This document shows, in pieces, positions 1 through 38,039 of a stretch of DNA of 38,039 nt; the stretch's first letter is position 1; every line of letters starts with the position of its first letter. Origin of the DNA: Synergistaceae bacterium (lineage in GTDB: Bacteria; Synergistota; Synergistia; Synergistales; Synergistaceae); contig JAIRNC010000026.1 of NCBI GenBank assembly GCA_031258255.1, positions 1 to 38,039 of the forward strand, given 5' to 3'. The notes under the pieces were generated by a model. It made no database searches and had not been told where the DNA came from. It was given only the letters and a program-made list of their open reading frames with translations. The position numbers and the translations under genes are program-made.

Positions 1-2
1 GC

Positions 3-149
3 TGTTCGGTTGTAACCTCGCCCCATTATGAAAATGCCTCCCTCTTCTCTATTGTCCTTGGAAGCAGTCTATGCCTTGGGCCGATCTTTATGAAGGTGAC
101 TGATTATTTACCGCTTACACTGGAACAATTAGAAACAGCAAAAAATTAA
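3..149 (+). CDS. C-terminal end of an unidentified protein, cut by the window edge
   Basis: The reading frame is open from the first bases and ends with TAA at 147-149, giving 48 residues. The tail has a hydrophobic stretch (ASLFSIVLGSSLCLGPIF) followed by a polar end (LEQLETAKN), which would suit the last membrane helix and tail of a membrane protein. The family is not recognisable from so little sequence. It could also be a chance frame in an AT-rich stretch. Confidence 0.3.
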   Translation, partial: CSVVTSPHYENASLFSIVLGSSLCLGPIFMKVTDYLPLTLEQLETAKN

Positions 150-333
150 CGAGCCAGTTTGTGATGTCGCGAGGGAGATTACAGTATCAGTCAGTAGTTA
201 CGGCTAGTTTTACCTCGTCACACATTCCGGGAATCCAGGATGCCAGATACCTCCTATGTGATGTAATTTTCTCAACGCCGACACGGGGTAAAATCCTGCG
301 GCACTGAACCTTGAAAACTGGATATATGCGGTT

Positions 334-507
334 GTCCGGGGCAGTCCCGGACGTAAAATATCCAACGCTCAAACGAAAATCAGGGCTTTTTGCCCTTTTC
401 GCAGAGTGGGGGCATCCACTCTTAGGGGAGAAGACGTAAGACTGGCTCCGGCCAGCAATCTTTGTCGATCCTAGAATCCCCTTGCTTCAGCAAGGGAAGT
501 ATGTCAA
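334..507 (+). mobile_element. IS200/IS605-type right end with an orphan omega-RNA-like hairpin chain
   Basis: Five perfect or near-perfect hairpins follow each other: 334-340/346-352, 382-386/392-396, 403-409/416-422, 442-446/451-455 and 479-485/490-496 (loop TTCA). The last lies in the context GAATCCCC...TTCAG...GTATGTCAA, which I recognise as the usual right-end hairpin of IS200/IS605 tnpB elements. The frame ending at TAG 472-474 reads ...STLRGEDVRLAPASNLCRS; GEDVR is common near the TnpB C-terminus. No tnpB body and no tnpA are present upstream. In known elements the tnpB 3' end plus right end is transcribed as the omega-RNA guide scaffold, so this may be a tnpB-less relic or miniature derivative. 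The guide position would start about 508. Assignment rests on motif memory and folding by eye. Confidence 0.6.
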
Positions 508-676
508 GTCGTTGCCAATGGCCGCCCAGTCGCTCTTAAGCGCGCGCAGGTCGGCGGCTTCCGTCGGCGGCTTCCGGCGATTCAGACCTGTTGTATTGCG
601 TCATCGTGTCGCCCAAGTCAATCGCCCTCCCCATGTCGCGGATAAAGCTTGGCGCAGCGAAAAGGAAATCATCCAT
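487..676 (-). pseudogene. Small conserved hypothetical protein, frame broken by a 13-bp tandem duplication
   Basis: From ATG at 676 (preceded by an AGGGGG ribosome site about 8 bases upstream) the frame reads MDDFLFAAPSFIRDMGRAID and onward to SPEAAD, then shifts and stops near 536. A 13-bp direct repeat, 550-562 and 563-575, lies exactly at the break. Removing one copy restores the continuation ADLRALKSDWAAIGNDL, which matches a small protein common in plasmids and islands (DFL-PSF..., LG-T---YN, ADW-A-G-D). The restored frame then runs into the IS605-type right end, whose bases supply the last few residues and the TGA at 487-489, so the 3' end was probably lost to that insertion. Function is unknown. 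Confidence 0.6.
550..575. repeat. 13-bp perfect tandem duplication
   Basis: GTCGGCGGCTTCC occurs twice head to tail (550-562, 563-575). Thirteen is not a multiple of three, so the duplication shifts the frame of the small gene on the minus strand. It looks like a recent slippage event. Confidence 0.9.
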
Positions 677-824
677 TGTGAATACCCCCTTAGTCTGAGG
701 AGAGCAAAAATCCCCTGAAATCATTTTGGCGGATTTCTCCATCGAATGTTTTCAAGGGACACCAAATCAAGCCTACTTAGAAAGTATACCAACATGCAAA
801 AAAATTCGCAATGAGCAGATTGCC

Positions 825-905
825 CTATCTACGCCCCGGCTCGTCGCTCCTGCCCACGAGGCAGTCCAGCGACACGTCGAAGCAGTCCGCGAGGGCGACG
901 AGCTT
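825..905 (-). pseudogene. xre-type regulator 3' tail, copy 1
   Basis: On the minus strand the frame reads LVALADCFDVSLDCLVGRSDEPGRR and stops. [18 protein letters not shown] is the standard end of the helix-turn-helix domain of XRE/Cro-CI family regulators (HTH_3). Only this end is present: the frame begins immediately at the stop codon of the neighbouring hicB (904-906), so the tail is fused to the hicB 3' border. It has no start of its own and is not expected to make a working repressor. Confidence 0.7.
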
Positions 906-1251
906 AAACGGCACTTAATTTGTATAGAGCGTACTGATTAAGGGATACGCCCTCTTTCTCGGCTTCTAACGCAAGCCGGGCATGAAGTGTTTTGGGAAGT
1001 CTGACGACAAATTTTCCGCTGAGTTTGCCGGTATCCAGAGGGGAGGGAACAGCAAACCCGTTTTCCAGTTTAGTTTCTATCCAGCCTTCCATAGCTTCGA
1101 GCAAGCTGGAATATGCTTCCGCAAAAGTGTCGCCAGTGCTATGGCAACCGTCAAATTCCAAAACGGACGCATGAAAATAAGAACCGCTTTCGTCCTCGAT
1201 ACGCCTGATGACGTGATTGTAGGGCAATTTCATGTAATCCTGCGCATTCAT
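904..1251 (-). CDS. hicB: HicB-family antitoxin, module 1
   Basis: The product is 115 residues. The N-terminal half is the HicB partially degraded RNase-H-like fold (SGSYFHASVLEFDGCHSTGD, then AYSSLLEAMEGWIE). The C-terminal half is a ribbon-helix-helix DNA-binding region (GKFVVRLPKTLHARLALEA...GVSLNQYALYKLS). HicB antitoxins bind and silence the HicA mRNA interferase and repress their own promoter. The start at 1251 has a strong AGGAGGG site. The toxin gene lies 11 bases upstream in the same direction, the usual hicA-hicB order. The gene ends on top of a xre tail fragment. Assignment is secure at family level. Confidence 0.85.
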   Translation of the reverse strand: MNAQDYMKLPYNHVIRRIEDESGSYFHASVLEFDGCHSTGDTFAEAYSSLLEAMEGWIETKLENGFAVPSPLDTGKLSGKFVVRLPKTLHARLALEAEKEGVSLNQYALYKLSAV

Positions 1252-1262
1252 GGCTGTCCCTC

Positions 1263-1481
1263 CTAAATCCGGCTCAATATGTCTTTGACGTAGACCGCTT
1301 TTAGAGGCGTTTCGTCTTTGACGGTGATCACGTCGCCGGTGGCATTGATGTATTGGCGGTGCGAACCATTTTGCCTGTCGAGTCGATAACCGTTTGCGGT
1401 AAGAACCTTATCGGCTTCGCTCATTCGTATCCCGTTTGGCTGGTTCTTCATCTTTTGGATTATCTTGTCGACGCCGGCCAT
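1263..1481 (-). CDS. hicA: HicA-family mRNA interferase toxin, module 1
   Basis: The product is 72 residues, the size of HicA toxins, which have a double-stranded-RNA-binding-like fold and cleave mRNA. The core is visible: ADKVLTANGYRLDRQNGSHR followed by QYINATGDVITV, with the catalytic histidine in GSHRQY, and a C-terminal LKAVYVKDIL helix. The ATG at 1481 has a GGAGGG ribosome site. It precedes hicB by 11 bases, so the two are co-transcribed and probably autoregulated through the palindrome at 1504-1523. Confidence 0.85.
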   Translation of the reverse strand: MAGVDKIIQKMKNQPNGIRMSEADKVLTANGYRLDRQNGSHRQYINATGDVITVKDETPLKAVYVKDILSRI

Positions 1482-1503
1482 ATGATTCCCTCCAATAAGG
1501 CCA

Positions 1504-1523
1504 TAGTGTCATATATGATACTA
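1504..1523 (-). promoter_or_regulatory. Probable HicB operator upstream of hicA 1
   Basis: A 20-bp near-perfect palindrome (TAGTGTCATATATGATACTA, core TCATATATGA) sits 22 bases upstream of the hicA start, within the likely promoter (TTGATT lies at the distal side on the minus strand). HicB-type ribbon-helix-helix repressors bind such palindromes; the binding here is inferred. Confidence 0.55.
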
Positions 1524-1528
1524 AAAAA

Positions 1529-1672
1529 TCAAGTGGCGTTTCGGGTGCTTTTATGGGATGCCGGCTCGTCTGACCGCCCCACGAGGTAGTCAAGCGACAC
1601 GTCGAAGTAGTCGGCGAGGGCGATGGCAAAAGATGAAGTGAGCCCTGTCTTTCCTGATTCATATTTCCGAAA
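1529..1672 (-). pseudogene. xre-type regulator 3' tail, copy 2
   Basis: On the minus strand 47 residues read FRKYESGKTGL...[20 protein letters not shown] and end at TGA 1529-1531. This is the second half of an XRE HTH domain (KYExGK recognition region then the YLVGR end). The frame overlaps the last codons of hicB 2 (stop 1659-1661) in another frame, and no start codon with a ribosome site is visible. This is the longest of the three tails. Confidence 0.7.
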
Positions 1673-2051
1673 CGCGCAAGACTTCTTTCAATCGGGCCTG
1701 CAATTCCTGGGACAAGTTAAGCCCGGCGTCATTGGCAAGGTTCTTGAGATAACGAGGGAGAGTGACGTTAGTCCTTTCATACGTCATATCGCTCGCTCTG
1801 CGATATTTGTCAAAATCGACATCGACCCAAGAAATAAACTCATTTGCCTCATGAGGCGGCTCTGATGTTGCCGGTTCGGAGATGGCCCGCCCTGCGTCCT
1901 GCTGGCATATGCCCCACGCGCCGATAGCGTCACGCGCCATATAGAGGGCCTCAGCCAAATCGTTGCCCTGCGTGTTGATTTCAAGGTCTGGGACATACAC
2001 GACATACCCGCCTGTATCAGGGGTAAGAATTATAGGGTATGCTTTTATCAT
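1659..2051 (-). CDS. hicB: HicB-family antitoxin, module 2
   Basis: From ATG at 2051 the product is 130 residues; an AAGGAG site lies about 8 bases upstream, so this start is preferred over the upstream in-frame one at 2081. The N-terminus, MIKAYPIILTPDTGGYVVYV then PDLEINTQGNDLAEALYMARDAIG, is a classic HicB domain. The C-terminus (TNVTLPRYLKNLANDAGLNL then SQELQARLKEVL) is a ribbon-helix-helix DNA-binding segment. A hicA toxin gene lies 34 bases upstream in the same direction. It is clearly diverged from hicB 1, so the two modules are separate acquisitions and not a recent duplication. Confidence 0.88.
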   Translation of the reverse strand: MIKAYPIILTPDTGGYVVYVPDLEINTQGNDLAEALYMARDAIGAWGICQQDAGRAISEPATSEPPHEANEFISWVDVDFDKYRRASDMTYERTNVTLPRYLKNLANDAGLNLSQELQARLKEVLRVSEI

Positions 2052-2085
2052 TTTCGCACTCTCCTTATGTTGACGCGGCAAAGAG

Positions 2086-2259
2086 TTATTTCAGCCCCCT
2101 GCGCTTGATAATCGCCCTTACGAGAGTTTCTTTCAGTTCTTTGTGTCTCGGTATGGGCTCGGAAACCTCGCCGTTGGTGTATATAGTGTGCGGGCCTTTA
2201 TCGCGTTCCAGCCGCCAGCCGTTTCTTTCCAGCATCCTTATGAAATCTGTACGCTTCAT
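2086..2259 (-). CDS. hicA: HicA-family mRNA interferase toxin, module 2
   Basis: The product is 57 residues and starts MKRTDFIRMLERNGWRLERD; the rest includes GPHTIYTNGEVSEPIPRH and ends ETLVRAIIKRRGLK. This is a textbook HicA: the active-site histidine lies in GPHTIY and the (E/P)IPRH motif is intact. A GTGAGG-like site precedes ATG 2259. A near-consensus promoter with a built-in inverted repeat lies directly upstream. It forms a module with hicB at 1659-2051. Confidence 0.9.
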   Translation of the reverse strand: MKRTDFIRMLERNGWRLERDKGPHTIYTNGEVSEPIPRHKELKETLVRAIIKRRGLK

Positions 2260-2278
2260 GCCCTCACCTCATAAGTGC

Positions 2279-2306
2279 ATTATACGCATTTAATGCGCAT
2301 TGTCAA
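2279..2306 (-). promoter_or_regulatory. Consensus sigma-70 promoter with internal operator for hicAB module 2
   Basis: On the minus strand a perfect TTGACA (2301-2306) is followed by a 16-base spacer and a perfect TATAAT (2279-2284). The spacer holds the inverted repeat CGCATT-N-AATGCG (2285-2297), which would be covered by a HicB repressor. A promoter this strong needs tight repression, in line with toxin-antitoxin autoregulation. Confidence 0.75.
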
Positions 2307-2325
2307 TGGGTAAGTGGAGCCAGTT

Positions 2326-2421
2326 TTAACTTTTGTGCGAGCCGGGCTCGTCGCTCCGCCCCACGAGGTAGTCCAGCGACACGTCGAAGTAGTCGGCGAG
2401 GGCGATCAGGCCTTCAGGCAT
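2326..2421 (-). pseudogene. xre-type regulator 3' tail, copy 3
   Basis: The minus strand reads [20 protein letters not shown] then GRSDEPGSHKS and stops at 2326-2328. The core is identical in sequence to copy 2 over [20 protein letters not shown]. The upstream part is replaced by an HNH nuclease fragment on the opposite strand. An ATG is in frame at 2421, but the product would be a 31-residue stub without a complete HTH. Confidence 0.7.
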
Positions 2422-2422
2422 T

Positions 2423-2563
2423 TGCGCCAAATGCGGCAAGCGCTTTGAATTAAAGGAAATGGAAGCCGATCACATAACGCCGTGGAGCAAGGGCGGCAAG
2501 ACAACCGCCGAAAACTGCCAGATGCTGTGCCGGGATTGCAACCGCCGGAAAAGCGACACATAG
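2423..2563 (+). pseudogene. C-terminal HNH endonuclease fragment
   Basis: The frame reads [20 protein letters not shown] then [20 protein letters not shown] and RRKSDT, ending with TAG 2561-2563. This is a complete HNH motif with both zinc CxxC pairs, the DHI catalytic histidine, the central asparagine and the final N-RK. It is typical of the C-terminal nuclease domain of larger proteins. The upstream frame runs into antisense xre sequence, so the rest of the protein is missing and the fragment has no start of its own. Confidence 0.72.
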
Positions 2564-2620
2564 GGCAATCCCTCAGGCATCGCGGATGTCAAAAGCCGCA
2601 GCCCCGTTTCCCGTATAAAA

Positions 2621-3772
2621 TTAAGCTTCTTCCCTGAGTTTATCTAAGTACGAAGCCCACCACTGCATCATCTTCCGGCGCTCGGGCAGATACTCGGCGT
2701 AGTTGTACGCGGCGCGGACGCCGTTGCCTTCCACATGCGCGAGCTGGCGCTCTATCCAGTCGGAGTTGAACCCGTTCTCGTTGAGCAATGTCGACGCCAT
2801 GCTGCGGAAACCGTGCGGCGTCATCTGGTCTTTCGTGTAGCCCATGGCCCTCAAGGCGACGAGCACCGTCGAGTCGCTCATCGGGCGGTTGCCGTTCGGA
2901 TCCCTGTTCGACGGGAATATATACCTCCCGTGCCCGGTCAGCTGCCTCGTCTTTTCCAGCACGTCTATGGCCTGACGCGACAGCGGGACGATATGGGGCC
3001 GCCGCATTTTCATCTTCTTTTCTGAGATGTGCCATTCGTCGCCGGATATTTCAGACCACTCGGCTTTGCGGATTTCGCCAGGGCGGCAGAACGTCAGCGC
3101 TGAGAACTGCATCGCGCAGCGGACGGTATCGTGTGGGTATGCGTCGATCGCGCGCATCAACATGCCGACTTCTTCCGGTTTTTTGGGGCTAGGGTAGTGT
3201 CGTTTTTTCGGCATGATGATTGCACCCCTGAGCGCGTATGTCGGGTCTCCAGAACACCGGCCCGTAGCGACGCCGTAGCGGAATATCTGTGACGTTATGC
3301 TGCGTATGCGGGACAGCGTCTCAAAGTTGCCGCGTTCTGCAAGCCGCTGGAATACGGGCAAAATTTCCTGCGCCGTGATCTCCGAGATGTCCTTGCCGCC
3401 GATGAACGGCAACAAATGGCTGTCCATTCGGTTGCGTTTTTTAACGCGGTCTTTTTCGCTGGCGATTTTTTTGTCGTGGGCGTCGGCCCATTCTAGGGCT
3501 ACCTCCCGGAATGTCGTCCCTTTCGAATCCAGAGGCGTCCCGTCCATGAGTTTTTTCCTGAGGCCGTTTCTGCGCTCTCTCGCCTCCTGCAATCCGACGA
3601 GCGGGTATTCGCCGACTGTAGACCAGTTCCTCTTCCCGTTTTGGACGTAACGGAACCGCCAGTATTTTTTCCCTGACGTCATGACTTCGAGGTAAAGCCC
3701 GTCGGAATCCGAGATCTGGTATCGCCTGTCCTTGGCTTTAGCCGATTTGGCCTTGGTTTCGCTCAGCGGCAT
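2621..3772 (-). CDS. P4-type tyrosine recombinase / integrase
   Basis: The product is 383 residues from ATG 3772, chosen because GGAGGG lies 6 bases upstream; an in-frame extension to 3982 crosses the tRNA and is not credible. The N-terminal part (about 1-95) resembles the DUF4102 arm-binding domain (KAKDRRYQISDSDGLYLEV, YWRFRY). The middle is a SAM-like core-binding domain. The catalytic domain shows R230 (CRPGEIRKAEW), HGFR at 320-323, H346 (QLAHVEG) and a nucleophile tyrosine at 356 or 358 (AAYNYAEY). Such integrases insert islands into tRNA 3' ends, and a tRNA-Leu lies 168 bases upstream of the gene, so this is the integrase of the island to its left. All catalytic residues are present, so it may be active. 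Confidence 0.92.
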   Translation of the reverse strand: MPLSETKAKSAKAKDRRYQISDSDGLYLEVMTSGKKYWRFRYVQNGKRNWSTVGEYPLVGLQEARERRNGLRKKLMDGTPLDSKGTTFREVALEWADAHDKKIASEKDRVKKRNRMDSHLLPFIGGKDISEITAQEILPVFQRLAERGNFETLSRIRSITSQIFRYGVATGRCSGDPTYALRGAIIMPKKRHYPSPKKPEEVGMLMRAIDAYPHDTVRCAMQFSALTFCRPGEIRKAEWSEISGDEWHISEKKMKMRRPHIVPLSRQAIDVLEKTRQLTGHGRYIFPSNRDPNGNRPMSDSTVLVALRAMGYTKDQMTPHGFRSMASTLLNENGFNSDWIERQLAHVEGNGVRAAYNYAEYLPERRKMMQWWASYLDKLREEA

Positions 3773-3940
3773 TGTAGTCCCTCCGAAATTTACGTGTAGT
3801 CCCGTTTGTAGGCCGAGTTGCGTTAGATTATGCTGAATTGTACTGTTTTGTGTTGGACAAGTCAACATAGCAAAAACCCGCTTTGCTGGCGGGTTTCGAT
3901 GCTTTTTTGGACTATTTTGGATTGTGCTGGTTTCATTGGA

Positions 3941-4026
3941 TGGTGCCGAGGGGGGGAATCGAACCCCCACGTGGTCTCCCACGGCGGATTTTGAGTCCGC
4001 TGCGTCTACCGTTTCGCCACCTCGGC
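3941..4026 (-). tRNA. tRNA-Leu (anticodon CAA)
   Basis: The minus strand folds as an 86-base class II tRNA: acceptor GCCGAGG/CCTCGGC, anticodon loop CTCAAAA giving CAA, a long variable arm (GTGGGAGACCAC), a T loop GTTCGATTC and an encoded CCA end. The 3' end faces the integrase, so it is the likely attachment site of the island. Confidence 0.95.
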
Positions 4027-4209
4027 GTGTCCGATAGTCTATATCACCGCCGAAACGATGTCAACACAAACGCACACGCCGTGTCGCCGCATAGCGTCCC
4101 TCACGCACGCCATTTTACCCGTCGCCATTGAACATGGGATAACTTTTCTCTGGATAATTTTCGCTTGTGCAAAAACATCTGGCGTGATAAAATTTCTTAT
4201 AATGTTTAT

Positions 4210-4286
4210 GGACTCGTAGCTCAGCAGGATAGAGCGACGGCCTCCTAAGCCGTAGGTCTCCGGTTCGAATCCGGACGAGCCCGCCA
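4210..4286 (+). tRNA. tRNA-Arg (anticodon CCT)
   Basis: A 77-base tRNA with D arm GCTCAGC...GAGC, anticodon arm ACGGC-CTCCTAA-GCCGT (CCT), T arm TCCGG-TTCGAAT-CCGGA and encoded CCA. The acceptor stem GGACTCG/CGAGCCC has an A3-C70 mismatch; all other pairs are good. Confidence 0.93.
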
Positions 4287-4295
4287 GAGATAGCA

Positions 4296-4329
4296 AGGCC
4301 TCAGAGGATTTCGTCCTGAGGCCTTTTTA
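4296..4329 (+). terminator. Rho-independent terminator after tRNA-Arg
   Basis: A stem AGGCCTCAG/CTGAGGCCT around a short loop is followed directly by a T run (TTTTTAT). It follows the tRNA by about 10 bases. The stem could also act on the minus strand for the kinase gene, but the T tract there is weak. Confidence 0.85.
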
Positions 4330-4382
4330 TGTTCGCTGGCACGGTAACGGTTCAAACGTCACCCCTTTAGGGCGTCTGACCG

Positions 4383-6608
4383 TTAATCGCCCGCCTTGAC
4401 TTTCAGGCCTTCTTTTATCCAGGTCGCGACGATCTCGTCCAGTCTCGCGATGTCGATCGGCTTAGAAAGATAGTCGCTGAACCCGTTCTCCAGAAACATC
4501 TCCCGCATCCCGGAAATGGCGCTCGCTGTGAGCGCGACGATGGGGACGCTTTTCCCGCCCTCCTGCCTGCGGATGGCCGCTGTGGCTTCTACGCCGTCCA
4601 TGCCGGGCATCATGTGGTCCATGAAGATTAGGTCATACGGGTTGCGCTTGGCCAGCGCAACGGCCTCCTCCCCGGACGCGCAAACGTCGAAGTTTACCTT
4701 GTACGGCTGCAGGAGGGCCTTGAGTATTTTCAGGTTGACCTGGGTGTCGTCCACTGCGAGGATATTGGCCGCCGGCGCGGTGAACCCTATAAGCCGTTTC
4801 CCTCGGTTGGGCAACGCGGTTTCACCTTTGTCCGTGTGCAGGCTGGAATGGCGCCCGTCCAAAACGGTCTGCGGGATGACGGCGGTGAAGGCGCTGCCTG
4901 ACCCGTACGCGCTGCGTATGGAGATCTCCCCGCCCATCATCTGGCAGAGGCTCCGGGAGATGGCTAGGCCGAGACCGGTTCCCTGAATGTATCGGTTCTT
5001 TTGAGGATCGACTTGGCTGAAGCTGTCGAAAAGTTTCCCCATGTCCTCCTCTTTGATGCCTGCCCCCGTGTCGGCCACCTCGAAGGAGAGCGTGATTTTT
5101 CCGTCCTCCTGTCTCGAACCGGAAACGGTCAAGGTGATAGTGCCTTCATCGGTGAACTTGGCCGCGTTGCTGAGAAGGTTCAGGAGTATCTGGCTGACCC
5201 GGGTCATGTCGCCACGCAGCATGTCCGGCAGATCTTCGTCGACCGCCGTGACGAAATCGACCGGTTTCCCGGCGAGCCTGGGCCTGATCATGCTTTCCAC
5301 GTCCGAGAGCAGCGAACGGAGCGCGTAGTCCGTCTCCACGATCTCCATCTTCCCCGCTTCAATTTTCGAAAAATCCAGGATCTCGTTGATGATCGCAAGC
5401 AAGGCGTTCCCTGCCTGCTTTATGTTACAGGCCTCCTCCAGCGCGTCGGCCGGGAGGTCCCGCGTGGAGAGCATTTCCGAAAGGACGATGACGGCGTTCA
5501 GGGGGGTGCGTATCTCGTGGCTCATCCTAGCCAAAAAAGCACTCTTTGCGCTGGAGGCTTCCACAGCCAGCCGCGTTTGGTTCCGTAGTTCCTCGGTGCG
5601 CTGTCGGACAGTTTCTTGAAGGAGAAGTTCATTCTGCCGGTGACGGGCCGTCTTTTTTCTCTGGTTGTGCGTATGCAGAAAGGCAAACGCCAGCATGACG
5701 CAAAGGATCGCGACTATGGCGCCAGCGGCGCGCATAAGCTTTTGCCTTTCGCCGCCGTCGGTCACTCGGATCCAGCGGTTCTGTATCTCGGCCCTTTCAG
5801 CCAGCGTGATCGCCGCGAAGGCCTTGTTCAGGATAGAGCGCAATTCCGGCCAGTCATCCCGCACGCCCATGTGCCAGCCGCTGTCGTCCCCTGGGTCGAT
5901 GGTGATGAAACGCAGGTTTGACAGGCCGAGATCCCTGATCGAGTACAAAACGGTGGGCAGATAGCCGAGCATGACGGCCTCCCTGCCGTCCGCGACCGCC
6001 AAGAGAGCGTCCTTCTCCGACTTGTACGTCCTGACGCAGCTCCAAGGCGCATCGGATGCGAAGCTGGCGTTGGATGTCTCCTGCTGCACGGCGATGGGTT
6101 GTCCGTAGGAGTCGCTGACGCTTTTGACTGGGTTCTCTTCCCGTACCACCAGAGCCAGCTTCAATTCATAGTAAAGCTCGGTGAGCAGGAACTTGCTTTC
6201 CCGTTCCGGTGTCCAGCCCAAGGTCGGAAGCAAGTCTATCTCATGGGCCAGCACTTTCTCCTGCGCCTCGGCATAAGAGATACCCTTTGCCGGCTCGAAA
6301 CTGAGCCCTGTTTTGGCGCTGACCAGCGCCAGATAATCAGGCGCGATGCCGACGTAATTTCCCAGATTGTCCAGAGATTCAAAGGGGGCGAACAGCGGAT
6401 CGATCCCCACGCGGATAACGGGGTGAGTCCGGATGAAGTCCTTTTCCGTTTCCGAAAGCGCCAGGACGTGGTTTTGCGCGAACGCTACCGTATGAGCGAC
6501 GGCCTGTAAGAATATTACGATGAAAATGCAAAGCGCCATGCCACGGCAACGCCGGGAGGAACGCGATCCCTCGGAAGACAATGGCAAATACCCAATACCC
6601 ATGATCAA
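4383..6608 (-). CDS. Hybrid sensor histidine kinase with periplasmic solute-binding sensor (BvgS/EvgS-like)
   Basis: The product is 741 residues. A hydrophobic N-terminal segment (about 22-45) leads to a periplasmic SBP_bac_3-type domain (about 55-275; VIRVGIDPLFAPFESLDNLG, then GIAPDYLALV). A second membrane helix spans about 292-312. HisKA follows with phospho-acceptor H364 (MSHEIRTPLN), then an ATPase domain with N box LLNLLSNAAKFTDEG, DTGAGI and GTGLGLAIS, and a receiver at about 614-730 with phospho-Asp D664 (IFMDHMMPGMDG) and the KP lysine (LSKPID). No C-terminal HPt is present, unlike BvgS. The start used is TTG 6608 with AAAGGA 8 bases upstream; ATG 6602 is the alternative. The sensor type suggests an amino acid or similar small ligand; this is inferred. 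The output regulator is not in the window. Confidence 0.92.
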   Translation of the reverse strand: MIMGIGYLPLSSEGSRSSRRCRGMALCIFIVIFLQAVAHTVAFAQNHVLALSETEKDFIRTHPVIRVGIDPLFAPFESLDNLGNYVGIAPDYLALVSAKTGLSFEPAKGISYAEAQEKVLAHEIDLLPTLGWTPERESKFLLTELYYELKLALVVREENPVKSVSDSYGQPIAVQQETSNASFASDAPWSCVRTYKSEKDALLAVADGREAVMLGYLPTVLYSIRDLGLSNLRFITIDPGDDSGWHMGVRDDWPELRSILNKAFAAITLAERAEIQNRWIRVTDGGERQKLMRAAGAIVAILCVMLAFAFLHTHNQRKKTARHRQNELLLQETVRQRTEELRNQTRLAVEASSAKSAFLARMSHEIRTPLNAVIVLSEMLSTRDLPADALEEACNIKQAGNALLAIINEILDFSKIEAGKMEIVETDYALRSLLSDVESMIRPRLAGKPVDFVTAVDEDLPDMLRGDMTRVSQILLNLLSNAAKFTDEGTITLTVSGSRQEDGKITLSFEVADTGAGIKEEDMGKLFDSFSQVDPQKNRYIQGTGLGLAISRSLCQMMGGEISIRSAYGSGSAFTAVIPQTVLDGRHSSLHTDKGETALPNRGKRLIGFTAPAANILAVDDTQVNLKILKALLQPYKVNFDVCASGEEAVALAKRNPYDLIFMDHMMPGMDGVEATAAIRRQEGGKSVPIVALTASAISGMREMFLENGFSDYLSKPIDIARLDEIVATWIKEGLKVKAGD

Positions 6609-6747
6609 TGAACAGATCCTTTCCTTGAAAATTTACCAGACAAAGACTAAAAAAATTAAAGATTAACATGCATTTCTCTGTCTGTTCAGCGCCACTTCAC
6701 AGGAACAGCAAAATTATACCACAGGCACAAATGGGTTTCCTTGCGGC

Positions 6748-9006
6748 CTAAACACGCCGCGCGCGCATATTTACAGTGCGTCCTCCAGGCGCCTTTATAG
6801 GGAGATATTTTCGCAGTTGGCCGAGCACCTCGCCGAAGTCCAGTGGCTTGCCCACGTGGCCGTTCATGCCAGCGGCTATGCATTTGTCTATGTCCTCGCG
6901 AAAGACGTTTGCGGTCATGGCGATTATGGGAACCCTAGGGGCTTCTGGGACGCCCATGGCGCGTATCAGGTGGGTGGCTTCGTATCCGTCCATTTCAGGC
7001 ATCTGGACGTCCATGAAGATGAAGTCGTAACTGCTTGGAGACTCCTTGAACATCCTCACCGCCTCCGCGCCGTTTTCAGCGCAGTCGATCAAAATCTCCG
7101 TCGGCGCCAGCAGTGTCAGCAAAATTTCGCGGTTGATCTCCACGTCCTCGGCCAGCAAGAGACGATACCCCCTGAAGCGCCCGCTTTCGCTCTGATGGCT
7201 CTTCGCCGCCGTCAATGCGCCAGGGGCCAGCGCTTCGTTGATGCAGTCCGCGATAGACGAGCAAAAGATGGGCTTTGGGAGAAACCTGTCCACCCCGGCG
7301 AGCGTGGCCTCGCTCTCGATGCTGCTCCAATCGACCATCGACGTCATGATGATAATGGAGGACCGCCCCTCCCCTATCTCCCTGATCCTCCGCGAGGACT
7401 CTATGCCATCCATGCCGGGCATCCGCCAATCGACGAAGTAGATATCGTACGGGCCGCTCTCCCTTATCAGCGCCAGCGCTTCTTCCCCTCCCGGCGCCAG
7501 GTCGCACGATATGCCGAGGTGCTGGGCGATCTCGCCGAAACACTCCAGGACCTCCGGCGAGTCGTCCACCGCCAGGATCCTCACGTTTTCCCATTTGACG
7601 CCAGGGTTAAGGAGGTTCCGTCGCTTTTCCTCTACCCGCCTGGCCTGTATGGTGAAGAAAAAGGAGGCGCCCATGCCCGGTTCGGACTCCACCCATATTT
7701 TGCCCCCCATCAGCTCCACGATGCGCTTTGATATAGCCAGGCCAAGCCCGGTGCCGCCAAACTTGCGGGACGTGTTGGCCTCGGCCTGTTCGAACGATGA
7801 GAAGAGCCTCGCTTGCTGATCCTTCGAAATCCCAATGCCAGTGTCCGTGACGGAGATCTGGATGGCACAGAGTTCGTTTTCCTCGCTCATCAAGCGCGCG
7901 TTCAGGCTGATAGTGCCGCCATCAGGGGTGAACTTCACGGCATTGCCCAGCAGGTTGGTTATCACCTGGGCAAGGCGCTGGTCGTCGGCTGAGAGCGTTT
8001 TTGGGATATCCCCGTCGACATGGACGGTAAGGCTCTGCTTCTTCTCGTTCGCCCGGAAATTGACGATGTCGACGGCCTTCTGCAGCATTTTTTCGAAGTT
8101 GAAGCTTGTCGGCGAGAGCTCGAGCTTGTTCGCCTCTATCTTCGACATGTCGAGGATATCGTTTATGACGCCGAGCAGGTGGATGGACGCCTCCTCTATT
8201 TTTTTGATGCAATGGTCTTTCTTCTCCACGTCGACGGATAATTTCGCTATAGTAGTCATGCCGATTATCGCGTTCATAGGAGTCCGCATCTCGTGGCTCA
8301 TGTTCGACAGGAAATCGCTCTTTGCGATGCTGGCGGCCTCTGACTGCGTGGCCTTTTTCTTGTACATGGAAAGCCCTAAAAAGCCGCTTGCCATCGCTAT
8401 TAGGAGCGTAGCGGACATCAGGGCGACCAGGGTGGCTATGCGGTTTCGGATCAGCACGGTGCGTTCGTCCACCACATCCACGCCCGCAATCGCAACCACT
8501 CGCCCGTCACTGTCGAAGACAGGGGCGAACGCGGACAGGAGGTTGTCATAGCCTATGGAATAATTCCCCAGCCCCGCCGTGGACGCTACCCCCTCCTGGG
8601 CCATCTTGGGACTCTCCTCGGACGGGATGGGAGGCGTCGCCAGGTTGACGGTCTCCTCCGAGAGGTCGTTGTCCACGATGAACTGCATCATGCCGCCGCC
8701 GACGTCGCGCAGGTAGTAGGCGAAGGCAATGTCCGTCTCGTCGGCGAATTCGATGAGACGCCCTTTGATGTCGGCGAAGAGAGGTTTTTGCATGTCGTCC
8801 GAGGTCACCAGCTGGTTCAGCTCCTCGGTCGTCGCTATCTGCGCCGCGAGGCGGCTCAAGGCTAAAATGCGCCCCTCGATGTTGTATTTAAGAAAATCGG
8901 CGGTCGATTTCATCATAATTCCCGTATAAACCGATATAACCAGCACGGATAGCGTGGACGCGAAGAACATGAAAACTATCAGGTGGCTTTGAATACGTTT
9001 TTTCAT
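6748..9006 (-). CDS. Membrane hybrid histidine kinase with two receiver domains
   Basis: The product is 752 residues from ATG 9006 (AAAGG upstream; in-frame starts at 9012 and 9054 are possible). One membrane helix lies at about 8-31, an extracytoplasmic sensor of single-Cache type at about 35-185 (ending SAFAPVFDSDGRVVAIAGVD), and a second helix at about 192-215. HisKA carries H238 (MSHEMRTPMNAIIGM). The ATPase part shows NLLGNAVKFTPDG, DTGIGIS and GTGLGLAIS. Receiver 1 has D526 (YFVDWRMPGMDG) and receiver 2 has D666 (IFMDVQMPEMDG). There is no HPt domain, so phosphate must pass to a separate HPt; one is encoded at 18995-19363. Its neighbour at 4383 is on the same strand about 140 bases downstream, and the two may be co-expressed. 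Confidence 0.92.
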   Translation of the reverse strand: MKKRIQSHLIVFMFFASTLSVLVISVYTGIMMKSTADFLKYNIEGRILALSRLAAQIATTEELNQLVTSDDMQKPLFADIKGRLIEFADETDIAFAYYLRDVGGGMMQFIVDNDLSEETVNLATPPIPSEESPKMAQEGVASTAGLGNYSIGYDNLLSAFAPVFDSDGRVVAIAGVDVVDERTVLIRNRIATLVALMSATLLIAMASGFLGLSMYKKKATQSEAASIAKSDFLSNMSHEMRTPMNAIIGMTTIAKLSVDVEKKDHCIKKIEEASIHLLGVINDILDMSKIEANKLELSPTSFNFEKMLQKAVDIVNFRANEKKQSLTVHVDGDIPKTLSADDQRLAQVITNLLGNAVKFTPDGGTISLNARLMSEENELCAIQISVTDTGIGISKDQQARLFSSFEQAEANTSRKFGGTGLGLAISKRIVELMGGKIWVESEPGMGASFFFTIQARRVEEKRRNLLNPGVKWENVRILAVDDSPEVLECFGEIAQHLGISCDLAPGGEEALALIRESGPYDIYFVDWRMPGMDGIESSRRIREIGEGRSSIIIMTSMVDWSSIESEATLAGVDRFLPKPIFCSSIADCINEALAPGALTAAKSHQSESGRFRGYRLLLAEDVEINREILLTLLAPTEILIDCAENGAEAVRMFKESPSSYDFIFMDVQMPEMDGYEATHLIRAMGVPEAPRVPIIAMTANVFREDIDKCIAAGMNGHVGKPLDFGEVLGQLRKYLPIKAPGGRTVNMRARRV

Positions 9007-9054
9007 GGCCATTGCCTTTCTTTGCCTTGAGCGTTTTGATGAGGCCAAATCCAA

Positions 9055-9550
9055 GGCCTTCGTCCGTTTTAAGTCGGCGGCGCGTCCATCAGCCAGCCTC
9101 GCGCGCCAACCGGGCAGGGAAGCGCATGTCTGGTGCGGCGGCCCTCGCCCGTGACAATTTGCTCGTTTTTTGTCCCCGCATCCGTCACCCAGAGCCCGCT
9201 AAACGCAGCTTACTATATTGTACACCTTTGAGCCGCCCTGCCCATGTTTCGTCATGGCAAGTAACTGCCACCGGTTGCAAGAACTCTTTTTTCACCCGCG
9301 TCCCGCCGCTCCTCCCGGCGCTTCCCTAGATTTGGTTTTATTATCCCAAATTTTATCTGATGAGACAATATCGCTTTTCAGGGGTTTTTTTGATGCTGCG
9401 CCAGCCGCGCGAAATGCTAAAATAAACGCGGCGATGCCGGCGCGTCGCCAGAGCCGTGTCGACCCCAGGATGGAACGGCTGATTTGAGCGATCTGGACCG
9501 TCACAGCAGACACGGTTCGGTAGAAGGCCGCCTGAAGGGAAGGCTGATAT
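9055..9550. other. Intergenic stretch with no gene found
   Basis: About 500 bases between the kinase and the lspA-like gene. Short open frames exist on both strands but show no recognisable protein and no ribosome sites. It must hold the promoters of both flanking genes. I see no clear terminator or RNA gene; the segment 9455-9530 contains repeated CCGTGTC/GACACGG words that could pair, with no assignable family. Confidence 0.5.
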
Positions 9551-9967
9551 TTGACGAGACCGGTTTTGAAGCGGAAATATGCTGGAATTTGTATTTTCTT
9601 GCTGGCAGTAGCCGCTGACAGGGCGACGAAGCATCTAGCCCTGTCCGGTGCGCTGGGTGAGCTTTACTTTAATCGAGGGGTTTCCTTCTCCCTTCTGGAC
9701 AGTTACGGGCCTGCCGGGATGATAACCGCTCTGGCTGGGCTTGCCCTGCTGCTTTTGGCCTGCGTAAAAAGCGCCGCGCTCCGCTCATCGCCGGGCCTGC
9801 CGCTCCTATGGGCAGGCGCCGCCTCGAACCTTGCGGATCGGTTGATTTACGGTCACGTCATAGACTGGATTCGCGTTATTTTTTTTATGAATATGGCAGA
9901 TCTGTGGCTCTGCTTAGGCGGCATCCTCCTGCTGAGATATTGCTTCGCGTCCTCCGGGGGGAGATGA
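9551..9967 (+). CDS. lspA: Signal peptidase II (lipoprotein signal peptidase), compact form
   Basis: The product is 138 residues, a little shorter than the usual 150-170. LspA is a four-helix inner-membrane aspartyl protease that removes the signal peptide of diacylated prolipoproteins. Family motifs are in order: an N-terminal helix with DRATKHLA, FNRGVSFSLL, then the catalytic block AGAASNLADRLIYGHVIDWI and NMADLWLCLGG, which supply the two catalytic aspartates (NxxDR and NxAD). The start is TTG 9551 with a GAAGGGAAGG site about 8 bases upstream; no in-frame ATG lies at the N-terminus. It stands alone, 243 bases before the transport operon. Confidence 0.85.
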   Translation: MTRPVLKRKYAGICIFLLAVAADRATKHLALSGALGELYFNRGVSFSLLDSYGPAGMITALAGLALLLLACVKSAALRSSPGLPLLWAGAASNLADRLIYGHVIDWIRVIFFMNMADLWLCLGGILLLRYCFASSGGR

Positions 9968-10084
9968 GGGGTGCTGATTTCCTTAATATTAAGAATGCAA
10001 CAATAATTGGCTTTCCTTTAACAACCAAACTAATGATAGGAAAAGTAGCGAGGAATGCTTATTTATTTTTCAGAGTTTTCCACT

Positions 10085-10090
10085 TATAAT
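10085..10090 (+). promoter_or_regulatory. Possible -10 box for the TAXI-TRAP operon
   Basis: A perfect TATAAT lies in an AT-rich block about 120 bases upstream of the first transporter gene. No good -35 is visible at the right distance, so the promoter may need an activator, for example the nearby AraC-type protein; this is inferred. Confidence 0.35.
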
Positions 10091-10210
10091 AGTTTTAAGT
10101 CGATGGGCATACGCGGCTATCTTGAGCAATGCGCGCAATGCAGCTCCGGCATGTGGGGAAGGCCGGGATGGAAGTAATTCTGCGATGGCGATATGTGAGG
10201 AGAATGAATA

Positions 10211-11200
10211 ATGAGGAAAAAAATCATAGTGGGTTTTCTAGTCTTCCTTATCTCGGCTATGGCAACTGCGGCGGGCTTCGCGGCGGCACCTTCTGTGAAG
10301 CGCTCGGACTATTTCATCACTGTTCTTACTGGCCCGTCGAGCGGGATTTATTTCCCGATAGGCGGGGCGTTTTCGACTTTCATCGGCAGCCTCGGCTACA
10401 AGACGTCCGCCACTGCTACGGGGGCTACGGCTGAGAACATCAACGCGCTCCTTACCGGACAGGGTGAGATGGCCATAGCGATGGCTGACTCGGTGATACA
10501 GGCGGTCGAGTCGTTCGGGGCCTACGAGGGGAAGCCGCCCGCAAAGGAATTGAGGGCCCTGATGGGTCTGTGGCCCAATTTCTGCCAGATCGTAACCACT
10601 GCGGACTCAGGCATCAAGACGTTTACCGACATGAAGGGCAAGAGGGTCGGTGTCGGCGCGGCTAACTCGGGCGTCGAGCTGAACGCGCGCATGATGTTCG
10701 AGGCGCACGGCATGTCGTACAAGGATTGCAAGGTTGACTACCTCAACTACGGCGAAGCGATCGACCAGATGAAAAACGGCCTCTGCGACGTGGCTTTTGT
10801 CACGTCAGGGCTGGGCAACGCGACGATCATGGAGCTTGGGACCTCGGCTAAAGTTTATTTCGTCCCGGTCGAGGGGGAACCCTTGGGAAAGCTCATGGAA
10901 AAATATCCGTTTTACATCAATGCGACCATACCGGCTGAGACTTACGGCACGGACAAGGACACGACGACAGCCGCTGTGATGAATATAATGCTGGTCGATT
11001 CGAAGCTGCCGGAGGATGTCGCTTACGACATCCTGTCCAATATTTATTCGCCGAAGGGACTAGAGGCGATCCAGGGCTCTCACGCGACGGCCAAGGTCAA
11101 CATCAAGCTCGACACGGCCCTGCGCGGCATCGTCGGAACCTCCGTCCCGTTCCACGACGGCGCGGTGAAATTTTATAAGGAAAAGGGCTTGTTAAAATAG
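10211..11200 (+). CDS. TAXI-family TRAP transporter substrate-binding protein
   Basis: The product is 329 residues with a signal peptide (MRKKIIVGFLVFLISAMATA, cleavage near residue 25). The mature part begins with the TAXI signature YFITVLTGPSSGIYFPIGGA and continues with ATGATAENINALLTGQGEMA and GVGAANSGVELNARMMFEAHG. TAXI receptors capture a small carboxylate, often glutamate or a dicarboxylate, in the periplasm and deliver it to a sodium-driven TRAP permease. The permease and a DUF1850 protein follow directly. The ligand cannot be read from the sequence. Confidence 0.93.
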   Translation: MRKKIIVGFLVFLISAMATAAGFAAAPSVKRSDYFITVLTGPSSGIYFPIGGAFSTFIGSLGYKTSATATGATAENINALLTGQGEMAIAMADSVIQAVESFGAYEGKPPAKELRALMGLWPNFCQIVTTADSGIKTFTDMKGKRVGVGAANSGVELNARMMFEAHGMSYKDCKVDYLNYGEAIDQMKNGLCDVAFVTSGLGNATIMELGTSAKVYFVPVEGEPLGKLMEKYPFYINATIPAETYGTDKDTTTAAVMNIMLVDSKLPEDVAYDILSNIYSPKGLEAIQGSHATAKVNIKLDTALRGIVGTSVPFHDGAVKFYKEKGLLK

Positions 11201-11217
11201 AGCGCTGTTTTGAGTAT

Positions 11218-11730
11218 GTGTGTGAAAAAATCAGGTGGGAGGGGAAGCGCTTCGGCGCTCTCCTCGCCCTCTTTCTCGTAATCACAGCCGGCGCGTCGCT
11301 TGACCGGCACCCCCAGCTGGCCGGCGCGTCGGGCGATATGTTCCTGCGGATACGCGACTGGAAGAGCGGCCAAATTTACGCGGAAGCAAGGGCGCGGATC
11401 GGCAGCAACCTCTTTTTTGGGTGGATTCACTCTCAGGAAAAGATCCCATGGAACGAGTACTACCACATTGACGAAAACCGCGACCTCGTTTTGGACGCGA
11501 TAACCTTCCCGGCATTCGGCGCCGGCATCCCAGAGAACAAAGGACGGGTCTGCTACGTAAAGGACGGATTGATCCACATGGAGGAGATATGCCAGCGCTT
11601 TAAAGAGTTGGTATGGCTCAACTCGCATTCGGCGACACGGGACATACGGCTTGACGGCATCCTCGTTGCAAAAGGGAGCGACTTGCCTCATCACGCAAGG
11701 CTGAGGCTCATGGTCGAATTGGGGAATTGA
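11218..11730 (+). CDS. DUF1850 protein of the TAXI-TRAP operon
   Basis: The product is 170 residues from GTG 11218. A short hydrophobic N-terminal segment (FGALLALFLVITAGASL) suggests a membrane anchor or signal sequence. The core GWIHSQEKIPWNEYYHIDEN followed by ITFPAFGAGIPEN matches the DUF1850 pattern (HSxEKxPWxEYY ... T.F..FGAG.P). DUF1850 genes are regularly found between TAXI receptors and fused TRAP permeases, as here (17 bases after the first and 21 bases before the second), so a role in that transporter is likely. Its molecular function is not known. Confidence 0.85.
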   Translation: MCEKIRWEGKRFGALLALFLVITAGASLDRHPQLAGASGDMFLRIRDWKSGQIYAEARARIGSNLFFGWIHSQEKIPWNEYYHIDENRDLVLDAITFPAFGAGIPENKGRVCYVKDGLIHMEEICQRFKELVWLNSHSATRDIRLDGILVAKGSDLPHHARLRLMVELGN

Positions 11731-11751
11731 ATATCGAAAGGGGCAACGATA

Positions 11752-13794
11752 ATGGGTGACATTGAAGGCGACAAATTGAATGAATCTGTGCCAGGCGCCG
11801 GGCGCGACAACGGGACGGCCCTGGCGTCGGACGAGTCGGAAGAGGCGTTGCGGAAAGCCAGGGAGGGCATACTCACTAAGGAGCAGCAGGAGCTCATCGG
11901 AAAGCTCGACAAGGAATCCAGCACCAGAACCTTTGAAAACCCCGCTTTTGCGAGGGTTTTCTACTGGGCTTGCATAGCCGTGTCGGTTTATCACTTTGTG
12001 ACGTCGTATTTCGGAACGCCGCCGGTGCTCAAACACCGCTCTCTGCACGTCGCTATGATGTTGGTATTGGGCTTTCTCCTTTATCCGTTCAGTAAAAAAT
12101 GCAGCATGAAAAAAGTGGATTGGCACGACTGGATCCTGATAGCGCTTTCCGTGACCCTGCCCATATACGTCTGGCTCGGTTACGACGGGATAATCAGCAG
12201 GGCGGGGAACCCGAACACCGCGGATCTCGTCATGGCGACCATACTGGTAGTGCTGGTGCTGGAGTCTGCGCGCCGCATAACGGGCTGGGCGCTTACGTCG
12301 CTCGGCATAGTCTTTATCCTGTACGGCCTCTACGGGAGGGGGATGCCCGGCATATTCGGCCACAGGGGCTACACGTGGCTTCAACTGTCCAACCACTTCT
12401 TCGCCAATACCGAGGGCATTTACGGTTCGTCGGTAAACGTGGCGGCGAGCTATATATTCCTCTTCATACTGTTTGGGGCCGTCATGGGGAAATCCGGCAT
12501 GGGCGCGTTCTTCAACGACTTTGCAATGGCGCTCGCCGGGCACACGAAGGGCGGGCCGGCCAAGGTCTCCGTCATCGCATCCGGCCTCCTGGGGTCCATA
12601 AACGGCTCCGCTGTGGCCAACGTCGTTACCACCGGCGCGTTCACCATCCCATTGATGAAAAAAACGGGGTACTCCAGTGATTTCGCCGGCGCCGTGGAGG
12701 CGGCAGCCTCCGTCGGCGGGCAGCTGCTCCCGCCCGTCATGGGCGCGGCGGCCTTCATCATGGCTGAAAACCTGGGGATACGCTACTCGGTCATCATCGT
12801 CCACGCGGCCATCCCGGCGCTTCTGTACTATCTGGGCATCATCATCCAGGTTCAGCTCAGAGCCGGCAAGGAAAGCCTGCTTGGGCTCCCCCGCAATCAA
12901 CTCCCAATCGTCGGAAAGGTCTTGAAGGAGAAGGGGCATCTTCTGATACCTATCACGGTGCTCCTGTACTTCCTCCTGTTTTCCGGCAGAACCGTCATAT
13001 TTTCGGCGGTCGTCACGATAGTTTCCACTATCGTTATCGCCGCCCTTAAAAAATCGACGAGGATGAGCGTCAAGGACATCTGCGACTCGTTCGCGGAGGG
13101 CGCCAAGGCCACGGTGCCGGTGGCGGTAGCCTGCGCATGCGTCGGCATAATAGTCGGCGTGACATCCAAGACCGGCTTCGGGCTCACGATGGCGAACGCG
13201 ATAATAGCGCTTGGCAGCCAGAGCCTCCTCTTCACGCTGGTGTTCTCGATGATTACGTGCATGATCCTGGGGATGGGCGTCCCGTCCATTCCGGCCTATA
13301 TCATCACGGCATCCATCGCGGCGCCGGCCCTGATCAAGCTGGGCATCCCCGCAGTCGCGGCGCACATGTTTGCCTTTTACTTCGCCATGTTCGCGAACCT
13401 CACGCCGCCTGTGGCGCTCGCGGCGTTTGCGGCGGCCGGGCTGTCCGGCGGCGACCCGATGAAGACCGGATTTGCCTCCGTGAAGCTCGCCATCGCCGGT
13501 TTCATCGTCCCGTATATGTTCATATACTCGCCTCAGCTCCTTCTGATCGACACTCCTTTTCTCGAGGGTGTCCGGGTGGCTGTAGGCGCGTGCGTGGGCG
13601 TGTTCATGATAGCGTCGGTGGCTGAGGGCTATCTGTTCGTCCAGATAAACGCGTTGCTTCGCCTGGTGGCTGCAGTCGGTGCTGTCTGCCTGATCGACAG
13701 CGGGATAAAGACGGACTTGATCGGTCTCGGGATTCTCATCCTCCTCCTGTCGGTTCAGTACGTCCTCGCGCGCCGCAGACGAAATTTTGCATGA
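11752..13794 (+). CDS. Fused TRAP transporter permease (small and large membrane subunits)
   Basis: The product is 680 residues. After a polar N-terminus of about 65 residues come four or more helices of the small (DctQ-like) subunit region, then the DctM-type large subunit with characteristic GAVMGKSGMGAFFNDFAMAL, GSINGSAVANVVTTGAFTIP and GMGVPSIPAYIITASIAAPA. This fused 4TM/12TM form is the usual partner of TAXI receptors. It drives solute uptake with the sodium or proton gradient in the inner membrane. Its ATG has AAGGGG 8 bases upstream. Its stop overlaps the next start (ATGA at 13791-13794), so it is translationally coupled to the YfcC-type gene. Confidence 0.94.
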   Translation: MGDIEGDKLNESVPGAGRDNGTALASDESEEALRKAREGILTKEQQELIGKLDKESSTRTFENPAFARVFYWACIAVSVYHFVTSYFGTPPVLKHRSLHVAMMLVLGFLLYPFSKKCSMKKVDWHDWILIALSVTLPIYVWLGYDGIISRAGNPNTADLVMATILVVLVLESARRITGWALTSLGIVFILYGLYGRGMPGIFGHRGYTWLQLSNHFFANTEGIYGSSVNVAASYIFLFILFGAVMGKSGMGAFFNDFAMALAGHTKGGPAKVSVIASGLLGSINGSAVANVVTTGAFTIPLMKKTGYSSDFAGAVEAAASVGGQLLPPVMGAAAFIMAENLGIRYSVIIVHAAIPALLYYLGIIIQVQLRAGKESLLGLPRNQLPIVGKVLKEKGHLLIPITVLLYFLLFSGRTVIFSAVVTIVSTIVIAALKKSTRMSVKDICDSFAEGAKATVPVAVACACVGIIVGVTSKTGFGLTMANAIIALGSQSLLFTLVFSMITCMILGMGVPSIPAYIITASIAAPALIKLGIPAVAAHMFAFYFAMFANLTPPVALAAFAAAGLSGGDPMKTGFASVKLAIAGFIVPYMFIYSPQLLLIDTPFLEGVRVAVGACVGVFMIASVAEGYLFVQINALLRLVAAVGAVCLIDSGIKTDLIGLGILILLLSVQYVLARRRRNFA

Positions 13795-15221
13795 GAGATA
13801 CCGCTGAAAAACATGCGGATCTGGGCGCGCGTCCGGAAGACGGCGCTCACGCGACTGGGATACCGCACGTTTACAGCACGCTTTTTTTGATATTGATCCT
13901 CTTCGCCGCCGCCACCTGGTTCGTGCCGGCGGGAGAGTACGACAGGAGTCCGGGGGCGCATGGCGAAAGCGTGGTAACTCCGGGTACGTATCACAGGGTC
14001 GAGCCGCGTCCGATCGGCCCCGCGGAGGCGCTGTCCACCGTCTATCGTGGGATGGTGGGCGCGGCGGATACGGTGTTTTTCATCTTCATCACGTTTTCGT
14101 CCATAACCGTGGTGGTCTCGACCGGGGCGTTCCACGCTCTCATCACGCGGCTCATCGGCGTCCTGGGCGGAAGGGCCAGAATACTGATGATCCCTGTCTT
14201 CATCACGCTTATCGGCCTCTCCTCGTCGACGATAGCTGTGTTCGAGGAGATGTTCTCGTTTGTGCCTCTCTTCGTTTCCATAGCCATAGCCATGAAGTTC
14301 GACGCGCTCGTCGGCATGTCGATCGTCGCTTTAGGCATCAGCCTCGGGTATTCCGGGGCCTTCCTCAATCCCTTTACCGTGGGGATTGCCCAGGACATCG
14401 CGGGCCTCCCGCTTTATTCGGGCGCGGGATACAGGATCCTCTGCTACTTTGTGATGGTAGCCGTGGCATCCGCCTACGTCATGATATACGCGGAGAAGAT
14501 AACCCTTCATCCCGAAAAGAGCCTGATGAGGGGTTTTTCCTTCCACGCCGAGTCGGCTGAAAAAACCCTGCGGGAACACAAGATGAACAACAGGCACATA
14601 GGCGTGTTGTTCATAGTGGTCGTAGGCATTGGCATGATACTGTGGGGCGTGCTGAACCGAGGCTGGTTTTTTCAGCAGCTCTCCGCGACGTACATCTGTA
14701 TTGGGATTGCCTCCGGACTCGTGATGGGCTGGTCTCCCGACAGGATATCGCACAAATGGGCGGAAGGGGCGTCCGACATTACGTCCACATGCATCAAGAT
14801 CGCGCTGGCAAAGGGCGTCATCCTGATACTCCAAGATTCTCGTATGCTGGACACGATCATACACTGGATATCAGAGCCGCTGTCACTTCTGCCGAAGCTG
14901 GCGGCGGCAGAGGCCATGCTCATCGTGCAGACCGTTATAAATTTTTTCGTCCCGAGCGGATCAGGACAGGCGCTCGTCAGCATGCCGGTTATGGCGCCGC
15001 TTTCCGACCTGCTGGGCATATCGCGCCAGACCGCCGTGCTGACGTTCCAGTTCGGGGACGGTCTCTCCAATATCCTGTGGATAACCGGTTCCATGCCGAT
15101 CATCTGTAAATTCGCGGGGATCCCTCCGAGGGCGTGGCTGAGGTGGTTCATCCCGCTCTTCGCTGTGCTCTTCGCCACCCAGATGATTTGCGTGGCCGGC
15201 GCCGTAGCGATAGGGTATTGA
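13791..15221 (+). CDS. YfcC / DcuC-like carboxylate or amino-acid carrier
   Basis: The product is 476 residues with about 12 hydrophobic segments. The start ...VYSTLFLILILFAAATWFVP then AGEYDR is typical of the YfcC family (C4-dicarboxylate anaerobic carrier superfamily). So are GLSSSTIAVFEEMFSFVPLF, GISLGYSGAFLNPFTVGIAQ and the re-entrant motif VINFFVPSGSGQALVSMPVM. Members move amino acids, dipeptides or dicarboxylates; the substrate here is unknown. The gene overlaps the TRAP permease by 4 bases, which is unusual because it is itself a complete secondary transporter. It could be an exchanger or exporter paired with TRAP uptake; this is inferred. Confidence 0.85.
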   Translation: MRDTAEKHADLGARPEDGAHATGIPHVYSTLFLILILFAAATWFVPAGEYDRSPGAHGESVVTPGTYHRVEPRPIGPAEALSTVYRGMVGAADTVFFIFITFSSITVVVSTGAFHALITRLIGVLGGRARILMIPVFITLIGLSSSTIAVFEEMFSFVPLFVSIAIAMKFDALVGMSIVALGISLGYSGAFLNPFTVGIAQDIAGLPLYSGAGYRILCYFVMVAVASAYVMIYAEKITLHPEKSLMRGFSFHAESAEKTLREHKMNNRHIGVLFIVVVGIGMILWGVLNRGWFFQQLSATYICIGIASGLVMGWSPDRISHKWAEGASDITSTCIKIALAKGVILILQDSRMLDTIIHWISEPLSLLPKLAAAEAMLIVQTVINFFVPSGSGQALVSMPVMAPLSDLLGISRQTAVLTFQFGDGLSNILWITGSMPIICKFAGIPPRAWLRWFIPLFAVLFATQMICVAGAVAIGY

Positions 15222-15280
15222 ACAGGCGCGTAGGGGTGGTAATATGAATAAATCAGATGACGAGGCGTGGAGGTAACATT

Positions 15281-16486
15281 ATGAGTTTTATGGTTTATTT
15301 CGACATCATACAGACGGTGGCGTTCGCGGCGTTTCTCCTGTTCGTCGGGTCATTCATACGCGGAAGGTTCCATGTATTCGACAAGTACAACATCCCGGCG
15401 CCGGTCATAGGCGGCCTGCTCTTCGCCTTCGCAAACTTGGGGCTCCAGCAGATGGACATCGGGCTGCGCTTCGACATGACGCTCCAGAGCGTGTTCATGA
15501 TCGCGTTTTTCACGTCAATCGGCATGGGGGCTAGCATAAAACTTCTCAAGGAAGGCGGGGCGAAACTTATCGCGTTCCTTGTCGTGGCATCCCTCCTTCT
15601 GGTGCTGCAAAACCTGGTCTCGTGGGGCCTGGCCCTGCTAACCGGCGTAGACCCGCTTATCGGCCTGCTCGCCGGCTCTATAACGATGAGCGGGGGACAC
15701 GGGACCGGGGCGACTTTCGCCAATTATTTCGCCGAAACGTTTCATGTATACGGGACCACGGAGGTCGCGATGGCGGCGGCTACGTTCGGCCTGGTCTCCG
15801 GGTCGCTTTTGGGCGGGCCCGCGGCGAGGCATCTCATCGCGAGGAAAAACCTGAAACCCTCATCCGTCGCGGATCCGGACATCGAGCTTGCCGAGAGCGA
15901 TTTCGAGGCGATAGAGCATCAGCCGATAGCGGACGGAGACGTGCTCCGCTCGATATTTCAGCTCGCCCTGTGCATGAGCATCGGCGGGGTGCTTTACGCG
16001 TACTTTGTGAGAATAGGGATAAAGGTCCCTACGTATCTGTTCGCGCTCTTCGTCGGGATAATTGTCAGGAACGTGTCGGACTACAAGGGCTTGTACAAGG
16101 TCAACGTCAGGCTCGTGGAGATGATGGGGTCTGTGTCCCTGTCGCTCTTTTTGGCGATGGCGCTCATGTCGATGCAGCTCCGGCAGCTCGCAGGGCTGGC
16201 GATACCTCTTCTCGTCATACTGTCCGGGCAGATCCTGCTCATGCTGCTGTACGCCACGTTCGTGACGTTCAACTTCTGCGGCAGGGATTACGATGCGGCA
16301 GTGCTGGTGGGAGGACACTGCGGCTTCGGTCTGGGCGCCACTCCAAACGCGATAGCCAACATGCAGGCGATATCCGGCAAACACGGCCCCGCGCCGAGGG
16401 CGTTCTTCCTCGTCTCCATCGTAGGCGCTTTCTTCATCGACATAGTGAACGCCTTCGTGATACAGGGCTTCGTGTCGTTGATGTGA
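15281..16486 (+). CDS. gltS: Sodium/glutamate symporter GltS
   Basis: The product is 401 residues from ATG 15281, chosen for the GGAGG site 7 bases upstream; an earlier ATG at 15257 has none. GltS imports glutamate with sodium across the inner membrane. The family signatures are present: GLLAGSITMSGGHGTGATFA in the first half and LVGGHCGFGLGATPNAIANM in the second, the two inverted repeats with GGHG-type pore loops. FDMTLQSVFMIAFFTSIGMG is also typical. It is the last gene of the transport operon, 59 bases after the YfcC-type gene. It suggests that glutamate is a substrate of the whole cluster. Confidence 0.93.
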   Translation: MSFMVYFDIIQTVAFAAFLLFVGSFIRGRFHVFDKYNIPAPVIGGLLFAFANLGLQQMDIGLRFDMTLQSVFMIAFFTSIGMGASIKLLKEGGAKLIAFLVVASLLLVLQNLVSWGLALLTGVDPLIGLLAGSITMSGGHGTGATFANYFAETFHVYGTTEVAMAAATFGLVSGSLLGGPAARHLIARKNLKPSSVADPDIELAESDFEAIEHQPIADGDVLRSIFQLALCMSIGGVLYAYFVRIGIKVPTYLFALFVGIIVRNVSDYKGLYKVNVRLVEMMGSVSLSLFLAMALMSMQLRQLAGLAIPLLVILSGQILLMLLYATFVTFNFCGRDYDAAVLVGGHCGFGLGATPNAIANMQAISGKHGPAPRAFFLVSIVGAFFIDIVNAFVIQGFVSLM

Positions 16487-16495
16487 TTTGGGCCT

Positions 16496-16556
16496 GACGC
16501 CTGTTCACTGCGTTCGCTCGAAGAATCTTGGCGTCTTGCGCGAAGCCAAGACAGGC
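16496..16556. terminator. Hairpin region between convergent gltS and araC-type gene
   Basis: The stem CTTGGC/GCCAAG (about 16527-16552) and flanking GCCTG/CAGGC words can fold between the two convergent genes. No T run follows, so termination here is an inference. Confidence 0.35.
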
Positions 16557-17503
16557 TAAGTGTCGTATCTCCTTTTGTTCCCGGGATTCTTGATTTTCAC
16601 GTACTCGCTTGGCGTTACGCCGTAGGTGTTTCTAAAAATTGCCGCGAAGTGGCCGGGATGCTTATAGCCCACGCCCCGGGCGATTGAGTAAAGCGGTTCG
16701 TCGCTGTTCTCTATTTTGCGCAAAGCCTCTGCCATGCGGATCTTTTGCGCGTAATCGTGAATAGTGCAGCCATAAGCCGTTATAAAGTCGCTATGCAACT
16801 TCGCTTCGCTGGCGCTCACCAATCTGGACAGCTCCGCCATTGTGGGAGGATCTGAAATCCGAGTTTTTATTATATTCATGACGCGATCCATATATTTGAT
16901 ATCTGCAAGCGAAAGATGTTTTAAACTTTCTTTTTGCTTGTTTTTTGCGAGGTCGCTGTGCGCGAGTAAATATATAACCTCCGATATTTTATTTTCGTAG
17001 TAAAATTTCTGGTCAAAATCTCTCTTAATAGCGCGCTTTATCTGTCCGAAAACCAGCGGGAGTTCTGGATCGTGAACATTTGTCCCTAACGTCATGCCCG
17101 AATCGCCGGAACCGGGGGAAACTCTCGAAGATATGCCAGTCTGCAACGATATGAAAAAATCTTCGTCGATTACGATCCTGGTTCCACGAACGGGGATGTC
17201 CGGCAGAAATATAAGTTCGCCTTCAACGTCCTGTCCCCTGTTGACGCTGACGCCGATTCCAATCTGAATTTCGGCGCCGCCGTATTCCCTGTAGGTTGCG
17301 CCTACGGAATCGAGACATAATATCTCCACAAATTTAGCCGGCGTGAAATGGCGCCTTATCCAAGGACGCCGGAAGCGAAAATCCATGTCCTCTATTAAAA
17401 ATCTGTCATCGAATGAAATTTGTTTAATCTGACCAACTAAATCGTCGCTACGGCCACGCACGGAACCCAAGCGAGAGAAAATATCTTCCCTGTCGCCGTT
17501 CAC
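16556..17503 (-). CDS. AraC-family transcriptional regulator
   Basis: The product is 315 residues from GTG 17503, preferred over GTG 17512 because GGAGG lies 8 bases before it. The last 100 residues are a double helix-turn-helix of AraC type: ...PPTMAELSRLVSASEAKLHS, then RMAEALRKIENSDEPLYSIA and RGVGYKHPGHFAAIFRNTYG with the closing TPSEYVK. The N-terminal part is not a recognisable cupin by eye; the whole resembles the PchR subgroup. The gene faces the transport operon and lies divergent to the DUF4198 gene, so either may be its target. The inducer is unknown. Confidence 0.88.
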   Translation of the reverse strand: MNGDREDIFSRLGSVRGRSDDLVGQIKQISFDDRFLIEDMDFRFRRPWIRRHFTPAKFVEILCLDSVGATYREYGGAEIQIGIGVSVNRGQDVEGELIFLPDIPVRGTRIVIDEDFFISLQTGISSRVSPGSGDSGMTLGTNVHDPELPLVFGQIKRAIKRDFDQKFYYENKISEVIYLLAHSDLAKNKQKESLKHLSLADIKYMDRVMNIIKTRISDPPTMAELSRLVSASEAKLHSDFITAYGCTIHDYAQKIRMAEALRKIENSDEPLYSIARGVGYKHPGHFAAIFRNTYGVTPSEYVKIKNPGNKRRYDT

Positions 17504-17568
17504 TGAGAACACCTCCCTGCCTGCTAATTTTCAGTGAAAATCTGTCAAAAAAATCATTTTCTCATTTC

Positions 17569-17598
17569 TTGCCTTGCCAATTTCACTCACATTATAAT
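17569..17598 (+). promoter_or_regulatory. Sigma-70 promoter for the DUF4198-like gene
   Basis: TTGCCT (17569-17574), an 18-base spacer and a perfect TATAAT (17593-17598) lie 127 bases before the start of the next gene. The leader contains an AGGAGGGGC block (17634-17646) and a later AGGAGG that is the true ribosome site. No known riboswitch was recognised in the leader. Confidence 0.6.
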
Positions 17599-17724
17599 AC
17601 CATAAAGTTTGTGTAAAAAAACAAATTTAGGCAAAGGAGGGGCACCCCGCGTAAGCGCTTTATCAGGAAGTATTTGTCAGGTAATGCCGGCAATGAAAAT
17701 CTTGATTTTTAGGAGGCTGTCAGA

Positions 17725-18741
17725 ATGAGTAATTTAGGTAAAAAGGCCGCTGTCGCGATTTTGTCGCTTTTCTTCGCTATTTCTTCTATCTCTGCGGCGC
17801 TTGCCCACAATTTCACCCTGGTTCCCGACAAATTCGGCGTATCCGTGGGAGAAAGCACCGGTATCGCCGCGACATTCACTCATGAAATAGGGAAAGGCCA
17901 GTACCCGGTATTCGGACTGACGAAAGAGCATACCGACCCATTCGAGGCAAAATATGTCGGCGTATATGACGGTCCGTTTGTCATATCGGCTGACATAAGT
18001 TCGGCATCCTTTAAAGTCCATTACAACGACGGCCAGGAAACTCAAATTCCAGAGAGCAGTTTCAGTCCATACGATTTGGATAAAGGGGAAATCACCGATG
18101 CCCGAATATCTGACTCCGATCACGCGTCATTCCTCGTCACTCAGGCTGGCACCGCGGCAGTGGCGGGAGATATAAAAATGACGCTTTATGTAGGAGTTAT
18201 GACTATGGGTGTCTCTTTCCCCGGTGAAAATGTTGCGTACAGCAAGACGTTTTTGAACCTCACAAACGACGGCATGGCGACGAAGAGATTCGGCGGCGAC
18301 GATGTTCTGGAGGTAGTTTTCGCGGAAGAAGTTCCCCAAGGCGGAATAAAGGCTGGCGACACCGTTAAATTCAAAGTGCTGTTTAAAGGCAGCCCGCTTG
18401 CAGGTGAGTCCGTTCATGCCACCTATATAGGGGCGGAAGCCACTTATGGGGGGCCCGGAGAGGGCTGGGTCAATGATAGCGAGGGAGGGGAAGCTACGAC
18501 TGACGGCGATGGTTTTGTGAGCTTCACTTTTGACCATGCCTCGGGCTGGCTCGTTGGCGTGGAATATGAGGACAAATCGGACGACGACAAAGGATATGTC
18601 GGCGTTGCCATGTTCAACGTCGCCTCCAAAGGCAGCGGCGGCTCAGGCAGTTCAGGCGGCTGCGACGCGGGACTGGGCGCGGTCTTGTCTCTATCATGCC
18701 TGACGGTAATCTCAGCCGCTTTAAGGAAGAAGCGCGGATAA
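17725..18741 (+). CDS. Secreted DUF4198-like protein with a Synergist-CTERM sorting tail
   Basis: The product is 338 residues, with an AGGAGG site before ATG 17725. A signal peptide (about 1-27, ending SAALAHNF) is followed by a DUF4198-type region: HNFTLVPDKFGVSVGESTGI, ...VMTMGVSFPGENVAYSKTFL and ATTDGDGFVSFTFDHASGWL. Members of this family are periplasmic or surface proteins often linked to nickel or cobalt uptake (NikK-like). The end is a Ser/Gly linker, GGCDAG, a hydrophobic stretch and RKKRG. That matches the Synergist-CTERM pattern, in which the tail is processed for surface anchoring by an unidentified sorting enzyme. This tail is the best taxonomic marker of the window. Metal binding is only inferred from the family. 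Confidence 0.8.
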   Translation: MSNLGKKAAVAILSLFFAISSISAALAHNFTLVPDKFGVSVGESTGIAATFTHEIGKGQYPVFGLTKEHTDPFEAKYVGVYDGPFVISADISSASFKVHYNDGQETQIPESSFSPYDLDKGEITDARISDSDHASFLVTQAGTAAVAGDIKMTLYVGVMTMGVSFPGENVAYSKTFLNLTNDGMATKRFGGDDVLEVVFAEEVPQGGIKAGDTVKFKVLFKGSPLAGESVHATYIGAEATYGGPGEGWVNDSEGGEATTDGDGFVSFTFDHASGWLVGVEYEDKSDDDKGYVGVAMFNVASKGSGGSGSSGGCDAGLGAVLSLSCLTVISAALRKKRG

Positions 18742-18784
18742 GGCTATACAGTGACAGGCGAGGTCATCCGAGCGCGTTGATGTT

Positions 18785-18890
18785 TTATACCGATTTGCAA
18801 TCAGGGGCCTAAAGTTAAAAGATTATAATCGCTGTGTCTATGCGCCACGAGACGCATCATTAACGCCCGATTGAAATCGAATTGGCATTA
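18785..18890. repeat. Intergenic repeat, copy 1 (about 105 bp)
   Basis: This stretch aligns with 33015-33116 over its whole length with few gaps. Shared blocks include ATCAnGGGCCTnAAG, GCCACnAGACGCnTCATnAAC and CGCCCGATTGAAATC. Its ends are imperfect inverted repeats of each other (CCGATTTGCAATCAGGGG against CGCCCGATTGAAATCGAATTGG), so it may be a small non-autonomous element or a structured RNA. Confidence 0.7.
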
Positions 18891-18908
18891 CACACGCCCG
18901 GCGGTCTC

Positions 18909-18945
18909 GCCTCTGTTTGCTGTCGCCATCAAGCAAAAACAGAGA
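18909..18945. terminator. Hairpin between the DUF4198-like gene and the HPt gene
   Basis: CTCTGTTTGCT and AGCAAAAACAGAG form an 11-bp stem with a two-base bulge around a 10-base loop. It lies between the convergent genes at 17725 and 18995 and may terminate both; there is no clean T tract. Confidence 0.35.
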
Positions 18946-18994
18946 GCAACGGCCCTCGATTACATTGTGCGTCACGATCAGCCGTCTTTAGAAA

Positions 18995-19363
18995 CTACTC
19001 CATATTGACCCCGGCGCGGACCTCGTCGAGGGCGCGGTCTAGCTCGCTCGAAAAATTTTCCATCGCGCCTTCCAGTTCCGGAGTGACGCTCCCGGACTTG
19101 CAAATTGTCTCGACGGCGAGGCTCGCCGCGTGGAGCGCGTCCGCGCCCAGATTGCCGCCTAGCCCCTTCATGGTATGCGCCAGGTGATAAGCGCCCTCTA
19201 AGTCTTTTTCGTCAATCGCCGCGCGCAGCTTACCGTAAAAATCCGAGTAGTCTGCCAGGAAGCGGGCCAAGAGTTTCTCATACAGTTTTTTGTTGCTGCC
19301 CAGCCTCGCCAGGGCATCTTTTACGTTAAAAGCCGATCCGCCGCTGCTGCCATCTCCCATCAT
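18995..19363 (-). CDS. Stand-alone HPt (histidine phosphotransfer) protein
   Basis: The product is 122 residues. An AAGGGG site lies about 7 bases before ATG 19363. It is a four-helix Hpt domain with the phospho-histidine motif AYHLAHTMKGLGGNLGADAL near residues 68-87; the acceptor is the histidine in AHTMKG. Before it is the helix ...LYEKLLARFLADYSDFYGKL that packs against the active site. HPt proteins shuttle phosphate from the receiver of a hybrid kinase to a final response regulator in the cytoplasm. The two hybrid kinases at 4383 and 6748 lack HPt domains, so it is their natural candidate partner. It is divergent from mreB and convergent to the DUF4198-like gene. Confidence 0.9.
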   Translation of the reverse strand: MMGDGSSGGSAFNVKDALARLGSNKKLYEKLLARFLADYSDFYGKLRAAIDEKDLEGAYHLAHTMKGLGGNLGADALHAASLAVETICKSGSVTPELEGAMENFSSELDRALDEVRAGVNME

Positions 19364-19463
19364 ACCCAGCCCCCCTTATGCTGCCGCTTGCCTACCTATA
19401 CAAAGTATACCATTAGCCTCCGCAGTTTGGACGTCCCGGAAATTTTTCCGCGAAATCCGCCAG

Positions 19464-19490
19464 TTGAAACTGAATATGTGATACTATACT
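19464..19490 (+). promoter_or_regulatory. Possible promoter for the mreB run
   Basis: TTGAAA (19464-19469) and TATACT (19485-19490) are separated by 15 bases, shorter than ideal, 58 bases upstream of mreB. It is the only reasonable pair before this long gene series. Confidence 0.35.
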
Positions 19491-19547
19491 CGATACGGAG
19501 TCCATTGTCTCCACTGGTTGATTTGTGCGGAAAGCGAGGCAGTATGC

Positions 19548-20603
19548 ATGTTTAAATTTTTGTCCGGCCTCTTTAGCCGGGATATAGGCATAGATCTGGG
19601 CAGCGCGAATATCGTGGTCTACGTCAAGGGCAAGGGCATCACCATAGACGAGCCGTCGGTGCTCGCCGTGAGGAAGGTCGGAAGCAAGGGCAAGAAGGAA
19701 GTCATCGCTTTCGGGCATCCAGCGAAGAGGATGATAGGCAAGACGCCGCTGGGCATAGAGACGGTGCGCCCCCTTCAACACGGGGTCATCGCCGATTTCG
19801 ACATGACGGAGCAGATGGTCGGACATTACATGTCCGGCGCTAATCAGAGACGCCGTCTGTTCGCGCACCCGAGGGTCGCCATCTGCGTCCCTGCCTGCGT
19901 CACAGAGGTTGAAAAGCGCGCCGTGGTGGACGCGACGCTCGGTGCCGGCGCCAGGGAGGCTTTCGTCGTCGAGGAGCCCCTTGCGGCCGCGCTCGGGACA
20001 GGGCTGCCCATAAACGAGCCTCGGGGCAACATGGTCGTGGACATCGGCGGCGGCACGAGCGAGGTCGCCGTCCTGTCGCTTGGGGGCGTCGTCATAAGCA
20101 ACTCGCTCCGCACGGCGGGAGACGACCTCGACAACGCCATAATCGCGATGATGCGCCAGAATTACACGCTGTCGATCGGCGACAGCACGGCGGAAGAGGT
20201 CAAATTCAACATCGGCTCCGTCATCCCTCTGGAGGAAGAGCTGGAGATGGAGGTCAAGGGGCGCGACCTGATGGATGGCCTGCCGAAGGTGGTCAAGGTC
20301 TCCTCCGTGGAAGTCAGAGAGGCGATCGAGCCCATTATCCTCCGCATAGAGGACATGCTACGTTACGCGGTCGAACAGACCCCCCCTGAACTCGTCAAGG
20401 ACATAGTGGATCAAGGGCTTGTGCTCACCGGCGGCAGCTCCCAGCTCAGAGGGCTCAGCGCCCGCTTCTCCGATGTCATGAATGTTCCGGTTCACATGGC
20501 CGAACAGCCCCTCTATTCGGTAGCCATCGGCCTGGGCAAACTCTTGGAGACTGTCGATAAGGGGGATAAAATAGCCGTGACGGTCGATCACTCGACGGTG
20601 TAG
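19548..20603 (+). CDS. mreB: Rod shape-determining actin homologue MreB
   Basis: The product is 351 residues from ATG 19548 (GAGG about 8 bases upstream). MreB polymerises under the membrane and guides the elongation machinery. Actin-fold motifs are clear: phosphate 1 DIGIDLGSANIVVYVKGKGI, phosphate 2 MVVDIGGGTSEVAVLSLGGV, the adenosine motif GLVLTGGSSQLRG, and a short amphipathic N-terminus MFKFLSGLF that can bind the membrane. It opens a same-strand series running without large gaps to smc. mreC follows after 14 bases. Confidence 0.97.
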   Translation: MFKFLSGLFSRDIGIDLGSANIVVYVKGKGITIDEPSVLAVRKVGSKGKKEVIAFGHPAKRMIGKTPLGIETVRPLQHGVIADFDMTEQMVGHYMSGANQRRRLFAHPRVAICVPACVTEVEKRAVVDATLGAGAREAFVVEEPLAAALGTGLPINEPRGNMVVDIGGGTSEVAVLSLGGVVISNSLRTAGDDLDNAIIAMMRQNYTLSIGDSTAEEVKFNIGSVIPLEEELEMEVKGRDLMDGLPKVVKVSSVEVREAIEPIILRIEDMLRYAVEQTPPELVKDIVDQGLVLTGGSSQLRGLSARFSDVMNVPVHMAEQPLYSVAIGLGKLLETVDKGDKIAVTVDHSTV

Positions 20604-20617
20604 GAACACTCGCCGTC

Positions 20618-21406
20618 ATGGTGAGTAAGCTCAACCCGATCCTGGTAAACACGCTTCTCGCTTTTCTATGCGGCCTGTTGTTGCTTTGGTCGTCGACCGC
20701 GTTCCCGGGCCCTGTCAGGGCGATGGTGGACAGATGGGGGGCTGCGCTCTACTTCCCGGAGCTCCCCGCTTTGGAGCTGAGGACTCTGGTGCAAGTGGCG
20801 AACAACTGGGTGATGGAGAGAAAGACCCTCCAGGCACGCAACAGCGAGCTTGAGCTGGAGAACCTGGCGCTGCGCACCGCGTTACAGCGGGCGCTGGCCC
20901 CGGAACCCCTTGTCGCTTCGGAGATTATAGGGGCCAGGGTGACGCTCAGGTATCCTGACGCGTGGTGGAAGGAGATAAGGGTCAACAGGGGCGCCGGACA
21001 CGGCGTCCGCGTCGGCGCGCCGGCACTGTCGGACGGCTTTATCATAGGGAAGGTCGTGCGGGTGGGCGCGGACTACGCCTGGATCGAGCTCGTCACATCG
21101 TCGTCTTTCCTCCTGGCGGCGGTCGTTGACGACACGTGGGATCTCGGGGTGATAAACGGCGACGACAGGGGAAACATCTGGTTGCTCTACACCCCTCCCG
21201 AGAAGGAGTTCCAGCGCGGCATGATAATCTCCACCGCCCTTGTCGGCGACTATCTCCCGCCAGGCATTCCCATAGGGAAGATCTGGGGGCAGGGGGAGCT
21301 GAGGGACGGCTTTATGCCCCAGAAGGTGGTATCAGGCGCGCATCTCACCCAGCTCTATACCGTTCAGATACTCCTCACGGGCGGCGCGGGAGGCGTCTCG
21401 GATTGA
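20618..21406 (+). CDS. mreC: Rod shape-determining protein MreC
   Basis: The product is 262 residues. One membrane helix (about 8-27, ILVNTLLAFLCGLLLLWSST) is followed by a coiled-coil (WVMERKTLQARNSELELENL) and the two beta domains (IRVNRGAGHGVRVGAPALSD, then GFIIGKVVRVG). MreC is the periplasmic scaffold linking MreB to PBP2. The ribosome site is weak. Its stop overlaps the mreD start by 4 bases. Confidence 0.94.
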   Translation: MVSKLNPILVNTLLAFLCGLLLLWSSTAFPGPVRAMVDRWGAALYFPELPALELRTLVQVANNWVMERKTLQARNSELELENLALRTALQRALAPEPLVASEIIGARVTLRYPDAWWKEIRVNRGAGHGVRVGAPALSDGFIIGKVVRVGADYAWIELVTSSSFLLAAVVDDTWDLGVINGDDRGNIWLLYTPPEKEFQRGMIISTALVGDYLPPGIPIGKIWGQGELRDGFMPQKVVSGAHLTQLYTVQILLTGGAGGVSD

Positions 21407-21873
21407 TCGCGTCGGTGCTAGCGTGGCTCCTTCAGGATTTCTTGCAGGTTCTCGTCACGAGCCTGATCCTGACCCCGGAAATTTTCTTGCTCGTCTCGCT
21501 CTATAAGCTCGTCTCAGGGCCGACGCAGCAGAGGCGGGCGGCGAAGTGGATCTGGTTCGTGTTCTGCGGCGGGGTGCTGTGGGATCTCCGCTGGGCCTCC
21601 GTCCCCGGGATGAGCGGGCTTTTGAACGTAGCGGCCCTCGCTGCCGTATGCTGGATATGGGACAGGACGCCGGCCGGAGGCAGGGGCACGGTGCTCTTCG
21701 CGGCAGCGGCTGGGGGGGCGCACCTCTTCTCGGGGGTCGTTCACTACCTTGCATGGGCCTCGCCAGGGCAGGCGGCGATGCGCACATTCGCTATCCAGCA
21801 GCTCCTCATGATACCGGTGCTCGTCCTGCTCTGCGCGATATACGCCTTTAAGGCCTCGAAGACGCATGTATAA
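21403..21873 (+). CDS. mreD: Rod shape-determining membrane protein MreD
   Basis: The product is 156 residues starting at TTG 21403, which overlaps the mreC stop; GGAGG lies 9 bases upstream. GTG 21415 is an alternative start. Five hydrophobic segments and the position between mreC and mrdA identify it, since MreD sequences are poorly conserved. Features such as GGVLWDLRWASVPGMSGLLN resemble the family's central GLLxDL region. It works in the inner membrane with MreC and RodA-PBP2. Confidence 0.85.
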   Translation: MIASVLAWLLQDFLQVLVTSLILTPEIFLLVSLYKLVSGPTQQRRAAKWIWFVFCGGVLWDLRWASVPGMSGLLNVAALAAVCWIWDRTPAGGRGTVLFAAAAGGAHLFSGVVHYLAWASPGQAAMRTFAIQQLLMIPVLVLLCAIYAFKASKTHV

Positions 21874-23602
21874 CGGCCTCGAACGCATCGACCTGGACAA
21901 ACGGCTCCTCTACGTCCGCAACATATTCATATTCTCCCTCTCGTTCCTCGTCATGGGCCTGGTCTACTTCCAGTTAGTGAGGGCGGACGAATACGTGGAG
22001 CTGGCGAGCGGGAACAGGCTTCGTATGATCCGGCTGCTGCCTCCCAGGGGGAACATATACGACGCAAGCGGCGTCCCCCTCGCGGTAAACGTCCGCACCT
22101 TCGACATCAAGAGCTATCCGATGGATCTGAGGAGCGACGAGAGCTTCGGCAGCGTGGCCTCGCTCTTCGCCAGGCACGGGATCCCGATGACGCCGGACTC
22201 CCTGAAGGAGAGCGTCGAAAAGCAGTACGTGGCGCCGTACCGCGCCGTCTCCGTTGCCACGAACCTGACGCTGGCGCAGGTCTCCGATTTGGTGATGGAC
22301 CCCGGCTTCTCTCAGGCGCTCTTTCCGTCTCCTGTCTGGCGCAGGATCTACCCTGTCGGTTCCCTGATGGCCCACGTGATCGGCTATGTCGGCGAAATTA
22401 CGAGGGAAGACCTGGAGACTCAGCGCGACCCGTACTATCAAGCTGGGGACATCGTCGGCAAAAGCGGCATAGAGGCGATGTACGAGGAACAGCTCCGGGG
22501 CGCCGTGGGCGACCAGGTGGTGGAGGTAGACTCCCGAGGGCGGAGGCTCCGCGACGTGAACTACAACGACCCTCTCAAGGGCAGCGACATAAGGCTGACG
22601 ATCGACACGGCGACACAGAGGGAGGCCGCACGGATCATGGAGGGGAAACGCGGCGCGCTGGTGGCGATGGACGTGAGCGACGGGGCGGTGAAAGCCTTCT
22701 TCTCGTCCCCTGCCTATGACCCGAATCCGCTGACGTGGGGGATATCGAGCAAGGAGTGGTCGGCGCTCCTGGGCGACAAAAACCTGCCCATGATGAACAG
22801 GGTCATGAGCGGATCGTATCCGCCCGGCTCGCCGTTCAAGGTCGTCACCGCCGCCGCCGCGCTGATGGAGAACACCGCTGACACCAGGACGTCGTTCTTC
22901 TGCCCAGGCAGCTTTCAACTGGGCAACCAGACGTTCCGTTGCTGGCGGAGGAGCGGACATGGCCGGGAGTCCTTGATCGGCGCGCTCAGGGACTCCTGCG
23001 ACGTCTATTTTTACCAGATCGGCGTCAAGGTCGGCATCGACAAGCTCACGAAGTGGGCAAGGGAGCTGGGCGTCGGCGAGCGGACGGGGATCGACCTGCC
23101 GGGGGAGTCTCGCGGCACCATAGCCGGCAGGGAGTGGAAGCGCTCGCGCCGCAAGGAGGCTTGGTATCAGGGGGATACGGTGAACTACTCCATAGGGCAG
23201 GGATTTCTCCTGATGACGCCGCTCCAGCTGGCGCGGATGTACGCCGCTTTCGCGAACGACGGCAGCCTCGTGACGCCCCGCCTGAACGCCGAAAAACTGC
23301 CTGAGATGACCCCGGTCAAGATAACGAAGGCCCACATGGATTCCATAAAGACCGGCCTGCGCGAGGTAGTCAGGGTAGGCACGGGCCGCGTGGCTGGGCG
23401 TTACGGGGTGGATGTGGCGGGCAAGACCGGCACGGCGCAGAACCCTCACGGTGAGGATCACGCCTGGTTCGTTGGGTACGCTCCCGCGAACGACCCCAAG
23501 TACGTCGCGGCCGTGCTGGTGGAGGGCGGGGGGTCAGGCTCATCGGTCGCCGGCCCTCTTGTGGGGCAGATGCTGGCGTACCTCGTCGAACACGAGAAAT
23601 AA
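21866..23602 (+). CDS. mrdA: Penicillin-binding protein 2 (elongasome transpeptidase)
   Basis: The product is 578 residues. One membrane anchor lies at about 17-38. The dimerisation domain (RLLPPRGNIYDASGVPLAVN) is followed by the transpeptidase with S322-P-F-K325, SCD at 377-379 (the form usual in PBP2) and K520-T-G. PBP2 crosslinks new peptidoglycan along the rod with RodA as glycosyltransferase partner; rodA is seven kilobases or less downstream, in the same run. The gene overlaps mreD by 8 bases. Confidence 0.96.
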   Translation: MYNGLERIDLDKRLLYVRNIFIFSLSFLVMGLVYFQLVRADEYVELASGNRLRMIRLLPPRGNIYDASGVPLAVNVRTFDIKSYPMDLRSDESFGSVASLFARHGIPMTPDSLKESVEKQYVAPYRAVSVATNLTLAQVSDLVMDPGFSQALFPSPVWRRIYPVGSLMAHVIGYVGEITREDLETQRDPYYQAGDIVGKSGIEAMYEEQLRGAVGDQVVEVDSRGRRLRDVNYNDPLKGSDIRLTIDTATQREAARIMEGKRGALVAMDVSDGAVKAFFSSPAYDPNPLTWGISSKEWSALLGDKNLPMMNRVMSGSYPPGSPFKVVTAAAALMENTADTRTSFFCPGSFQLGNQTFRCWRRSGHGRESLIGALRDSCDVYFYQIGVKVGIDKLTKWARELGVGERTGIDLPGESRGTIAGREWKRSRRKEAWYQGDTVNYSIGQGFLLMTPLQLARMYAAFANDGSLVTPRLNAEKLPEMTPVKITKAHMDSIKTGLREVVRVGTGRVAGRYGVDVAGKTGTAQNPHGEDHAWFVGYAPANDPKYVAAVLVEGGGSGSSVAGPLVGQMLAYLVEHEK

Positions 23603-23635
23603 GGAACCATCCTTACTCATAGGGGGAGACTCGCT

Positions 23636-24322
23636 TTGATAAAATTAAAGGGTATGTACGACTCAATGCTAAGGTGTATTATATCCGAGGATATGGACGC
23701 CAGTGATTTTTCGAAGGAGTTTGACGAGGTGCGCGGCAAGGGGAGGCGATTCCTGCCAGGCGCGAAGGTGGTTCTGGACTTCGGCGCGCGCCCGTTGTCA
23801 GAGGGGCTGATCCGCGATATCATGACGGATCTCATTTGGCCCGCCGGGATGTACGTGGCGGCGTGGATTACCTACGACGCGGCCACGCAGGATCTCCTCA
23901 AGAGGATCGGCCTGCCGACGTCGGAGCCGGCGCCCAGCGTACGGGCGAACGAGCGGGCGGCGGGCGGGGCGCTTTTCCTGCAACGGTCGCTTCGGTCGGG
24001 GCAGCGGGTGGAGCACTCAGGGGACGTCATAGTGGCAGGGCACGTAAACGACGGGGCGGAGATCCTGGCAGGGGGACACGTTACGGTGCTGGGCCGTCTC
24101 AGCGGGCTCGTCCACGCCGGATATAACGGGGACGAGACGGCGTCCGTCGTCGTGAGGTCGCTGGAGGCGCGCCAGGTCAGGATAGGCACTAAGATCGGCT
24201 CGCTGGACAGGGACGAGCGCTGGTGGGGCAAGATGGTGATCGTCAGGGTCAACGAGGGGTCGGTGTTCATAGACTACTGGCCCATGATAAAGAGCGACAG
24301 CCGCGATGAAAGCGCCGGTTAG
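23636..24322 (+). CDS. minC: Septum site-determining protein MinC
   Basis: The product is 228 residues from TTG 23636, with AGGGGGAG 7 bases upstream; ATG 23654 lacks a site. The C-terminal half is the right-handed beta-helix that binds MinD (LRSGQRVEHSGDVIVAGHVN, then GAEILAGGHVTVLGRLSGLVHAG). The N-terminal half is a diverged MinC_N. MinC blocks FtsZ assembly away from midcell. It is followed by minD and minE. Confidence 0.93.
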   Translation: MIKLKGMYDSMLRCIISEDMDASDFSKEFDEVRGKGRRFLPGAKVVLDFGARPLSEGLIRDIMTDLIWPAGMYVAAWITYDAATQDLLKRIGLPTSEPAPSVRANERAAGGALFLQRSLRSGQRVEHSGDVIVAGHVNDGAEILAGGHVTVLGRLSGLVHAGYNGDETASVVVRSLEARQVRIGTKIGSLDRDERWWGKMVIVRVNEGSVFIDYWPMIKSDSRDESAG

Positions 24323-24361
24323 ACGGCGATAATTTTCTGGTCTCACCAGGGAGGAGTATAG

Positions 24362-25165
24362 ATGACAGCGCGAGTGATCGTAGTGACCTCCGGAAAGGGC
24401 GGGGTCGGCAAGACGACGGCCACGGCGAACCTTGCCGCCGCACTGGCTAACATGGGCAAGAGAGTTGTGGCGGTCGACGGAGACGTGGGCCTGAGAAACC
24501 TGGACGTGATAATGGGCTTGGAGAACCGCATCGTGTACACGCTCATCGACGCGCTTGAGGGGACGTGCAGGCTGAACCAGACCTTCATCCGCGACAAGCG
24601 CATCGAGAACCTTTTCATGATACCGACCGCGCAGTCCAGGACAAAGGACGCCGTCACCGCTGAACAGATGATCGAGGTCTGCGGCGAGCTGCGCAAGGAG
24701 TTCGACTACGTGTTGATCGACAGCCCTGCCGGCATAGAGGCCGGTTTCAGGAACTCAGCTGCCGGCGCTGACGAGGCGCTGGTGGTGACGACGCCGGAGG
24801 TGTCGGCGGTGCGCGACGCGGACAGGATAATCGGGCTCCTGGAGTCCATGGACAAATCCCCGATCCGGCTCATCGTGAACCGAATACGCCCTCACATGGT
24901 CAAGAAGGGCGATATGCTGGGTGTCTCTGACGTGTTGGATATCCTGGCCATAGACCTGATTGGCATGGTGCCGGACGACGAGGCGGTGGTGACCAGCTCC
25001 AACAAGGGAGAGCCTCTCGTCTTATCCCAGTCCACCCCTGCCGGCATCGCGTTCAGGAACATAGCCTCCAGGATAGAGGGCAAGGACGTGCCGTTCATGA
25101 ACCTCGACGCGACCGACTCCGGCGGGTTGTTCGGAATAATAAGGCGCGCCATTCTGGGCCACTAG
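24362..25165 (+). CDS. minD: Septum site-determining ATPase MinD
   Basis: The product is 267 residues with the deviant Walker A motif VVTSGKGGVGKTTATANLAA, then DGDVGLRNLDVIMGLENRIV, and Walker B YVLIDSPAGIE. It ends in an amphipathic membrane-targeting helix (LFGIIRRAILGH). MinD binds ATP, sits on the inner membrane, recruits MinC and is released by MinE. An AGGGAGGAGT site precedes ATG 24362. Confidence 0.97.
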   Translation: MTARVIVVTSGKGGVGKTTATANLAAALANMGKRVVAVDGDVGLRNLDVIMGLENRIVYTLIDALEGTCRLNQTFIRDKRIENLFMIPTAQSRTKDAVTAEQMIEVCGELRKEFDYVLIDSPAGIEAGFRNSAAGADEALVVTTPEVSAVRDADRIIGLLESMDKSPIRLIVNRIRPHMVKKGDMLGVSDVLDILAIDLIGMVPDDEAVVTSSNKGEPLVLSQSTPAGIAFRNIASRIEGKDVPFMNLDATDSGGLFGIIRRAILGH

Positions 25166-25178
25166 GGGGGACGATCAG

Positions 25179-25451
25179 ATGGGCTTTTTTACGAACCTCT
25201 TCGGCATCCATAACTCCGGGCAAATCGCCAAGAACAGGCTCCAGCTCGTGCTGTTGCACGACAGGAGCGACATTTCCCCGGAGATGCTGGAGAACCTGAA
25301 AAAAGATATAATAGCGGTCATCAAAAATTACGTGGAGATAGACGAAAAGCGCATAGAGCTGGATCTGGAGCGGGAAGACAGCTCTGTAGCCCTTGTGGCC
25401 AACATCCCTGTGATGACGGTGAGAAGGCAGAGGAGGAGAGGCGAGCAGTAG
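25179..25451 (+). CDS. minE: Cell division topological specificity factor MinE
   Basis: The product is 90 residues. The N-terminal membrane-binding helix (MGFFTNLFG) leads to the MinD-activating segment AKNRLQLVLLHDRSDISPEM. The C-terminal dimerisation domain follows (IIAVIKNYVEIDEKRIELDL). MinE stimulates MinD ATP hydrolysis and drives the oscillation. It lies 13 bases after minD and one base before rodA. Confidence 0.95.
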   Translation: MGFFTNLFGIHNSGQIAKNRLQLVLLHDRSDISPEMLENLKKDIIAVIKNYVEIDEKRIELDLEREDSSVALVANIPVMTVRRQRRRGEQ

Positions 25452-25452
25452 T

Positions 25453-26577
25453 ATGCTTGCCGAGTCCGGCTATAGTTGGGGGGAGATCCGCAAGGGCCTC
25501 GACTGGTCCATGTGCGTGGCGGTATTGGTCCTGTTTGCCCTTGGCCTCGTATCCATCTACAGCGCCGGTTCCGGGGTCAGGCGCTCAACCTCAGGCTACG
25601 CCATAAGGCAGCTCGTGTGGGGGGCTGTCAGCGTTATGGCCTACGTCACGGTGCTGAGGATAGGCTATCAGAATTTTTTGAGGTGGAGCTACCCGATATA
25701 CGCCGTGGCCGTCGCCATGCTATGCGTGCTCATCGCGGTCGGGACCGCCACCAGGGGCGCACTGAGCTGGTTCCGCTTCGGCTCGGTCGGCTTCCAGCCC
25801 GCCGAGTTCGGCAAGGTCGCGCTCATATTGTTCCTGGCCAGGTTTTGCTCGCGCTATCCACCAGACGCCCCTAAACGCCTGTTTTCCGCTCTTGCCCTGT
25901 CCGGCGCCATGGTAGTGCTCATACTGTTCCAGCCAGATCTGGGCAGCGCGCTGGTTTACGGGTCGATCATTTTCGCGATGATCGCGGCGGCAGACACGCC
26001 CGGAAAATACCTGGCCGGGATCGTGACGGCAGGCGTCGCGGCGCTGCCGTTCTTCTGGAACAGCCTCAAGGCATACCAGAAGCTCCGCCTCGTCGTATTC
26101 CTCGACCCATACGTAGACCCGCAGGGCGCCGGCTATAACGTCATCCAGTCGCGGATAGCCGTGGGGTCGGGGGGGTTGTGGGGCAAGGGCTTCTTGCAGG
26201 GCACGCAGGGGAGGCTGCACTTCCTTCCGGAGCCGCACACGGACTTTATATTCAGCGTATTCGCGGAGGAGTTCGGCTTCGTCGGCGGGCTGTCCGTGAT
26301 GCTGCTCTTCGCCTTTTTGTTCTGGCGCCTGATGCGCGCCGCGTTCCGGACGAAGGACACGAGGGCGAAGCTCTTGTGCGTCGGCGTGTCGGCGTGGCTC
26401 TGGTTCCAGCTCATGGAGAGCGTAGCCATGAGCATGGGGCTTGCCCCCATTACGGGCCTTCCGATGCCGCTTTTCAGCTACGGTGGCAGCTCGCTCCTGA
26501 TGGAGTTCGTCGGGCTGGCCCTAGTGCAGAGCGTGGCTGTCTCCCCTGTCCGCGACAAGCTGGCGTCGATTGCGTGA
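25453..26577 (+). CDS. rodA: Peptidoglycan glycosyltransferase RodA (SEDS family)
   Basis: The product is 374 residues with about ten membrane segments. SEDS signatures include SWFRFGSVGFQPAEFGKVAL, FLDPYVDPQGAGYNVIQSRI with the catalytic-site aspartate region, GSGGLWGKGFLQGTQG, LPEPHTDFIFSVFAEEFGFV and the final LFSYGGSSLL. RodA polymerises glycan strands with PBP2 (mrdA). Its placement after minE, separate from mrdA, interrupts the usual mrdA-rodA pair with the min genes. Confidence 0.96.
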   Translation: MLAESGYSWGEIRKGLDWSMCVAVLVLFALGLVSIYSAGSGVRRSTSGYAIRQLVWGAVSVMAYVTVLRIGYQNFLRWSYPIYAVAVAMLCVLIAVGTATRGALSWFRFGSVGFQPAEFGKVALILFLARFCSRYPPDAPKRLFSALALSGAMVVLILFQPDLGSALVYGSIIFAMIAAADTPGKYLAGIVTAGVAALPFFWNSLKAYQKLRLVVFLDPYVDPQGAGYNVIQSRIAVGSGGLWGKGFLQGTQGRLHFLPEPHTDFIFSVFAEEFGFVGGLSVMLLFAFLFWRLMRAAFRTKDTRAKLLCVGVSAWLWFQLMESVAMSMGLAPITGLPMPLFSYGGSSLLMEFVGLALVQSVAVSPVRDKLASIA

Positions 26578-26601
26578 CGATTTGACGGAGGAGTATTGGA
26601 C

Positions 26602-28110
26602 ATGGGTATAAAGAATAAAGACATGAAGATCGTCGTGAACGTGATCGACCCCGAGGAGATGAGGGTGGCGATACTCGACGGGCGCGGGAGGCTCGACAAC
26701 CTTTACGTGGAGCGGATGCTGGAGCGGCAGCGGGCCGGCGAGATATACAAGGCGCGGGTGGACAGCGTCCTGCCCGGCATGAACGCGGCCTTCCTCAGCC
26801 TAGGGGATGGGCGCAACGGCTTCCTTTACATGAACGACGCGAGGGGCATGAGCGTGAAGGCCGGGATGGACATGGTCGTGCAGGTGCTGAAGACGGCGAG
26901 GCGGGGCAAGGGCGCCCGCGTGTCGCCCAGGATCTCCTTGGCCGGCAGATATCTCGTCCTGGTGCCGTCCAGCAACGACGTGGGCGTCTCAAAGAGGATA
27001 GAGAGCGACGAGGAGCGGTCGAGGCTCCGCGCGCTCGCCAGGAAGCTGCGCCCGGAGGGTTGCGGCGTCATCGTGCGCACCGCGGCCGAGTACAGCGACG
27101 AGGAGAGCCTTGCCCGCGACGTTGCGGATCTGATGGACGAGTGGGCCGAGGTCGAGCGCAACGCGAAGAGGAACAGCTCGCCCTGTCTGCTCCACAGGGA
27201 CATTGGACTCGTCGAGCGGATTTTGCGCGACGAGCTGACCGACAGCATCGGGGAGATCATAGTTGACGCGCCCGAGGACCACGAGAGCATAGGGGCGTTC
27301 CTCCAGCGCTTCCCGGAGGACGAGCGCCCGGAGCTGACGTTTTACAGGGGAAACCTGCCGGTCTTCGACGTCTACGGCATAGAGCGCGCTATAGATGAGA
27401 TGCACGACCGCAAGGTCTGGCTCCCCAGCGGGGCCTACCTGGTCATCGACCAGACGGAGGCCCTTACCGTCATAGACGTGAACACCGGGAAATACATAGG
27501 GTCCAAGGATCTCCAGGACACCGTGTACCATACGAACTTCGAGGCGGCGGAGGAGATAGCGAGGCAGCTTCGTCTCCGCGCCATCGGCGGGATCGTCGTC
27601 ATCGACTTTATCGACATGGATAGCCAGCAGTACAGGGACCGTCTCGTGAGCCAGCTACAGGAACTCTTCAAGGGCGACAGGTGCAAGGCCCGCGTGTACG
27701 GCGTGACGGCCCTGGGCTTGGTCGAGATAACCCGCAAGCGGGCGCGGCTCGACATGCGGACGATAATGAGCCGAGGGTGTCCGTTCTGCGGCGGCCTCGG
27801 ATGGGTGGACAAGGAGGAAACCGTCGCCATGAAGGTGAAGCGCTTCATCCGCCGGTCCGTCCTGGGTTCGCGCTCAGAGGCCTTTCTCGTGGAGCTCCAC
27901 CCCGCCATCGCCCGCTACATAGCAGAGACGTACCTCGGCATGTGGGAGGAGGAGTTCGAGAGGCGATTCTACCTCGTCGAACGTCCCGAGTACGCGTGGG
28001 ACAAATACAAGATAGACTTCCAGGGCGCCCTGCCCAGGGTCGCGCACCGCGTCGAGCTCATGGAAAGGCGGGAGGATCGCGTAATTGTACATAGCACGGC
28101 TCCGGCTTAA
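26602..28110 (+). CDS. rng: Ribonuclease G / E family endoribonuclease
   Basis: The product is 502 residues from ATG 26602 (GGAGGAG upstream). It has an S1 RNA-binding domain at about 35-110 (GEIYKARVDSVLPGMNAAFL, then SLGDGRNGFLY) and the RNase E/G catalytic core with TVIDVNTGKYIGSKDLQDTV and IDFIDMDS, which carry the magnesium-binding aspartates. The zinc-link region CPFCGGLGWV follows. There is no long C-terminal degradosome scaffold, so it is the RNase G type, acting in rRNA 5' end maturation and mRNA decay. rng commonly follows the mre genes in other bacteria. It overlaps the smc start by 26 bases. Confidence 0.94.
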   Translation: MGIKNKDMKIVVNVIDPEEMRVAILDGRGRLDNLYVERMLERQRAGEIYKARVDSVLPGMNAAFLSLGDGRNGFLYMNDARGMSVKAGMDMVVQVLKTARRGKGARVSPRISLAGRYLVLVPSSNDVGVSKRIESDEERSRLRALARKLRPEGCGVIVRTAAEYSDEESLARDVADLMDEWAEVERNAKRNSSPCLLHRDIGLVERILRDELTDSIGEIIVDAPEDHESIGAFLQRFPEDERPELTFYRGNLPVFDVYGIERAIDEMHDRKVWLPSGAYLVIDQTEALTVIDVNTGKYIGSKDLQDTVYHTNFEAAEEIARQLRLRAIGGIVVIDFIDMDSQQYRDRLVSQLQELFKGDRCKARVYGVTALGLVEITRKRARLDMRTIMSRGCPFCGGLGWVDKEETVAMKVKRFIRRSVLGSRSEAFLVELHPAIARYIAETYLGMWEEEFERRFYLVERPEYAWDKYKIDFQGALPRVAHRVELMERREDRVIVHSTAPA

Positions 28111-31100
28111 GGGCTTCAAGAGCTTCGGCGGCTCGCACGATCTGCCGCTGTCGCCCGGCATGACGGCCATAGTCGGTCCGAACGGCAGCGGGAAGAGCAA
28201 CTTGCTGGACGCCATGAGGTGGGTGCTGGGGGACAGTCACGCGTCGAAGCTGCGGATATCGAGGCAGGGCGACCTCCTTTTCCAGGGGTCAGCCTCCCTC
28301 CAGGGCGCGGCCGAGGCCGAGGTGTCGATACAGATGCGTGAGGACGCGAAGGTCTGCACGATAAGGCGACGCGTCACGGAGTCCGGTTCCCTGTCGTTCG
28401 TGGACGGGTCGAGGGTCACTCTGGGGGAGCTGGACGAGGCTAAGGCGCGGTGGCAGCTCTCCGGCGACAGATTCGCGTTCATCGGCCAGGGTGACGTGAC
28501 TGAGGTCATCCAGCAACGCCCCCAGGCGCGCAGGGTGCTGCTTGAGTCACTTTTCGGAATCGACGCTTACCGCCGCAGACGCACTGAGGCATCGGACAGG
28601 CTCGCTGAGGCCAGGGAGGAGTACGGCAGGCTGCGCGGCTTCTCCGCCGAGCTGTCCGCGCGCAAGGATGAGATAGCGCCCGCCGTCAGCAAGGCGACAG
28701 CCGCCCGCGAGATAATGGACTCGCTGGAGGAGGAGCGCCGCGCGCTGTACTGGATCCGCAGGGCACGCAACGAGAGTTTCGCCGTCGACATGGAAGCCGA
28801 GTTGAAGAGGCTGTCAGGCGAGTTGCGCCTTAAGGAGGCGTGGCGCTCGCGCTGGGAGCGGTCGCTGTCCTTTGCGGACGGTGCCTTGGCAGAGCTGTCA
28901 GAGACGAGACGGAACCAGGTCCGCGAGCTTGACGAGGCGAAGAACTCCTTGGCCAGCTTCACCAAGACGGCATACGGATACGGCGCGTCCTTTTCTTCCG
29001 CGAGGAAGCGGCTGGCGCAGATCGGCACGGACAGGGCGGCCCTCGCGTCGAAGATCGCCGGGTGCCGCGCCGACAAGGAAGCCTCGGACAGGGAGTGGGC
29101 GTCGCTCGAAAAGGAGATGGAAGCGAGCAGGCAGTCCCACGCCGCCGCCCTGAAAAAGTACGAGGACTGCCAGGAGGCCATCCGCAAGGACAGGGAGAAC
29201 CGGGAGAGGCTCGTCGGCGCGCGGGGTGAGGTCGACGGCGAGATGACGGCCCTCAGGGGACGCATCCGGTCCATCGGCTCGTCGCTCCGTGATCTGTCAG
29301 GTAAATCCGCGCAGGACTCCGGCGTCTCGGACGAGTCCAGCGCGATAAAGAAGGAGCTGGACGCGCTCGAAAAGCGTCACGAGGCTCTGCTGGGCGAGCA
29401 GGAGGATGCTTCCACCAGGCACCGCGACATCTACGCCCGCCTCCACGAAGCGGCGGCCGGCCTGCAAAAAAGCAGGAGGGAGGCGTCCAGGCTCTCCGGG
29501 CGGCTCGCCGAGCTACAGGAGCAGGCGCAGACGGAAATCTACCCGCGCCCGGTGCAACACGTACTGTCGTCAGCCAGGCTCGGCCGTCTCGACGCCAAGC
29601 CCTGCGCGGTGATAGACGCGTTCTCCTGCCCGGCCGAGCTGGCACAGGCGATGGAGGCGTTCCTGGGGGGCCGCCAGTTCTGGGTACTTGTGGAGACGAT
29701 GGACGAGGCGGGGCGCTGCATAGAGCAGCTCAAGAAAAACCAGGCCGGGCGCGCCACGTTCCTGCCCCTCGAACGGAGCCGCCCGCGCAGACGCGACGAG
29801 TCGTGCAGGCTGCCGCAGGAGGGAGTGACCGGCTGGGCGATGAGGCTGATAAGCCCGCAGGAGCATTGGCGTCCGGCCCTCGATCACCTGATGGGGGATC
29901 TTCTGATCGTCGAGGACTACAGGCTGGGCCAGCGCCTCGTTGGGGGCGGGTTCTCCGGGCCTATAGCGACGCTGGACGGGGACGTGTTCCAGCCCTCCGG
30001 CAGCATATCAGGCGGGAAGGCACAGAAGCCAGGCCGGGCGATAGAGATAAGGTCGGCGATCATAGAGATGGAGCGTCAGGCCGACCAGGCCAGGGGCCAG
30101 GCCGACGCGCTTACTGCGCTCGTCTCCGGCCTGGAGGAGCAGGAGGCGTCCGCAGCCGCCAAAAAGGAGGAAATTTCCTCATCCATCCGCGAACTCGCCT
30201 CGAAGCGCAGCGCCCTCGACGCCCGCAGGGAGGAGATAGCACGGGAGCGGGCGAGGGCAAAGAGCGAGAGGGACGGCATGAAGGCCCGGCTCAAACAGGA
30301 CGCGGCGCGGTACGCGGAGCTTTACGTCAGGAGAAAATCGTTGGACGAGGAGCTGCTCCTCGTGGGCGCTCAAGGGAATCTAGGCGACGCGCCTGACGCG
30401 GGCGCGAAACTGTTCAGGGAAGTCGAGCGCCTCAAGAGCAAGGCGGCGCTGCTACAGGAAAAACAGCGGTCGGCATTCGTGCTGTCGGAGCGCGTCACGG
30501 CGGATCTGCGCTCCGCCTTGCGTTCGATGTCCGATCTGGAGGCCGAACAGGCGTCTTGCGATAGCGACATCATAGCGAACAGGGCGAACCTCACGCGGCT
30601 CGCCAGCCGCGTCGCCGAGGTCGCCGCCAGAAAGAGGGCGCTCGTGGGCGCGATGGCCGAGTTCGGCGAGAGGTATGGGCTGATCACGGCGCGGCGTGAG
30701 CGGAGGACGGCGCGCCTCGCTCGGGCGAAGGAGGCCCTGTCAAAGGTTTCAGCCGATTTGGCCCTTTGCGAGTCGAAGCAGGAGCTTCTGCGACGCGAGA
30801 GATCCGAATTGATCCAGACTTGGGACGAGCAGTATCCATACGCCGGGCCGCAAGTCGTGAGCGACCTCGGTGATATCGACCCTGATGAGCTGAGGCGCGC
30901 GATACGAGAGCGAGACAGGGAGCTGAAGGCGCTGGGGGACGTCGATCTGGGCGCCCTCTCGGAGGACAGGAGCCTTCGTGACAGGCTGGCGTATCTGGGC
31001 GACCAGCTTGACGACGTTGGGGGCGGCATTGTCGAGCTGGAGAGGCTAATAGCAGATGCCGACGAGCAGGCCAGGACGATATTCACGGAGGCCATGGAGG

Positions 31101-31534
31101 AGATCGACAAAAAGTTCGACGCCCTCTTTCAGCAGCTCTTCGGAGGCGGCGACGCGAAGCTCGACTTCATAGAGGGCGCCTCGCTGTGGGACAGCGGCGT
31201 CGACGTGGTGGCCCGCCCGCCGGGGAAGCACCCGCAGAGCATAGCGCAGCTCTCCGGGGGCGAACAGTCCCTGGCGGCGATAGCCCTCCTCTTCGCCTCC
31301 CTTGAGGTCGCTGGCTGCCCCATCGCCGTCTTGGACGAGGTTGACGCCGCGCTGGACGAGGTGAATCTGAGGCGCTTCGCGGATCTTGCGAGGGAGGCGG
31401 CCGGAAAGCGCCAGATCTTCGTGATGACCCACAGGCGCGTCACGATGGAGCGGGCTGACGTGCTGTACGGCGTGACGCTAGCGGAGCCCGGCCTCTCCCA
31501 GGTCATCGGCGTGCGCGTGGAGGACTGGGCGTAA
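28085..31534 (+). CDS. smc: Chromosome partition / condensin ATPase SMC
   Basis: The product is 1149 residues from TTG 28085, with GGGAGG 9 bases upstream, inside the end of rng. The N-terminal head has Walker A GPNGSGKSNLLDAMRWVLGD (31-50) and a Q-loop (FIGQGDV). Long coiled-coils flank a hinge at about 480-640 (GGRQFWVLVETMDEA; LDGDVFQPSGSISGGK). The C-terminal head carries the signature LSGGEQSLAAIALLFA and Walker B CPIAVLDEVDAALDEVNLRR. SMC with ScpAB compacts and segregates the chromosome; scpA and scpB are not nearby. Termination of the long run probably lies just after it. Confidence 0.97.
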   Translation: MYIARLRLKGFKSFGGSHDLPLSPGMTAIVGPNGSGKSNLLDAMRWVLGDSHASKLRISRQGDLLFQGSASLQGAAEAEVSIQMREDAKVCTIRRRVTESGSLSFVDGSRVTLGELDEAKARWQLSGDRFAFIGQGDVTEVIQQRPQARRVLLESLFGIDAYRRRRTEASDRLAEAREEYGRLRGFSAELSARKDEIAPAVSKATAAREIMDSLEEERRALYWIRRARNESFAVDMEAELKRLSGELRLKEAWRSRWERSLSFADGALAELSETRRNQVRELDEAKNSLASFTKTAYGYGASFSSARKRLAQIGTDRAALASKIAGCRADKEASDREWASLEKEMEASRQSHAAALKKYEDCQEAIRKDRENRERLVGARGEVDGEMTALRGRIRSIGSSLRDLSGKSAQDSGVSDESSAIKKELDALEKRHEALLGEQEDASTRHRDIYARLHEAAAGLQKSRREASRLSGRLAELQEQAQTEIYPRPVQHVLSSARLGRLDAKPCAVIDAFSCPAELAQAMEAFLGGRQFWVLVETMDEAGRCIEQLKKNQAGRATFLPLERSRPRRRDESCRLPQEGVTGWAMRLISPQEHWRPALDHLMGDLLIVEDYRLGQRLVGGGFSGPIATLDGDVFQPSGSISGGKAQKPGRAIEIRSAIIEMERQADQARGQADALTALVSGLEEQEASAAAKKEEISSSIRELASKRSALDARREEIARERARAKSERDGMKARLKQDAARYAELYVRRKSLDEELLLVGAQGNLGDAPDAGAKLFREVERLKSKAALLQEKQRSAFVLSERVTADLRSALRSMSDLEAEQASCDSDIIANRANLTRLASRVAEVAARKRALVGAMAEFGERYGLITARRERRTARLARAKEALSKVSADLALCESKQELLRRERSELIQTWDEQYPYAGPQVVSDLGDIDPDELRRAIRERDRELKALGDVDLGALSEDRSLRDRLAYLGDQLDDVGGGIVELERLIADADEQARTIFTEAMEEIDKKFDALFQQLFGGGDAKLDFIEGASLWDSGVDVVARPPGKHPQSIAQLSGGEQSLAAIALLFASLEVAGCPIAVLDEVDAALDEVNLRRFADLAREAAGKRQIFVMTHRRVTMERADVLYGVTLAEPGLSQVIGVRVEDWA

Positions 31535-31631
31535 TTCCGACTGTGCGGCGGCGGATCTCCTGCTGCGCGTGGTCAGCGCACACATTTTTTTTCGTATATC
31601 TCGCGGTTCGGTAAGGTTAGGGGGCGTTGTG

Positions 31632-33041
31632 TTGGGTGATTCCGATAAGTTTGACGCGAACTCTCACCCGCTGGCTAGGGCGGGCTTAGGGGGACTGCTT
31701 TTAAAGTATGCCCTGCCTAGCATAATCGCTATGCTCGTGGGGGCGCTGTATAACATCGTCGACCAGATATTCATAGGGCACAGCGTTGGGATGCTAGGCA
31801 ACGCCGCCACGAACGTGGCCTTCCCCATCGGGACGATATGCATGTCGCTTTCTCTCCTTTTGGGCGTGGGCGGCGCGTCGAACTTCAACCTTGAGATGGG
31901 CAGGGGGAACAGGGAGAACGCGGGGGTGATCGCCGCGGGCGCCGTGACGTTCATGGGCCTGTCCGGGCTCGCCGTATTCGTCGTCGTCAGGCTGTTCCTC
32001 GCCAGGATCCTGAGCGCATTCGGAGCGACGACGGAAGTCATGCCCTACGCGCTCACCTATACGTCCATAGTCTCATTGGGGATGCCGTTCATGATCATGT
32101 CCATTGGATGCACGCATCTAATAAGGGCTGATGGCAGCCCCAGGTACTCCATGGTATGCAACGTCACGGGGGCATTGATGAACGTCGTGCTCAACTCGAT
32201 CCTGATGTTCGGGTTTGACATGGGCATAGCCGGAGCGGCCTGGGGGACCGTGATATCGCAGTTCATATCGTGGGCGCTCGCCGTTCGCTATATAGCCCGG
32301 TACAGGTCGGTGCCGCTATTGAAAAATTACTTTATCCCAAGGCTCTCAAAGCTCGCCGCGATTTCGTCCCTGGGCGCCGGGTCGTGCGTCAACCAGCTTT
32401 CCATGATGTGCGTGCAGGTGACGCTGAACAACGTCCTCACCCACTACGGCGCGCTGTCCGTATACGGCGCCAACGTCCCGCTCGCGGCCGCCGGCATCAT
32501 CACGAAGGTTAACATGATTTTCATCGCGGTCGTCGTCGGGCTCTCGCAGGGAGGGCAGCCGATAATCGGCTTCAACTACGGCGCGCGCAACTACGCAAGG
32601 GTCAAGCGGACGTTCAGGCTTGTCATAAGCGCCTCCACGGGCCTCTCGTTTGTCGTGTTCCTCTGTTTTCAGCTGTTCCCGTCCGAGATAATAAGCTTGT
32701 TCGGGGGTGGGAGCGACGAGTATTACCGCTTCGTCGAGCGCTATTTCAGGATTTTCCTGTTCATGACCGTGGCCAACGGCGTCCAGCCTGTGACGGCCAC
32801 TTTCTTCACCTCGATAGGGAAGGCCACGAGGGGCGTATTCATGTCGCTGACCAGGCAGATATTATTCCTCCTGCCTCTCGTCCTGATCTTCCCCCGTTTC
32901 TGGGGCATAGACGGAGTAATGTACGCCGGGCCGGTTGCTGACACGGCGGCGGTCTGTCTCGCGGCGGTCTTTTTGTTCAGAGAGTTCAGGGAGATGGGCG
33001 CCCTGGAGGCAGCGGACGCCAATTTGAAATCAAGGGCCTGA
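31632..33041 (+). CDS. MATE-family multidrug / cation efflux transporter (MepA-like)
   Basis: The product is about 469 residues. TTG 31632 (AGGGGG 7 bases upstream) or GTG 31629 is the likely start; the longer frame from 31569 has no site. Twelve membrane segments fall in two halves. MATE features include LLLKYALPSIIAMLVGALYN with IVDQIFIGHSVGMLGNAA, GAGSCVNQLSMMCVQVTLNN and SQGGQPIIGFNYGARNYARV. Members export drugs or metabolites in exchange for sodium or protons. The last codons and stop lie inside the repeat copy that begins at 33015. Confidence 0.92.
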   Translation: MGDSDKFDANSHPLARAGLGGLLLKYALPSIIAMLVGALYNIVDQIFIGHSVGMLGNAATNVAFPIGTICMSLSLLLGVGGASNFNLEMGRGNRENAGVIAAGAVTFMGLSGLAVFVVVRLFLARILSAFGATTEVMPYALTYTSIVSLGMPFMIMSIGCTHLIRADGSPRYSMVCNVTGALMNVVLNSILMFGFDMGIAGAAWGTVISQFISWALAVRYIARYRSVPLLKNYFIPRLSKLAAISSLGAGSCVNQLSMMCVQVTLNNVLTHYGALSVYGANVPLAAAGIITKVNMIFIAVVVGLSQGGQPIIGFNYGARNYARVKRTFRLVISASTGLSFVVFLCFQLFPSEIISLFGGGSDEYYRFVERYFRIFLFMTVANGVQPVTATFFTSIGKATRGVFMSLTRQILFLLPLVLIFPRFWGIDGVMYAGPVADTAAVCLAAVFLFREFREMGALEAADANLKSRA

Positions 33042-33116
33042 AGCAAAAAAATTAAATGCAGTGTTCATGGCCACAAGACGCGTCATAAACGCCCGATTGA
33101 AATCAGCTTGGTATTA
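33015..33116. repeat. Intergenic repeat, copy 2 (about 100 bp)
   Basis: Partner of 18785-18890; see that entry for shared blocks. It starts inside the MATE gene and provides its final residues and TGA. Similarity appears to resume downstream of both copies (GTCACG...ATCAGCC), as if copy 1 carried an extra insertion there. Confidence 0.7.
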
Positions 33117-33162
33117 GTCACGCAATATAAATCAGCCTTTTCTTAGATCTGGAGGTGTCACA

Positions 33163-33951
33163 ATGAGCGCCGAAAAAATCGCCACGTTCAACGTAAACTC
33201 GCTAAAGGCGAGGCTGCCCATAGTAGAGCGTTTCCTGCGGGAGGCCGAGCCGGATATTGTCTGTTTCCAGGAGACGAAGTGCCAGGACGCGGACTTCCCG
33301 ATGGATTTTTTTGCCAGTCTGGGCTATAGGGCCGCGTTCCGGGGGATGAAGTCCTACAACGGGGTCGCGGTCGTCTCGCGGGCCGCGCCAGACGAATGCT
33401 CCTTCGGCTTCATGGACGGGGAGGACGGCGAGCAGGACGCGTCCAGGCTCGCTATAGCCAGGTTTGGGGCGCTTTCCGTCGTGAACTCCTACGTGCCGCA
33501 GGGGAAATCCATGGATTCGCCCGATTTTAAGTATAAAATCCGCTTTTTCGAGCGGCTGAGGCTGCTTTTCGAGCGGCGCTTCTCCACGTCCGGCCTCCTG
33601 CTCTGGACTGGGGACATAAACGTCGCGCCGACGGACATAGACGTGACCCACCCGGAAAACAAGAGGGATCACGTCTGCGTCTGTCAGGAGGCGAGGGACG
33701 CTCTCGCCTCCGTCCTGGAATGGGGCCTGGAGGACATATACCGCCGCCACAGGCCGGACGCCGGAGAGTTTTCGTTCTGGGACTACCGGGTGAAGGACGC
33801 GCTCTCCCGTAACATCGGCTGGCGCATCGACCACTTCTTCGCCACGCCCTCGCTGGCAGAGAGAAGCACGGATGCCCGCGCCCTGAGGGATCTCCGCGCC
33901 ATGGAGCGCCCCTCCGATCACACGGCGGTCATAGCTGAGTTTGAGGTCTGA
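33163..33951 (+). CDS. xth: Exodeoxyribonuclease III (AP endonuclease, ExoIII/ExoA type)
   Basis: The product is 262 residues with GGAGG before ATG 33163. The endonuclease/exonuclease/phosphatase fold is complete: IATFNVNSLKARLP (N7-type metal ligand), VCFQETKCQDADFP (catalytic E), SYVPQGKSMDSPDFKYKIRF (Y), GDINVAPTDIDVTHP (D and N), YRVKDALSRNIGWRIDHFFA (W, D) and the C-terminal SDHTAV histidine pair. It repairs abasic sites and trims 3' ends. It stands alone after the repeat. Confidence 0.95.
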   Translation: MSAEKIATFNVNSLKARLPIVERFLREAEPDIVCFQETKCQDADFPMDFFASLGYRAAFRGMKSYNGVAVVSRAAPDECSFGFMDGEDGEQDASRLAIARFGALSVVNSYVPQGKSMDSPDFKYKIRFFERLRLLFERRFSTSGLLLWTGDINVAPTDIDVTHPENKRDHVCVCQEARDALASVLEWGLEDIYRRHRPDAGEFSFWDYRVKDALSRNIGWRIDHFFATPSLAERSTDARALRDLRAMERPSDHTAVIAEFEV

Positions 33952-34118
33952 CTGACGGTAAGCCTTGGTTCGTTTATCGCATCTTCTTCGCCGCGGCGAC
34001 GAGATAATATACTGGTCTCAACGAGGACGATATACTCTCGCTCGGTTAATCCCCAAAAGTAACTGTCTTGGGACACGCGCTAAGGGTTTTTGCGGATATT
34101 TTGATCCGTAAGTACTGG

Positions 34119-34147
34119 TAGACAAAAAAACGGAGCCGTAATATCAT
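34119..34147 (+). promoter_or_regulatory. Probable promoter of the riboswitch leader
   Basis: TAGACA (34119-34124), a 17-base spacer and TATCAT (34142-34147) lie 60 bases before the riboswitch core. The spacing is ideal and the boxes are moderate matches. Confidence 0.45.
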
Positions 34148-34206
34148 ATCTTCGGTAACGTGAAACAAAGCATCGAAACAGCATAAGGCAAGCACAATCT
34201 AGCCCG

Positions 34207-34295
34207 TGTCAGGGCAACCCGGTTAAAATCCGGGACAGCCCGGCTACTGTAACTGCGGCAGATTTTTCCTGACGCAGGAGTCAGAAAACCTGACA
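34207..34295 (+). ncRNA. Cobalamin (B12) riboswitch
   Basis: The aptamer core is closed by a perfect stem TGTCAGG (34207-34213) / CCTGACA (34289-34295). Within it are the conserved arm CCCGG-TTAAAAT-CCGGG, the linker ACAGCCCGGCTACTGTAACT (compare the usual CAGCCCCCGCTACTGTAA) and GCAGGAGTCAGAAAACCTGAC. These are the hallmarks of the cobalamin class. Flanking bases on both sides may form the outer stem. B12 binding normally favours a terminator or hides the ribosome site; an intrinsic terminator lies 33 bases downstream. The genes controlled should be those from 34477 or 35111 onward. Confidence 0.88.
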
Positions 34296-34328
34296 TCGTG
34301 GAGACCATTGCTCTTGGGAGGCTTCCGG

Positions 34329-34363
34329 GAACCCCCCGTGGACGAGGAGGGTTCTTTATTTTT
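34329..34363 (+). terminator. Intrinsic terminator of the cobalamin riboswitch
   Basis: GAACCC(CCC) at 34329-34337 pairs with the GGAGGGTTC arm ending at 34354 and is followed at once by TTTATTTTT. Its distance from the aptamer is right for a transcriptional expression platform, so B12 would stop transcription here. Confidence 0.8.
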
Positions 34364-34476
34364 GTCTTTTCCCCCGCCTCGTAAAAAAACGGACTGCCGT
34401 GGATTGCGCATAAAGCGGAGCCAGTTTGTGCGTAGTTGTTGGTACTAAGACTTTTTGAGGGAAGGAGGTGAAAGTA

Positions 34477-34956
<480 letters not shown>

Positions 34957-35110
34957 TACCGGTTTACGGCTGTCATTGCGCCCTTGCGGGCGGGAAGGGA
35001 GGAGCCAGGGCTGATCAGCGAAGGGAACGACCCATTTGTCGGTGACTGTTGTCGGAAGGTTATCTATGAGGCGCTGTCGTGCGCCCAAGACGAAATAGGA
35101 GGGAAAGCAG

Positions 35111-36076
35111 ATGAGAAATAAGAAGTTATTGTCGCTCGTATTGGCACTTGCGTTCATATTCTCGGCAATGGGCCTGGCGTTCGCGCCGTCACCGGCGGTA
35201 GCGGCTGTGAATTACCTGGAGGGCAGCGCTATCCCGCCGTCGAGTTCCCGAGACACCTCGACATATGAGATAACGTCTCCCGACGCGGCGGCATCGATCG
35301 AAGTCACGTTCGTCATAGAGGCTGGCAACCAATACTTTGAAGAGGAAGGCAAGTTCTGGGTGAGCCACGACCTCACGCTGTCCCAGGCGTCACCTGGCTA
35401 TTTCACGGTCACCGACCTCCTCGTCGCGGTGAACAACAATAAGAGTTTTGATTTGACGTTCTATGACGCGCAAGGGAAAGTGATCGACGCGTCGACGGAC
35501 TATGTGAAGAGCGTGAAACATGGTGACATAACTTGGGAAGGCAACGAGGATTTCGGTTATGACGGATGGGCTGTCCGCGTCAACGACCTGTTCCCCGTGC
35601 TTACCGACGGAACGGGATGGATCGGCGCGACCATTCTGGAAACGAAAATCAAGGACGGAGACGTAGTCCACATGTTCTATGACTTTCCTGCGGATTTCAG
35701 CCCGGCGAGCGGCAGCTTCGCGGCCAACTATGTCAGGGGCGTTTACGTGGATTCATCTGCCAGCTCGCTGACGGTTCAGCTCCAGGGGCACACCACATTC
35801 ATATACCCGGAAGACCCATACACCATGTACGTGGACAACTACAAGAACGTACAGGCCGGCGTAACCGCCTATCTGTACGATCCGACCGGGACGAGACTGC
35901 TCAACTCAGAGGTATCCGACTTGAACGGGCGTGTGACGTTCAGCGGCACGTTTAGTTCCGGGACGTACATAGTGACAACCGACAGCGTATATTTTCCGGC
36001 GTATGATCCGGCGGAAATAGCGGATGACACATATTTCGCCCTTACAGGGGCATACTCCAAGGTTTCGATCCGGTAA
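35111..36076 (+). CDS. Secreted protein with a DUF4430 (transcobalamin-like) domain
   Basis: The product is 321 residues with AGGAGGG 7 bases before ATG 35111. A signal peptide spans about 1-32 (LLSLVLALAFIFSAMGLAFA). Residues about 55-190 match the DUF4430 pattern: GYFTVTDLLVAVNNNKSFDL, then GYDGWAVRVNDLFPVLTDG and TKIKDGDVVHMFYDFP (the usual W.yrVNg ... G...v.dGD.v...y). The DUF4430 fold is related to the C-terminal domain of animal transcobalamin and intrinsic factor. Residues about 245-305 resemble a small beta-sandwich repeat. The protein has no membrane anchor or SLH domain visible at its end (ALTGAYSKVSIR). Location behind a cobalamin riboswitch suggests corrinoid binding outside the cell; no binding has been shown. 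Confidence 0.78.
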   Translation: MRNKKLLSLVLALAFIFSAMGLAFAPSPAVAAVNYLEGSAIPPSSSRDTSTYEITSPDAAASIEVTFVIEAGNQYFEEEGKFWVSHDLTLSQASPGYFTVTDLLVAVNNNKSFDLTFYDAQGKVIDASTDYVKSVKHGDITWEGNEDFGYDGWAVRVNDLFPVLTDGTGWIGATILETKIKDGDVVHMFYDFPADFSPASGSFAANYVRGVYVDSSASSLTVQLQGHTTFIYPEDPYTMYVDNYKNVQAGVTAYLYDPTGTRLLNSEVSDLNGRVTFSGTFSSGTYIVTTDSVYFPAYDPAEIADDTYFALTGAYSKVSIR

Positions 36077-36101
36077 AACAACAAACCTGTATGTAGTATG
36101 T

Positions 36102-36143
36102 ACAGGGACACTCGGGCGCGGACACGCGTCCGAGTGTCCCTGT
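36102..36143 (+). terminator. Long perfect hairpin after the DUF4430-like gene
   Basis: ACAGGGACACTCGG (36102-36115) pairs perfectly with CCGAGTGTCCCTGT (36130-36143) around a 14-base inner part that can itself pair. There is no T tract, so it may attenuate read-through or protect the upstream mRNA end. Confidence 0.6.
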
Positions 36144-36185
36144 TGAGCCGGAAAATTATAGAAAACAAGAAAAGAGATGATCATC

Positions 36186-38039
36186 ATGTTAAAGCGGTTA
36201 TTTTGCTTGCCGCTTGTCATTATTTTTCTGTTGATGGCAAGTAGCACGGCATTTACCGATCCGTACCAGATAAATATAAACGAAAAAGATATCGGAGGAA
36301 GAAATAACAGTTTTAATTGGTGGAAAATTAACGCGGATGTTGTCTCATGCAGGGAAACTTTTGGCGAAAACGTTTCATATAATGGCACAAAGTACGAAAG
36401 TGGGCAGTCGCGTCCCAATCGAACATTTGACATCGTCCTCGGGGCAAATACGGATCCAAGTGGAACAGTGTATTTAAAGTTTGAAATATTATACCCTGGA
36501 AATGGAAAACTTCCTGTAATCACGGCAACAATCGGGGATACTGCTTATAATTCGACTGCAATAAATCAAATGAATGCGGCCGATGGCATACCTATACAAC
36601 TTCAAAATGGAAAAAAAACTCAAGTATTTGCTGTTTACTACACCACAGTGGTCGATAATCCTTTTCTTGCCGTCGCGCACACTTTCAACTTTACCATCGC
36701 GGAACCGGACACATCTGGCGATCCCGATCCCGTTGACGTGGCATCCATTGCTGTGACGAAGTCTCCGAAAAAAAAGGACTATTTCGTTGGGGATGTATTC
36801 AAGAGATACGGCATGGAGGTGACCGCGACACTGACAGACGAGGCCGCAGGGAAAGCCGGCGTCTCTACGAAGGTCATCAACCTCTACACCGTCGCGGCCG
36901 AGACTGTGCCATTTGCCGAACCCGGGGAGCAGACCGTCACGGTCGCTTACGGCGATCACAAGGAGACGACGCCGGTAACGGTGCTCCAGAGTCTCTCCCT
37001 AGGCGGCCTGGATGTCGCGAACGGCCAGCGTCTGGGTGACTATATTGCGGTATTCAAATCTCTCTTTGATCGCCTTGATAAAAAACACGACACCCAGATC
37101 GACTCCGTCATCTGGTACGGCCAGGACAAAGGCATTTTTCACTTTGCCGTACCCAACGACGTGACTGTCACAATCGGCAACGAGAAGCAACCGGTGACTG
37201 AGGACGATGAAACGGGTGAGTTCCTATGCGAGCTGTCGCTGGCCGCCTCCTTGACGGGCACGAAGACCACCGTGCGGCTGACGGACGGGGAAGATAACTA
37301 TAAGGACTACGACTTCATCTGCTACTCGCAGAACTTTAGCGGGATGCCGAACGCGGTGACGGACTATTTCTGTATAGCGTCACAGTACACAAACGGCCGC
37401 GGTCTGGGCCCATACGGCATCAACGCCTTGGGCACGTTGCGCGGCTATGAAATGGTAGACACGACGACGACTGGCGCGGATGGCCCGCCGACGTCCCTCG
37501 GCAACTTCGGCGGGTATATCACGTATTGGTATAAGGACGCGATAACCGACGACCCTAAGAACCCCTACGGCATAGACTTCATCGTGTACGGGAACTCCTG
37601 GGACGGCGGCAGCAGCTACGCCGAGCCGGGCAACGTCTACGTTTCCGAGGACGGCGAGACGTGGTACACACTCGCCGGCTCTTTCCATTACGAGGACAGC
37701 GCGCTCTGGCCGTACTCCATGACCTACACGAAAACCACGGGAGGGAAAACTACGTGGGAGGACAGCCGGGGGAATACGGGGGCTGGGGACACCTACCCAC
37801 TAAAGGCTTACTACCCCCTGTTCGGCTGGACGCCGGAGCTGGAGAATAGCGTCACCCTCTCCGGCGTGGCGCTCGTGCCTTCGTCGATGAGAGACGAGAA
37901 GGGCAACACCTTGCCGCCGTATCCGCACTTCGGATATGCCGACGTCGGGTTAAACGCGCCATATAAGGAAGGCGACAACAAGGCAAGCAACGTAGCTCTC
38001 AACCCTTATACGGGCATTATTTACAATGCGTCCACACAC
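36186..38039 (+). CDS. Large secreted cell-surface protein, cut by the window end
   Basis: The frame is open from ATG 36186 to the last base, 618 codons without a stop. The ribosome site is weak (AGAGATGA). A signal peptide occupies about 1-23 (LFCLPLVIIFLLMASSTAFT). Residues about 24-175 are an unrecognised domain in AT-rich DNA. A bacterial Ig-like domain follows (about 185-270; SIAVTKSPKKKDYFVGDVFK, GEQTVTVAYGDHKETTPVTV). Then comes a surface-protein module with LGNFGGYITYWYKDAITDDP, GIDFIVYGNSWDGGSSYAEP and GNVYVSEDGETWYTLAG, a pattern I associate with surface proteins found beside DUF4430 proteins. It is 109 bases after the DUF4430-like gene and probably shares its control. The C-terminus, perhaps a Synergist-CTERM, is outside the window. 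Confidence 0.85.
   Translation, partial: MLKRLFCLPLVIIFLLMASSTAFTDPYQININEKDIGGRNNSFNWWKINADVVSCRETFGENVSYNGTKYESGQSRPNRTFDIVLGANTDPSGTVYLKFEILYPGNGKLPVITATIGDTAYNSTAINQMNAADGIPIQLQNGKKTQVFAVYYTTVVDNPFLAVAHTFNFTIAEPDTSGDPDPVDVASIAVTKSPKKKDYFVGDVFKRYGMEVTATLTDEAAGKAGVSTKVINLYTVAAETVPFAEPGEQTVTVAYGDHKETTPVTVLQSLSLGGLDVANGQRLGDYIAVFKSLFDRLDKKHDTQIDSVIWYGQDKGIFHFAVPNDVTVTIGNEKQPVTEDDETGEFLCELSLAASLTGTKTTVRLTDGEDNYKDYDFICYSQNFSGMPNAVTDYFCIASQYTNGRGLGPYGINALGTLRGYEMVDTTTTGADGPPTSLGNFGGYITYWYKDAITDDPKNPYGIDFIVYGNSWDGGSSYAEPGNVYVSEDGETWYTLAGSFHYEDSALWPYSMTYTKTTGGKTTWEDSRGNTGAGDTYPLKAYYPLFGWTPELENSVTLSGVALVPSSMRDEKGNTLPPYPHFGYADVGLNAPYKEGDNKASNVALNPYTGIIYNASTH

Follow-up and report, generated by a model that had tools for sequence, protein, structure and literature searches.

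The window analysed here is 38,039 nucleotides long and makes up an entire contig of a MAG that is 85% complete. Positions 403-507 of its forward strand carry an IS605/IS608-type TnpB guide-RNA scaffold together with the right end of the element, recognised by identity to Helicobacter suis sequences, by covariance structure and by the score to a covariance model (R1). Overlapping the scaffold lies a frame (400-474, forward strand) that translates as RRVGASTLRGEDVRLAPASNLCRS followed by a stop, and this is the TnpB C-terminal tail that ends intact tnpB genes in relatives. The right-end hairpin and the GTATGTCAA border occupy 478-507 on the same strand, with one C-A mismatch in the window's hairpin. 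If the RNA were used, its guide would, from what is known of TnpB biology, be taken from the flanking DNA at forward positions 508-527; from 508 onward the window runs antisense to the final part of a small, frameshifted gene. The fold of window 300-520 reaches -89.6 kcal/mol (z = -5.05; 1 of 200 shuffles equally low), and for window 277-507 z is -4.12, with none of 200 shuffles as low.

Further along the window, the minus strand carries two antitoxin-toxin pairs that resemble HicB/HicA (904-1481 and 1659-2259). The phage-type integrase gene beside them (2621-3982) extends into a tRNA gene. One sequence is present in three partial copies (approximately 831-900, 1560-1625 and 2341-2406), which lie between the HicBA pairs and read as encoding the tail of an HTH-type regulator. 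Scanned against Rfam at gathering thresholds, the window yielded two tRNAs and a cobalamin riboswitch only, and no RAGATH-18. The riboswitch (34190-34311) scores 31.8 bits, just above the Rfam cut-off of 31.5 bits.

Several lines of evidence connect the scaffold to tnpB genes. Six plasmid records match window 403-507 at 80-81%, every one of them from H. suis, and a TnpB gene lies beneath the match in five of these six rows; compared with the 3' ends of H. suis tnpB genes, window 403-507 is 81% identical. In one H. suis plasmid (L003), an intact tnpB of 360 aa continues into the same 105 bases as window 403-507, and the scaffold likewise forms the 3' end into which tnpB genes run at L077, L080, L082, L132 and L135, among others. 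From 18 copies, 29 pairs are predicted in the scaffold. Nine of these show changes on both sides, and the window copy keeps 27 of the 29 intact and breaks two. Model R1 was trained on these 18 copies, the window included, and scores the window scaffold, as a member of its own training set, at 120.5 bits; its covariance matches extend to 49 of the 180 genomes of the order. Right ends related to that of the window were found in 9 of 52 genomes of the family with a query (300-540) that also catches the upstream domain described below. The border GT.TGTCAA is present in all 18 rows of alignment A2. Searches with the exact right-end pattern in the genome-contig collection, and with two sequence patterns on viral contigs, gave no matches. 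Solitary right-end hairpins at L002, L011 and L015, some of them fully palindromic (TTGACATACTCCCC...GGGGAGTATGTCAA), resemble minimal palindromic relics of the window's element type. Judged by its homology, window 403-507 is the 3' terminus of an element of the IS605/IS608 type.

The sequence-only reading of this DNA had described, at an IS605-type right end lacking tnpB, an omega-RNA-like scaffold built of consecutive hairpins and bearing a GEDVR trace of a TnpB-like C-terminus. Homology and covariation support that description: the hairpins are real by comparison with shuffled sequence, the right end matches the 3' ends of H. suis tnpB genes, the trace is the end of the 400-474 frame, and no tnpB was found in the window or in the assembly. 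Elements in related genomes also share the right end, as the family and order counts indicate, so the reading withstood the check that it had itself set for refutation. What the reading missed is the upstream stretch 277-402, a separate RNA domain that is found in tnpB-less IS607 elements as well, and its start of the feature at position 334 was wrong, the conserved 5' domain starting at about 277-297.

We use the name M for the core (297-369, forward strand) of this conserved upstream stretch at approximately 277-402. M consists of an outer helix (319-325/358-364) enclosing a hairpin (334-340/346-352), as recognised by covariation and by the score to model R3, and within 297-369 it contains the conserved single-stranded segments TTGAAAAC (TTGA.AAC) and GTAAAAT. 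A 5' hairpin, GCCGACACGGGG...CGGC (277-302, forward strand), is predicted from the fold and alignment A1 and is present in most IS605-type M copies. On the other side, M is joined to the scaffold by a linker hairpin, CGAAAATCAGGGC...TTTTCG (374-401, forward strand), which is predicted from the fold and differs among copies. The window M scores 87.7 bits to R3 as a copy within the training set of that model.

In an alignment of 65 copies fitted to the M structure, as alignments A4 and A5 are, 97.9% of 907 cells are paired, and 12 of the 14 pairs and 141 cells are changed on both sides, compared with 42.7 cells expected from shuffles; none of 500 shuffles reaches 141, and slid controls fall to 29-52% paired. 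A MAFFT alignment of 11 sequences gives 96.0% paired, with six pairs changed on both sides. A possible pseudoknot of the GGTT:AACC type has partial support, at 81.8% of cells. Furthermore, 43 of 66 copies have a second motif, AA[CT]CAAG in GCGAtAACCAAGC, within or just past M, compared with 1.95 expected from shuffles. This motif is not found in the window or in the other IS605-type Synergistaceae copies of M, and it is absent upstream of nine tnpB-linked RAGATH-18 motifs.

Other identities for this region were considered and rejected. A degraded tnpB at 305-402 is excluded by the in-frame translation upstream of the tail, which is not TnpB, and by the conservation of the stretch as a module in other genomes. 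M as a CRISPR leader was rejected at least in genome G137, where there is no repeat array beside two copies. Nor is M a known Rfam RNA: at gathering thresholds the window has no family match covering M, and there is none up to an E value of 5 in L047, L060, L065, L067, L068 and L005.

Upstream of M, a promoter-like extended -10, TGATGTAAT, is located at 259-267 of the forward strand, and aligned copies have TGNTAAAAT or TATGAT at the same place. There is no good -35 near this site in the window, and a consensus promoter scan did not return it. A TATAAT-like hexamer (at least 5 of 6 positions) occurs upstream of M in 51 of 64 stretches, one of 65 being too short, against 27.7 in 200 shuffles (sd 3.5, maximum 38), and many of these hexamers are exact TATAAT at one spacing. 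By sequence and predicted structure, the stretch at approximately 277-402 is a promoter-like site with a conserved structured RNA domain, not tnpB.

The promoter-like site adjoins the right end of an unrelated repeat (108-239, forward strand), which ends in TTCCGGGAATCCAGG and occurs twice more in this genome (L057 and L063). After the end point at about 239, these two copies and the window continue with different sequence. The left end of the window element was probably lost to the abutting repeat: the left-end hairpin behind a TTAC-type target is absent in the window, and the sister copies L005, L059 and L064 have a left hairpin followed by ATATAAGG, as in H. suis. Relatives of the interrupted gene, sought in nine genomes for an empty site, returned the window itself only.

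Model R3 lists 63 M matches in 26 of 180 Synergistales genomes; models R1-R3 were trained in part on copies that they later found, and many copies of M are located where MAG contigs end. A guide-RNA scaffold follows M in 42 of the 63, and none is recognised in 21. M runs into the IS605 scaffold in seven matches. Four of these are complete (the window, L047, L049 and L060), two are cut by a contig end (L005 and L016), and one (L059) diverges after about 24 bases, keeping the first scaffold bases only. Outside the window, this combination of M with the same scaffold is found in G029 (L005, L016), in G137 (L047, L059) and twice in G083 (L049, L060).

IS605 and IS607 are families with unrelated transposases. 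In 35 of the 63 matches, M leads into RAGATH-18 at or above the Rfam cut-off, in a check that covered every one of the 45 M loci in genus g37 and G150, and the distance from M is 45-50 nt in 29 of the 35 and 61-71 nt in the other six. Sister elements in g37 thus carry M 45-71 nt upstream of RAGATH-18, whereas the window itself has no RAGATH-18. RAGATH-18 (Rfam RF03064) has been described as the reRNA motif of IS607 TnpB, 64% of RAGATH-18 RNAs adjoining IS607 TnpB and 36% not (PMC11061315). The M-RAGATH-18 elements carry an CTGTAACGG end in 27 of 35 cases, TTACAG in 25 and both in 23, with short flanks explaining part of the misses, and by sequence motif these ends are IS607-like. Of 12 TnpB loci retrieved from g37 (two more places than genomes, G113 contributing two), nine have RAGATH-18 directly after tnpB and seven the same TTCTGTAACG end, and none contains M. 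In total, R3 found M in none of 30 tnpB-bearing loci of both transposon families. M-linked and tnpB-linked RAGATH-18 copies are 65-84% identical in 16 comparisons across five g37 genomes, so TnpB of the matching kind is present in those five genomes.

M also precedes other 3' parts. In six of the 63 matches (L109, L113, L119, L124, L131 and L203) it lies before a conserved module, class C, of the form AGTCAGGAATGC...GTAGTACGCC, which occurs without M too, and at the 18 places of this module in 7 of 13 genomes there is no TnpB nearby. Seven further matches (L072, L073 and L151-L155) belong to a 330-nt repeat of G137 composed of a TTGACA-N17-TATGCT-like promoter, M and an unassigned structured 3' part. 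The other eight (L064, L067, L010, L021, L111, L192, L205 and L209) are truncated or rearranged or have no assignment. Class C in g37 and the G137 repeat, in which M stands before 3' modules without a link to TnpB, would fit the view of M as a self-contained small-RNA or ribozyme-like module that transposons acquired for purposes other than TnpB, such as RNA stability or the regulation of transposition, with the scaffold incidental. We regard this explanation as improbable, as two-thirds of M copies (42 of 63) run into a recognised scaffold, RAGATH-18 keeps its 45-50 nt distance in 29 of 35, and M is absent from all 30 of the tnpB-bearing loci. Because 21 of the 63 matches are without a recognised scaffold, M may have a wider role, and these matches, together with the lack of a close TnpB in G083, call for caution.

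Genome searches that spanned more than 40 genomes used stricter filters. In the window's genome, which at 85% completeness does not allow missing TnpB or TnpA to be taken as proof of absence, TnpB gave no hits by profile PF07282 and no matches by an H. suis TnpB protein query, and PF01797 gave no hits for a Y1 transposase. The suggestion that the guide could be charged by a TnpB elsewhere in this genome is therefore unsupported. One more right-end hairpin (30 nt) is present in the genome, on contig C12. Among relatives, the nearest that match H. suis TnpB are two members of the genus, G031 and G033, with fragments only. G083, a single contig with two complete M-plus-scaffold elements, has distant TnpB matches only (best 33% identity). 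At L065 (1939-2337), an IS200-type transposase frame has DHIR at the place where we would expect the two-histidine motif, and this transposase is perhaps inactive.

The window copy may be dead, since its left end is gone and no TnpA or TnpB was found. A more general reading would be that of a dead remnant similar to a PATE (palindrome-associated transposable element), in which an internal deletion left the IS605 ends, the upstream stretch is a passenger, and nothing is made or used. The lost left end with another repeat abutting, the TnpB and TnpA searches, the two broken pairs out of 29 and the plain deletion derivatives of G137 all agree with this. In that genome, 11 of 20 inspected right ends have a left end (TTAC followed by GATAA(A/G)G) less than 230 nt away, which leaves no room for tnpB, and several of these derivatives keep the last ~30 codons of tnpB. 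The upstream stretch, however, is a conserved and covarying domain that reaches from promoter to scaffold in two transposon families and several lineages, unlike a passenger. We consider the dead remnant unlikely as a general explanation, and it could hold for the window copy yet be false for the class.

Our favoured reading is that the window probably holds the remnant of a non-autonomous, tnpB-less IS605-type element, belonging to a class that makes stand-alone guide RNAs with the shared 5' domain M. The anatomy of the elements, the homology to tnpB-linked scaffolds, the covariation of M, the promoter enrichment and the presence of M in place of tnpB in two families are observed, and we infer transcription, loading in trans and a function of M as follows. 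The tnpA and tnpB genes would have been replaced by the promoter-like site and M, fused to a nearly intact scaffold and right end. Transcription would start upstream of M and continue through M and the scaffold into the flanking DNA. An autonomous relative present in the cell could supply the TnpB that loads the resulting stand-alone RNA, and the loaded TnpB would cut the empty donor site, such that the element is restored. M would stand in for the tnpB message, the normal source of guide RNA in autonomous elements, and probably fixes and protects the 5' end of the RNA or is bound by a factor.

The same RNA could conceivably serve as a decoy or silencer that occupies TnpB or guides a nuclease-dead relative, restraining autonomous elements or regulating genes. 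The coexistence of tnpB-linked and M-linked scaffolds of the same type in five g37 genomes (65-84% identical) would be compatible with this role, as would the reported inhibition of cleavage in cis by part of the TnpB message (PMC10278001). Nevertheless, the DNA at the guide position varies among copies, as in ordinary elements, and there is no fixed target, which makes such a role very unlikely.

M is also found beyond Synergistales, in Bacillota and in a phage-like contig (IMGVR_UViG_3300031673_006372). On this contig an IS605-like left hairpin is followed by TATAAT, then by M, and then by a scaffold with right end; this scaffold and right end match the 3' ends of tnpB genes in Peptoclostridium, Paenibacillus larvae and Bacillus plasmids. 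M is likewise present in unannotated plasmid DNA of Brevibacillus halotolerans, at 46.2 bits, and of Bacillus arachidis, at 65.7 bits. The outer helix of the B. arachidis copy is GAAGAT/ATCTTC compared with GAATAT/ATATTC elsewhere, by eye a compensatory change. Phage records searched with a G137 repeat or with the phage-like element, and plasmid records searched with the window M, gave nothing useful.

A broader proposal is that M is the common 5' domain of widespread trans-encoded guide RNAs, shared by tnpB-less IS605, IS607 and other elements in at least two phyla, with one promoter-M head serving several scaffolds and recognised by a common host or TnpB factor. We put this forward tentatively, as a possibility with somewhat less than even chances. 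If stand-alone guide RNAs of this kind are made, they would represent guide genes with a common head, uncoupled from the nuclease gene and in this way resembling CRISPR arrays. This would explain the persistence of tnpB-less elements and could offer a natural design of compact stand-alone guides for different TnpB families.

A guide-RNA scaffold without tnpB is not new in itself, since PATE-like deletion derivatives are known, and a description of the shared 5' domain was found neither in Rfam nor in the literature searched. Meers et al. (2023) may have described orphan guide RNAs in PATEs. The portion of the literature searched, which covered few preprints, gave no description of M or of a head common to tnpB-less IS605 and IS607 elements. 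Likewise, the terms standalone, orphan and promoter are absent from the main text of the RAGATH-18 study, and no mention of M was met in the accessible parts of that paper (PMC11061315). PATEs, for example those of Halanaerobium, are ends-only IS605 elements with a 3' piece of tnpB, like the window, and the deletion derivatives of G137 resemble these already known elements (PMC7290912). In one PATE-like element, 28 nt from the left end are fused to the final 58 nt of tnpB together with the right end, and this element, unlike the window, is described without a conserved RNA domain at its 5' side; the accessible parts of that account do not take up guide RNA (PMC7290912). In autonomous elements, the guide RNA is cut from the message of TnpB itself (PMC10278001). 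The window shares with the IS608-type omega-RNA (reRNA) a scaffold that overlaps the 3' end of tnpB and the right end, a closing hairpin ending in ...TCAA and a guide position directly 3' of it, and differs from it in carrying a promoter-like site and M in place of tnpB.
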